From an uncultured Butyricicoccus sp. (GTDB lineage: Bacteria > Bacillota > Clostridia > Oscillospirales > Butyricicoccaceae): a stretch of DNA of 50,081 nucleotides. The stretch spans positions 1 through 50,081 of the forward strand of contig CALWMO010000002.1 in NCBI GenBank assembly GCA_944381965.1. Direction: 5' to 3'. Made by a program: the position numbers and the translations under genes. Below the pieces are notes generated by a model that ran no database searches, was not told where the DNA came from, and saw only the letters and a list, made by a program, of their open reading frames with translations. Position 1 is the first letter of the stretch; every line of letters starts with the position of its first letter. Positions 1 through 50,081 of this stretch are shown here, one piece after another.

Positions 1-2104
1 TATCGAAATGTATTTGTTTGAAACAAACTCATTACTCGGACAGCTTGACGATATAATGTTAGCAGCAGAACAAGCAGACACTTTATCTCAAGAAGATGTA
101 AACGAAATCTTCCGCATAATGCATACATTAAAAGGCTCAGCTGCAATGATGGAGTTTGAACCATTAATGACACTTTCTCATAGAATAGAAGATTTGTTCT
201 ACCTAGTTCGTGAGGGAACGATTAGTATAATTCCAGAGGAAGATAAACCAAAACTATTTAATCTGCTTTTTAAATTTATTGATTATTTCCGTGCACAAAT
301 TGAAAATATCGAGTCGGGTAAACCGCTTTCCAATGATATCGACAACTTTGTATCAGTAATTAATACGGTAATCGATAAAATTAATGGAGTAGATACAAAA
401 AATGATGAAAATGTGCAGCAATCTACATCTGCACCACAGGAAAATATTGTAAATGAATATCCGTATACAATAAACGTATATCTTGATGAAGGCTGTGGAA
501 TGGAAAACCTGCGTGCATTTATGATTGTAAATGATGTTCGTGAATGTTGCTCCGATTTCCTGACAGAGCCAGAGGATATTGATGATAGCTCAGTTGCATC
601 TATAATTGCTAAAGATGGTTTTAAAATTCATTTTGCTACAGTTGCAGACCGTGAAAATGCATGTAAAATCATTGAAGCTATGGGTTTTGTTAAAAATTTT
701 GAGGAAACTGATGAATTTTCTCAGCCTAAACAGCAAAGCCAAACTATACAACAACCTGCTCAACAACCAGAACAACAGACCGAAGTTAAGCAGGAAGTAA
801 ATCAGCAGCCAAAACCAGAAGTGGTTAATCAAGCTGCACCTGTATCTAAGCAAAAGGCTACCCCAGCAAAAGAAAATAACAATAATAATCAGGGTCATCA
901 GATTAAACAAAGCCTTATCAGTGTAAACCTTTCAAAACTTGACCAGCTTATGGCAGTTGTAGGCGAAATTGTTATTACAGAGGCAATGGTAACTGCATCT
1001 CCAGACCTTAAAGGTCTTGATGGTGTAAAACTTGATAATTTCAATAAATCTGCAAGACAGCTTAGAAAATTAACTGATGAGCTTCAGGATATATCTATGT
1101 CACTTAGAATGGTGCCTGTTTCTGGTACATTCCAAAAAATGCGTCGTATAGTACGTGATATGGGACAGAAGCTTGGTAAACGTGTAAGACTCACTATTGT
1201 TGGTGAGGATACCGAAATAGATAAAACTATTGTCGATGCCATAAGTGACCCTATTATGCATATCGTTCGTAACTCTATGGACCATGGTATAGAAACTAAC
1301 GAACAAATGCGTATAGCTGCTGGTAAAAATCCAGAAGGTGAGATTATTCTTTCTGCACAAAATACAGGCAGTGAAGTAATTATTAAAATTGAAGATGATG
1401 GCGGCGGAGTTGATACAGATGCTGTTTTAGCAAAGGCTATTCGTCAAGGCCTTGCAAACCCAGATGTCGAATACTCTAAACGTGAAATCTTAAACTTCTT
1501 AATGATGCCAGGTTTTTCAACCAATACCGAAGTTACAGAATTTTCTGGTCGTGGTGTTGGTATGGACGTTGTAAAGAAAAATGTAGAAGCAGTTAGTGGT
1601 ATCGTTATTATGGCAAGTGAGTTCGGTAAAGGCTCTTGCACAACACTTAAAATCCCTCTAACAACTGCTATTATGGATGGTATGGAAGTTGCTGTGGGTG
1701 ATTCTATATTTACTATTCCAATCCAAAATACACGTCAATCCTTTAAAGCAACAGATGAAGATATTATACATGATGCGATGAAGGGTGAAATGATTTGTAA
1801 GATGGATAATTTCTATCCTGTACTTAGACTTCATCAGCGTTATGGGCTTGTGCCTCGTGCAGAAAAAACCGAAGATGGTATATTTGTATGGGTTGAAACA
1901 AGCGAAAACTCTTACTGTCTGTTTGTAGATGAGCTTTTAGGTGAACAACAAGTAGTTATTAAACCTCTGCCTAGCTACTTAAATACATTTGGCATAAAAG
2001 AAGCTGGTATTGTAGGTTGTACAATTTTAGGTGATGGTAATATCAGCCTAATTCTTGATGTTTCCAATCTAATATCATCAGATACAGGCTATTCTATGTT
2101 TTAA
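1..2104 (+). CDS. cheA: Chemotaxis histidine kinase CheA (5' end outside window)
   Basis: CheA autophosphorylates on a histidine in response to receptor-CheW signals and passes the phosphate to CheY and CheB. Counting from the ATG at base 8, the phosphorylated His is H39 in the HTLKGSA motif of the Hpt domain. A CheY-binding P2-like segment follows (about 155-235), then a Gln/Pro-rich linker (about 240-300), the dimerisation helices, the ATP-binding domain (N box near 414 with HIVRNSMDHG; GRGVGMD near 514) and a C-terminal CheW-like domain. The frame is open leftward through base 2 (codons for Ile-Glu precede Met), and CheA normally begins a few residues earlier, so the gene is probably cut by the window edge. 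It is followed by cheW after 30 bases. Identification is firm; the true start is not visible. Confidence 0.96.
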   Translation, partial: IEMYLFETNSLLGQLDDIMLAAEQADTLSQEDVNEIFRIMHTLKGSAAMMEFEPLMTLSHRIEDLFYLVREGTISIIPEEDKPKLFNLLFKFIDYFRAQIENIESGKPLSNDIDNFVSVINTVIDKINGVDTKNDENVQQSTSAPQENIVNEYPYTINVYLDEGCGMENLRAFMIVNDVRECCSDFLTEPEDIDDSSVASIIAKDGFKIHFATVADRENACKIIEAMGFVKNFEETDEFSQPKQQSQTIQQPAQQPEQQTEVKQEVNQQPKPEVVNQAAPVSKQKATPAKENNNNNQGHQIKQSLISVNLSKLDQLMAVVGEIVITEAMVTASPDLKGLDGVKLDNFNKSARQLRKLTDELQDISMSLRMVPVSGTFQKMRRIVRDMGQKLGKRVRLTIVGEDTEIDKTIVDAISDPIMHIVRNSMDHGIETNEQMRIAAGKNPEGEIILSAQNTGSEVIIKIEDDGGGVDTDAVLAKAIRQGLANPDVEYSKREILNFLMMPGFSTNTEVTEFSGRGVGMDVVKKNVEAVSGIVIMASEFGKGSCTTLKIPLTTAIMDGMEVAVGDSIFTIPIQNTRQSFKATDEDIIHDAMKGEMICKMDNFYPVLRLHQRYGLVPRAEKTEDGIFVWVETSENSYCLFVDELLGEQQVVIKPLPSYLNTFGIKEAGIVGCTILGDGNISLILDVSNLISSDTGYSMF

Positions 2105-2134
2105 TTAATTTTACAGAAAAGCGAGGGGAATACT

Positions 2135-2620
2135 ATGGCTGATGAAAATATGCTGTTTGCTACAGAAGAACAACAGGCAGCTTATAACAAACAACAAGAT
2201 GTTGAAGAAGTTGTAACTCGTAAATATTTAACCTTTAGAACTGATAATCTACTTTTCGGTATAGAAGCAGAAATTGTTATGGAAATTATAACAAATTATG
2301 CTGCAACTTATGTTCCAATGGTTCCTAGTTATGTAAAAGGAATTATAAATCTGCGTGGTCAGATTATTCCACTTCTTGACATGCGTCAAAGATTAAATAT
2401 TGAGCCAATAGATACAGATTGTATCATAGTGATAGATGTTGATGATGTAAGAATAGGTATTTTAGTTGATGCTGTAAGCCAGATTATCGACATTCCAATA
2501 GATTCTATTTTACCTGTACCTCAGCATAATGCACAGAAATATGTATCAGGTATGTGTAATATTCCAGATAATTCTGGTACAATGCTTGTATTGGATTGTC
2601 CTTTATTGCTAGCAAATTAA
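2135..2620 (+). CDS. cheW: Chemotaxis coupling protein CheW
   Basis: CheW is the scaffold that joins chemoreceptors to CheA in the signalling array on the inner face of the membrane. The 161-residue product has a short polar N-terminal extension (about 25 residues, Gln/Glu rich) and then one CheW-like beta-barrel domain, with the family hallmarks FGIEAEIVMEI and VKGIINLRGQIIPLLDMR. A ribosome site (AGCGAGGGG) sits just ahead of the ATG. It lies between cheA and cheR with short spacing, so it is very probably co-transcribed with both. Confidence 0.95.
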   Translation: MADENMLFATEEQQAAYNKQQDVEEVVTRKYLTFRTDNLLFGIEAEIVMEIITNYAATYVPMVPSYVKGIINLRGQIIPLLDMRQRLNIEPIDTDCIIVIDVDDVRIGILVDAVSQIIDIPIDSILPVPQHNAQKYVSGMCNIPDNSGTMLVLDCPLLLAN

Positions 2621-2658
2621 ACAATAACAATAATAAAGCAGAGAGGATAAAACCAATT

Positions 2659-3468
2659 ATGATGCAATTATCTGATTCAGATTTTGAAAGAATGGTCAGA
2701 TTTATGCAGGATAATTATGGTATTAACCTGACCAAGAAAAAACAACTTATAAATAATCGTTTGTCAATGTCACTTGCAAGTGAAGGTTATGAAACTTTTA
2801 CACAATTTGTGGACAGACTCGTATCCAAAAAAGATAGCTCTTTAATTGAGTTAGTTTTAAGTAAGCTAACAACAAATTATACCTATTTTATGCGTGAAAA
2901 AGAACATTATGATTTTTTTATGAATGTTGTTTTGCCTGATATCTCTAAAAAGAACGAAAAGAAAAAAGTGCTTTCTATTTGGAGTGCAGGTTGCTCAACA
3001 GGTGAAGAACCTTATAATTTATCAATGTGTCTAAAAGAATATTTTGGTGCAAATGCAAGTAAGTGGGATACAAGAGTTCTTGCTACTGATATTTCACCAA
3101 GAGTATTAGCTCATGCCAGAAATCCATCTTATGAAATGCCAAACGATATCCCATCTTCATGGAAAACTAAGTATTTTGTAAAACGAAACGATGGAAGCGG
3201 TATGTATACTGTAACACCAGAAATAAGAAAAAACGTTATCTTTAGAAAGTTTAATCTTATGGACCCAATTAGATTTAAATTGGATTTTGATGTTATTTTT
3301 TGCAGAAATGTTATGATATACTTTGACCAACCTACAAAAGATGCACTTGTTCAGCGTTTCTATAATGCCACTAAAAAAGGTGGTTATTTAATGATTGGAC
3401 ACTCGGAAAATTTAAGCAAAAATTCCAAATATAAGATGTTAAGAACCGCTACATTCCAAAAAATATAG
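2659..3468 (+). CDS. cheR: Chemotaxis protein methyltransferase CheR
   Basis: CheR uses S-adenosylmethionine to methylate glutamates on chemoreceptors, which drives adaptation together with CheB. An N-terminal helical CheR domain (about 1-75) precedes the SAM-binding methyltransferase fold, with the motif SIWSAGCSTGEEPYNLSM and, later, DVIFCRNVMIYFD, both typical of the family. The frame is open back to an ATG at 2596 inside cheW. I prefer the ATG at 2659 because AGAGAGGA lies about 12 bases upstream and the protein then begins where CheR homologues begin, giving 269 residues. A second ATG follows at once at 2662. Confidence 0.94.
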   Translation: MMQLSDSDFERMVRFMQDNYGINLTKKKQLINNRLSMSLASEGYETFTQFVDRLVSKKDSSLIELVLSKLTTNYTYFMREKEHYDFFMNVVLPDISKKNEKKKVLSIWSAGCSTGEEPYNLSMCLKEYFGANASKWDTRVLATDISPRVLAHARNPSYEMPNDIPSSWKTKYFVKRNDGSGMYTVTPEIRKNVIFRKFNLMDPIRFKLDFDVIFCRNVMIYFDQPTKDALVQRFYNATKKGGYLMIGHSENLSKNSKYKMLRTATFQKI

Positions 3469-3489
3469 TAAATATATATATTATACAGA

Positions 3490-3517
3490 TTGTTTAATAA
3501 TTTAAATATGGTATAAT
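3490..3517 (+). promoter_or_regulatory. Probable sigma-A promoter ahead of cheB
   Basis: TTGTTT (3490-3495) and TATAAT (3512-3517) are separated by 16 bases in the 135-base gap between cheR and cheB. The -10 box is perfect and the -35 box matches four of six. It suggests that cheB can be transcribed separately from cheA-cheW-cheR. No terminator is visible after cheR, so read-through is also possible. Confidence 0.5.
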
Positions 3518-3603
3518 ATAATGTAAGTATAATTTAATTATACTGAACTCTTGAAAAGAAATAACATATCTTTCCAGAGAAAAGTATATTAAAATTTTGT
3601 GGG

Positions 3604-4665
3604 ATGTGTAGAACTATGTCGTTTGGTTTCAACAAAAAAATAAGAGTTATGATAGTAGATGACTCTATGTTAGCTCGCAGAATAATACATGATGGGCTGA
3701 GGAGATATCAAAATATCGAGGTCGTTGGTGAGGCGGTAAATGCAAGAGATGCAAGAGCTAAAATACCAATTCTTAAGCCCGATGTTATAACCTCTGATGT
3801 TGAAATGCCAGGTATGAATGGTATAGATTTTGTTAAAAGTATTTTACCTGAGTATCCGATACCTATTATCCTTGTATCATCACTCGACCTTAGAGTATTT
3901 GATGCACTCGCTGTAGGTGCGGTTGACTTTGTAAGAAAACCAGATGGGATAAATGGTAAAGAACGATTTATAAGAAGCTTAGCAAACAAAATTGTAATCG
4001 CTTCCTGCTCAAGAGTAAGAAAAAGACCAGTTACGGTTAGGTCAAGTGTTTCTCCAGTGTCAAATCTTACTTTTACATCTCAGTTTAATAACCAAATAAT
4101 TATTGCTCTTGGTGCATCAACAGGTGGTACAGAAGCTACGCTAGATGTGTTAAAACGTTTACCTGTAAATACTCCAGGTATAGTTATTGTTCAGCATATG
4201 CCAGTAGGATTTACTAAAATGTATGCCGATAGACTGGATAAAAGCTGTGACTTAAATGTAAAAGAAGCAAAAACAGGTGATGTTATCAAAACTGGTCAGG
4301 TGCTTATAGCTCCAGGAGATAAGCATATGACAGTTGTTAAAACAGGTACTAACTATACAGTTAATTGCCAAGAAGGCTCAAAAGTAAGCGGCCATTGCCC
4401 TTCAGTTGATGTTTTATTTAAATCAATGGCTGAAAATGTTCGTTGTCATATGGTTGGTATTATTATGACAGGTATGGGCAGTGATGGTGCAAATGGCCTT
4501 CTACAAATGAAGCAAAAAGGTGCATTTACCATAGGTCAAGATAAAGATTCTTGTGTTGTATATGGTATGCCTATGGTTGCTCAAAAAATAGGTGCAGTTA
4601 CCGTTCAGGCTTCTTGTGAAAATATAGCTGGTGTGCTTACTCGTAAGCTAAATCAATGGAGATAG
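3604..4665 (+). CDS. cheB: Chemotaxis response regulator / protein-glutamate methylesterase CheB
   Basis: CheB removes methyl groups from chemoreceptors, and deamidates glutamines, when its receiver domain is phosphorylated by CheA. The receiver domain (about 10-125) shows the acidic pocket VDDSM and the phospho-acceptor Asp in SDVEMPGMNG. The C-terminal esterase domain (about 160-350) carries the catalytic Ser in GASTGGTEA, His in VQHMP and Asp in MTGMGSDGANG. The start is ambiguous: ATG at 3604, or ATG at 3616 (product beginning MSFGFNKK), with no clear ribosome site for either. The gene ends the chemotaxis block and is followed by a hairpin terminator. CheY, CheC and CheD are not seen beside it. 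Confidence 0.95.
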   Translation: MCRTMSFGFNKKIRVMIVDDSMLARRIIHDGLRRYQNIEVVGEAVNARDARAKIPILKPDVITSDVEMPGMNGIDFVKSILPEYPIPIILVSSLDLRVFDALAVGAVDFVRKPDGINGKERFIRSLANKIVIASCSRVRKRPVTVRSSVSPVSNLTFTSQFNNQIIIALGASTGGTEATLDVLKRLPVNTPGIVIVQHMPVGFTKMYADRLDKSCDLNVKEAKTGDVIKTGQVLIAPGDKHMTVVKTGTNYTVNCQEGSKVSGHCPSVDVLFKSMAENVRCHMVGIIMTGMGSDGANGLLQMKQKGAFTIGQDKDSCVVYGMPMVAQKIGAVTVQASCENIAGVLTRKLNQWR

Positions 4666-4674
4666 CAAAATATT

Positions 4675-4706
4675 AAAACACAGGTGTAATATCCTGTGTT
4701 TTTTTG
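4675..4706 (+). terminator. Rho-independent terminator after cheB
   Basis: An 8-bp stem, AACACAGG / CCTGTGTT, encloses an 8-base loop and is followed by a run of T. It lies 9 bases after the cheB stop codon and ends the chemotaxis transcription unit. Confidence 0.85.
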
Positions 4707-4730
4707 TATCCTAAAAAAATATAGGTTCCA

Positions 4731-4758
4731 TATTATTTTTTTTTAAGTTTTACCGATA
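4731..4758 (+). promoter_or_regulatory. Candidate upstream element of flgM, shared with the SLH gene
   Basis: A T-rich tract leads into TTTAAGTTTTACCGATA. It matches 33462-33489, upstream of the S-layer-homology gene, at 25 of 28 positions. CCGATA resembles the -10 core of flagellar sigma-28 promoters (GCCGATAA), but a TAAA -35 box about 15 bases upstream is missing; instead TAAGTTTT abuts the core. It could be a lineage-specific sigma-28 or other regulatory element. The flgM ATG lies 83 bases downstream. Confidence 0.4.
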
Positions 4759-4841
4759 GATTATACATCAAATGCCGCTGTATCGGAAAACAATAGACCT
4801 ATACTTCGGAATTAGTTTGAATGAGGAGGAACTGAATAATT

Positions 4842-5132
4842 ATGATCATTTATAAAACAACAAATATAACCCCTCTACAAACAGCTAATATGCAGTCTGA
4901 GTGTAATAGAAATAATTCTGTGCGTTCAGTACAATATGACCGAGTAGAGGTCAAAAATTACTCTCAAGATGAACGCTTTGCACTTGAATTGTCAAGTAAA
5001 ATATCACAAGAAGTCCGTATAGGACAGCCTGAAAAAGTATCTGAACTCAAAACTCAGGTTCAAAATGGTGAGTATAAGTATGATTTAGATAAATTGACTG
5101 CACAAATCATGCTGTTTGGAGGATTAAGTTAA
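4842..5132 (+). CDS. flgM: Anti-sigma-28 factor FlgM
   Basis: FlgM holds the flagellar sigma factor (SigD/FliA) inactive until the hook-basal body is finished. The 96-residue product has the usual small size, a disordered N-terminal half and the FlgM C-terminal signature, here RIGQPEKVSELKTQVQNGEY followed by a Leu-rich helix. A strong AGGAGGAA site lies about 13 bases before the ATG. It heads the flgM-flgN-flgK-flgL-DUF6470-fliW-csrA run, with one base between its stop codon and the flgN start. The 176-base upstream gap holds the cheB terminator and a CCGATA-containing element. Confidence 0.88.
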   Translation: MIIYKTTNITPLQTANMQSECNRNNSVRSVQYDRVEVKNYSQDERFALELSSKISQEVRIGQPEKVSELKTQVQNGEYKYDLDKLTAQIMLFGGLS

Positions 5133-5133
5133 T

Positions 5134-5589
5134 ATGAATGATAAATTTGAAGGCATGATAAAGCTAATAAATGAACTTACAGATGTTTTGATTAAATTAG
5201 CTGACATGCAACGTCAAATTGTTACGTCAGTCCGTGAAGATGACTTAGGAAAACTTGCTGATTATATGAAGCATGAGCAAGTTTTTTCTTTGACTTTAAG
5301 AAACATAGAACAAAAAAGATTAAAACTTCAAGATGAATTAGGTCTGAAAGAAGTTAAGTTGTCTGAGTTACCACTTAAAGTCGAAGATGAAGATGTAAAA
5401 ATAAAAATAAAAAATGCAGCAGATAAACTATCAGCACAATACAAAATTGTAAGAAGTACATCGGATGCTGCACGCTCAATCTTAGAGTCTAATTTAAGAC
5501 GAGTAGAGCAGACTATGAAAAAAATGGGTGTTGACCCTTCGCAAATACAAACAAGTAATGCTGGTTTACACACAGATTTTCACGCATAA
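5134..5589 (+). CDS. flgN: Flagellar export chaperone FlgN
   Basis: FlgN-family proteins guard the hook-filament junction proteins FlgK and FlgL in the cytoplasm before export. The 151-residue product is almost wholly alpha-helical and charged, with coiled-coil heptads (for example LIKLADMQRQIVTSVREDDL and a second long helix near 60-125), as in the FlgN fold. Sequence identity in this family is low, so the call rests on length, helical character and position directly between flgM and flgK, the order seen in B. subtilis. The ATG begins two bases after the flgM stop codon. Confidence 0.82.
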   Translation: MNDKFEGMIKLINELTDVLIKLADMQRQIVTSVREDDLGKLADYMKHEQVFSLTLRNIEQKRLKLQDELGLKEVKLSELPLKVEDEDVKIKIKNAADKLSAQYKIVRSTSDAARSILESNLRRVEQTMKKMGVDPSQIQTSNAGLHTDFHA

Positions 5590-5606
5590 TAGGAGGAAAA
5601 TGTAAA

Positions 5607-7214
5607 ATGGGTAGTTTCGGAGATTTTATTATCGCCCGTACAGGTATGATGTCAAGCCAGATGGCTCTTAATATTACTGGTCAAAATATTTCTAATATAA
5701 ATACAGTAGGTTATACAAGAAGAGCTCTCGACCAGTCCACATTCGTGGTAAATGGTTCTGGGCTTTATCGCTCTTCTAGCACAGTTTATGCTGGTGCTGG
5801 TGTTATGATGAATGGCGTTTCTCAGCTTAGAGACCCATATCTTGATATACGATTCAGAAATGAAATGAGCAATGTTGGCTCTGCTGATGCGTTGCTTGCT
5901 GGTATGGAGCAAATTGAAAGTGTTATAAATGATGTTGGAATAGAAGGTATAACTAAACAGTTTCAAGATTTGCTAGATAAAATCGGCAAACTCAATGCTA
6001 ACCATGTTGGTACTGCTGAATTTGATAACCTTGTTAAAAATTCTGCTGAGTCACTTTGTCAGCTTTTTAACTTAGCAGCTTCAAAACTTCAAGATGTTAA
6101 GGATAATTATGAAACAAAGTATAAAGAAGAAGTGGGAAATATTGACACACTTCTTCAAAATATTCGTGATATAAATGAACAAATTCGTAAAGCTGACATA
6201 AGTGGTGATTCAGCTCTAGAGCTTAGAGACCAGAGAAATATGCTTTTAGATGAGCTTTCTCAATATATGAAGGTCGATATCACTTATAGTAAAGAAGATT
6301 TAGGCTCTGGTGTAGAAATTGAAAAACTCACAATCAAGATGGTTGATGAAAGTACTGGAAAGCCAAGTTATACACTAGTTGACGGTATTAATTCAGCTAA
6401 TATTGAAATGAATGATGACTATTCACTTAATGTTAGTGCTTTGAAAGATAGAAATGGACAGATAATTCGTGGAACTACAGATGCTGATGGCGATGGTGAA
6501 ATGGATCCACTTACCCCAAATGGCGATATAACCGAAGGTATGGGTTATGGTGCTCTTGAGTCTATGCGTCAGATTCTAACTGGTCAGGGCGAATATAGTC
6601 CAGATGATAAAAATACAAATAAGGGTATTCCATATTATCAGGCTTCACTTGATGCACTTGCAAAAACTTTTGCTGATGAAATGAATAAACTAAATACTCA
6701 AGATGCAAATGGTAATGCACTAGACCCTGATAAAATAAATGGTGCAGGTAATTTGTTTGAAACAAGTGATAAAACTGCTGATATTACAGCTGCTAATATA
6801 TCTATTTCTGATGCATGGAGAAATGGCAATGTAAGTATAGTAGCTTCTACAAAAGAGAACGCATCAAGCGATGCAAATGATAATATTTTAAGATTCCAAG
6901 CACTGTTTAGTCAAAATATTAGCTACGAAGGTGGACAGGCAGGCAGTGTAATATATAATGGTACATTTGAGGGATTCTATTCAAATATGCAAGGTGTTTT
7001 AGGTCTCGATATGCAAACTACTTCATCACTGTATAACACATATGCTACCGCTGCTGATGATTTAAATAATAGCCGTGAGGGGGTATCTGGTGTTGACCTT
7101 AACGAAGAAGGTGTAAACATGATGCAATACCAAAAGGCATTTGCCGCTTCTTGCCGAATGATTACTGCTCTTGATGAACTCATGGAGCAAGTTATAAATC
7201 GTATGGGCGTTTAA
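5607..7214 (+). CDS. flgK: Flagellar hook-associated protein 1, FlgK
   Basis: FlgK is the first hook-filament junction protein, exported through the flagellar type III apparatus. The 535-residue product has the N-terminal rod-hook motif (ARTGMMSSQMALNITGQNIS, then NTVGYTRR) and the matching C-terminal helix (GVNMMQYQKAFAASCRMITA) that form the D0 coiled coils. The middle is a variable, surface-exposed region that includes an Asp-rich stretch, DADGDGEMDP (about 290-300). The ribosome site AGGAGGAAA precedes the ATG. It lies in the flgM operon just before flgL. Confidence 0.95.
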   Translation: MGSFGDFIIARTGMMSSQMALNITGQNISNINTVGYTRRALDQSTFVVNGSGLYRSSSTVYAGAGVMMNGVSQLRDPYLDIRFRNEMSNVGSADALLAGMEQIESVINDVGIEGITKQFQDLLDKIGKLNANHVGTAEFDNLVKNSAESLCQLFNLAASKLQDVKDNYETKYKEEVGNIDTLLQNIRDINEQIRKADISGDSALELRDQRNMLLDELSQYMKVDITYSKEDLGSGVEIEKLTIKMVDESTGKPSYTLVDGINSANIEMNDDYSLNVSALKDRNGQIIRGTTDADGDGEMDPLTPNGDITEGMGYGALESMRQILTGQGEYSPDDKNTNKGIPYYQASLDALAKTFADEMNKLNTQDANGNALDPDKINGAGNLFETSDKTADITAANISISDAWRNGNVSIVASTKENASSDANDNILRFQALFSQNISYEGGQAGSVIYNGTFEGFYSNMQGVLGLDMQTTSSLYNTYATAADDLNNSREGVSGVDLNEEGVNMMQYQKAFAASCRMITALDELMEQVINRMGV

Positions 7215-7241
7215 TAAGTAGAAAGGAGTAATAATTTACAT

Positions 7242-8300
7242 ATGAGAGTTACAACTAATAGTACACTTCGTACATATAGAGGTAGCCTTGCAAAAGCTAC
7301 TCTTAATCAGTATAATGCAATGAATTTGGTTCTAAGCGATGGACGTTTATTTAACTCCTTCGCAGATTCTCCAGCAAGAGCCACAGAATCTTACCGTTTA
7401 CATTCTGCATATGCTAAAAACCAAACTCAACAGGAAACTAACTCTACTATGATTAGTAAGTTTGAACAAGCTCATAGCAGTATGCAGCAAATAAGCGACC
7501 AGTATAACAAAGCTCTTGAGCAAGCTATGAAGGCTCAAAACTCTCCAACAGGTGGTGCTTTAAAAGAGCTTGGCACAACCTTAAAGGGTGTAGCTCAAAG
7601 TATGGTTCATACATTAAATGTTAAATATGGCGATAAGTATGTATTTGCTGGTGCTGATGGTGATAATGCACCATTCGAGTTAACAGATGATGGTGAGCTT
7701 CTTTATCGTGGAATTAATGTAAATGATATTTCAGATGATGAAACTGTTATGGCGGCAAATGGTCTTACACCAGAGGAAATAGCTGCCGTAAAGGAAATGC
7801 TAAACGAAAACGTTTATGTTGATATTGGTCTAGGTTTTTCATTAGATGGAAACCAAGAGGTTATTCCTTCAACTGCTTTTGATTCCTGTATTTCAGGCCT
7901 TAAAATTATGGGTTATGGTACAGATGATGAAGGCACACCTAATAATATGATTTCTATAATCTCTCAATTAGGTGAAATTTATTCTAAGGCTGATGAAGAT
8001 GGTAATTTACCAGCAGCTGATAAGGAAACTGCGGATAAGCTTTTTGGTAAGATGAGCGAATCTTTTACTAACTTCAACACTCAGCGGGGTACTATAACTT
8101 CAAGAGCCGAGTTTTTAGACTCTAATGAAACCAGACTTGTTGAAACTGGCGATAATCTGACAGAACAGTTTACAAGTATAGATAAAACTGATATGGCAGA
8201 CGCTCTAACTACATTTGCTTACGCACAATATACTTATAATGCGGCACTTAGAGTTGGTAATCAGGTGCTCTCACAATCATTTATTGATTATATGAGTTAA
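7242..8300 (+). CDS. flgL: Flagellar hook-associated protein 3, FlgL
   Basis: FlgL is the second junction protein, between FlgK and the filament. The 352-residue product has flagellin-like N-terminal and C-terminal helices: the N-terminus begins MRVTTNSTL and has the conserved Asn/Leu spacing, and the C-terminus reads YNAALRVGNQVLSQSFIDYM. The variable middle contains YVFAGADGDNAPF, typical of FlgL (the FxG motif). A GAAAGGAG ribosome site lies upstream. It is co-directional with flgK after 27 bases. Confidence 0.93.
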   Translation: MRVTTNSTLRTYRGSLAKATLNQYNAMNLVLSDGRLFNSFADSPARATESYRLHSAYAKNQTQQETNSTMISKFEQAHSSMQQISDQYNKALEQAMKAQNSPTGGALKELGTTLKGVAQSMVHTLNVKYGDKYVFAGADGDNAPFELTDDGELLYRGINVNDISDDETVMAANGLTPEEIAAVKEMLNENVYVDIGLGFSLDGNQEVIPSTAFDSCISGLKIMGYGTDDEGTPNNMISIISQLGEIYSKADEDGNLPAADKETADKLFGKMSESFTNFNTQRGTITSRAEFLDSNETRLVETGDNLTEQFTSIDKTDMADALTTFAYAQYTYNAALRVGNQVLSQSFIDYMS

Positions 8301-8339
8301 TGTTGTAAATTATATAAGGCATATAAGGAGTGAATATAG

Positions 8340-8942
8340 ATGAAGCGATTGATTGAAATAAAAACTATACCAATAGAAATTAAAATGACCGTTAATCACG
8401 CACGTCTAGATTATAAAAAATCCTCTGTGGATTTAGAAGTGTCAAGAGATAAGGGTGGAATAAAAATACAAAGTAGACCAGTTCGTCTACAGCTTGACAC
8501 ATTTGAAGCTAGAAATTCTATTTGTCCTACTGCAATGCGTAGCATAGAACAAGCTGCTCAAAAGGGTCAACAAAAGGTCTATGATACAATGGCAACTTAT
8601 GCAAGAAGGGGTGATTTGCTGCTGGAAGCTAAAATCGGTGAACAATTAATTTCTAAATTTGCTATGGAAAGTCAACAGGTAAATACTGATTTTGCTATGA
8701 AGTTTTTACCATCTGTAGGCCCAGATATTTCATGGGATGATGCAGAACTCAATATACGTTATGAAATGGATAAATTAAATTTCGATTGGCGTATGAATGA
8801 AGGTCAGTTTGAATTCATTCCAGGGGATATAGAGTTCTCTGTAACTCAGAAACCAGATGTTATTATTAAATACATTGGCTCGCCACTCTATGTTCCACCG
8901 TCTGCTGACCCTAATTATGAGCCTGTAGATGTTAAAGCATAA
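8340..8942 (+). CDS. DUF6470 family protein (YviE-like), flagellar operon protein of unknown function
   Basis: The 200-residue product matches the DUF6470/YviE type, found between flgL and fliW in many Firmicutes. Its N-terminal part is short beta strands of alternating charge (IEIKTIPIEIKMTVNHARLD); a helical middle with GDLLLEAKIGEQLISKF follows, then a beta-rich end that terminates in a Pro-rich tail. There is no signal peptide or membrane segment, so it should be cytoplasmic. It follows flgL by 39 bases, with AAGGAGTG ahead of its ATG, and precedes fliW by 12 bases. A biochemical role is not known to me; position suggests a part in late assembly or flagellin control. Confidence 0.8.
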   Translation: MKRLIEIKTIPIEIKMTVNHARLDYKKSSVDLEVSRDKGGIKIQSRPVRLQLDTFEARNSICPTAMRSIEQAAQKGQQKVYDTMATYARRGDLLLEAKIGEQLISKFAMESQQVNTDFAMKFLPSVGPDISWDDAELNIRYEMDKLNFDWRMNEGQFEFIPGDIEFSVTQKPDVIIKYIGSPLYVPPSADPNYEPVDVKA

Positions 8943-8954
8943 GAAAGGTTAAAT

Positions 8955-9392
8955 ATGAAAATTTTAACAAAGCGTTTTGGTGAGGTAACTATAGACCCTG
9001 CTACAACTTTACACTTTAAAGATGGTATTTTTGGTTTCGAAGATGAAAAAGAGTTCGCTCTTTTGCAGTTTTCAGGAGAAGAATCATTCCTTTTAAGTCT
9101 TCAAAGCATAAAAACACCTTATCTTGCATTTACTTTAGTTAATCCATTTATGCTTATATCTGATTATAAGCCTGTTTTAAATCACGATGAATTAAAACAG
9201 ATGCAAGTTGAAAAAAGTGAAGAACTTTGTTTCTATAATATGTGCAGAATAAAAAAACCTCTTTCAGATAGTACAATAAATCTTCGTTGCCCAATAGTTA
9301 TAAATGACTCGACAAGACAGGCTAAACAGGTAATTTTAGATGATTATGAAATGCGTTTTCCGCTTTCAAGCCTTGAAAAGGGGAACAAATAA
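8955..9392 (+). CDS. fliW: Flagellar assembly factor FliW
   Basis: In B. subtilis FliW binds either flagellin or CsrA. Free FliW blocks CsrA and so lets flagellin mRNA be translated, which couples synthesis to export. The 145-residue product has the FliW features: the early FKDGIFGFEDEKEFALL segment, then FTLVNPFMLISDYKP, and RCPIVIND near the end. Its stop codon overlaps the csrA start by one base (TAATG), which argues for coupled translation with its binding partner. Confidence 0.94.
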   Translation: MKILTKRFGEVTIDPATTLHFKDGIFGFEDEKEFALLQFSGEESFLLSLQSIKTPYLAFTLVNPFMLISDYKPVLNHDELKQMQVEKSEELCFYNMCRIKKPLSDSTINLRCPIVINDSTRQAKQVILDDYEMRFPLSSLEKGNK

Positions 9393-9622
9393 TGCTTATT
9401 TTACAACGTAAAACAGGTCAGTCCTTTGTTATTGGCGATGATATTGAAATAACTATTCAGGAAATAAATGGTGGACGTGTTCGGCTTAGTGTTGATGCAC
9501 CTAAAAATGTTCAAATACTTAGAAAAGAACTTTTGGAGGCCAAGAATGAAAACCGTTCGGCAGCTGAGGACATAGGCTCACCTATGCAACTTCTAGAGCT
9601 TCTAAAAAATAAATATAAATAA
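9392..9622 (+). CDS. csrA: Carbon storage regulator CsrA
   Basis: CsrA is a dimeric RNA-binding protein that masks ribosome sites carrying GGA hairpins; in motile Firmicutes its main target is flagellin mRNA. The 76-residue product starts MLILQRKTGQSFVIGDDIEI and has the conserved GGRVRLSVDAPK and VLRKEL-like (ILRKEL) segments. The C-terminal tail past residue 50 is slightly extended, as in Firmicutes CsrA, where FliW contacts it. In B. subtilis hag follows csrA; here a terminator and a minus-strand gene follow. Confidence 0.95.
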   Translation: MLILQRKTGQSFVIGDDIEITIQEINGGRVRLSVDAPKNVQILRKELLEAKNENRSAAEDIGSPMQLLELLKNKYK

Positions 9623-9650
9623 AAAAACAGGGGTTTTACCCCTGTTTTTT
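9623..9650. terminator. Bidirectional terminator between csrA and the ComFB-domain gene
   Basis: An 11-bp perfect stem, AAAAACAGGGG / CCCCTGTTTTT, with a 5-base loop TTTTA, begins right after the csrA stop codon. It has A and T runs on both sides, so it can end the flgM-csrA transcript on the plus strand and the parA-comFB transcript on the minus strand. Confidence 0.9.
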
Positions 9651-9654
9651 TATT

Positions 9655-10644
9655 TTAGTGATGAGGATTTTCATTTACAATAACACATGATTTCATCATT
9701 TCTACAGAAATAAGTCTTGAATATTTAGATGAATATATTCGTAAAATACCATTTTTTTGTTCGTCATCAATAACAACATATTTAGATGGTAAATTTGTAA
9801 GCGTTAATGCTTTCATGTCAGCTAAACAACGAGGACAATTACATGCAAGCATTTTTAATGAATACTTAGCTTCTTCTTCCACTAATTCCTGTATTACATT
9901 AACATAACGAACTGAGCGTTTACCATGTGCAGTTGCACCAAAATAACCAGTATTTTCTTGTGTGGATTCCGCTTTGTTTTCCACAGTCTGTGTATTATCG
10001 TTAGACTTTTCAGGCTCACCATTATTTTGAGCAAATAATGCAGCAATAGAATCATCAGATAAAATAGCATTAGAGTCTGGTTCAGAAGCAGGCTCAGAAA
10101 CATTTTCAGGTTCAGCAGTAGATTCAAGTGAATCTTCAACTTCAGGTTTGGTAGCACGTTTAATAGTTTGCTCCTCAAGCTCTAAGTTGCTCAAAAGGTC
10201 AGAACAAATTTGGTCTTCAAGGTGGGATTCCTGTTCACGCACATTTTGAAGTATAGGTACTACAGGTTGTGGTGCCGGTGGCAATTCGGCAGAAGTTTGT
10301 GACGTTTGTTCTTTTATATCTGATTGCTCAGTTTGTGTTTTTTCTGGTTGCTTTTCTTGACTATTTTGGGCAAATAACGTATCACTAGAATCATCAGATA
10401 AAGTTTCATTTGAAGCTTTAGTAGTCTCTGAAAGATTTTCAGAAGTAGTTTCTTTAACTTGATTTTGCTCATTATTTTGCTCATTATCATGTTTTGCAAG
10501 TAAATCTGCAATAGCATCTTCAGACATGTTGTTATTAGAATTTATTGTGTCTTGTGTATTTGTTTCTACATCAGAAACTTCATTGTCAGATTTAGAAATA
10601 AGATTTAATACTCGGGCAGTCTTATTACTGCGTTTTGGTGACAT
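9655..10644 (-). CDS. ComFB-domain protein with FliM-like motif repeats, ParA partner candidate
   Basis: I recognise only the C-terminal domain: residues 246-291 carry the ComFB pattern, with CNCPRC (C268, C270, C273) and NLPSKYVV. ComFB proteins of cyanobacteria have been reported to bind c-di-GMP and c-di-AMP. The first 17 residues are basic (MSPKRSNKTARVLNLI), like ParA-stimulating tails of ParB-type partners. Residues 20-240 are acidic, Ser/Thr/Gln/Glu rich and look disordered, but hold three related peptides: MSEDAIADLLAKHDN (40-54), LSDDSSDTLFAQN (82-94) and LSDDSIAALFAQN (195-207). Without gaps they align with LSQSQIDMLLNAA of the FliM in this window, the CheY-binding type of segment. 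A weaker copy may lie near 143-153. The start has a perfect AAGGAGG site. It follows parA by 18 bases. Function is unproven; a link between ParA and the motor or chemotaxis array is inference. Confidence 0.72.
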   Translation of the reverse strand: MSPKRSNKTARVLNLISKSDNEVSDVETNTQDTINSNNNMSEDAIADLLAKHDNEQNNEQNQVKETTSENLSETTKASNETLSDDSSDTLFAQNSQEKQPEKTQTEQSDIKEQTSQTSAELPPAPQPVVPILQNVREQESHLEDQICSDLLSNLELEEQTIKRATKPEVEDSLESTAEPENVSEPASEPDSNAILSDDSIAALFAQNNGEPEKSNDNTQTVENKAESTQENTGYFGATAHGKRSVRYVNVIQELVEEEAKYSLKMLACNCPRCLADMKALTLTNLPSKYVVIDDEQKNGILRIYSSKYSRLISVEMMKSCVIVNENPHH

Positions 10645-10662
10645 AGAATAAAAAACCTCCTT

Positions 10663-11430
10663 TTATTTTCTTTCACATAAGTTAACTATTTCATCAGTAA
10701 GGCTCATAAAATCAGCAGATGGTTTGCTATTTGGTGAATATGTTATAACGCTTTCACCATGTGCAGGAGCTTCGGCTACACTGACACTTTGTCTAATACG
10801 AGAATTAAAAACTTTTGTATTAAGTTGTGTAGCAATTTGCTCAGACATTTCTAAAACTTCACGGTTTAAGTTGAGTCGTGAATTAAATTTGTTAAGTAAA
10901 ATGCCGAGAACTTCAAGGTTAGGATTATAATACTGCTTAACCGTTTCTATTGTTTCTTTAATCTGAGTTACACCAAGTAAACTCAAAATTTCAGGTGCCA
11001 TTGGTATAATAAGTTTATTTGATGATACATATGCATTTACAGTTAAAAGACTAAGTGCAGGCGGTGTATCAATTATTATATAATCATAATTTTTAGCAAT
11101 ATGATTTAACTCACTTTTTAGCATATACTCTCTGCCTGCTTTGTTAAACTCAAGCTCAATACCTGATAAAAGAATATTAGAAGCTAGAAGGTCACAATAT
11201 TCAGTTTTACATATTGCTTGTTCTATTGCAATTTGTTTTTTAAAAACCTCATATAGAGTATGTGCGTTTTCAATGTCAACTCCAAGGCTGAAACCTAAAT
11301 TGCCTTGAGGGTCTAAATCTATAGCAAGCACCTTTTTTCCACGCTTATGAAGTGAAACTATAAGGGCAGCAGATGTTGTTGTTTTACCTACACCACCCTT
11401 TTGATTTGTGATAGCTATAACTTCTGGCAT
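10663..11430 (-). CDS. ParA/Soj-type ATPase
   Basis: This is a deviant-Walker ATPase of the ParA family, which positions DNA or large protein assemblies by ATP-dependent dimerisation on nucleoid or membrane. The 255-residue product has the Walker A motif KGGVGKTTT (K11 is the signature lysine), Walker A' in AIDLDPQGNLG, and Walker B in YDYIIIDTPPAL. The C-terminal part SRIRQSVSVAEAPAHGESV is typical of chromosomal and chemotaxis ParA. No MinD-like amphipathic C-terminal helix is seen, so nucleoid binding is likelier than membrane binding. No parB or parS is visible; the next gene is the ComFB-domain protein, probably its partner. Position inside a flagellar cluster argues for positioning of motility structures rather than plasmid partition. 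Confidence 0.88.
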   Translation of the reverse strand: MPEVIAITNQKGGVGKTTTSAALIVSLHKRGKKVLAIDLDPQGNLGFSLGVDIENAHTLYEVFKKQIAIEQAICKTEYCDLLASNILLSGIELEFNKAGREYMLKSELNHIAKNYDYIIIDTPPALSLLTVNAYVSSNKLIIPMAPEILSLLGVTQIKETIETVKQYYNPNLEVLGILLNKFNSRLNLNREVLEMSEQIATQLNTKVFNSRIRQSVSVAEAPAHGESVITYSPNSKPSADFMSLTDEIVNLCERK

Positions 11431-11476
11431 AAAATCACATCCTTATCAAAATTATTCTTATTCTATCTATTATTTT

Positions 11477-11486
11477 TAGTATACTA
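11477..11486. promoter_or_regulatory. Palindrome TAGTATACTA in the parA-fliD divergent gap
   Basis: The 149-base gap between parA (minus) and fliD (plus) contains this perfect 10-bp palindrome, which offers a TATACT -10-like hexamer on each strand. No convincing -35 box was found on either side, so it is only a candidate for the divergent promoter or an operator. The fliD start has a clear AGAGAGGAG ribosome site further downstream. Confidence 0.3.
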
Positions 11487-11579
11487 TATGTCGAAATAAA
11501 AGAACAGAAGAAATTTTTATGAAATATAAAAATGTAAGAAATTGTATCTATAACATACATAAGAGAGGAGTAATTTATT

Positions 11580-13898
11580 ATGGCATCAATAAGCAGTTTA
11601 ATGAGCAGTGGTTCTAGTTCTAGTATCTATGGTAGCAGAAGCAGTAATATAATCAGTGGTCTTGCATCTGGTCTTGATACCGAAAGCCTTATTCAAGGTA
11701 TGGTGCAGAATATTAAATCTAAAATTGATAAACAAAACCAACAAAAAACAGTTTTAGGTTGGCAGCAGCAAGCTTATCGTAATATTAGTAATCAGCTTGT
11801 ATCTCTGTCAAACAAATATACATCATATACATCAAGTACAAACCTGATGAGTAATGCATTATTACAAAGTAATATTGCAACAGCATTAGGTAGTAACGCA
11901 GGTAAAGTTTCTGTTTCAGGTTCAACAAATAGCAATGTTGAAATTCTTGGAATAAAAAATCTTGCAACAAATACGAGTGTTAAATTTGATGGTATAAATG
12001 GACAAAAAACAGATAACACAACAATAACATCTGGAAGTTTATCCCTAAGTGGTACAACAGATGTAAGCAATTTTGCAGGTAAATCCATAACATTTGAATA
12101 TGGTTCAAAAGCAATTACTGTTTCTTTTGGAGCAGACGCTAAAGATATGACAAAAGAACAAATTGCTGAAGAAATTAAAAAGCAATTTAATGAGCAAGCA
12201 GATGCTATGGGAATTGACGATGAAATAAGCTTAGAAGTTAGTGGTGGCAGCATTACGGTTAATAACAGTAGTGGTGATACCAATCTGAAGGTAGTAGGTG
12301 GTTCAGAGGAAACACTTGGTGCATTGGGATTAAAAAAAGACCAAGAATTAACGAGTGGTACTAGTACTATAACAGTTGGTAATTTAAATACAACTAAAAA
12401 AAATTATGAACTTCTTTCTGGTGCTACAATAAATGTAACATATGATGGTAAAAGTGGAGTGCTTACATTACCAGAAATGGACGATAAAACTACTGTTGAA
12501 GATGTAGCTAAATCTTTAAATGACCAGTTGGCAAAGCTATTTGGAGATGGTCGTGTAAGTGTAACAGAGTCTTCAGGTAAGTTAGAATTTGAAGTAGCAG
12601 GTGGAGAAAATGGTAAAAGATTTACTATCAATTCTGCATCTGAGGGATTACTAGGCGATGATGGTTTATTAGGTTTACAAGCTGGTGCAACAAATGGCGT
12701 AAATACTAATATGACACTTGGTCAACTTGGAATAATAACAGGTGATGGTAAACAAACATTTACAATCGGTAGCTTTTCAAAAGAATATGACGCAAACACA
12801 AAATTATCAACCATTATTTCTGATATAAATAATTCAGATGCTGGCGTAAAAGTTACATATTCTTCAACAACAAACCAATTTTTGTTCACATCTACTCAGA
12901 ATGGTTCAAGTGGCAATATTGTTATAAATGCTAATAATGAAGATGGTAGTGATAATCTAGCCGCTAATATTTTTGGTACAGTTGATACTACTAGTATTGA
13001 TAGTGGTGTTTCCAGTGGTAATATTACAAAAGGTCAAGATGCTACAATGGCTGTGAACGTAAATGGTGTATACACTGAAATTACAAGTGATACAAATACA
13101 TTTAACATTGATGGTCTTGTTATTGAGGCAAATCAGACCTTTAACCAAGATGTTACACAGGCGACTGCTGATACTGTAGATAAAATAACATTTAGTCAAA
13201 AGGCTGATGCAGATAAAATCGTTAACGCTATAAAGACATTTGTTGAAGATTATAATGCAATGCTTGCCGATTTGAGAGAAGCGTATACTACAAAGCCTAA
13301 TAAAGACTATACGGCTCTTACAGATGACCAAAAGGCCGAGATGACTGATAAACAGATTGAAAAATGGGAAGAAAAGGCAAAACAGGGCATTTTGTTTGGA
13401 GATTCTGAACTTAGAAGTCTGGCGACTGAAATGCGTTTTGCGTTCTCATCACAGCAATTACAGGAAATCGGTATTACTACATCAACTGAGGCTTCAGATG
13501 GTGGTAAACTATGTATTGATGAAGAAAAATTAAGAGCAGCTATTCAGTCAGATCCAGATTCAGTTAAGGAAGCATTTAATCCTTCAAGTGATGAAGACAG
13601 CATGATTGGTGGAGGAATGCAAAAATTTAAAGAAGTTTTAGATAAATATGCTAAGACTACTGGTGCTCCAAAGGGTATATTAATCGAAAAAGCAGGTTCT
13701 GAGCATGCGTCAACATCTTTAATTCAAAACTCAATCCAAAAGGAAATGGATGATATTGATGATATAATTGAACAGTTGACTGATAAATTAAATGATAAAA
13801 TTGACTTCTATACTTCTAAGTTTAGTAAACTTGAAATTCTGATAAGTCAGGCTAACTCTCAAAGCTCTTATTTAGCTGGTATGAGTGGTGGATATTAA
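11580..13898 (+). CDS. fliD: Flagellar filament cap protein FliD
   Basis: FliD forms the pentameric cap at the filament tip and helps flagellin fold into the filament. The 772-residue product has a Ser-rich start, then the FliD N-terminal motif SGLASGLDTESLI and coiled-coil region (about 25-95). A long beta-rich surface region follows, with flagellin-hook IN-like segments. The C-terminal domain (about 540-772) ends in the helix LTDKLNDKIDFYTSKF with a Gly-Tyr tail. It is larger than the usual 450-680 residues because of the expanded exposed middle. It heads the fliD-fliS-fliT-like unit. Confidence 0.94.
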   Translation: MASISSLMSSGSSSSIYGSRSSNIISGLASGLDTESLIQGMVQNIKSKIDKQNQQKTVLGWQQQAYRNISNQLVSLSNKYTSYTSSTNLMSNALLQSNIATALGSNAGKVSVSGSTNSNVEILGIKNLATNTSVKFDGINGQKTDNTTITSGSLSLSGTTDVSNFAGKSITFEYGSKAITVSFGADAKDMTKEQIAEEIKKQFNEQADAMGIDDEISLEVSGGSITVNNSSGDTNLKVVGGSEETLGALGLKKDQELTSGTSTITVGNLNTTKKNYELLSGATINVTYDGKSGVLTLPEMDDKTTVEDVAKSLNDQLAKLFGDGRVSVTESSGKLEFEVAGGENGKRFTINSASEGLLGDDGLLGLQAGATNGVNTNMTLGQLGIITGDGKQTFTIGSFSKEYDANTKLSTIISDINNSDAGVKVTYSSTTNQFLFTSTQNGSSGNIVINANNEDGSDNLAANIFGTVDTTSIDSGVSSGNITKGQDATMAVNVNGVYTEITSDTNTFNIDGLVIEANQTFNQDVTQATADTVDKITFSQKADADKIVNAIKTFVEDYNAMLADLREAYTTKPNKDYTALTDDQKAEMTDKQIEKWEEKAKQGILFGDSELRSLATEMRFAFSSQQLQEIGITTSTEASDGGKLCIDEEKLRAAIQSDPDSVKEAFNPSSDEDSMIGGGMQKFKEVLDKYAKTTGAPKGILIEKAGSEHASTSLIQNSIQKEMDDIDDIIEQLTDKLNDKIDFYTSKFSKLEILISQANSQSSYLAGMSGGY

Positions 13899-13943
13899 TT
13901 ATTAGTATTGCTTAACCACATTTAAGAAAGGGTTTTTAAAAAT

Positions 13944-14315
13944 ATGGATATACAAGGGTATCAACAATATAAACAACAATCCATTAATACAATGACTCAG
14001 GGTGAACTGTTGATGCTTCTATATGATGAGCTTGTTAAGCGTTTGATTCGCTCTGAACTAGCTCTACAAAAGGAAGATTTTGAGCTTTTTGAAACATCTA
14101 TTGTAAGATGTATTGATATTGTCAGTTATTTGGATAGAACTCTAGATATGAAGTATCCAATAAGTCGAGATCTTCACAGACTATATGATTATTTCTTGTA
14201 TATGTTAAATCGTGTGCGTTTCGGAAGAAATGCAAAAATTCTTGGTCAAATTAAACCACAACTTATAGACCTGAGAGATACTTTTAGAAAAGCACAAGAG
14301 GCACAAAGTATATGA
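13944..14315 (+). CDS. fliS: Flagellar export chaperone FliS
   Basis: FliS binds the C-terminal helix of flagellin and prevents premature polymerisation in the cytoplasm. The 123-residue, all-helical product shows the family pattern YQQYKQQSINTMTQGELLML, then LYDELVKRLIRSELAL and the end helix IKPQLIDLRDTFRKA. It follows fliD by 45 bases with an AAGAAAGGG site, and its stop codon overlaps the next start codon (ATGA). Confidence 0.93.
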   Translation: MDIQGYQQYKQQSINTMTQGELLMLLYDELVKRLIRSELALQKEDFELFETSIVRCIDIVSYLDRTLDMKYPISRDLHRLYDYFLYMLNRVRFGRNAKILGQIKPQLIDLRDTFRKAQEAQSI

Positions 14316-14686
14316 ATCAAGATTGGATAAAGCTTATAGCTCAGCTTAAAAAAAGATACTCGCTTTTAAATGAAATATATGACATTACAGAGCAAATGTC
14401 TGACGCTCTAAACCGTGATGATGAAGTTTCATTTCAAATGCTTTTATCAATGCGTCAGGAGCCAATATTATATATGAAGGAATCAGACACAATTCTGCTA
14501 TCGCTAAAATCTGAATTACCACAGGATATAATAAAAAGATGGCATGAACTAGAAAAAAATGCTGAGCCTTTAAATCAAGAGGAAACACTATTTAAACAAC
14601 AAATAGAACAAAATCGAAGACTTTTAGAACGTCTTGTTCCTTTTGATAATCGAATACTTAATGTGCTTAAAAACAAGAAAAGATAA
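14312..14686 (+). CDS. FliT-like flagellar chaperone candidate
   Basis: A 124-residue helical, charged protein with no signal peptide or membrane segment. Its start codon overlaps the fliS stop by four bases (ATGA), implying coupled translation. Genes in this position in Firmicutes encode FliT-type chaperones for FliD or helper proteins of FliS. The sequence itself (helices around LLNEIYDITEQMSDAL and FKQQIEQNRRLLERLV) fits a small helical-hairpin chaperone but carries no diagnostic motif. The call therefore rests mainly on context. Confidence 0.6.
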   Translation: MNQDWIKLIAQLKKRYSLLNEIYDITEQMSDALNRDDEVSFQMLLSMRQEPILYMKESDTILLSLKSELPQDIIKRWHELEKNAEPLNQEETLFKQQIEQNRRLLERLVPFDNRILNVLKNKKR

Positions 14687-14689
14687 AAA

Positions 14690-14724
14690 TTTCCCACCGC
14701 AATTAATATAAATGCGGTGGGAAA
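14690..14724 (-). terminator. Hairpin between the fliT-like gene and the C39 peptidase gene
   Basis: A perfect 12-bp stem, TTTCCCACCGCA / TGCGGTGGGAAA, encloses an 11-base loop. Read on the minus strand it is followed by ATTTTTATC, a fair T tract, so it best fits the end of the minus-strand peptidase transcript. It begins only 3 bases after the fliT-like stop codon, so it probably also ends the fliD operon, although the plus-strand side lacks a T run. Confidence 0.75.
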
Positions 14725-14758
14725 ACCTATCGCTGTGTTATAAATTGCAATACAATTA

Positions 14759-14790
14759 ATAAATATTTTTATTTGTAAAAAAATATTTAT
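14759..14790. repeat. AT-only inverted repeat
   Basis: Twelve-base arms ATAAATATTTTT and AAAAATATTTAT surround an 8-base spacer. It lies between the strong hairpin at 14690-14724 and the end of the peptidase gene. Being A/T only, it could arise by chance in this composition; it may assist termination or be a protein site. Confidence 0.3.
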
Positions 14791-14853
14791 GGGTATTGCC
14801 GAATTCATAACTTTGCTGTAGAATATTGATGTAACATAAAGACAGATATGTGA

Positions 14854-15738
14854 TTACTTGTCAACCGATAAAAACCAAAGAGGTGCTCCGCTACTGCGGC
14901 TCATACTCAGTTCACTAATTATAAGCTCGGCATCCCATTCTTGTAAACTGCGTGTCCTGCTTATTGGATCGGCTACAAGTACTTTATTATCTTTTGTTAC
15001 TCCTCTAAGAACTATAAAATGTCCAGTGTCTGTAAAATGACCAGGTCCCATAAGTGCTATGGCTATTTCACCGCCTGAAAGCCTTTTTATTAGCTCGTCT
15101 TTATCAAGTGCTGAAGGTGCTGTGCATTTAATTCCAAATGCAGCTGAGATTCCCTGTACGATGCTATGATATGAGCCACTTTGTGGTGCCCAATATCCTT
15201 GTTCAACACAAAACGCAGCCATTAAGGCAGGTGTTGTATCTGATACACCTAAACTGTTTACAACCATTGCAAGCGATGTAGGTCCACAACCGTATACACC
15301 AATAGGGTCGTTACCATAAAGCTGGTCTTTCCATTCTGGGTCATTTTGTGCAAAGTATCTTATAGGTATATTGCCACCAGTTAAAGTTTCTATGCCGTCA
15401 ATTCTTGTCATTACACCTGAGACGTTTTCTGATTCTTGTTCGTTTTGATTTGGATTTGATTTTTGTGGCTGTGTGATTTTCTCACCTAGCTGTTCTAGCT
15501 TTTTGTCAAACCAATCTTTTTTGTCAGATAACCAGTTACTAGTATCTGCCATTATTTTTTTGCCGTTTAATAGAGTGGTTTTTGCTGCATTTTGTACTGG
15601 CGTCACAATTTTTGTAAAAATATGAGGATCGTGCCAATAACAAATGGCGAGTTCTATACCGCCAACGAATACAATAAATAAAATTATAGCAAGAACTGTC
15701 ATTTTTAGTTTTTCAAATTTTGATTTATTTTTTCTCAA
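14854..15738 (-). CDS. Membrane-anchored C39-like cysteine peptidase
   Basis: The product has a short basic N-terminus, one membrane segment (about residues 16-36), a charged and probably helical stalk (about 40-110) and a C-terminal C39-like papain fold (about 125-297, counted from the GTG at 15747). The catalytic set is visible: Q134 in FAQNDPEW, C154 in GCGPTSLAM, H243 in TGHFIVLRG and D260 in VADP. Topology places the peptidase outside the cell. The substrate is unknown; families of this type cleave leader peptides or cell-wall or secreted proteins. The frame opens at a GTG at 15747, but that codon lies inside the GGAAGGTGA ribosome site, so I prefer the TTG at 15738, six bases beyond it. 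It is divergent from the FtsE-like gene. Confidence 0.8.
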   Translation of the reverse strand: MRKNKSKFEKLKMTVLAIILFIVFVGGIELAICYWHDPHIFTKIVTPVQNAAKTTLLNGKKIMADTSNWLSDKKDWFDKKLEQLGEKITQPQKSNPNQNEQESENVSGVMTRIDGIETLTGGNIPIRYFAQNDPEWKDQLYGNDPIGVYGCGPTSLAMVVNSLGVSDTTPALMAAFCVEQGYWAPQSGSYHSIVQGISAAFGIKCTAPSALDKDELIKRLSGGEIAIALMGPGHFTDTGHFIVLRGVTKDNKVLVADPISRTRSLQEWDAELIISELSMSRSSGAPLWFLSVDK

Positions 15739-15824
15739 GAGTTTCACCTTCCAATTTTAGTATTTTTTATTATCATAACAAACAAATCGAATTTTGTCTA
15801 ATATTTATTTATGGAGGAAATATT

Positions 15825-16529
15825 GTGCCTCAAATAGAACTTCAGAATGTAACTAAGTATTTTTTAAATGACAGAAAAAAACGCTTTGCAGCCATCGACG
15901 ACGTTTCAATTACAATTGAACAAGGTGATTTTGTTTTCTTAATTGGAAGTAGTGGTGCAGGCAAAACTACTTTACTTAAGCTGATTGCTAATCAGGTTCG
16001 TGCAGATTCTGGTCATATTTGGATGGGTGACCAAGAAGTAACTAAACTTCGCTATTGGAAAAGGTCAGCATATAGAAGAATTGTAGGTCAGGTTTGGCAG
16101 GAAACTGGTCTTATAAGAAAAAAGACAATAAGAGAAAATTTATATATAGTTCAGCGTGCACTTGGTATTAAATCAAAAGTAGCTGAGGAAAATACAACAA
16201 AGGCTTTAGCTTTGGTCGGTATGAGAGCTATGGGAGAACGTTATCCGTTTGAGCTTTCAGGTGGGCAAATAAAGCTAGTTGAGCTTGCAAGAGCTGTTAT
16301 CTCTAATCCACCAATTCTTGTGGTAGATGAGATAACTGCTAACCTCGACTATGATACAGGTTGGGATATTATGAATATCTTAGCTGAAATCAATCGTTGT
16401 GGCACAACTGTTATTATGGCAACTCATGCTAAACAATTTGTAAACGTCATGAGAAAACGAGTTATAACACTTGTTGAAGGTCGTGTGGTTGCCGACATAC
16501 AAAAGGGAAAGTACGGGGAGTTTAAATAA
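15825..16529 (+). CDS. FtsE-like ABC transporter ATPase without adjacent FtsX
   Basis: A 234-residue ABC ATPase. Walker A is GSSGAGKTTLLK (near residue 40), the signature LSGGQ, and Walker B is ILVVDEITANLD. The C-terminus, with MRKRVITLVEGRVVAD, most resembles FtsE, which with FtsX controls cell-wall hydrolases at division. FtsE normally reads DEPTGNLD after Walker B; here P and G are replaced by I and A. Reading is open from 15720, but the GTG at 15825, 7 bases after GGAGGA, gives the normal FtsE start. No membrane partner is adjacent: the neighbours are a divergent peptidase and an MCP. It may work with an FtsX coded elsewhere, or have another partner. Confidence 0.75.
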   Translation: MPQIELQNVTKYFLNDRKKRFAAIDDVSITIEQGDFVFLIGSSGAGKTTLLKLIANQVRADSGHIWMGDQEVTKLRYWKRSAYRRIVGQVWQETGLIRKKTIRENLYIVQRALGIKSKVAEENTTKALALVGMRAMGERYPFELSGGQIKLVELARAVISNPPILVVDEITANLDYDTGWDIMNILAEINRCGTTVIMATHAKQFVNVMRKRVITLVEGRVVADIQKGKYGEFK

Positions 16530-16575
16530 ATGCTTTTCGTTTTTTCATAGATTCAAAGGAAGGAAATGATAGAAA

Positions 16576-18387
16576 ATGATTCTTAAAAATCTAAAAATCA
16601 AGAAAAAATTGACTTGGGGTTTTGCAGTACCAGTCATAATGACACTAATTGTGCTGATATCTAGCAATTTACTAGTGGTAAATTTAAGAGGTGAGTGTAT
16701 AGACCTGCTTGATAATCATATGCGACTTGAAAACATGCTACTTAAATCCAAAGTAGAAAATAACTCAGTAGCACGTATTGTCAGCGATATGGTTATTGAT
16801 ACTACAGGTGTTAGTAGAGCTGAAAATCAGTCAAGTTTAGACACTGCAATCAAAAACATGGATACATATTTATCATATGTAGAAGATAATTATAGTGAGC
16901 TTTTAGATGATGGTAAAGAAGCTGAGTATGCAGATGCTGTTAGAGCTTGGAAAACAGAAGCTAACAATGTAGCTACTCTTACAAGCTTAGGAAATTTTGA
17001 GCAAGCTGAAATAGAATTAAAACAAAAAATTCAACCAGCTTTTGCAAACCTTACTGCAGTTGCAGAAGATATGGAAGTTAATATAGAAAAGCTTGTTAAT
17101 GAAAAGCGTGAATATTTACAAGTATTCTGTACAGTTGTAGTTGCAATATCTAATATAGTAATACTTTTAGCACTTGTTATGGTATTTATATTCGCAAAAC
17201 ATGTAGTTAGATCTATTGTAGACCCAACAAGTGAAATTCATAAGGCTATTATAGGTATGAGTGAAGGTGTACTTGATACCCCTGTTTACTATGAGTCAGA
17301 AGATGAAATCGGTGAAATGGCAGATGCACTACGTACAAGCCAAAATGTTCTTCGTAAGGCTTGCTCTGATATTTCTGATATCACATCAGCTATGGCAGAT
17401 GGTAAGTTCAATATAACTGTTGATAATAACCTACCAGGTGCATTCGTTTCTATTTCTGAATCTCTAAGCACTCTGCAAAAGAAGATGAATTCTATGATTG
17501 CTGGTGTTAAACGTTCTGTTGAGCAGGTTTCTGCAGGTGCAGAACAGGTTGCAAATGCTTCTCAAGCTCTTGCACAAGGTGCAACTGAGCAGGCTAGTGC
17601 TGTAGAACAGTTATCTGCAAGCATCAATGATATTTCTGAAGGTTCTCGTCAAAATGCTGAAGCTGCAAGAATCGCTCGTGAAAATGCAGACCAAGCTGGT
17701 GAGCAGAACCGTGCAAGTCAGGAACAAATGACTCAGATGATTGCTGCTATGGATGATATCACTGATAAATCTAAGGAAATTAGCAAAATTATTAAGACTA
17801 TTGAAGATATCGCATTCCAGACCAATATTCTTGCTCTGAATGCAGCTGTAGAAGCTGCTCGTGCAGGTTCTGCTGGTAAGGGCTTTGCTGTTGTTGCTGA
17901 TGAAGTTCGTAATCTTGCAAGTAAATCTGCTGAAGCTGCTAAAAACACCACAGCTCTTATCGAAGATTCTATCCGTGCGGTTGAACATGGTTCTAGCATA
18001 GCACATGCCGCTGCTGAAACTATCACTATCAGCACAGAACTTACTACACAAGCAGTGGATAAGATTACTCAAATTGCTCAGTCTGCAGAAAGCGAATCAG
18101 AGGCTATTGACCAAGTAACTCAAGGCATTGACCAGATTGCAACTGTTGTTCAGACTAACTCTGCAACAAGTGAAGAATCTGCAGCTGCAAGCGAAGAACT
18201 ATCTTCTCAGGCAAATGTAATGCGTCAAATTTTCTCATCATTTGAAGTTAATGATGATTCAAACTCTTTCGGTAGATTTGAACAAAAATTAACAGGCGGC
18301 AGCTTTAATGCAGGAGGTAATAGCCCACATATGGGCGATACCTTTTGCCAGTCCGACTACCAGTGTGATGACCTCGGTAAGTACTAA
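16576..18387 (+). CDS. Methyl-accepting chemotaxis protein
   Basis: A transmembrane chemoreceptor that signals through CheW and CheA. Domains of the 603-residue product: first membrane segment (about 14-34), extracellular four-helix-bundle-like sensor (about 35-185), second membrane segment (about 190-212), HAMP (about 213-265) and a long cytoplasmic coiled coil. The latter has the hairpin-tip consensus [20 protein letters not shown] and [13 protein letters not shown]. It ends with DDLGKY. The AAGGAAGG site precedes the ATG. The last 20 bases overlap a hemerythrin reading frame in the +1 frame, so the two may work together in oxygen response. The sensor ligand cannot be read from sequence. 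Confidence 0.92.
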
Positions 18388-18787
18388 TCACTACCAGATG
18401 ACACCAGATATAGAAACTGGTAATGAACTTATTGACTCTGAGCATGTGCAGATTTTTGATGCAGTAAATAAACTTCTTTATGCTTGCTCAAATGGTCAAG
18501 GACGAGATAAAATAGTCTATACTGCAGAGTTTTTAGCAGTATATGTTAGCAAACATTTTTCTGATGAGGAAAAACTCCAGAGAAAATGTAAATATCCAAA
18601 TATGGAAAAACATCTTAAATTCCATACTCAATACAAAAAGGATGTTGCTAACTTTGTACTTAAAACTAAAACAGAAGGTGCGACAGTTCAAACCCTTGGT
18701 GAGCTTAATGGTCTTGCTAGTAAACTGATTAACCATATTCGTCAAGAGGATAAGCGTTTAGCTGCATATATTCGTAAAAAATCTTAA
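18368..18787 (+). CDS. Bacteriohemerythrin
   Basis: A four-helix, di-iron oxygen-binding protein. From the ATG at 18368 all seven expected iron ligands are present: H26 (IDSEH), H63 and E67 (KHFSDEE), H82 and H86 (HLKFH), H123 and D128 (HIRQED), giving 139 residues, the usual length. The reading frame is open back to an ATG at 18308 within the MCP gene, and another ATG lies at 18398; none has a good ribosome site, so translation is probably coupled to the MCP stop at 18387. Single-domain hemerythrins store or deliver oxygen, and fused ones (Desulfovibrio DcrH) sense it for chemotaxis. Adjacency to the MCP suggests an aerotaxis link, which is inference. Confidence 0.87.
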
Positions 18788-18798
18788 TTGAAATCTAT

Positions 18799-18842
18799 AA
18801 AAACGACACAGACTTTTAATATGTTCTGTGTCGTTTTTTTTT
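18799..18842 (+). terminator. Rho-independent terminator after the hemerythrin gene
   Basis: A 13-bp perfect stem, AAAACGACACAGA / TCTGTGTCGTTTT, encloses a 12-base loop and leads into a T run. It ends the FtsE-like/MCP/hemerythrin unit. Confidence 0.9.
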
Positions 18843-18914
18843 CTTTTATAAATAAATTATGCCACTATAAGGCGAAATTTATACAATATTAAAATTCGCT
18901 TAACAGCTTTTTCA

Positions 18915-18943
18915 TTGCATATAAGAAAAACAAATGTTAAAAT
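18915..18943 (+). promoter_or_regulatory. Probable sigma-A promoter of the methyltransferase-ecf-truA-clpE unit
   Basis: TTGCAT and TAAAAT are separated by exactly 17 bases, 44 bases before the methyltransferase ATG. It lies just downstream of the hemerythrin terminator and heads a long co-directional gene run. Confidence 0.6.
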
Positions 18944-18986
18944 AGTAGAGTATGATTAAAATAATATAAAGCGAGGATTATAATAG

Positions 18987-19850
18987 ATGTGGATTGCAAA
19001 GGATTGGTCGGATTATAGGATTTTAGACTGCGGTGGGGGTGAAAAGGTAGAAAAGTGGGCAGATTATACACTTGTTCGCCCTGACCCTCAAGCAATTTGG
19101 AATAGAACAGAGGGCGTTAAGGCTTGGGATAAAGCTAATGCAATATATCACCGTTCAAAGTCAGGCGGAGGTCAATGGGAAATTAAAAAGCTTCCTGCTC
19201 AGTGGACTGTTTCTTATAAAGAACTGACTTTTAATTTAAAGCCTATGTCATTTAAGCACACAGGTCTATTCCCAGAACAGGCTGCTAACTGGAATTTCAT
19301 TATGGAAAAAATAAGAAATGCAGGCAGACCTATAAATGTGCTTAATTTATTTGCATACACAGGCGGTGCTACTCTCGCCGCCGCCGCCGCTGGTGCTAGT
19401 GTATGTCATGTTGATGCATCAAAAGGCATGACACAATGGGCAAGAGAAAATGCAGCATCTTCTGGTCTTGGAGACAAGCCTATTCGCTGGATTGTAGATG
19501 ATTGTAAAAAGTTTGTTCAGCGTGAAATCCGCCGTGGCAGAAAATATGATGCAATTATTATGGACCCTCCTTCTTATGGCAGAGGACCTTCAGGTGAAAC
19601 TTGGAAAATTGAAGAAGATGTTGCAGACTTTGTTGAGCTGACTATGCAGCTTTTAAGTGATAAACCACTGTTTGTTATTATCTCTAGCTATTCAACTGGT
19701 CTTGCACCTTCTGTTATGTCGTATCTTTTAGGTATTACAGCTGGTAAAAAGCATAAAGGTACTATTGAAGCAGAGGAGTTAGGTCTGCCGGTAGATTCAA
19801 CTGGTCTTGTACTTCCTTGCGGTTCTTCTGCTAGATTTATAGGTGAATAA
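18987..19850 (+). CDS. RlmI/RlmK-like SAM-dependent RNA methyltransferase
   Basis: The 287-residue product belongs to the class I methyltransferases related to RlmI and RlmK, which modify 23S rRNA bases. The SAM site reads VLNLFAYTGGATLAAAAAGA, followed by the acidic CHVDASKG and the catalytic-type motif IIMDPPSYGRG. The N-terminal part FKHTGLFPEQAANW is also typical. The PUA domain of full-length RlmI is absent, so the exact rRNA position cannot be predicted. It is the first gene after a sigma-A-type promoter and precedes ecfA1 by 3 bases. Confidence 0.85.
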   Translation: MWIAKDWSDYRILDCGGGEKVEKWADYTLVRPDPQAIWNRTEGVKAWDKANAIYHRSKSGGGQWEIKKLPAQWTVSYKELTFNLKPMSFKHTGLFPEQAANWNFIMEKIRNAGRPINVLNLFAYTGGATLAAAAAGASVCHVDASKGMTQWARENAASSGLGDKPIRWIVDDCKKFVQREIRRGRKYDAIIMDPPSYGRGPSGETWKIEEDVADFVELTMQLLSDKPLFVIISSYSTGLAPSVMSYLLGITAGKKHKGTIEAEELGLPVDSTGLVLPCGSSARFIGE

Positions 19851-19853
19851 ACT

Positions 19854-20699
19854 ATGTCTGAAATTATTAAAACTGAAAATTTAACATATGCATATCATGA
19901 TGAAAATGGCAATGAAAAATATGCATTAAACGGTGTTGACTTGTCTATTAAACGTGGTCAGTTCGTTGCTGTTTTAGGGCATAATGGTTCGGGTAAGTCG
20001 ACACTTGCAGGACATTTTAATGCTATACGTCTGCCAAGCGGTGGCAAGGTTTATGTTGATATGATGGATACATCAGATGAGAGCAAAATCTATGATATCA
20101 GACGCACTTGTGCTATGGTTTTCCAAAATCCAGATAATCAGATAGTTGCGACTGTTGTTGAGGAAGATGTAGCGTTTGCTCTTGAAAATATGGGTGTGCC
20201 ACCTGAGGAAATCCGCAGACGTGTTGACGATGCTTTAAAATCTGTCGGTATGTATGAATATAGAGGTCATGCACCTCATAAGCTGTCTGGCGGTCAAAAA
20301 CAAAGGGTTGCAATCGCTGGTGTCATTGCAATGATGCCTAGATGTATTGTATTTGATGAGCCTACCGCAATGCTTGACCCTTCGGGACGTAAAGAGGTTA
20401 TGAAGGTTATATGTGAACTAAACAAGCATTTTGGTATAACTGTAATACTTATAACCCACCATATGGACGAGGCTATTATGGCTGACCGAGTGGTTGTTAT
20501 GCATAAAGGTAAAGTTATTATGGACGGTACACCAAAACAAATATTTACAAATGTAGATAAGCTCAAAGATGCCAGTCTTACAGTACCACAAACTATTGAG
20601 GTTTTATATGAGCTAAACAACAGCTCAAATGCAAATTTACCAATTGATGCTATGAATATCTGTGAATGTGCAGATATTTTACAGAGTTATTTAAAATAA
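19854..20699 (+). CDS. ecfA1: Energy-coupling factor transporter ATPase EcfA1
   Basis: One of two ABC ATPases that power group II ECF vitamin importers together with EcfT and exchangeable S components. The 281-residue product carries Walker [16 protein letters not shown], the Q loop in [10 protein letters not shown], signature [13 protein letters not shown] and Walker [14 protein letters not shown], with the C-terminal extension typical of EcfA. It follows the methyltransferase by 3 bases and precedes ecfA2 by 15 bases. No S component lies nearby, so this is the shared energising module. Confidence 0.94.
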
Positions 20700-20714
20700 A
20701 AGAGGATTAAGAAC

Positions 20715-21581
20715 GTGTCTTATATTTTAGAAGTAATGGACTTGACTCAAGTTTATTCAGCAGGTACCCCATTTGAACGCATGGCTCTTGACCATGTGAG
20801 TTTACAAGTTAAAAAAGGCGAAATTCTGGGTATAATCGGTCATACTGGTTCGGGTAAATCCACTCTTATTCAGCATTTAAACGGTCTTTTAAAACCCACA
20901 TCAGGCGAGGTTTTATTAGATGGTAAGTCAATCTGGAATGAAAAGGGCAAATGCGATAAAAATACCCGTTTTCGTGTAGGACTTGTATTTCAGTATCCAG
21001 AATATCAGCTTTTTGAAGAAACTATTGCAAAAGATATAGCTTTTGGCCCTAGCAATATGGGACTTTCTGAAAGTGAAATAAATGACAGAGTTCGTGAGGC
21101 TATGGCTTTTGTAGGACTTGATGACAGTATGAGAGATATTTCTCCGTTTGCTCTTTCGGGTGGTCAAAAACGTAGAGTTGCAATAGCAGGTATAATTGCT
21201 ATGCGTCCTGATGTTTTAGTGCTTGATGAGCCTACTGCTGGCTTAGACCCTGCTGGTCGTGATGAGATTTTCGAGCAAATTTTGCAATATCATAAGCAAA
21301 GTGGTGCTACAATATTATTTGTGACTCACTCAATGGAAGATGCTGCAAAAATGAGTGACCGTATGCTTGTTATGAACCATGCCAAAATAATGCTTATAGG
21401 TACACCTAAAGAGGTTTTCTCTCATACAGATGAAATTATTAAAGCTGGACTTGATATTCCAGAGATAACAAAGGTAATGTTAGAGCTTAAAAACAGAGGT
21501 TTTGATGTTGATACCTCAGTTTTTACAGTTAAAGATGCCATAAAAGCTTTAAATGCATATAAGGAGGGGAAACTATGCTAA
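20715..21581 (+). CDS. ecfA2: Energy-coupling factor transporter ATPase EcfA2
   Basis: Second ATPase of the ECF core. Walker A is GHTGSGKSTLIQHLNG, Q loop VFQYPEYQLFEETI (the EcfA2-type FEET segment), signature LSGGQKRRVAIAG and Walker B VLVLDEPTAGLDP. The start is GTG with AGAGGAT upstream. The 3' end overlaps ecfT by 7 bases, and a GGAGGGG ribosome site for ecfT lies inside the ecfA2 coding sequence, indicating coupled expression. Confidence 0.94.
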   Translation: MSYILEVMDLTQVYSAGTPFERMALDHVSLQVKKGEILGIIGHTGSGKSTLIQHLNGLLKPTSGEVLLDGKSIWNEKGKCDKNTRFRVGLVFQYPEYQLFEETIAKDIAFGPSNMGLSESEINDRVREAMAFVGLDDSMRDISPFALSGGQKRRVAIAGIIAMRPDVLVLDEPTAGLDPAGRDEIFEQILQYHKQSGATILFVTHSMEDAAKMSDRMLVMNHAKIMLIGTPKEVFSHTDEIIKAGLDIPEITKVMLELKNRGFDVDTSVFTVKDAIKALNAYKEGKLC

Positions 21582-22378
21582 AAGATATAACTTTAGGTCA
21601 ATTTTTCCCAGGTAATAGCATAGTTCATAGAACCGACCCACGAGTTAAAATAGTTATCGTTATTGCAATGATTGTGTCATTACTGCTTGCATCAGGCGTA
21701 TTTTCTTATGCTTTAATGGCTATTTATCTTTTGCTTATTATTGCTGTTTCCAAAGTGCATTTTAAAATGGTTGTGCGTGGTCTTAAACCTATTGTTACGA
21801 TTGTAATTATCACAGCTATTTTAAATATATTTTATACAGCGGGTGATGTCATTTGGCAATGGGGATTTTTGCATATAACAAAGCAGGGTATTTATGCCGC
21901 TATTGAAATGGTAGTACGCATTATGCTGCTTATTATCGGTACATCAATGCTCACCTATACTACATCACCTATTGACCTTACAGAAGGTCTTGAAAGACTT
22001 ATGTCACCACTAAAAAAAATACATGTGCCAGTGCATGAGCTTGCAATGGTTATGTCTATTGCACTTCGTTTTATTCCTACTCTTATCGAGGAAACCGAAA
22101 AAATTATTTCGGCTCAAAAGGCAAGAGGTGCAGATTTTGAAACAGGCAGTATACTAAAACGTGCAAAGGCTATGGTGCCTATTTTAGTGCCATTATTTAT
22201 CTCATCTATTAGACGAGCAGAAGAACTTGCAACTGCTATGGAATGCCGTTTATATCGTGGAGATGTTGGCAGAACTCGTATGAAACAACTTAAAATTTGC
22301 AGTGTAGATTATATTTCCATTGGTGTTTCAATAATAGTGTTTGCTTGTACTATTATTTTAGGTCGTTTTGGTTTATAA
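21575..22378 (+). CDS. ecfT: Energy-coupling factor transporter transmembrane protein EcfT
   Basis: EcfT is the integral membrane subunit that joins the two ATPases to S components. The 267-residue product has about five hydrophobic segments (for example near 25-65 and 70-90) and the two Ala-Arg-Gly-type coupling helices: KARGADFETGS, and ECRLYRG further on. These contact the grooves in EcfA1 and EcfA2. The gene overlaps ecfA2 and is followed by truA after 12 bases, the usual arrangement in Firmicutes (ecfA1-ecfA2-ecfT-truA). Confidence 0.93.
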   Translation: MLKDITLGQFFPGNSIVHRTDPRVKIVIVIAMIVSLLLASGVFSYALMAIYLLLIIAVSKVHFKMVVRGLKPIVTIVIITAILNIFYTAGDVIWQWGFLHITKQGIYAAIEMVVRIMLLIIGTSMLTYTTSPIDLTEGLERLMSPLKKIHVPVHELAMVMSIALRFIPTLIEETEKIISAQKARGADFETGSILKRAKAMVPILVPLFISSIRRAEELATAMECRLYRGDVGRTRMKQLKICSVDYISIGVSIIVFACTIILGRFGL

Positions 22379-22390
22379 GGAGGGCAAAAT

Positions 22391-23197
22391 TTGAAAAATA
22401 TTGCTTTAATCTTATCCTATGACGGAACTAATTATCATGGTTGGCAAACTCAAAAAAATGGAGCTACTATTCAGCAGACACTTACAGAGGCTATAAATCA
22501 AATTTTAAAATGTGATACTTATGTTTCTGGTGTAGGCAGAACAGATGCAGGCGTTCATGCAAGAAAATATGTTGCAAACTTTAAAGCAGACTGTACAATC
22601 CCGCTCCAGCGTTTACCGCTTGCTATAAATGCGGTTTTACCAGAGGATATAACCGTATTAAATGCAGTAGAGGTAAATGATGATTTTGATGCAAGATTTA
22701 ACTGCACTAAAAAAGAATATGCTTACTATATATATTCTTCCAAGATAAATGACCCATTTTTATCTAAAAGAGCATACCGCACAACTTATCCATTAGATGT
22801 AAGTAAAATGAATGAGGGTGCACAGTTTTTTGTAGGTACGCATGATTTTGCATCTGTTCGTTCAGTAGGTACACCTGTTAAATCAACTGTGCGAACTATT
22901 TTTCATTGTCAGGCTGAATATGTAGAAAACCATAATTTTGTTATGCAAAATGATGATACAAAACTAATTCGCATAAGAGTTTGCGGAGATGGATTTTTAT
23001 ATAATATGGTTCGTGCTATTTCAGGTACACTTATGCATGTTGGAAGTGGTAAAATAAAACCAGAGCAAGTTAAAGAGGTTTTACTCTCTTGTGATAGAGC
23101 AAGTGCAGGGCCTACACTTCCAGCTCATGGACTTTATATGAATAGACTTTGGTATGATGATACATATGAGTTAAAATCATATAAGCTAGATGTATAA
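22391..23197 (+). CDS. truA: tRNA pseudouridine(38-40) synthase TruA
   Basis: TruA converts uridines 38-40 of the tRNA anticodon arm to pseudouridine. The 268-residue product shows LSYDGTNYHGWQ at the start, the catalytic Asp in GRTDAGVHA, and FLYNMVRAISGTLM and the final GLYMNRLWYD of the family. The start is TTG, 8 bases after AAGGAGGG. The sequence just after the first quarter keeps the expected YYIYS strand. It sits in its standard place after ecfT. Confidence 0.95.
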   Translation: MKNIALILSYDGTNYHGWQTQKNGATIQQTLTEAINQILKCDTYVSGVGRTDAGVHARKYVANFKADCTIPLQRLPLAINAVLPEDITVLNAVEVNDDFDARFNCTKKEYAYYIYSSKINDPFLSKRAYRTTYPLDVSKMNEGAQFFVGTHDFASVRSVGTPVKSTVRTIFHCQAEYVENHNFVMQNDDTKLIRIRVCGDGFLYNMVRAISGTLMHVGSGKIKPEQVKEVLLSCDRASAGPTLPAHGLYMNRLWYDDTYELKSYKLDV

Positions 23198-23211
23198 AAG
23201 GAGGCTGAGAG

Positions 23212-24444
23212 ATGCCACAAAAGGCAAAATCACTTCGTATGGCGAGAAATGAACGACGAAGAAAGATTATAAACTCACCAGACCGCAGACTTAGATTTGT
23301 GGCAAAAATGCGTCGTTTGGTAGGTATAATGATTATTGTTATAAGTGCATTGACCATTACAATAAATGGCTCTAAAATAAATGCAAACTCTATATCTCAA
23401 TTTATAGGCTATTTCTGGGCAGGTATTGATGATGCACAAGAAGGCAATTATATTGATTATCAGTCAATAAATGCATCAATTGTAAAAGCATTTAACCAAG
23501 GTGTTGTAGTGGCAGATAATGACTCTATGAGTATTTTAACATCTGGTGGAGTTAGGCTTAAAACTAGTCTTGGTTATACATCACCTGCACTTTTGACATC
23601 TGAACGTTATGTGCTTGCATATGATAAAAATGGTAATGAGGCGGTTTTAACTTCAAATGTAGCCGAAGCAAGCAGACAAAAAACCGAATCATCTATTTTA
23701 ACAGCTACGGTTGGCGAGACAGGTGATTATGCTCTTATAACAAATGAATCAGGTTATAAAACTGCTATAACCGTTTATACAAGCGGTGGCAAACAGCGTT
23801 TTAAATGGGCTAGTCCTGATTATTACTTTGTATCTTGTGCAATCTCACCAGATGGCAGTAAACTAGCTGTGGCATCATTCGGCATTACAGAGGATGCAAA
23901 ACTTGAAGGAAAACTGTTTTTGCGTGATTTAAGCAATGAAAAGAATGTAAAAGAAGTATCACTTGAATCTAATGTGCCACTTGCAGTTAGATTTTTAGAT
24001 AATTCATCTGTTGTTGTAATTGGCGATTATTCAACAAGTGTTATAAACCAAAAAGGTCAAATTGTAGACCAGCTTACATATACAGCAGATGATTTAACTG
24101 CGTTTTCATTTAGCACAAATGAGCTTGTAATTGCTTTGCGTTCATACTCATCTAATGCACGAACAGCAGTTTATATTATCGGTTCACATGGTGTGAGCAA
24201 CAATATACTTGAAATTCCACAGGAAATTCAAGCCATAGATTATGATGGCTCTAGAATAGCTGTGTTAACATCAAGTGGACTCATAGTTTATAATTCATCT
24301 ATGAGTGCTTTATGGCGAAATGAAAGTGCAGTTGGTGCAGGGGCAATAAATTTGGCAAATGATGGCGGTGTATGGCTTATATATTCAAAACAAGCCGAAC
24401 ACGTTTCGACATCATCAGATACATCAGAGGATTTAAAATCATGA
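23212..24444 (+). CDS. DUF5711 family membrane-anchored beta-propeller-like protein
   Basis: The 410-residue product has a basic cytoplasmic N-terminus, one membrane segment (about 41-58) and a long extracytoplasmic part. That part holds repeated four-strand blades (for example the stretches with ISPDGSKLAVASF and LDNSSVVVIGD), so a WD40/quinoprotein-like propeller is likely. This is the DUF5711 type, found in Clostridia beside cvpA. No enzyme motif is seen. Its stop codon overlaps the cvpA start by four bases. Function is unknown to me; it may be an envelope scaffold or sensor. Confidence 0.75.
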   Translation: MPQKAKSLRMARNERRRKIINSPDRRLRFVAKMRRLVGIMIIVISALTITINGSKINANSISQFIGYFWAGIDDAQEGNYIDYQSINASIVKAFNQGVVVADNDSMSILTSGGVRLKTSLGYTSPALLTSERYVLAYDKNGNEAVLTSNVAEASRQKTESSILTATVGETGDYALITNESGYKTAITVYTSGGKQRFKWASPDYYFVSCAISPDGSKLAVASFGITEDAKLEGKLFLRDLSNEKNVKEVSLESNVPLAVRFLDNSSVVVIGDYSTSVINQKGQIVDQLTYTADDLTAFSFSTNELVIALRSYSSNARTAVYIIGSHGVSNNILEIPQEIQAIDYDGSRIAVLTSSGLIVYNSSMSALWRNESAVGAGAINLANDGGVWLIYSKQAEHVSTSSDTSEDLKS

Positions 24445-25094
24445 ATGAATTATCTTTAGAGAGTTTTAATAATTTGGATTTAATAAATAATTTAGGTTTC
24501 TTAAAAAATATATTAAATCTATCAGACATTATAATTGTTTTGGTTGTAATCTATGGTGCTATTATAGGTTATAAAAAAGGATTAGTCAGAACTGTTGTTG
24601 GCAGTATTAGAGCAGTTGTGTCTATGTTTGGTGCAACTATAATCTCAAGAATAATTGCACCAATAATTGCACCTAAAATCGTAACACCTATTGTAAACGA
24701 GGTTTTTAAAACTCAATTAGGTGAGGTAACTAATTTAGCACCTGAAATTGCAGCACAAATTCAAAATAATATACTGCAAATAGCCACACCTATCGCACAA
24801 AGTATCGCTTTTTCAGTTGTATTTTTTATCAGTATGTTTATAATTAACATTGTGCTTAAAGTATTTACAAAAACAATGAGCATACTTACAAGGTTACCAG
24901 TAATAAGCACACTTAATAGAATTTGTGGTCTTGTACTAGGTGCAGCAGTGGCTATAATACTATGCATAGCTGCTCTTTACTTGCTTAAAAAATTTGCACC
25001 TGAAATCTTTGGTGTAAACGGCTATTTATCACCACAAAATGTGGCTAAAACAAGTATAACTGCATATTTACTTGGCTTATTGCCAAGTGTATGA
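24441..25094 (+). CDS. CvpA family membrane protein
   Basis: The 217-residue product has four predicted hydrophobic segments and the CvpA-like feature VVIYGAIIGYKKGLVRTVVG near the N-terminus. CvpA-type proteins were named for colicin V production and are now linked to envelope integrity. The frame is open back to 24372, but the ATG at 24441 forms an ATGA overlap with the upstream stop codon, with CAGAGGA upstream, and gives the normal family start. It is co-directional with the next gene after 21 bases. Confidence 0.8.
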   Translation: MNELSLESFNNLDLINNLGFLKNILNLSDIIIVLVVIYGAIIGYKKGLVRTVVGSIRAVVSMFGATIISRIIAPIIAPKIVTPIVNEVFKTQLGEVTNLAPEIAAQIQNNILQIATPIAQSIAFSVVFFISMFIINIVLKVFTKTMSILTRLPVISTLNRICGLVLGAAVAIILCIAALYLLKKFAPEIFGVNGYLSPQNVAKTSITAYLLGLLPSV

Positions 25095-25115
25095 TTTTTT
25101 TAAGGAGAGAATTAC

Positions 25116-27443
25116 ATGAATATGCCAATGTGTTCACGCTGCAAAAAAAATGTTGCAGTTGTGTTTATAACAAAAATTGACCAGAGTAATAACTCTGAGC
25201 AAGAAGGTCTTTGCATTAAATGTGCAAAGGAAATGGGTATAAAGCCTATTGATAACTTAATGGAGCAAATGGGAATCACTGAGGATGATTTAGATGCACT
25301 TGCTGGTGAAATCGGTGCTTTTGGCGATTTAAACAGTCTAATGCCTACCGTAAGTGAAGCAGATGACGATGAAGCGGAAGATGATGAAAACTTAGGTACA
25401 TCAAAGAAAATGCCATTTCCATTCCCACTTTTCGGAAATAAAAATTCTTCAAAATCTGATGATGATAAAACTGAAAAGAAAACTAAAGAGCCTAAAAAAG
25501 ATAAAAAACGCAAGTTTTTAACAAACTATTGCGAGGATTTGACTGGTAAGGCACGAAATGGTAAAATCGACAAGATTATAGGTCGTGATAGAGAAACAGA
25601 GCGTGTTATTCAGATTTTAAACCGCCGTCAGAAAAATAATCCTTGTTTAATCGGTGAACCAGGTGTAGGTAAAACTGCTGTTGCAGAGGGATTAGCCCTT
25701 AGAATTGTGCAGGGTAAAGTGCCTTATAAGCTCAGAGATAAAGAGATTTATATGCTAGACCTAACTTCACTTGTAGCAGGTACTCAGTTTAGAGGTCAAT
25801 TTGAAAGCCGTATGAAGGGGCTTATTGAGGAAGTTAAAAAACTCGGCAATATTATTTTAGTAATCGACGAGGTTCATAATATTGTTGGTGCTGGTGACTC
25901 TGAAGGCTCTATGAATGCAGCTAATATTTTAAAGCCAGCTTTATCTCGTGGCGAAATTCAGGTTATTGGTGCTACAACCTTTAACGAATACCGTAAGCAT
26001 ATTGAAAAGGATTCTGCTTTAGAGCGTCGTTTTCAGCCTGTATCAGTTGAAGAACCATCTCTTGATGATGCAACAGACATTTTAATGGGTATAAAATCCT
26101 ATTATGAGGATTACCATTTAGTCACAATTTCTGATGAAATGTGTCGTAAAGCAGTTCAGCTTTCTGAAAGATATATAACTGATAGATTTTTACCAGATAA
26201 GGCAATTGACCTTATAGACGAGGCTTGTTCAGACCTAAATCTAAAAAATGAGATGTTATCACTAGCGGCAGACCTTAAAACCGAGCTTAAAAGCGTAACA
26301 TTAGAGCGTGAGGGCATGATGAGTGACCAAACTCCAGATGGTCAGGCGATGACAACCGAAGAACTTGACAATAAATATGCTAAAATTGCAGAGCTACGCT
26401 CTAAAGAGTTACAGCTTGAAAGCCGTCTGCATGAGGCAGAAGCAGCTCCACGTCCAGTGCTAACACTTGATAACCTTGCAGCTGTAATTGAGCTTTGGAC
26501 TAATATTCCAGCAAGCAAGGTTCAGGCACAGGAAATGCAGCGTTTAAGCGATATGGAAAATCGTATCAAAACAAGAGTTATCGGTCAAGATGAGGCTATA
26601 CACGCTATCTCACAGGCTATACGCCGTAATCGTGCGGGTATTAGTCCTAAGAAAAAGCCAGTTTCATTCCTGTTTGTAGGCCCTACTGGTGTAGGTAAAA
26701 CTGAGCTTGTTAAAACTCTTGCAGAGGATATGTTTGACTCACCAGAGGCTCTAATTAGACTTGATATGTCTGAATATATGGAAAAGCATACTGTGGCTCG
26801 TTTAATCGGTTCGCCTCCAGGATATGTTGGTTATGATGAGGCTGGACAGCTTACTGAAAAAATCCGTCGCAGACCATATTCTGTAATACTAATGGACGAA
26901 ATCGAAAAGGCTCATCCAGATGTATTAAATATTTTACTTCAGATTTTAGATGATGGCAGACTTACAGATGCACATGGCCGAATGGTTAACTTTGAAAATA
27001 CAATCATCGTTATGACTTCAAATGCTGGCAGCAGTCATAAAACTACATCTTTAGGCTTTGGAAAGACTGCAAGCGAGCAGGGTAAAGAAAAGGCTATAAA
27101 AGCACTCGAAGATATTATGCGTCCAGAGTTCTTAAATAGAATTGATGAAATTATAGCATTTAATCAGCTGTCAGAAGAAGATTTTGCAAAAATCGCAGAT
27201 ATTCTTCTTGGTGATTTGGCTAAAAATCTTAATGAGCGTGAAATTCGACTCACTTGGGATGATAGTCTTAAAAATTATCTTGTTGAAAAGTCCTATTCAC
27301 TTAAATTCGGTGCAAGAAATCTTAGAAGACTCATTGAAAAAGAAGTTGAAAATGCACTTGCAAACGAAATTCTCACAGATAATAAGATTATCGGTATTCA
27401 TATTACAGCACAAGATGGAGAGCTTAAACTCCAAAGTATATAA
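25116..27443 (+). CDS. ClpE-like AAA+ unfoldase with N-terminal zinc finger
   Basis: A two-domain Clp/Hsp100 ATPase of 775 residues. Instead of the double Clp-N domain it begins with a CxxC...CxxC zinc finger (C6, C9 and a second pair near 33-36), as in ClpE and McsA, then an acidic Asp/Glu/Lys-rich linker (about 70-135). The first AAA domain has [15 protein letters not shown] and [12 protein letters not shown]; a UVR-like coiled middle is near 400-440; the second AAA domain has [15 protein letters not shown] and [14 protein letters not shown]. The loop with SLGFG fits the ClpP-docking loop. It probably unfolds damaged proteins for ClpP. No CtsR operator was identified upstream; it seems to be the last gene of the ecf-truA run. 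ClpC with a lost N-domain is the alternative name. Confidence 0.85.
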
Positions 27444-27447
27444 AAAA

Positions 27448-27490
27448 TTCCGCCTGTTCATAACTTAATGAATAGGCGGAAACTATTTTT
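27448..27490 (+). terminator. Terminator-like hairpin after the clpE-like gene
   Basis: A 14-bp stem with one wobble pair, TTCCGCCTGTTCAT / ATGAATAGGCGGAA, and a 6-base loop begins 4 bases after the stop codon. The downstream T run (ACTATTTTT) is interrupted, so termination may be partial. Confidence 0.7.
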
Positions 27491-27548
27491 CATATAGTTT
27501 AAATATATTATTTATTTGTGATTTTTTGCTATTGGAAGTCAATACCTA

Positions 27549-27577
27549 TTGCATAACCCTTTGCAAGATGATACCAT
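27549..27577 (+). promoter_or_regulatory. Possible promoter of the GHL10 gene
   Basis: TTGCAT and TACCAT are spaced by 17 bases, 33 bases before the ATG. The -10 box is weak, so this is tentative. Confidence 0.3.
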
Positions 27578-27610
27578 GATAACAGAATATATTTAAAGAA
27601 AGGAATATCT

Positions 27611-28882
27611 ATGAAAAAAAGAATAATTTCTATTTTAATGTGTCTTATTGTGACCATGCCTTTTATGGCACAGGCGGTAGATGAAACCGAAGCAACACCA
27701 ATGAGAGGTGTTTGGGTATCAACTGTTTATAATCTTGACTATCCTACAAAGAAAACTGTATCAGAAAGTGAGCTTAAAAAACAAGCTGATGATATTTTAG
27801 ATAATGCAGCTCAAACAGGTCTTAATACTATATTTTTACAGGTTAGACCTTCTGGTGATGCTCTTTACAAATCTGAAATTTTCCCTTGGAGTCACTGGCT
27901 AACAGGTACACAGGGTTTAGCTCCAGAAAACAATTTTGACCCGCTCGCTTATTGGGTAGATGAGGCTCATAAGCGTGGTTTAGAGCTTCATGCATGGATT
28001 AACCCATATAGAGCAAGCAGAGGTTTAACATGGGAGCAATTAGACGCAAATAATCCTGCTAAACTTCACCCAGAATGGGTAGAGCAGTATTCAGACGGAA
28101 ATTATTATTATAATCCTGCACTCGAAGAAGTTCGTCAGCTTATTGTTGATGGTGCACTTGAGATAGTTAACAATTATGATGTTGATGGTTTGCACCTTGA
28201 TGATTATTTCTACCCTGGTCAGAATTTTAATGATGCAGAGGAATTTGCAAAATATGGCTCTGGTTTTGATAATATTGCAGACTGGCGTAGAGATAATGTA
28301 AATAAAATGGTTGCAATGCTAGATAGTGAACTTCACAAAGCAAAACCAGATATTCAGTTTGGCATAAGTCCAGCGGGTATTTGGGCTAATAAATCAACCG
28401 ACCCTAGAGGTTCGGATACAAAGGGTAATGAAAGCTATGTAAGCTCTTATGCAGATAGCCTTGCTTGGATTGAGTCAGGCACTATTGACTATATTATGCC
28501 TCAGATTTATTGGGAAATAGGTCATTCAGCTGCCGATTTTGCAACACTGGTTGACTGGTGGATTGCTAACACTCAAAATACTGATGTTAAGCTTTACATA
28601 GGTTTAGCTGCTTATAAATGTCATGATGCCACACCGCCTACATGGTCAAGCACAAAGCCAATTTTAGACTCACTAGAATATATGTCACAAAAAACTGGTA
28701 TTTATGGTGAGGTTTATTTTCGTTATCAGTCACTTAATGTTGTTGACGGTTTAAAACAAGATTTAATTAACTGGTATAAAACCGCACCAGATACCATACC
28801 TGAAAATGCATTTCCAGACGAACAAAAGATAAATAGCTTTATGGGTGCATTTACAATGCTTATAAGTGCTATTTTAAGATAA
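27611..28882 (+). CDS. Family 10-like glycoside hydrolase (GHL10), secreted
   Basis: The 423-residue product begins with a signal peptide (basic start, hydrophobic core to about residue 22, cleavage near AQA). A GHL10 (formerly DUF187) TIM-barrel-like domain then runs from about 30 to 350. Family hallmarks seen are RGVWVSTVYN, GLNTIFLQVRPSGDALY, LELHAWINPYRAS, DGLHLDDYFYPG and IDYIMPQIYWE. B. subtilis YngK is of this type, and cell-wall glycan cleavage is proposed for the family, but the substrate is not settled. No cell-wall anchor is visible. AAAGGAAT precedes the ATG. Downstream lies an MNT/HEPN pair, which does not suggest a pathway. Confidence 0.87.
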   Translation: MKKRIISILMCLIVTMPFMAQAVDETEATPMRGVWVSTVYNLDYPTKKTVSESELKKQADDILDNAAQTGLNTIFLQVRPSGDALYKSEIFPWSHWLTGTQGLAPENNFDPLAYWVDEAHKRGLELHAWINPYRASRGLTWEQLDANNPAKLHPEWVEQYSDGNYYYNPALEEVRQLIVDGALEIVNNYDVDGLHLDDYFYPGQNFNDAEEFAKYGSGFDNIADWRRDNVNKMVAMLDSELHKAKPDIQFGISPAGIWANKSTDPRGSDTKGNESYVSSYADSLAWIESGTIDYIMPQIYWEIGHSAADFATLVDWWIANTQNTDVKLYIGLAAYKCHDATPPTWSSTKPILDSLEYMSQKTGIYGEVYFRYQSLNVVDGLKQDLINWYKTAPDTIPENAFPDEQKINSFMGAFTMLISAILR

Positions 28883-28909
28883 GATAAAACTTTGAGGAGG
28901 GTAAAGCTT

Positions 28910-29221
28910 ATGAACGAAAATGAAAAAAATGTAATTATTAAATCAATTTTAGAGTTATGTAGTCCTGTCTGTGTGATTTTATATGGTGCAAAACGTGGGC
29001 TTTCAAGTGGTAAACTAAAAACAGTTAATATTTGCATTGTTATTCATGAGTGTGATAAAAATAAGCTACTTCACAAGCTTTACTTGCAAATGCCACTTGA
29101 TATTCAGGTAAATATTAAAATATATACTTCTAATGAATGGAACGAACTGCAACAAGACCCAGATAGCTATGCAGCATGGATTTCTGAGAAAGGTGCGGTG
29201 CTTTATGAGTCGAAGTCGTAG
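28910..29221 (+). CDS. Degenerate MNT-type nucleotidyltransferase-fold protein
   Basis: A 103-residue protein that looks like a minimal nucleotidyltransferase (MNT) domain: LYGAKRG (25-30) stands for the GSxxRG motif, followed by the strand VNICIVI (39-45). In active enzymes this strand carries the metal-binding DxD; here it reads N40-I-C42, so catalysis is unlikely. The frame starts at a TTG at 28892, but the ATG at 28910 lies 8 bases after GAGGAGGG and is preferred. Its 3' end overlaps the following HEPN gene by 17 bases. MNT/HEPN pairs can act as antitoxin and toxin (MntA-HepT type), but this pair lacks key residues, so its role is open. Confidence 0.6.
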   Translation: MNENEKNVIIKSILELCSPVCVILYGAKRGLSSGKLKTVNICIVIHECDKNKLLHKLYLQMPLDIQVNIKIYTSNEWNELQQDPDSYAAWISEKGAVLYESKS

Positions 29222-29642
29222 AGGTGCTAGAGATAGCATGTATTATTATAAATGGCTTGATAAAGCACTTTGTGATTTACAAGCTGCCAGAATTTTGATG
29301 ACTTGGGGTGGAGATGCAGGAAATATTGCATTTCACTGCCAACAAGCAATAGAAAAAGCATTAAAAGGTTATTTGCTTTTTAAAAGCGGCAAACATTTTG
29401 ACGGTCACAACTTAACATATCTTTGTAGGCAAACCGTTCAGCTTGATAGGTCATTTGAAAAATGGCTTGATGAAAGTGCTGCACTTAACAATCTTTATAT
29501 TGAAACTCGTTATCCAACCGATTTACCACTTAATCTAAGTGAACAGACAGTTAAAAAGTATTTGCATATGGCAGAAGATATGTTTGCAGCTATTCGTCAG
29601 GAATTATATGACGGTGGTATGCCTCATAGAATTAAAAAATAA
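29205..29642 (+). CDS. HEPN domain protein
   Basis: A 145-residue helical protein with the HEPN signature ACHxxQQAIEKALKGYL-type helix (here IAFHCQQAIEKALKGYLLF, residues about 41-59), HNLTYLC and the later ETRYPTDLP. The usual RNase motif of toxic HEPN proteins, R followed by 4-6 residues and H, is not seen near ETRYP. I chose the ATG at 29205, which overlaps the upstream MNT-like gene by 17 bases, because the domain begins soon after; the longer reading from 29133 is mostly shadow. With the MNT-like gene it forms a coupled pair of unknown function. Confidence 0.72.
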   Translation: MSRSRRGARDSMYYYKWLDKALCDLQAARILMTWGGDAGNIAFHCQQAIEKALKGYLLFKSGKHFDGHNLTYLCRQTVQLDRSFEKWLDESAALNNLYIETRYPTDLPLNLSEQTVKKYLHMAEDMFAAIRQELYDGGMPHRIKK

Positions 29643-29648
29643 ATATAA

Positions 29649-29690
29649 AAATCCGACATCGAGTAAAAAACCTCTGTCGGATTTATTTTT
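29649..29690. terminator. Bidirectional terminator between the HEPN gene and rsmI
   Basis: A 10-bp stem, AAATCCGACA / TGTCGGATTT, encloses a 16-base loop, with ATTTTTTATC on the plus side and TTTTTATATTT on the minus side. It separates the converging genes. Confidence 0.75.
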
Positions 29691-29692
29691 TA

Positions 29693-30541
29693 TCATAATC
29701 TATTTAACGCTTCTTTATAAAGTGCGTTTTTCTTAACACCTATATCAGCAGATACAAGTTTTACGGCATCTTTTAGCGTTTCGCCCGATTCTATGCGTTT
29801 TTGTACAGCTAAAATCGCCATTTCCATACGTTCTTCATCGGAAATATCTGTTATAACTTCGGTATTGCCTTCTAAGACAAGTACATATTCTCCTCGTGGT
29901 GAGTTTTCGGTGTAATATTCTTCGGCTTCTCTTAAAGTCATTCTAAGGCTTTCTTCATGGATTTTAGTTATTTCTCGACACATAGCAATTTTTCTATCAT
30001 CACCAAATGCTAAACGCATATCATGCAAGGTTTGACGCAGTTTATGTGGTGCTTCATAAAAAATCATTGTGCGTTTTTCAGAAAGTAAAGTGTCTAAATG
30101 CTCTTTACGAGCCTTTTTATTTACAGATAAAAAGCCTTCAAAGCACCATCTGCCAGTAGGCAGTCCAGAAACAGCTAATGCACACACCGCCGCACAACAC
30201 CCAGGAATTGATTGTACTGGTATATTATTTTCTGCACATAGTGCAACTAAATCCTCTCCAGGGTCGGAAACAGCAGGTGTGCCTGCGTCAGTAACAAGTG
30301 CACAATTTTCTCCATTAAGCAGTTTTTTTACTATTTCTTCGCCACGCTCTCGGCGGTTATGTTCGAAATAACTTACCATAGGTTTTGATGGTAAATCAAG
30401 TGCATTAAGCAGTTTTTTTGTAACTCTTGTATCCTCTGCCGCAATAAAATTAACATCACACATTGTTTGTCTTGCTCTAGGTGAAAAATCGCCAAGATTG
30501 CCTATAGGTGTTGCGACCAAATACAGCGTTCCAATACTCAT
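29693..30541 (-). CDS. rsmI: 16S rRNA (cytidine1402-2'-O)-methyltransferase RsmI
   Basis: RsmI methylates the ribose of C1402 in the decoding centre of 16S rRNA using SAM. The 282-residue product shows TLYLVATPIGNLGDFSPRA at the start, AAEDTRVTKKLL, the SAM-site segment LVTDAGTPAVSDPGEDLV and FEGFLSVNKKARKEHL, all standard for the family. The C-terminus has the small tail domain ending EALNRL. AAAGGAG lies 10 bases before the ATG. It is a single-gene unit on the minus strand. Confidence 0.95.
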   Translation of the reverse strand: MSIGTLYLVATPIGNLGDFSPRARQTMCDVNFIAAEDTRVTKKLLNALDLPSKPMVSYFEHNRRERGEEIVKKLLNGENCALVTDAGTPAVSDPGEDLVALCAENNIPVQSIPGCCAAVCALAVSGLPTGRWCFEGFLSVNKKARKEHLDTLLSEKRTMIFYEAPHKLRQTLHDMRLAFGDDRKIAMCREITKIHEESLRMTLREAEEYYTENSPRGEYVLVLEGNTEVITDISDEERMEMAILAVQKRIESGETLKDAVKLVSADIGVKKNALYKEALNRL

Positions 30542-30621
30542 TATTTTTTATATCTCCTTTTAGTAATAACTAATTATATATATTTTTTAAAATGAATGTC
30601 AAGCAGATGAAATATGATTGC

Positions 30622-30650
30622 TTGACAAAAAAGCCATACGAGTCTATCCT
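30622..30650 (+). promoter_or_regulatory. Sigma-A promoter of the G5/3D-domain gene
   Basis: A consensus TTGACA and TATCCT are separated by 17 bases. The ATG lies 36 bases further on, and GTGGGG is the ribosome site. Confidence 0.65.
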
Positions 30651-30686
30651 TAAAGTAAAGAATAAAAAAATCATGTGGGGTTATAA

Positions 30687-31946
30687 ATGAAAAAACGTGT
30701 TACAAGAATGGAAGAAAGAGGAATAGAGCAAGATAAAGCGGCTAGAAAACGTGAACATGTAGTTATTAGCTTTATTATTCTTATTCCTATACTGATAGTG
30801 ATAATCGGCATTATTTGGGGAACATTAAATCATGAGATAGAATATTACATAAGCGATGGTACAACTGAAAAATCAATAGTTTTAGCTAATAGTAGTGTAG
30901 AAGAAGCTTGTAAGGCTTTAGGTTTTGAAGATGTAATCATAACAAAACAAGAGCAAGATGGCAATAAAATTATGGTTAAAGTAAGTCCTGCACTTCATGC
31001 TACTATAAAAAGTAAAAACACAAGTATTACAGCTAGATTTACAGAATGTACTGTGCGTGAGCTTTTAGAACAAAAAGGCTTTTCTTTTGATGATGAAGAT
31101 GAAATTATTCCGCCACTTGACACAAGACTTAAAAAAGATGCCGAAATAATTATAATTGATGTAGAATATGAAGAACTTATAGAAACCGAACAAGTATCTT
31201 TTGAAGTTGAAACAAAGGAAAACAGTGAACTTCTTGAAGGTAAGCAAAAGATAACTCAATATGGCGTTTATGGGGAAAAAAAAGTTACATATAAAGTAAA
31301 GCTTGAAGACGGTGAGCAAACCGAAAAAGAAGTGATTTCAGAAGAAATTACAAAAGAACCTGTAAATTGTATTGTTGAAAAGGGTACGAGAAAGCCTGAA
31401 ACTGAACAGGAAAAACAGCAAACTGAGCAACAAAAACAAGGTGATACAACAACACCATTAACAAGCACAACAAACACAGTAACTAATACATCAGTTCAAG
31501 CACCAGAACAACAAATTATAACAAGTACAAATCCAGAAGATTTATCAACAGCGGGTAGAGCATATGTTTGGTCAGTTCCAGCTGGCATACAAGATGATAC
31601 TGTAAATAAAATTATAACAGCTGGTGATGGCTCAAGTTATCAATATACAAGCGTTATTGATGTTAAAGCAACTGCATATAATAGAGTTGAAGAGGGTGGT
31701 CTTACAACTGCAACGGGTACAACCACTAAATATGGCACTATTGCAGTAGACCCTAGTGTTATACCGCTTGGCAGTAAGCTTTATGTTGTATCAGATGGCG
31801 GTCAATCATGGTCTTATGGCCCTGGACTTGCCGAAGATACAGGCGGTCTTATAAAGGGAAATAAAATAGATTTGTTCTTTATGACAGGGGAAGAAGCGAC
31901 AGAATTTGGTGTACGTTCGGCGAAAGTTTACATATTAAAAGATTAA
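30687..31946 (+). CDS. Membrane-anchored G5 and 3D-domain cell-wall protein (YabE/YuiC-like)
   Basis: The 419-residue product has one N-terminal membrane segment (about 27-48) and faces outward. In order it contains a DUF348-like repeat (about 50-150), a G5 domain (about 165-235), a Thr/Gln/Glu-rich linker (about 235-290) and a C-terminal 3D domain (about 325-419). The 3D domain has DVKATAYN, TIAVDPSVIPLGSKLYV, EDTGGLIKGNKIDLFF, and its three Asp residues. This is the layout of resuscitation-promoting-factor-like YabE/stationary-phase Sps proteins, which are lytic transglycosylase-type wall enzymes. Peptidoglycan remodelling is the probable role. The gene has its own promoter. Confidence 0.85.
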   Translation: MKKRVTRMEERGIEQDKAARKREHVVISFIILIPILIVIIGIIWGTLNHEIEYYISDGTTEKSIVLANSSVEEACKALGFEDVIITKQEQDGNKIMVKVSPALHATIKSKNTSITARFTECTVRELLEQKGFSFDDEDEIIPPLDTRLKKDAEIIIIDVEYEELIETEQVSFEVETKENSELLEGKQKITQYGVYGEKKVTYKVKLEDGEQTEKEVISEEITKEPVNCIVEKGTRKPETEQEKQQTEQQKQGDTTTPLTSTTNTVTNTSVQAPEQQIITSTNPEDLSTAGRAYVWSVPAGIQDDTVNKIITAGDGSSYQYTSVIDVKATAYNRVEEGGLTTATGTTTKYGTIAVDPSVIPLGSKLYVVSDGGQSWSYGPGLAEDTGGLIKGNKIDLFFMTGEEATEFGVRSAKVYILKD

Positions 31947-32016
31947 TGAGCTATTATAAAAGTTTATTATGTGACGATTATATTTTTATAACACTTATGA
32001 AAGGAGTTTTAAAATT

Positions 32017-32202
32017 ATGAGTATTGCAGGAAATATTGCTAGTATGGCAACAAGCATGAGCAATGCACAACTTCAATACAATGTATCTCTTTCTGTTACA
32101 AAAAAAGCAATGGATAGTCAAGAAATGGCTATGCAGGGTTTACTTGAAATGATGCCACAAAACCCAGCTGGTATTGGTCAGAATATCGACACTTATGCAT
32201 AA
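32017..32202 (+). CDS. YjfB-like putative motility peptide
   Basis: A 61-residue peptide of the YjfB type, small Firmicutes proteins listed as putative motility proteins. It shows the pattern of Ser/Met/Ala-rich N-terminus, then VTKKAMDSQEMAMQGLLEMM and a Pro-rich end. GAAAGGAG lies upstream. The preceding 70 bases include TAAAAGTTTATTATGTGACGATTA-like AT-rich sequence with a weak likeness to flagellar promoters. It has no close flagellar neighbour on the left, and a terminator follows. Function not known. Confidence 0.7.
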   Translation: MSIAGNIASMATSMSNAQLQYNVSLSVTKKAMDSQEMAMQGLLEMMPQNPAGIGQNIDTYA

Positions 32203-32238
32203 AAAAATACCCGATTTTAAAATCGGGTATTTTTTTTA
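32203..32238. terminator. Bidirectional terminator, YjfB-like gene and lipoprotein gene
   Basis: A perfect 14-bp stem, AAATACCCGATTTT / AAAATCGGGTATTT, with A and T runs on both sides, lies between two converging genes. The T run on the plus side is eight or more bases. Confidence 0.9.
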
Positions 32239-33330
32239 CTTTTCAGCCTCAAGAGCCATATCTAAAAGCTCTTGTCCTTCGGTTGGTAGAGAATCAGGAA
32301 CATCACCCAGTTTTATCTTTTTAACTTGAGTATCACCGACATTTTCTTGCTGGTAAAGTGTAGTACCGTCAGCAGAAATAAAACATGTGGTTTCAAGTAC
32401 ATTTGTATGTTCATCAGTTTTGCTGTAAACATACATTGTAAGACAAGGTACATCATCAACCATAACATATCCAGGGCCAGGTTTTAATGTGTATTCACTC
32501 ATATCTTCACCAGGTAATCCAAGTTCAGCAGGTACGATAGAGTACATAAGTGTTTTAGCACCAGTATATGAAACAACAGCAGAAGGCTCGCCACTTTCCT
32601 CAGAACTTGCTACGCCTTCAATAGTAAGTGTTATAAGACAGCTTGTAGGAGTCCAGTTTATCTCGACTAAAAGGTCATTTTTTTCATCGTGTGCAAAGTT
32701 GCTATAAGGTGGTAAAACCTCAAGCTCTTTTTCAAGCTGTTTTTGAGCTTCTTCAGCGGCCTTTTTTTCTTCTTTTGTCATTTCTTCTTCAGATTTTTTG
32801 TTAGATTCTTCTTCAGCAGCCTCTTTTTTTTGTTCAGCGGCTGACTCAGGAGCATGTGTAGGTTCGCCATTTTCATCAAGCAGTACAGCAGCACGTCTTA
32901 AAATTACATTTCCAACACTTGCAGAATAGTCTGGTTCTTCTTCACTATCGAGAGTAAAAGCATATTCTTCTGTGGTCATCATCTCAACATAACTTTTTAC
33001 AGCCACAGATGCTTTATCTTTATTAAACATTTGATAGTCATAAGAAATATAATTTATAGCCGCTACTGGCTCCACAGTTTCTGTTTCTTCTGATGATGAA
33101 CCTTCTTCTTCACTTTCTTCTGGTACAGGTTCGGTTATTTCACCCTCGCCTTCAGCTGGTGATAAAGAAGTAACATAAGTTCCGCCTGTTTCAGCATTTA
33201 AGACTTTTTCAAGTGCAGGAACAGCATTTCCTTGGAACTGATAAGCAATACGAGCTTCGTCACCACCACAGCCACAAAGAATAAATACCAAACAAATCGG
33301 TAAAAAAGTTAGAATACGTTTTTTAAACAC
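32236..33330 (-). CDS. Hypothetical lipoprotein
   Basis: From a GTG at 33330 the 364-residue product has a signal sequence with a lipobox (ILCGC, lipid-modified Cys at about 21) and then an exported body. There is an acidic Glu/Ser-rich linker (about 65-85) and a highly charged Glu/Lys helix (about 165-205), then a beta-rich end with a repeated ILE/TLxxE-type pattern. No known domain was recognised. The frame extends up to an ATG at 33384, but GAGGGAAA lies before the GTG and the likely promoter lies between the two, so the GTG is preferred. It is divergent from the SLH gene, which suggests a shared surface role, but this is inference. Confidence 0.6.
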   Translation of the reverse strand: MFKKRILTFLPICLVFILCGCGGDEARIAYQFQGNAVPALEKVLNAETGGTYVTSLSPAEGEGEITEPVPEESEEEGSSSEETETVEPVAAINYISYDYQMFNKDKASVAVKSYVEMMTTEEYAFTLDSEEEPDYSASVGNVILRRAAVLLDENGEPTHAPESAAEQKKEAAEEESNKKSEEEMTKEEKKAAEEAQKQLEKELEVLPPYSNFAHDEKNDLLVEINWTPTSCLITLTIEGVASSEESGEPSAVVSYTGAKTLMYSIVPAELGLPGEDMSEYTLKPGPGYVMVDDVPCLTMYVYSKTDEHTNVLETTCFISADGTTLYQQENVGDTQVKKIKLGDVPDSLPTEGQELLDMALEAEK

Positions 33331-33358
33331 GATTATTTCCCTCGTTTCTTGAGAATAT

Positions 33359-33386
33359 ATTATAATTGATACCAAATTAGGCACAA
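33359..33386 (-). promoter_or_regulatory. Probable promoter of the lipoprotein gene
   Basis: On the minus strand TTGTGC and a perfect TATAAT are 16 bases apart, about 30 bases before the GTG at 33330. Because transcription would start after 33359, the upstream ATG at 33384 could not be used from this promoter. Confidence 0.45.
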
Positions 33387-33461
33387 AACACTAACATAAT
33401 GGTACAAGGTTTAAGATAAAAATGCAAGAAAAAAGTTTTCAAAAAACAAACTGTTAATTTG

Positions 33462-33489
33462 TATTATTTTTTTTAAAGTTTTGACGATA
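33462..33489 (+). promoter_or_regulatory. Candidate upstream element of the SLH gene, shared with flgM
   Basis: This stretch (T-rich, then TTTAAAGTTTTGACGATA) is 25/28 identical to 4731-4758 in front of flgM. It ends 107 bases before the SLH start codon. The shared CGATA core and TTTAAAGTTTT suggest one regulator for both genes, possibly the flagellar sigma factor, but the usual -35/-10 spacing is not met. Confidence 0.4.
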
Positions 33490-33542
33490 TGAAAAAAGTC
33501 GACTGATAAATAAGATTTATTGATACTTATGATAAAGCGATT

Positions 33543-33556
33543 ATATCATATGATAT
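33543..33556. promoter_or_regulatory. Perfect 14-bp palindrome ATATCATATGATAT before the SLH gene
   Basis: The palindrome lies 41 bases upstream of the SLH start codon. It is compatible with a dimeric repressor site but is A/T rich and could occur by chance. Confidence 0.35.
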
Positions 33557-33596
33557 CACATTTACATGTAAAGATTTTGTTTAGGAGCTGAATGGA

Positions 33597-35933
33597 ATGG
33601 TAAATAAATTAAAAAGATTGTTAGCTGCTATAATGGCAGTGGTATTTTTGTTGCCAAATGGTACTGTATATGCAAGTGCAGAGGATGAACAAATTACAAA
33701 AGTTACTAACGAGTTTAAAAAAAATGGATATGCAAGTATGACCGATGATAAAAAAAATCTGGTGTTAGATGAAGGCCATACGTCAGAAACTTATCCTCTA
33801 AAAATAAATGATGGATATGAATACAAAAAAATAAATAAGATTAAGATTTCTTTTACTGATGTTTCATCTTCAGTACTTGAAACAATGGGTGATATTAATA
33901 ATACAGATGATATTATAATTGAACCTACTACACAAGGATTGACTGGTAGTAATGATATTTTGACAGCTAAGCTGGATAAATTTCCAGAAACAACAGAACA
34001 AGTTAACTTGACACTAACTTTAAATGACACTTTTATAAGTTCGAAAGAACAATATGATACAGAAATAGAGATTTTTGCGGGCGATAGAGTAGAACGTTTT
34101 CCATTAGTCGAAGAACGCAAAGAAACAGATAAATTTACTGCAAGTGTTGGTCTCTCAAGTGGAGAAACACAAGATAAATTTTATGAAAATGATAAAGTTA
34201 ATTTTACAATAGAGCCAGATGATGGATACTATTTGGAAAGTTTTGATATTGTCTATCAAAAAGAAAGAGATGGCAAACCATCAACTAAAACAATAACATC
34301 ATCTACTAAATATGAAGAATGGACTATTTCTTGGAATGCTAAAGGTAAAACTACTATAACTGGTGGAATTGTGGGATATCAAACCATGATACAAAGTATT
34401 CAAGTAAAAAAAATTCCAGACATATTTACTGTAAAAGTAGTTGGTGACAGCGGTGTAACCATTGATAATCCAAGCAGTGGTTCTACAACAGTGACAGAGG
34501 GACAAAATACTTCTGTTTATATTCGTGCAACTGCAAAATTAGGATATTTATTTAGCGGTTGTATCATTCAAAGTGGTAAGTCATATGGCTCATGGGTTAA
34601 AGGTCAAAATTTCTTAACACTTGGAAATACTCGTATTGAAGTTAACGATGATGGTAATAGTGTTAGCTTTACTATTCCAGATGTTTATGAGGATATGACC
34701 GTTACTTTTACTTCAACTTTTGACCATGATAATATACCTATAGAGATAAGCGAAGGTTCCAGAATTGATATCTATACAGATGCACCTAAAACTGTACCAA
34801 GCGGTAGTAAAGCTCTGTTTTATATCAGCACAACAGCAGATAACTATGCTGTAAGTAAAATTACTCTGAAAGTTGGTAACTATCAGAATACTGTAAATGC
34901 AAATAATGGTGAAATTGTTGTAAAAAATAAAAATTATAGAATAGATAATATAGGTGGTGGCGTTTATGCTCTTTTAGTTGAGGATATAACCGAACCTATA
35001 AAGGTGTCAGCTACTTCTGCACTCACTTCAGGCAATGTTTCAAGACCAACCTTATCTATTTCTAGCTCTAGTAACGTTAAAATTACAAAAAGCACAAGCA
35101 ATTATTATGTAAACTCGGGAGATAGTGTGTATTTTTACTTTACCCCTTACACAAATTATCAGATTTCTGAGATAACTTTAACAGTTGGTAATTTGACTAG
35201 TAGTGTATCACCAAATAAAACATCAATTACAGTGGGTAATAATACTTATATGCTAAGCAGAAATGCAGCAGGTATGGTAACATTATATCTTACTAACGTA
35301 ACACAAAATATTAAAGTTTCTGCATCCGCATATTTTACAAAAGATGATGTAGATTCTACAACTTCTATCTCTATAAATAAAGATAACAGAAGCCCATTTA
35401 TAAGCGGTTATACAGATGGTACTTTCCGTCCTAAAAACAATATGACTAAAGCAGAAGCTATATCTATGCTTTATAAAGTATCTAATGTGTCAAATGTGTC
35501 ATACGAGAGCATATTCGCAGATGTACCAAGCACAGCTTGGTATGCATCTGAGGTGAATACATTTGCAAGTGCTGGTATAATAGACCGTGCGACATATTTT
35601 TATCCAAATAATTATGTCACAAGAGCCGAAATGGCAGAGTTTATTTATAGACTTATGGGCTCTCCAGAAGTTACTACAAGTAATGTATATTTCTTAGATA
35701 TAAGTAACATACAAAACAATAGTGCTATTAGATATTGTGCATCTCAGGGCTGGATAAACGGTTACCCAGATAACACTTTCAAGCCTTATAACTATATGAC
35801 TCGTGATGAAGTTGTAACTATGATGTGTAGAGTGTTAAATCGTACATATGGCAGTATGTCACAAAAATACTCTGATGTTAAGCCAGGATACTGGGCATAC
35901 TCTTATATACATATGGCATCTTCATATGTATAA
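33597..35933 (+). CDS. S-layer-homology domain surface protein
   Basis: The 778-residue product begins with a signal peptide (cleavage near YASA, about residue 27). A long beta-rich region follows, including two similar repeats of about 95 residues (around 395-495 and 495-595, each with a KITLKVGN- or EITLTVGN-like strand and an ending IKVSA). SLH repeats occupy the last 190 residues: a half repeat (SGYTDGTFRP), two complete ones (FADVPSTAWYA.. and the repeat with GWINGYPDNTFKP) and a final half (YSDVKPGYWAYSYI). SLH domains bind secondary cell-wall polymers, so the protein is held on the cell surface. A GGAGCTGAA site precedes the ATG. The function of the repeats (adhesion or scaffold) is not known. 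Confidence 0.82.
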   Translation: MVNKLKRLLAAIMAVVFLLPNGTVYASAEDEQITKVTNEFKKNGYASMTDDKKNLVLDEGHTSETYPLKINDGYEYKKINKIKISFTDVSSSVLETMGDINNTDDIIIEPTTQGLTGSNDILTAKLDKFPETTEQVNLTLTLNDTFISSKEQYDTEIEIFAGDRVERFPLVEERKETDKFTASVGLSSGETQDKFYENDKVNFTIEPDDGYYLESFDIVYQKERDGKPSTKTITSSTKYEEWTISWNAKGKTTITGGIVGYQTMIQSIQVKKIPDIFTVKVVGDSGVTIDNPSSGSTTVTEGQNTSVYIRATAKLGYLFSGCIIQSGKSYGSWVKGQNFLTLGNTRIEVNDDGNSVSFTIPDVYEDMTVTFTSTFDHDNIPIEISEGSRIDIYTDAPKTVPSGSKALFYISTTADNYAVSKITLKVGNYQNTVNANNGEIVVKNKNYRIDNIGGGVYALLVEDITEPIKVSATSALTSGNVSRPTLSISSSSNVKITKSTSNYYVNSGDSVYFYFTPYTNYQISEITLTVGNLTSSVSPNKTSITVGNNTYMLSRNAAGMVTLYLTNVTQNIKVSASAYFTKDDVDSTTSISINKDNRSPFISGYTDGTFRPKNNMTKAEAISMLYKVSNVSNVSYESIFADVPSTAWYASEVNTFASAGIIDRATYFYPNNYVTRAEMAEFIYRLMGSPEVTTSNVYFLDISNIQNNSAIRYCASQGWINGYPDNTFKPYNYMTRDEVVTMMCRVLNRTYGSMSQKYSDVKPGYWAYSYIHMASSYV

Positions 35934-36001
35934 TACAAGGTTTAGTTATTTGTAGAAATTGCACAAATCATCATTTAAGGTAAATTAAGTAAAAAAAATA
36001 T

Positions 36002-36042
36002 AAAAAAACTGCGTTGTATACATAATAAACGCAGTTTTTTTT
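36002..36042 (+). terminator. Rho-independent terminator after the SLH gene
   Basis: A perfect 14-bp stem, AAAAAAACTGCGTT / AACGCAGTTTTTTT, encloses a 12-base loop and leads into T. The rest of the 340-base gap to flgB is extremely AT-rich and contains the flgB promoter; no small gene was seen in it. Confidence 0.88.
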
Positions 36043-36198
36043 GCACCCTGATAATTTTTACAGCAATATCAACAAAAAAACAAAAAAACTCAAATTATTA
36101 CAAATAATATCAATAAAAAAAATAAATGCTTTTATCTTACAAAGTATATATAATAATGTGCATTTGATACAAAAATGATACAATGCTGAAAACAAATA

Positions 36199-36227
36199 TT
36201 GATAAATAAATATAATAATGTTATAAT
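36199..36227 (+). promoter_or_regulatory. Sigma-A promoter of the flgB operon
   Basis: TTGATA and a perfect TATAAT are exactly 17 bases apart and 47 bases before the flgB ATG. This strong site heads the long basal-body operon, as the PA promoter does for the fla/che operon of B. subtilis. Confidence 0.75.
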
Positions 36228-36273
36228 GTCAAAAGTAATAGAATTTTGAGCTTTTGTGAATTGAGGGATATAT

Positions 36274-36651
36274 ATGCAATTATTTACTAATAATTCAATG
36301 CTTATGATGGAGCGTTCAATGGATTTTTTATGGACAAAACAAACTGCTATTCTTGATAATATAGCTAACATTGAAACTCCTAACTATAAAGCTAAATATG
36401 TCACTTTTGAGGAAACACTGCAACAAAAACTAAATAGTGCAAATGGAAATGTTGGTCAAATACGTAATGCACTTGAAAACACATCTGCTTCTGTTTATAC
36501 AGCTGTAAATGAACAAGCTAGGGCAGATGGAAATGGTGTTGACATGAACGAACAAAGTGTTGAGCTTGCTAGAAACGCTTTTCAGCAACAGCATGTTTAT
36601 AATGCAATAAGTAAAGAGCTTTCACTTTTAAGAACAGTAGCAGTAGGTTAA
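36274..36651 (+). CDS. flgB: Flagellar basal-body rod protein FlgB
   Basis: FlgB is a proximal rod subunit. The 125-residue product shows the rod motif (ILDNIANIETPNYKAKYVTF near 28-50) and ends with the helix DMNEQSVELARNAFQQQHVYNA. Length is normal for FlgB. First gene of the basal-body operon; a GAGGG site precedes the ATG and 17 bases separate it from flgC. Confidence 0.94.
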   Translation: MQLFTNNSMLMMERSMDFLWTKQTAILDNIANIETPNYKAKYVTFEETLQQKLNSANGNVGQIRNALENTSASVYTAVNEQARADGNGVDMNEQSVELARNAFQQQHVYNAISKELSLLRTVAVG

Positions 36652-36668
36652 TAGGAGAGTAAAATAAA

Positions 36669-37136
36669 ATGGCTTTTTTAAGTTCAATGAATATAACAGC
36701 ATCTGGTCTTACAGCTCAACAGCTTAGATTAGATGTTATATCAGAAAATATATCAAACATAAACACAACTCGTACAGAAAACGGTGATGAAGCTTATCGT
36801 CGTAAAATGATAGTTCTAGAGGCAGAAGACGGCAGAGATACTTTTAGAGATATTCTGGCTCGTACTGCAGGTGGTATGCAGCTGCCAACAGGAGCAATAT
36901 CAAATAATGGCGGTGTTCGTGTGTCTGCCATAGTTGAAGATGAAAGTGAGTTTAAACTTCAATATGACCCTACTCACCCTGATGCAAATGAAGAAGGTTA
37001 TGTTGAAATGCCAAATATCGACCTCGTAAAAGAAATGACCGATGCTATGGCTGCAACTCAGGCATATTCAGCCAATGTAACCGCTTTTAATACACTTAAA
37101 ACAGTTGCAACTAAAGCACTCGAAATTGGTAAGTAA
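36669..37136 (+). CDS. flgC: Flagellar basal-body rod protein FlgC
   Basis: FlgC is a second proximal rod subunit. The 155-residue product has the N-terminal rod segment ITASGLTAQQLRLDVISENI with NINTTRTENG, the FlgC marker DPTHPDANEEGYVEMPNI and the C-terminal helix AYSANVTAFNTLKTVA. It follows flgB with AGGAGAG upstream and precedes fliE by 11 bases. Confidence 0.95.
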   Translation: MAFLSSMNITASGLTAQQLRLDVISENISNINTTRTENGDEAYRRKMIVLEAEDGRDTFRDILARTAGGMQLPTGAISNNGGVRVSAIVEDESEFKLQYDPTHPDANEEGYVEMPNIDLVKEMTDAMAATQAYSANVTAFNTLKTVATKALEIGK

Positions 37137-37147
37137 AGGAGTTTTGA

Positions 37148-37456
37148 ATGATGACTATTAATAAAATTAATCCGCTTTGGCAAAGTGAAGCTTTTGGTCT
37201 CGACACAGTTGCTAATACAACTCAGAATGATGGCATTCCAGTTTTTTCTGATGTTTTAAATACTGCTATTGATAATGTTAAACAGACAGACAAGGAAAAA
37301 TCTGAAGCCGAATATTTACTTGCTACAGGTCAGCTTGATAACCCTGCACTTCTAAATATTGCAAGTGCTAAGGCTGAAATATCTGTTCAGCTTTTAGTTC
37401 AAATGAGAAATAAAGCACTAGAATCTTATAATACAATCACAAGCATGAGTATGTAA
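37148..37456 (+). CDS. fliE: Flagellar hook-basal body protein FliE
   Basis: FliE links the MS ring to the rod. The 102-residue, mostly helical product ends with the family segment ALLNIASAKAEISVQLLVQM and RNKALESYNTITSMSM. The ATG at 37148 is followed by a second ATG; AAAGGAG lies about 7 bases before. Order flgB-flgC-fliE-fliF is standard. Confidence 0.92.
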   Translation: MMTINKINPLWQSEAFGLDTVANTTQNDGIPVFSDVLNTAIDNVKQTDKEKSEAEYLLATGQLDNPALLNIASAKAEISVQLLVQMRNKALESYNTITSMSM

Positions 37457-37500
37457 TATAAAAAATTCTCTGAAAAACAGGAATATGTGGAGATGGGATA

Positions 37501-39207
37501 GTGGCAAAAATAAAAGAGAAGCTACAAGACGGTACGAAAAAAATTAAAGAATTTTATAGTGGTGATAAAAAGAAAAAACGTATTGGTATTACATCAGCTG
37601 CGTTAGCCATTGTAATCGCTGCGTCTGTTTTTTCTGCCGTTAAGCTTAATCAAAAAGAATATATATCATTATTTACAGATTTAACAACCGAAGATTTATC
37701 ATCAGTTGTTGCTACATTGCAAGAACAGGGCGTTACAGATTATAAAGTAAAAGACGATTCTATACTAGTAAATAGCAAAGATGAATCTAATATAAGAGCA
37801 AACTTATTGCTTGATGGTTACCCAAAATCAGGTTTTGCTTATGAAACTTATAACTCTCAGCTAAGTATGATGACAAGCGAATCTGCTCGTCAAACTGCAA
37901 TAGTTCAGGATTTACAAGACCGTATGGGTGCAACTATTGAATGCTTAGAAGGCGTTAAGCAAGCAGTTGTAAATATTCAAACAGGTTCAGATAATCGTTA
38001 TGTACTAGATAGTGAAAACTCTACCCCTGCAAGTGCATCTGTAACTGTAATTATGAAAAATGATGAAGAGATTCCAGATAAATATGTAGAGGCAATAGGA
38101 AACATGATTTTAACCGCTGTTTCTGGTCTGGAATTTGAAAATATAACCATAACAGATTCACTTGGTAATACATTTTTCCCAGGACAAGATGAATCAGAAG
38201 AAAACACCTCAAGTGCATCTGATTTAAAACTAAGATTAGAACAGCAGGTTAACAATAGAGTTAGAAATGAAGTACTTGGTGCTTTAACTCCTGTTTATGG
38301 CTCTGAAAATGTAAAGGTAAGCGTTAACAGTACAGTTGATGTTAGTCATAAGGTTCAAGAAACCGTTACTTATACAACCCCAGAAGGTGCTCCTGCTGGT
38401 GAAGGTATCATAGGTCACTATGAATATGACCAGTCGCTCACTCGTCCAGCCGATGCACAGGCAAATGGTGGTGTTGCAGGTGCGGAAACTAATACTGATG
38501 TTAATACTTATTTAAATACTCAGGGTGCTATACAAGGCAATGAGCAAACATTAACAAACTCTGGCGTTGAAGAGCACAAAGTTAATACACAAACCGAACA
38601 AAGTGAGCAAAACTTCGGTGTAGTAACAGATGTTATGATTGCTGTTACTATAAACGAAGCAGTTTCAGGAAATGTTGGTGCAGAACAGCTTGTAACTCAT
38701 ATTGCAAGAGCTGCAGGAATAGATTCAGACCAGCAAGCTGATAAAATTAACGTGCTTATTGCTCCTTTCTATGACCCAGATGCTCAAAATAATAATCAAA
38801 ACAGCAATAATACCGATAACACTATAGCTGGATTTAAACTTCCACCTTGGGGAGTTTATGTTATCGGCGGTATGGTTGGACTTCTAATTGTGCTTATTAT
38901 TCTTCTTGTTATTATCAAAAAGCGTCGCAAAAAAGCTAGACTTATTGAAGAACAAGAAGCTCAGGCTAGGGCTGAGGCCGAACAGAAGGCTATTGAAGAA
39001 GAAAAACTTAGACAAGCTTCTCTTTCCGAAGTTGAACGTCTCGCTGCAGAAGAAGAAGCTGTCAAGAGAGATATTCTTGATATACAGAACGAGAGAAATC
39101 TTGAACTTAAACAGGATATCCGTAAGTTTACAGAAGAAAACCCAGAAATTGTGGCTAGTATGATTCGTATTTGGTTAAGGGGAGAAGATGGTGAAGCAAA
39201 TGGATAA
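37501..39207 (+). CDS. fliF: Flagellar MS-ring protein FliF
   Basis: FliF forms the membrane MS ring on which the rod, export gate and C ring assemble. The 568-residue product has two membrane segments (about 27-46, and 450-472 with GGMVGLLIVLIILLVII) flanking the periplasmic-side ring-building domains. Those domains contain LLLDGYPKSGFAYETYNSQL and the segment VSVNSTVDVSHK. The cytoplasmic tail (about 475-568) ends with NPEIVASMIRIWL, the FliG-binding element. Start is GTG with GGAGATGGG upstream. Its 3' end overlaps fliG by 20 bases. Confidence 0.95.
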   Translation: MAKIKEKLQDGTKKIKEFYSGDKKKKRIGITSAALAIVIAASVFSAVKLNQKEYISLFTDLTTEDLSSVVATLQEQGVTDYKVKDDSILVNSKDESNIRANLLLDGYPKSGFAYETYNSQLSMMTSESARQTAIVQDLQDRMGATIECLEGVKQAVVNIQTGSDNRYVLDSENSTPASASVTVIMKNDEEIPDKYVEAIGNMILTAVSGLEFENITITDSLGNTFFPGQDESEENTSSASDLKLRLEQQVNNRVRNEVLGALTPVYGSENVKVSVNSTVDVSHKVQETVTYTTPEGAPAGEGIIGHYEYDQSLTRPADAQANGGVAGAETNTDVNTYLNTQGAIQGNEQTLTNSGVEEHKVNTQTEQSEQNFGVVTDVMIAVTINEAVSGNVGAEQLVTHIARAAGIDSDQQADKINVLIAPFYDPDAQNNNQNSNNTDNTIAGFKLPPWGVYVIGGMVGLLIVLIILLVIIKKRRKKARLIEEQEAQARAEAEQKAIEEEKLRQASLSEVERLAAEEEAVKRDILDIQNERNLELKQDIRKFTEENPEIVASMIRIWLRGEDGEANG

Positions 39208-40222
39208 AACTCAAAACAATGAGCAATCATCTAATTTGGCTAAGAAAGCAGCAACTGTTATAGTAGCTCTTGGAAGTGATAAGGCATCTAAGGTTTATCA
39301 ATATATGAAACCAAAGGAAATTGAACAGATTACACTAGAAGTTGCTAAACTCGGTCATTTGTCACCAGAATACACCGAAAAGGTGCTTGACGAATTTTAT
39401 CATATGTGCCTTGCTAATAAGGCTATTACTGAAGGCGGTATGGAATATGCTCGCTCTGTGCTTGAAAAGGCATTCGGCGAGCAAGAAGCTCAACACCTTT
39501 TAAGCAAGGTTACAAAGGCTCTTAAAAATCGCTCTTTCGCATTCCTCAGCAGGACAGATGCAAAAACTATGTTCTCTACTTTACAGCATGAACGTGCTCA
39601 GACAATCGCTCTTGTGCTGTCTTATGTTGAGCCAGATAAAGCGGCAGCTGTGCTCGAAGAGCTCTCTCCAGAAAAGAAGCTTCGTGTAGTAGAAAGCATT
39701 GCAAGAATGGAAAGTGCATCTCCTCATGCGGTAAAGATGATAGAGGAAGAACTTCAAAAGAAATTCAGCAGTGTTGTTGTTACCGAAAATGTTCAGGTTG
39801 GTGGTATAGACCATATCGCTTCTATTATGAACAACCTCGAACGTTCAAGCGAAAAGGCTGTTTTCGATGGTTTGGAACTCAGCAACAAAGAACTTGCAGA
39901 AGAAATCAGAAAGCGTATGTTTGTATTCGAGGATATTATCAATATGGACGACCGTTCGGTTCAGCGTGTGCTTAGAGATTGCGATTCCAGAGATATTGTG
40001 CTTGCACTTAAAGGCTCTAATAAGGAAGTTGCTAACAAGCTACTATCCAATATGTCAAGCCGTATGCGACAGAATATCGAAGAAGACCTCGAAGTCACTA
40101 CAAACGTTCGTATGCGTGATGCTGAAGAAGCTCAACAGCGTATCGTTGGTATTATTAGAGACCTCGAGGAGAAAAACGAAATTATTATCTTAAAGGGTGG
40201 AAAGGACGAGATCATTGTCTAG
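39188..40222 (+). CDS. fliG: Flagellar motor switch protein FliG
   Basis: FliG is the C-ring protein that contacts MotA and generates torque. The 344-residue product has the N-terminal FliF-binding domain (KAATVIVALGSDKASKVYQYM), the middle domain with EHPQ-like loop region (here LQHERAQTIALVLSYV) and the C-terminal torque helix (LRDCDSRDIVLALKGSN). The ATG at 39188 lies inside fliF after GGGGAGAAG; another ATG at 39200 is possible. It overlaps fliH slightly. Confidence 0.96.
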   Translation: MVKQMDKTQNNEQSSNLAKKAATVIVALGSDKASKVYQYMKPKEIEQITLEVAKLGHLSPEYTEKVLDEFYHMCLANKAITEGGMEYARSVLEKAFGEQEAQHLLSKVTKALKNRSFAFLSRTDAKTMFSTLQHERAQTIALVLSYVEPDKAAAVLEELSPEKKLRVVESIARMESASPHAVKMIEEELQKKFSSVVVTENVQVGGIDHIASIMNNLERSSEKAVFDGLELSNKELAEEIRKRMFVFEDIINMDDRSVQRVLRDCDSRDIVLALKGSNKEVANKLLSNMSSRMRQNIEEDLEVTTNVRMRDAEEAQQRIVGIIRDLEEKNEIIILKGGKDEIIV

Positions 40223-41072
40223 TATCCTTAAATATTTCATGAAGCCTAAGGCAGAAGAATATGAACTGCCTGACACTGAAGAAATGACAAGTCAGCTAGA
40301 GGAGATGATTCGATTTAAAGAGAGTATTCCTTTAGCACCTGAACAGTCTAAAGAAGATGATTTTTCCGAATTTGATAGGCAAATCGAGGAAAAAACACAT
40401 GAAATACAAATCGAGCAGCAACCAGAAGAAATAGCTTCGGGTGCGATAACTTTTGCACAAGCTCAAGCAGAAGAAATAATAAAAGATGCTAAAGAACAGG
40501 CTGAGCAAATTTTAGCTAAAGCTAAAATGGCAGCCGAAGCAGAAGTTAGTCGTATCCAGCAAGAGGCAATAGAAGAAGGTTTCCAAAAAGGTTATGCTGA
40601 CGGTTATGAAAAAGCTAAGATAGAAGCTGCTGATGCTGTGCGTGAAAATGCACAGCGTACAGCTGATGATATTGCTAGGTTTATGCATTTAGCAACTCAG
40701 GCAAGGGAACATGCGATAGAGCATGCAAGAGATGAACTTCTCGATGTCGCAGTTACCATTGCTGAAAAGGTTATTCATGTAAGCCTTAAAAGTAGTAGGG
40801 AAGTTATACGTCGTATGATTCTATCGGCTACCGAAAAGCTTAAACGTCGTGAATGGGTTCAAATATATGTCGCAGACTGTGATGTAAAAGGTATCACTCA
40901 AACCGACCCTATGCTCGCATCAGCACTCAGCACTATATCTGACCATGTAAAAATAGTTCCAATGCATGATGCCGAAACAGGTACTTGTATTGTAGAAATG
41001 CCAGATGAAATAATTGATGCAAGTGCATCAACTCAACTGGAAAATATTCGCACAATAATTCGTGATAGTTAA
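40215..41072 (+). CDS. fliH: Flagellar export ATPase regulator FliH
   Basis: FliH binds and regulates the FliI ATPase at the base of the export gate. The product (about 285 residues) has a charged start, a long Ala/Glu/Gln coiled coil (about 85-150, with repeated AE-type heptads) and a C-terminal globular part ending in DEIIDASASTQLENI. The frame is open from a GTG at 40197 but the TTG at 40215 has GGAAAGGA 8 bases upstream and overlaps the fliG stop codon, which fits translational coupling. The order fliG-fliH-fliI supports the call. Confidence 0.88.
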   Translation: MSSILKYFMKPKAEEYELPDTEEMTSQLEEMIRFKESIPLAPEQSKEDDFSEFDRQIEEKTHEIQIEQQPEEIASGAITFAQAQAEEIIKDAKEQAEQILAKAKMAAEAEVSRIQQEAIEEGFQKGYADGYEKAKIEAADAVRENAQRTADDIARFMHLATQAREHAIEHARDELLDVAVTIAEKVIHVSLKSSREVIRRMILSATEKLKRREWVQIYVADCDVKGITQTDPMLASALSTISDHVKIVPMHDAETGTCIVEMPDEIIDASASTQLENIRTIIRDS

Positions 41073-41081
41073 AGGAAGCAG

Positions 41082-42389
41082 ATGCCCATGTTTGAGCAGG
41101 TTATTAGGCAGGTCAAAGATAGTGATTTATTTAGCCGAACAGGTAAAATTGAAAATATTGTTGGCATGTCTATAGAAGCTTCGGGTGGACGTGGTGCAAT
41201 AGGTGATATTTGCCGCATTTATTCAACCGAATCTAACAGTCAAATACTAGCTGAAGTTGTTGGCTTTAAAAGTGATAGAATGCTTTTAATGCCTTATGAA
41301 AATATGAATGGTCTTGCTCCTGGTAATTTCGTTAGAAATACTGGTAGAAGATTAAGACTCCAAGTAGGCGACTTTTTAAGAGGTAGAATAATAAATGCTA
41401 TGGGTAAACCTATTGATGGTTTAGAACCATTTCCAGAGGGTGAAAGCTACTATGTTGATAGCCCTTATATAAACCCACTTACCCGCCCTCCAATTCGTGA
41501 GCGTGTTGATTTTGGTGTTCGTGCCATAGATTCAACACTTACTATTGGTAAAGGTCAGCGTGTCGGTATATTCGCAGGCTCTGGTGTTGGTAAGTCCACT
41601 CTTATGGGTATGATTGCCCGAAATGTTAAAACCGATATAAATGTTATAGCTCTTGTCGGTGAACGTGGTCGAGAAGTTCTTGAATTTATTCAAAAAGACT
41701 TGGGTGAAGAGGGTATGAAACGTTCTGTCCTTGTTGTAGCCACTTCTGACCAGCCTGCAATGCTCAGAATGAAATGTCCATCTGTTGCGACTGCTATAGC
41801 TGAATATTTTAGAGACCAAGGACTCGATGTTCTTTTAATGATGGACTCTCTTACGCGTTTTGCTATGGCTCAGCGTGAAATAGGTCTTGCAGTAGGTGAG
41901 CCTCCTGTTGCTCGTGGATACACACCATCTATTTATGCAGAGCTTCCAAAACTCCTTGAGAGAAGTGGTAATTTTGAAAAAGGCTCTATAACCGCTGTTT
42001 ATACCGTATTAGTAGAAGGTGATGATACAAACGAACCTATAGCTGATACTGTGCGTGGTATTCTTGATGGACATATAGTCCTTTCAAGAAAACTCGCTAA
42101 TGCAAACCATTTCCCAGCTATTGATGTTTCTGCTAGTATCTCTCGTCTTATGACAGAAATAGTAACTCCAGAACATAGAAAACTAGCTGGTAAACTCAGA
42201 GATATACTCAGTATCTATGAGAAAAATGAAGACCTTATCGCTATTGGTGCTTATAAATCAGGTACTAACCCTAAACTCGATTATGCAATTAGCAAGATAG
42301 ATAGCATAAATAACTTCTTAAAACAAGGTATAAATGAAGCTCTTTCTTATGATGAAAGCTTAAAGCAGTTACAACGTATTTTGAAATAA
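41082..42389 (+). CDS. fliI: Flagellum-specific ATPase FliI
   Basis: FliI is the hexameric ATPase of the flagellar type III secretion system. The 435-residue product resembles F1-beta: Walker A GIFAGSGVGKSTLMG (about 163-177), VGERGREVLEFI, Walker B VLLMMDSLTRFAMAQREIGL and the lobe with GEPPVARGYTPSIYAELPKLLER. Start ATG has AAGGAAGC upstream. A second in-frame ATG two codons on is an alternative. It is followed by fliJ after 31 bases. Confidence 0.96.
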   Translation: MPMFEQVIRQVKDSDLFSRTGKIENIVGMSIEASGGRGAIGDICRIYSTESNSQILAEVVGFKSDRMLLMPYENMNGLAPGNFVRNTGRRLRLQVGDFLRGRIINAMGKPIDGLEPFPEGESYYVDSPYINPLTRPPIRERVDFGVRAIDSTLTIGKGQRVGIFAGSGVGKSTLMGMIARNVKTDINVIALVGERGREVLEFIQKDLGEEGMKRSVLVVATSDQPAMLRMKCPSVATAIAEYFRDQGLDVLLMMDSLTRFAMAQREIGLAVGEPPVARGYTPSIYAELPKLLERSGNFEKGSITAVYTVLVEGDDTNEPIADTVRGILDGHIVLSRKLANANHFPAIDVSASISRLMTEIVTPEHRKLAGKLRDILSIYEKNEDLIAIGAYKSGTNPKLDYAISKIDSINNFLKQGINEALSYDESLKQLQRILK

Positions 42390-42420
42390 CTGCTACTAAA
42401 CCAAAGGAAGATGATAACAG

Positions 42421-42867
42421 ATGAAGAAATTCCGTTTTTCACTTGAAACAGTTTTAAATTATCGTGAGCAAATGCTAGATGCTGTAAAAGCTGAACATGC
42501 TTCTGCACTTTTAAAAGTTCGTCAGCAAGAAGATGTAATTGATAATTTGGTAAAAGAATTTGATGATATAAATAATCAGTACCGTCAGAAAAAAATGACC
42601 GGTATGACAATTGCTGATGCAATGAGCTTCGATATTATGCTTCGTGCTCAAGAACGTAAAATAGATTACGAAAAAAATATACTCGTTAAGTTAAAACACG
42701 ATGAAGAAGAAAAACGTGAAAGAGTTCGTCAGGCAAAAACCGATAAGGCAACAATAGAAAAAATTAAAGAAAATAAATATAATCAATATAAAAAAGCCAT
42801 ACAGAAAAACGAAGAACAATTTATAGATGAATTTGTTTCAACTAAGAGGGTTATGGCAGCTAACTAA
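42421..42867 (+). CDS. fliJ: Flagellar export chaperone FliJ
   Basis: FliJ is a coiled-coil component of the export ATPase complex. The 148-residue product is one antiparallel coiled coil, beginning MKKFRFSLETVLNYREQMLD, the family start. It is rich in Lys/Glu (last third EKIKENKYNQYKKAIQKNEE). AAGGAAGA lies about 9 bases before the ATG. Call rests on the N-terminal pattern and location after fliI. Confidence 0.9.
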   Translation: MKKFRFSLETVLNYREQMLDAVKAEHASALLKVRQQEDVIDNLVKEFDDINNQYRQKKMTGMTIADAMSFDIMLRAQERKIDYEKNILVKLKHDEEEKRERVRQAKTDKATIEKIKENKYNQYKKAIQKNEEQFIDEFVSTKRVMAAN

Positions 42868-42890
42868 AAAAGTGGAAAGGGGGTGAAAAA

Positions 42891-43964
42891 ATGACAACGC
42901 AGCAGCTTGATATGCTGACTCAAATGATTACACAAAATCGCCCGAGTGCATCTAAAAATGATAGTAATGATACTTCATTTAAAGATATGCTTAACAATAA
43001 AAATCAGGAAAAAACAACTGTAAAAAAAGAACCTGCAAAAGATGAAGTTCAAGTGGATAAAACTCAAAATTCTGATAAAGAAGATGTTGCCGCAAAACAG
43101 GCATTGCTTGCAAACCTTCTTTTTGCACAAAGTACAACTCCTGTACAAAATGAAATGAGTCAGCAAAGTACAAACCTATCTGCTGAACAAATTATACAAC
43201 CAATGGTGCAAAACCAAACAGTACAAACTGTCGTTGATATTCAAAATATGAATAATGTTCAGACTCAGCAGATAGAAGTTCCAGTGCAAACTGAGCAGAA
43301 TCAAGAATTTACTGTTAAAACTGATAATGTTAAGCTGGAACAAAATGTAACCGAAGAAATTAAGCCTAAAACTACTGAATTTGTTGATAAAACAGCTCAG
43401 AATACAGGTGAAAACACTCAGGATATGATGCAGAATAAAACATCAAAAACTGATGATAATCAGCCGGAAATTAAACAAACTGAAGTACAAGATGCTCCAT
43501 TATTCCAAAATGTTGAGACTACACCAATTAAGGTTGGTGAAAAAGCTCCAGTTTTAGATATTCAATCACCTAATGTAGAGCAGGATTTACAAGATATTAT
43601 CAAATATAATCTTAAAACTGATGGAGATAAAATCGAAATTCAGTTAAATCCAGGTAATTTAGGCAAAATTACTGTTGAGCTTGTTCAAAAAGATGGCAGT
43701 ATGTCGGTTTTAGTAACTGCAGAAAATAGTAAAACTTTGTCACTTCTTGCACAACATGCAGGTGGCATTGAAACTATGATGCAAGAGCGTTTAGCACAAC
43801 CTGTTCAGGTTTTTATCGAACAACAACAGCCTGAACAGCAGTTTAATGACTCTCAAAAGAATAATAATGGGCAAAATCAAAACAATCAGCAAAATAAACC
43901 AAGCAAAGATGAACAGCAAAGCTTTATTGACCAGTTAAGGCTTGGTTTATATGACTTAGGTTAA
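42891..43964 (+). CDS. fliK: Flagellar hook-length control protein FliK
   Basis: FliK is the secreted ruler that stops hook growth and switches export specificity. The 357-residue product has a long, Gln/Thr/Lys-rich disordered part (about 1-220) and the compact C-terminal Flg_hook domain (about 230-320). The latter has the hallmark IEIQLNPGNLGKITVELVQK and MSVLVTAENSKTLSLL. A Gln-rich tail follows. The ATG has GGAAAGGGGGTG upstream. Precedes flgD by 12 bases. Confidence 0.92.
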   Translation: MTTQQLDMLTQMITQNRPSASKNDSNDTSFKDMLNNKNQEKTTVKKEPAKDEVQVDKTQNSDKEDVAAKQALLANLLFAQSTTPVQNEMSQQSTNLSAEQIIQPMVQNQTVQTVVDIQNMNNVQTQQIEVPVQTEQNQEFTVKTDNVKLEQNVTEEIKPKTTEFVDKTAQNTGENTQDMMQNKTSKTDDNQPEIKQTEVQDAPLFQNVETTPIKVGEKAPVLDIQSPNVEQDLQDIIKYNLKTDGDKIEIQLNPGNLGKITVELVQKDGSMSVLVTAENSKTLSLLAQHAGGIETMMQERLAQPVQVFIEQQQPEQQFNDSQKNNNGQNQNNQQNKPSKDEQQSFIDQLRLGLYDLG

Positions 43965-43976
43965 GGAGGTAAAAAG

Positions 43977-44621
43977 GTGAGCGATTTATTTACTCCAACA
44001 GTTGCAAGAACAGCAAGTGCTTATGCAGCGGCTGGAATTAACACTTATACTTCTGATTCAACTACTAAAGGTACAACAAAAACTGATTCAACTAATAATG
44101 CAGGTTATCTTACTGACTCATCTAAAGATAGTCTGACACTTACAATGGAGCAGTTTTTGGAGCTTATGATTGTTCAGTTCCAAAATCAGGATATGGATAA
44201 CCCAGCTTCTACAAGTGATATGATGAATCAGCTTATGCAAATGTCAACAATTCAGGCAATGGCAACTATGACCGATGCTTCAACTATGACTTATGCAGCT
44301 TCACTTGTTGGTAAGACAGTAACTATTGGTGAATACACCAATGGCAAACTGAGCGAAATTGTAGGTCAGGTAACTGGTACTGGTACATATGATGGTCAAC
44401 AGGTTATTTTCGTAAATGGAAAAACATATCCTATAACATCTATTATGGCAATCGGTGAAATTCCTAATGAAGATGAAGTAGACCCTGACTTTGGTGTTGA
44501 CCCACCAGAAAGTGGAGATAACACAGAAGGCACAGGTGGTACAGAAGGTTCTGGTGGCACAGAGGGTTCTGGTGGTACAGAAGGTTCTGATGATAGCACC
44601 ACTGAAAGCGGTGAGGGCTAA
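43977..44621 (+). CDS. flgD: Flagellar hook assembly protein FlgD
   Basis: FlgD caps the growing hook. The 214-residue product carries the conserved segment TMEQFLELMIVQFQNQDMDN and MNQLMQMSTIQAM (about 56-100), then a short C-terminal domain (about 105-160, SLVGKTVTIGEYTNGK to GKTYPITSIM). The start is GTG with AAGGAGG upstream. Unusual is an acidic Gly/Thr/Glu/Ser tail with three copies of GGTEGS coded by 18-base tandem repeats. Its stop codon is directly followed by the next gene. Confidence 0.94.
   Translation: MSDLFTPTVARTASAYAAAGINTYTSDSTTKGTTKTDSTNNAGYLTDSSKDSLTLTMEQFLELMIVQFQNQDMDNPASTSDMMNQLMQMSTIQAMATMTDASTMTYAASLVGKTVTIGEYTNGKLSEIVGQVTGTGTYDGQQVIFVNGKTYPITSIMAIGEIPNEDEVDPDFGVDPPESGDNTEGTGGTEGSGGTEGSGGTEGSDDSTTESGEG
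44535..44588 (+). repeat. Three 18-base tandem repeats in the flgD tail
   Basis: Units at 44535-44552, 44553-44570 and 44571-44588 encode GGTEGS each; they differ from one another at two third-codon positions. A partial unit (EGT) precedes them. Copy number could vary between strains and would lengthen or shorten the tail in frame. Confidence 0.8.
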
Positions 44622-45014
44622 ATGATAGAACGTCTGCAAGCAGGCAGTTATATTTCTTCGCAACCACAGCAGAAAGTCAATGAACAAAGCACTGCATTTA
44701 GTGAGCTTTTAAGAAAGCGTATGGAAAATGTCGGTTCTATGCCGACAGTAAACAATACTGAAATTGAATTTTCTAAACACGCACAGCAGAGAGTAGAGCA
44801 AAGAGGTATTGAAATAAATTCAGAACTGCTTGCTCAACTTAAAAACTCAGTTGAAAAAGCTCAGGAAAAAGGTGCGAAAAATATCCTTGCATTTGATGCA
44901 GAACGAGCATTTATAATAAATGTGGTTCAAAATAGGGTGATTACCGCAATTTCACAAGATGAAATTCAGGGGAATGTATTTACAAATATTGATGGTGCTG
45001 TTCTTTTAAAGTAA
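44622..45014 (+). CDS. Flagellar operon protein of the TIGR02530 type
   Basis: The 130-residue product matches the small flagellar-operon family found between flgD and flgE in Firmicutes. Its signature is the segment FSKHAQQRVEQRGIEIN, then a helical stretch with KAQEKGAKNILAFDAERAFIIN and VVQNRVITAI. It is thought to act in hook assembly, but I know of no firm mechanism. The ATG immediately follows the flgD stop codon. Cytoplasmic, no membrane segment. Confidence 0.85.
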   Translation: MIERLQAGSYISSQPQQKVNEQSTAFSELLRKRMENVGSMPTVNNTEIEFSKHAQQRVEQRGIEINSELLAQLKNSVEKAQEKGAKNILAFDAERAFIINVVQNRVITAISQDEIQGNVFTNIDGAVLLK

Positions 45015-45105
45015 AAGAAAACAGGTCTTTTTAAAGATGTTTTGATTATATGTCCGTTTGGCATATATCGACAGCACCTTTTAAAATGAAAGGAAGCAAA
45101 ATAAA

Positions 45106-46236
45106 ATGACAGGTTCTATGTATGCTGCTATCGCAGGCTTACAAACACATATGCAGAAGATGAATGTTATCGGTAACAACATCGCAAACGCAAATACAGC
45201 AGGTTTTAAACCAGGTGTTACAACTTTTACAGAGTCTATGTATACATCTTTAAAAACCAGTACAGGTGGTGGTACGTTACTTGGTGGTACAAACGCTGCT
45301 CAGATTGGTTATGGTTCTCAGATTAGCACCATTGATGTGTCAATGGCTGCGGGTACTCCAGCCCCAACAAATATAAATTCTAACTTATATTTAAGTGGTA
45401 GCGGATTTTTCTTAGTAGGTCCTAAGCCAACTGGTGAAGCAGGCTATCAACCTGACCCAAATCAGCTTGTACTAAGACGTGTTGGTGATTTTAAAGTAGA
45501 TGAAAATGGTTATTTGGTTGATGCAAACGGTAACTGTGTATATGGTTTCATGCCACAGGGTGATGAAAATGGTAAAATTTTAAAAGATGCAAATGGTGAT
45601 ATAGTTTATGATACATGTTTGCGTCCACTTCGCTTACCAGTTTCAGCTCCAGTACCAGAAAATCCAGATGATGCAAATGCTATACAAGAAGGAAATGCTG
45701 TGTATCCTACAGTAACCGAAGACACCAATGCATTTGAATATCCAGATTTTATAGAGGTAGATGATACTACTGGCGTGGATGACCGTGAAAACCGTGTTGA
45801 CGTTGAAAGCATTAACTTAAGCTTTGGTAATAATGGTGTTATTACAGCAGTTACTAATAATGGTGAAGCAATTACAATGGGTGTAATTGCAATTGCTAGT
45901 GTGCGTAACCCTAGTGGTCTTACAAAAATAAGTGAAGGATATTATCAACCAGGTGGTAACTCTGGTGATGTTACTGTTGGCACTTCTGGTGGCGTATTGA
46001 AAGATGCTTATCTAAATAATATGAATGCAGAAGATGATGCAGACGACCCTACATTATCTAAAATCACTGCTGCTGCTAAGACTGATATTCTATCTGGTTA
46101 TCTTGAATCATCAAATACTGATATCTCAACCGAGTTTGCTGACCTTATCACTACTCAGCGTGGTTTCCAAGCAAACACAAAAATTATTACCGTAACAGAT
46201 GAAATGTTATCTGAATTGGTAAGTATGAAACGATAA
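45106..46236 (+). CDS. flgE: Flagellar hook protein FlgE
   Basis: FlgE builds the hook. The 376-residue product has the N-terminal rod-hook segment (MYAAIAGLQTHMQKMNVIGN, then NTAGFKPGVTTF), the variable surface domain and the C-terminal helix with FADLITTQRGFQANTKIITV. AAAGGAAGC precedes the ATG. The size is small among FlgE proteins but within the range. A 91-base gap separates it from the previous gene and a strong hairpin lies downstream (46250-46283). Confidence 0.93.
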   Translation: MTGSMYAAIAGLQTHMQKMNVIGNNIANANTAGFKPGVTTFTESMYTSLKTSTGGGTLLGGTNAAQIGYGSQISTIDVSMAAGTPAPTNINSNLYLSGSGFFLVGPKPTGEAGYQPDPNQLVLRRVGDFKVDENGYLVDANGNCVYGFMPQGDENGKILKDANGDIVYDTCLRPLRLPVSAPVPENPDDANAIQEGNAVYPTVTEDTNAFEYPDFIEVDDTTGVDDRENRVDVESINLSFGNNGVITAVTNNGEAITMGVIAIASVRNPSGLTKISEGYYQPGGNSGDVTVGTSGGVLKDAYLNNMNAEDDADDPTLSKITAAAKTDILSGYLESSNTDISTEFADLITTQRGFQANTKIITVTDEMLSELVSMKR

Positions 46237-46249
46237 ATTTTTAATGTTT

Positions 46250-46283
46250 GGTTTTCTGGGTGTCATGTGATGCCCAGAAAACC
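46250..46283. other. Strong hairpin between flgE and flbD
   Basis: A perfect 11-bp inverted repeat, GGTTTTCTGGG / CCCAGAAAACC, encloses 12 bases (TGTCATGTGATG) and lies 14 bases after the flgE stop codon. It has no T run on the plus strand, so it should not act as a full terminator. A role in mRNA end protection, processing or partial attenuation inside the operon is possible. Confidence 0.6.
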
Positions 46284-46305
46284 CCATACAGAAAGGTGAA
46301 ATACC

Positions 46306-46527
46306 ATGATTAGACTTACTAAACTTAATAGAGAAGCCTTTCTTCTCAACCATATGCAAATTGAAACAATTGAAGTTATTCCTGAAACTAAAATCATTAT
46401 GATGAACCATGATTACTTTATCGTTCGCGAATCTCCAGAAACAGTTTTACAGTTAATTGAGAACTATACTGCAAGAGTGCATGATATTTACAGAGAAATT
46501 AAGATTTCCGATAAAACTGGGAATTAG
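46306..46527 (+). CDS. flbD: FlbD/SwrD family flagellar protein
   Basis: The 73-residue product belongs to the FlbD (SwrD, formerly YlzI) family; in B. subtilis SwrD raises flagellar power. It starts MIRLTKLNREAFLLNHMQIE and has the conserved pattern TKIIMMNHDYFIVRESPETV. GAAAGGTG lies upstream. It is between flgE and motA, its normal location in Clostridia. Confidence 0.9.
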   Translation: MIRLTKLNREAFLLNHMQIETIEVIPETKIIMMNHDYFIVRESPETVLQLIENYTARVHDIYREIKISDKTGN

Positions 46528-46589
46528 ATATAGAATAAACCAACTGACATAAATGGGCAAAAAAGTCTGATTGGAGGAAATATAAACAA

Positions 46590-47402
46590 ATGAATGTTAC
46601 ATTTATAGGTGGTATTGTAGGCGGTTTTGTGCTGATTATTGTTGGTATGTCACTAAATGGACTGTCATTTAATATAGAGCAGCTTGGAAACTTTGTTGAT
46701 ATACCTAGTTTTGTTATCGTAATTGGTGGTGCTATGGCAGCTGTTGTCGCAGCTAACCCTGCATCACGACTAAAAAACTTCGGTAAGCATATCGGCATTA
46801 TATTTAATCAGAAAAAATATAATCCGTTGCAAGTAATTGATGAAATCACTGAATTTGCTCAGATTGCTCGTAAAAATGGTCTGCTGGCACTTGAAGAACG
46901 TGCAAACCAGCTTGAAGACCCATTCTTTAAGAAAAGTATTATGCTTATTGTCGATGGTAATGACGGCGACAAAGTACGTGATATGCTTATGAGCGATATT
47001 GAGCAGTTAAGTGCAAGACATGATGATGTTATTGCTATGTATGAACTAGGTTCATCTGCATCACCTGCATTTGGTATGATTGGTACTCTTATCGGTCTTA
47101 TCAACATGCTTGCATCTATGGGTGATGACAGCGGTAACATCGGCCCTGCAATGTCAGTTGCTCTCGTTACCACTCTTTATGGTGTTATCTTTGCTAACCT
47201 TGTTTTTAACCCGATTTCAAATAACCTTCGTACTCGTGACCAACAAGAAATTTTGTGTCGTCAACTAGTGGTTGAAGGTGTTATGGCCATTCAGTCCGGT
47301 GAAAACCCTAAGTTTGTTAAGGAGAAACTCGAAGGTTTCCTAGAGCAAAGTGCAACAGGTGGTAACGAAGGCGGTAAAAAGAAAAAAGGTAAAGGAGAAT
47401 AA
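46590..47402 (+). CDS. motA: Flagellar motor stator protein MotA
   Basis: MotA is the stator subunit that contacts FliG. The 270-residue product has four membrane segments (two near 5-55, two near 150-205), with PSFVIVIGGAMAAVVAANP and ASPAFGMIGTLIGLINMLASM. The large cytoplasmic loop is charged. It ends with a Lys/Gly-rich tail. TGGAGGAAA precedes the ATG. The ion used cannot be decided with confidence. Confidence 0.94.
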   Translation: MNVTFIGGIVGGFVLIIVGMSLNGLSFNIEQLGNFVDIPSFVIVIGGAMAAVVAANPASRLKNFGKHIGIIFNQKKYNPLQVIDEITEFAQIARKNGLLALEERANQLEDPFFKKSIMLIVDGNDGDKVRDMLMSDIEQLSARHDDVIAMYELGSSASPAFGMIGTLIGLINMLASMGDDSGNIGPAMSVALVTTLYGVIFANLVFNPISNNLRTRDQQEILCRQLVVEGVMAIQSGENPKFVKEKLEGFLEQSATGGNEGGKKKKGKGE

Positions 47403-47436
47403 TTATATAAGTTAACGAGAAAGGACAGAGTACAAT

Positions 47437-48228
47437 ATGAAGAAAAAAAGAAAATCTGGCGGTGCAAGCTGGATGGATACATATGGCGATATGGTTACGC
47501 TCTTACTTTGCTTTTTCGTGCTCTTATATAGTATGTCAACTGTTGACCAAGAAAAGTGGGCAGTGGTTGTGCAAAGCTTTCAGCGTGAAACCGCATCTGA
47601 AACTATGGGTACTCCAGGTCAAGGAACAGGCTTAGAATATAACCTAAGTGATTCAGCAATAAAGCCAGAGGAAATTACCGAAGAACAAGTCGCAGAAGCA
47701 CTAAGCGAAATCGCTGAAAAAGTAGAAGAATATACCGCACAAAATAATATGAAACAGCAGATAAGTATTAGTCAAGGTGCTGGCTATGTTTTTATAACCT
47801 TTCAAGATACTGTATTTTTTGAAGGAGATAGTTATGAACTATTAGACAGTGGTAAGGAAATACTTGACGTTGTTGCTGCAGCAATAAAGCCTCAAGGTGG
47901 TCTTATAGATGAACTGCGTATTATGGGTCATACATCCCAAGGCAGTGCTGATAAGGCTAATAATCCTGAAACTGATAGATTTCTCTCATCAAATCGTGCT
48001 GCAACAGTCACTGTTTATCTGCAAGAGAAAAATATAGTTGATCCAGATAGACTTGTTAGTGTAGGATACGGTCAGTGGAGACCAATCGCTGGTTTCGATA
48101 CTAGCGATGAACGTGCAAAAAATCGTCGTGTAGAACTTATGATTACTGGTATAAATCCTAATAGTATGGAAAGCAGTGTAGACCAGTATTTTACTGCACG
48201 AGAAGGCGATGCAAAAGCTGAAGAATAA
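47437..48228 (+). CDS. motB: Flagellar motor stator protein MotB
   Basis: MotB anchors the stator to peptidoglycan and carries the ion-binding Asp. The 263-residue product shows SWMDTYGDMVTLLLCFFVLL, with D18 the ion-carrying residue in the one membrane segment. A helical linker and a C-terminal OmpA-like domain (about 130-250) follow, with LRIMGHTSQGSADK, NRAATVTVYL and NRRVELMITG. It ends in an Ala/Glu tail. Follows motA by 34 bases. Confidence 0.95.
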   Translation: MKKKRKSGGASWMDTYGDMVTLLLCFFVLLYSMSTVDQEKWAVVVQSFQRETASETMGTPGQGTGLEYNLSDSAIKPEEITEEQVAEALSEIAEKVEEYTAQNNMKQQISISQGAGYVFITFQDTVFFEGDSYELLDSGKEILDVVAAAIKPQGGLIDELRIMGHTSQGSADKANNPETDRFLSSNRAATVTVYLQEKNIVDPDRLVSVGYGQWRPIAGFDTSDERAKNRRVELMITGINPNSMESSVDQYFTAREGDAKAEE

Positions 48229-48247
48229 GTAAAGGATTTGTTATAAC

Positions 48248-49270
48248 ATGTCAGAAGTTTTATCACAAAGCCAGATAGACATGCTACTTAACGCTGCACG
48301 CATGGGCGAAGTGGAAACAAGTAGTGAAGAGAAAAAGCCCGAAGAAAAAAAATATCCTAAATATGACTTCTATAGCCCGAAAAAATTTACACGAGAACGT
48401 CTTAAAATGATAAATAGCATTTTCGAAAGCTATGTTCGTGTTATTTCATCAAGTCTCAATACTATGCTTCATATGCTATGTGAGCTTGAAATAGATTCTG
48501 TAGAAGAACAACGATATTTTGAGTTTTCTAATGCACTTAGCGAAAGAGATGTATTAACTCTGGTTACAAATACCATGCAAACGGTTCCAGAAAGAGACCC
48601 CATATTATTCCATATCACCACAGGTATTATGATAAGTATGTTTGATAGAATGCTTGGTGGTACAGGTGATATTGATGGAGAGATAAATTCCGATTATAAA
48701 TATACTGACTTAGAACTTAGACTTTATAATGACTTTATACAAGAACTTGTAGGAGGTTTGTCAAGTGCATGGAAAAATTATATTAATATCGGATTTGGAT
48801 TTAATAGAGTCGAAGTAAACCCAACACTTGTACAGCTTATAGGTCTTGATGAAACAGTTGTTATAGTTGGTATAACAATAAAAACACCTGTAAGCAGTGG
48901 TAGATTTAGTATATGTCTTCCAGGAAATTTATTAAGCGATATTTTTGCCCAACTTAATAGAGAAACAGCAAGTATGCAACAGACTAGCCCTAAAGATAGT
49001 GAAGAAATTATGGATTATCTTAAGGGAACAGACTTAGAAATCACTGCAGAACTGCAGCATACAACGCTTAGATTAGAAGATATATATCATCTGCATGTAG
49101 GAGATGTTATAAACCTCGATCAGCCAAAGGATTCTAAAGTATACTTAAATGTCGGCGGAAAACGTTGGTTTGATGGCAAAATGGGTGTATATCAAAAAAA
49201 TAAAGCAGTCAAAATTGATAAAACATATTTCCAGACCGATATGGAAAAAGAGCAGGACAAAGGAGAGTAG
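48248..49270 (+). CDS. fliM: Flagellar motor switch protein FliM
   Basis: FliM is the C-ring protein that receives CheY-P. The 340-residue product starts with the CheY-binding peptide LSQSQIDMLLNAARMGE (residues 5-21), then a charged linker and the CheC-like middle domain (about 50-235, with GTGDIDGE). The C-terminal SpoA domain ends around 325 with LNVGGKRWFDGKMGVYQKNKAVKI. The ATG is 20 bases after motB; no fliL gene stands between. Its N-terminal motif is the reference for the repeats in the ComFB-domain protein of this window. Confidence 0.96.
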   Translation: MSEVLSQSQIDMLLNAARMGEVETSSEEKKPEEKKYPKYDFYSPKKFTRERLKMINSIFESYVRVISSSLNTMLHMLCELEIDSVEEQRYFEFSNALSERDVLTLVTNTMQTVPERDPILFHITTGIMISMFDRMLGGTGDIDGEINSDYKYTDLELRLYNDFIQELVGGLSSAWKNYINIGFGFNRVEVNPTLVQLIGLDETVVIVGITIKTPVSSGRFSICLPGNLLSDIFAQLNRETASMQQTSPKDSEEIMDYLKGTDLEITAELQHTTLRLEDIYHLHVGDVINLDQPKDSKVYLNVGGKRWFDGKMGVYQKNKAVKIDKTYFQTDMEKEQDKGE

Positions 49271-49278
49271 TATAAAGA

Positions 49279-50081
49279 ATGGGATCTAACATTTTCAGCC
49301 CAATGGCGATGGATGCTATTGGTGAAATATTTAATATCAGCCTTGGTTCTTCTGCAACTGCGGTTTCCAATATGCTCGCAAGGCGTGTGGATATCACTAC
49401 ACCAACTGTAACCGTAGTTTCTGCAAAAGATTTCTGTATTGATGATATTAGACCAGCAATCGGTGTTAAAATCGACTATGTTGCAGGTCTAAATGGTAGC
49501 AATGTAATGCTACTTAAACGCTCAGATGTACGTTCTATTGTAGATATACTTATGGGAATGGAAACTAAAGATGAGGATTTTGAAATAAATGAACTCAGTC
49601 TAAGTGCTATTTCCGAGGTTATGAACCAAATGATGGGTGCAGCTTCAACTGCAATGTCAGATTTTCTCGGAGAAATGGTCAATATATCTACACCTGAAGC
49701 GTTTGAGATAGAAAATGTAAACGAGCTTGTTGGAACATATTTCCCAAGTGAAGGTAAGCTTGTTGTGGTTCGCTTCCAGCTTACAATAGAAAATGCGGTT
49801 GAAAGCGAGTTTATGAGTGCACTTACTGTGGATTTAGTTAGAGAAATGCTCAAGGGCTTTGGTATAGGCGGTGCTGATGTTGGTTTAGATGGTGATCAGA
49901 ATAATGTAACTGAGCCAGTGCAAACTCCAGTGCAAACAGAGCAAGCACCTGAAAACACAAAGGTAGCTGAGCAACCTCAGATACAACAGCCAGTAGAGCC
50001 ACAAGTGGCAATGCCTGAGCAACAACCAGCTATGCAGCAACCTCAAATGCAGCAGCCTCAAATGCAACAGCCAGCTATGCA
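49279..50081 (+). CDS. fliY: Flagellar motor switch phosphatase FliY (3' end outside window)
   Basis: FliY is the FliN-related C-ring protein of Firmicutes that dephosphorylates CheY-P. The 267 visible codons are open to the edge. They start MGSNIFSPMAMDAIGEIFNI and carry two CheC-type active-site helices: DAIGEIFN, and later SAISEVMN, each with a downstream Pro (DITTP; NISTP). A Gln/Pro/Met-rich linker begins near residue 210. The FliN/SpoA domain should follow outside. Unlike B. subtilis FliY, no LSQDEIDALL-like peptide precedes the CheC region. AAAGGAG is upstream of the ATG. Confidence 0.93.
   Translation, partial: MGSNIFSPMAMDAIGEIFNISLGSSATAVSNMLARRVDITTPTVTVVSAKDFCIDDIRPAIGVKIDYVAGLNGSNVMLLKRSDVRSIVDILMGMETKDEDFEINELSLSAISEVMNQMMGAASTAMSDFLGEMVNISTPEAFEIENVNELVGTYFPSEGKLVVVRFQLTIENAVESEFMSALTVDLVREMLKGFGIGGADVGLDGDQNNVTEPVQTPVQTEQAPENTKVAEQPQIQQPVEPQVAMPEQQPAMQQPQMQQPQMQQPAM
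50032..50081 (+). repeat. 15-base tandem repeat in the fliY linker
   Basis: Units at 50032-50046, 50047-50061 and 50062-50076 encode MQQPQ, MQQPQ and MQQPA. The repeat is cut by the right edge, so total copy number is not visible. It lies in the flexible linker between CheC-like and SpoA domains. Confidence 0.7.

Follow-up and report, generated by a model that had tools for sequence, protein, structure and literature searches.

FlhF is the protein that usually places the flagellum. FlhG, an ATPase of the MinD/ParA family, interacts with FliM/N via the N-terminus of FliM (PMC12826062), which also binds CheY (PMC6946799; PMC11528121). In the McdAB, ParAB, MinDE and chemotaxis ParC systems, a ParA-type ATPase is encoded beside the gene of a partner protein, and such partners make contact via a positively charged N-terminus that is basic and mostly disordered (PMC10241942; PMC12204374). 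ComFB of B. subtilis is an obligate zinc-binding dimer, the loss of which leaves DNA uptake unaffected. A cyanobacterial ComFB binds c-di-AMP and c-di-GMP with micromolar affinity (PMC12313861).

The window analyzed here, a 50,081-nucleotide stretch of DNA from an uncultured Butyricicoccus sp., carries a gene pair with likenesses to each of these. As in McdAB, ParAB, MinDE and ParC, a ParA-type ATPase adjoins the gene of a partner with a basic, mostly disordered N-terminus; unlike in those systems, the partner has a C-terminal ComFB domain and the two genes sit in flagellar clusters. With FlhF/FlhG it has in common a ParA/MinD-superfamily ATPase within a flagellar gene cluster, but the pair genomes tested lack FlhF, the ATPase is Soj-like and not FlhG-like, and a FliM-like peptide is found on the partner and not on FliM only. 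The partner shares its fold with ComFB (4wai) and CdgR (8hja) and has cysteines that correspond to the four of the zinc site in B. subtilis ComFB, from which it differs by an added N-terminal motif, a long linker and a ParA partner. Repeats in that linker share with the EIDAL segment of FliM an L/M-S-x-D/E-x-I-x-x-L-L/F core and a predicted short helix, whereas they sit one to six times inside the disordered linker of another protein, and the window repeat has neither the Gln nor the acidic residue after Ile. No published case of a ParA–ComFB flagellar pair was found in the open-access literature searched; the ParA/partner kind of system is already known, and the adaptor type is new.

The gene pair and its ComFB-like protein

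A first reading of the window from its sequence only had recognized a ParA ATPase paired with a ComFB protein, and both genes proved to lie where it had placed them, with Pfam matches to AAA_31 and ComFB. The features of the locus are as follows.

10663–11430, minus strand: parA, 255 aa, Soj/ParA-like ATPase; Walker A KGGVGKTT at 11377–11400
9655–10644, minus strand: comFB-like adaptor gene (open reading frame), 329 aa, with basic N-terminal motif, disordered linker, helix and C-terminal ComFB domain
10597–10635, minus strand: N-terminal motif KRSNKTARVLNLI, aa 4–16, proposed ParA-contacting peptide; K8, T9, V12 and N14 invariant among 39 homologues
10153–10248, minus strand: conserved long helix, aa 133–164; pLDDT 91–95 over aa 141–160; I146 and L150 invariant among 39 homologues
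9664–9903, minus strand: ComFB domain, aa 248–327, by Pfam; pLDDT mostly 94–98; C268, C270, C273 and C320 invariant
9625–9655, no strand assigned: inverted repeat, rich in GC and with a T-run after it, separating csrA from the comFB-like gene; resembles a terminator in each direction; recognized by inspection of the sequence

The two genes are separated by 18 bases, flanked by fliW/csrA and fliD, and oriented opposite to the surrounding chemotaxis and flagellar cluster. A scan for sigma-D-type promoters upstream of parA at 74 loci gave a signal no better than that of shuffles. The ATPase was matched by Pfam AAA_31 with an E-value of 1.4e-55 and has the deviant Walker A motif KGGVGKTT; its closest solved chain is a ParA family protein (8ray, E 2.5e-46), and Soj (6iub) was matched with an E-value of 5.6e-38. 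As regards a putative surface for binding the nucleoid rather than the membrane, basic residues are kept across the family at positions 185, 211, 213 and, partly, 236, while positions 214 and 217, which are Arg in 8ray, are not conserved as basic.

The partner was matched by Pfam ComFB (PF10719) over residues 248–327 (E 1.8e-10; 41.2 bits against a cut-off of 25) and fell below the cut-off of the ComFB competence equivalog of NCBIfam (NF052654; 17.1 bits against 120). Its four cysteines, invariant among 39 homologues and spaced as in the four-Cys site of B. subtilis ComFB, form a putative zinc site. A phmmer search of the PDB with the full-length protein returned no match, whereas profile and fold searches did: Foldseek matched the modelled ComFB domain to B. 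subtilis ComFB (4wai, E 2.7e-5) and to CdgR with c-di-GMP (8hja, E 9e-4, probability 1.00). In the model of the protein, helix 133–164 and the ComFB domain are confident, and a helix over the N-terminal motif (residues 8–18) is of low confidence. By homology, the domain would be a zinc-binding dimer and cyclic-dinucleotide receptor, and by analogy with the characterized proteins it is likely that the window protein senses a cyclic dinucleotide.

Distribution of the pair, flagella and FlhF

The same pair occurs in 13 further genomes (G001–G006, G022, G023, G030, G031, G036, G043 and G044). As in the window, fliD adjoins it in these relatives nearly always, and the interval between fliW/csrA and fliD is its commonest position. 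A contig scan across Clostridia identified it in Butyricicoccus, Agathobaculum, Flavonifractor, Lawsonibacter, Acutalibacter, Anaerotignum and Hominisplanchenecus, as well as in many unnamed Lachnospiraceae and Oscillospiraceae. Common to all members of the family are an N-terminal K-S-N-K-T-A-x-V-L-N-L sequence with small variations (the N-motif), a helix in the middle of the protein and the ComFB domain.

Among 116 distinct ComFB proteins, in which the contig-scan loci are enriched for the N-motif because it served as one of the search patterns, 67 combine the N-motif with an adjacent ParA, and both are absent from 37. Ten have the N-motif and no ParA by the rule applied; on inspection, three of these loci (L061, L102 and L104) do have a ParA, with a wider gap or an altered P-loop, and most of the others lie near a contig end. 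The two remaining proteins have ParA without the motif, one (L082) with a slightly different motif and the other (L020) as a separate pairing. A class-wide search, for which the full profile was used, matched nearly exclusively short frames of ~87–132 codons, the exceptions being long proteins in G000, G006, G250 and G318; the short ComFB proteins that were read have neither N-motif nor ParA. The N-motif and an adjacent ParA go together, ParA being a neighbor at nearly all loci that no contig end truncates, as with known partner proteins of such ATPases. The ParA/partner pairing suggested earlier is supported. At L049:7956–9324 (G065), a divergent ParA (33% identity) stands with a ComFB protein that has a different basic N-terminus; a flagellar gene cluster is not evident in the stretch read.

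The flagellar link drawn from the window agrees with the genomes: the pair lies in flagellar clusters, and among 99 relatives FliM is present in 15 of 15 pair-bearing genomes vs 10 of the 84 others (p 1.5e-11). In 216 Clostridia, 70 of the 72 ComFB-bearing genomes have FliM and the remaining two have FlhF. The competence name of ComFB may be misleading in this class.

FlhF was not found above the cut-off in any pair genome of two samples (0/15 and 0/16; the window genome is 69.5% complete, its sisters G003–G006 97–100%). In the class sample, the flagellated genomes with FlhF were none of four with the pair vs 83 of 88 others (p 4.5e-5), an anticorrelation that is clustered phylogenetically and that is weak among the near relatives alone (p 0.05); a few flagellated genomes have neither FlhF nor the pair. 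Against PF02154, FliM of the pair genomes scores mostly 113–130 bits, compared with 139–241 in most other flagellated Clostridia. Because the contrast is clustered and this divergent FliM is common to the pair genomes, a whole flagellar lineage may have been replaced, and the entire flagellar cluster of these genomes may be one lineage.

FliM-like repeats in the linker

The sequence-only reading had described three FliM-like peptides in the linker. All are present, as listed here with the FliM segment used for comparison, although the second has lost its Ile.

10483–10527, minus strand: FliM-like repeat 1, MSEDAIADLLAKHDN, aa 40–54; profile E 2.2e-9; modelled helix 43–51, low confidence
10363–10401, minus strand: FliM-like repeat 2, LSDDSSDTLFAQN, decayed, Ile lost; profile E 0.006
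10024–10062, minus strand: FliM-like repeat 3, LSDDSIAALFAQN; profile E 2.4e-12
48260–48298, plus strand: FliM N-terminal segment LSQSQIDMLLNAA, comparison sequence; motif also in FliM of relatives

When the repeat profile was run against five sister genomes, essentially only the comFB-like gene matched. Three repeat sets were distinguished: the window type of Butyricicoccus; MSQ[DE][DE]IE[KR][LM]LA in a Lawsonibacter-like clade (clade B), with one to six copies per protein; and a single LSQEDIERLL (L077; clade C). The form MSQDDIEKLLA of one lineage is nearly textbook FliM and, together with LSDDAIAALFAQN, is a candidate CheY-docking peptide. Clades B and C score 22–27 against the FliM profile vs ~10 for shuffles, and of 2000 column-permuted FliM profiles only 7 and 2, respectively, did as well (p ~0.002–0.004 for clade B). 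The window-type repeat resembles FliM in a permuted-peptide test (p 0.001–0.003) and the clade-B repeat (13/3000, p ~0.004), but when the window linker was searched whole with column-permuted FliM profiles, the result was not significant (460/2000; p 0.2–0.27). Taken alone, the window-type repeat is only weakly FliM-like, its likeness being modest.

Codons were counted over adjacent tandem units, with the register taken from the duplication, in three sister Butyricicoccus genomes and four that are Lawsonibacter-like; in the window itself the copies form no regular tandem. Within the 11-codon core, 28 changes are synonymous and 6 nonsynonymous, vs 52 and 152 outside it (odds 13.6, p 3e-10), and for Butyricicoccus alone the counts are 17/4 vs 18/77 (p 1e-7), with the qualification that within-gene comparisons are not fully independent and that we chose the core boundaries. 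Conservation of the repeat against a drifting background, a check that had been proposed with the first description, was thereby confirmed: in two lineages, purifying selection acts strongly on the 11-residue core, and the spacers drift. When the repeat label was placed on the tree of ParA and the ComFB domain, three changes were needed and three are forced by the starred branches; these are best read as three gains. In the model of the L067 protein, each of four repeats is a helix of 10–11 residues (pLDDT ~70–80); the CheY-bound FliM segment is a helix too (PMC11528121). We consider it unlikely that the repeats are low-complexity expansions lacking a specific partner, with a coincidental likeness to FliM. 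In favor of this alternative, unrelated tandem repeats do occur in several linkers of the family, and the window-type repeat by itself gives no significant FliM match when its whole linker is searched. Against it stand the selection seen in two lineages, which acts on the core but not the spacers, the good FliM matches of clades B and C, and the three label changes that the tree forces.

The homologue search suggested with the first description returned a large Clostridia family, whose members mostly lack the repeats and, with few exceptions, adjoin ParA in a flagellar cluster. That the repeats are the core of the system is not supported: the basic N-terminus and the ComFB domain are retained by most homologues but the repeats are not, one of the outcomes that had been named in advance as refuting. 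Since the FliM-like repeat is absent from most pair members, we regard it as an accessory.

In a PDB search with a profile of mixed clade-B and FliM peptides, 4iga ranked first through its FliM peptide chain (E 0.41), a match given no weight because the query itself contained FliM peptides. The protein at L065:2531–4276 has, in the same linker, a second tandem repeat, LPEGxxGWDENGQP, in five copies and a long EP run. At L063:2678–4258 are about six linker repeats of the DAIADALAQAVEPAQAN type, which bear a faint likeness to the window repeat and are without its Ser.

A proposed positioning system

On the reading that we favor with some caution, ParA and its partner make up a positioning system attached to the flagellar and chemosensory apparatus, with cyclic-dinucleotide sensing and CheY-docking repeats. 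By analogy with the systems described above, ParA and the ComFB protein very probably form a ParA/partner pair, and there is a reasonable likelihood that they position flagella or chemosensory arrays; the pair probably stands in the place of FlhF. The steps that we infer are ParA contact, nucleotide sensing, positioning and CheY binding. ParA would be the ATP-driven ATPase of the system, of the Soj (nucleoid) type. By analogy, the basic N-terminal helix of the ComFB protein, K-S-N-K-T-A-x-V-L-N-L-[IL], would contact ParA, its disordered linker would hold cargo-docking sites, and its C-terminal ComFB domain would sense c-di-GMP or c-di-AMP, the whole occupying the FlhF/FlhG place in these bacteria. 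In at least three lineages the linker would have gained short helical FliM-like (EIDAL-type) motifs, for which CheY or CheY-P is the most likely docking partner, and the docked CheY would be either tethered to the motor or withdrawn from it. CheY binding by the repeats, proposed from their likeness to FliM, is the most tentative of these steps, though quite possible. Relative to the sequence-only reading, the missing FlhF, the c-di-GMP-receptor fold and the recurrence of FliM-like motifs in other lineages are additions.

The repeats could instead be recognized by the ParA/MinD-type ATPase itself, in which case the ComFB protein would mimic FliM and thereby control its own ParA, for instance when motors are counted. 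The interaction of FlhG, itself of the MinD/ParA family, with the FliM N-terminus (PMC12826062) and the location of the repeats in the partner of such an ATPase would fit this alternative, which we nonetheless judge improbable: ParA is conserved in members that have no repeat at all, which makes the repeats dispensable for pairing, and the pair ParA is Soj-like and not FlhG-like. Moreover, no FlhG-like protein was seen in G318, a near-complete genome and the sole one with a full ParA/MinD inventory, which comprises three ATPases only (the pair ParA, a Soj beside a ParB-like gene, and MinD). Because no FlhG-like protein was seen there, CheY is the likelier repeat ligand in G318, which is itself without the repeat; the preference for CheY over FlhG is extrapolated from it to the repeat-bearing lineages. 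That the pair serves only to partition a chromosome or plasmid, or is left over from competence, and lies in a flagellar cluster by chance, is very improbable, for all that its ATPase is Soj-like and that the ComFB name comes from the Bacillus competence operon, since its flagellar neighborhood is kept across many genera, it tracks FliM, no ParB-like gene was seen adjoining it, and the genomes read encode Soj separately, next to a ParB-like gene.

If the positioning reading is right, it explains motor placement and counting in many flagellated gut Clostridia without FlhF, assigns the ComFB family, whose name comes from competence, a function in motility, and provides a natural example of a repeatedly gained mimic of a motor protein. 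A bolder version, in which, across a large branch of Clostridia, FlhF/FlhG gave way to a ParA system gated by a cyclic dinucleotide and the adaptor of several lineages evolved FliM-mimicking CheY-P docking motifs, we hold to be doubtful; were it true, one protein would join motor placement, the chemotaxis signal and the decision between motile and sessile life.

An EAL-HDOD gene and a CheV gene adjoin the pair in G318 and G022, which we count in favor of the positioning reading; EAL-HDOD and CheV neighbors of the pair were noted at L197:7739–9935 and L045:6149–8409.
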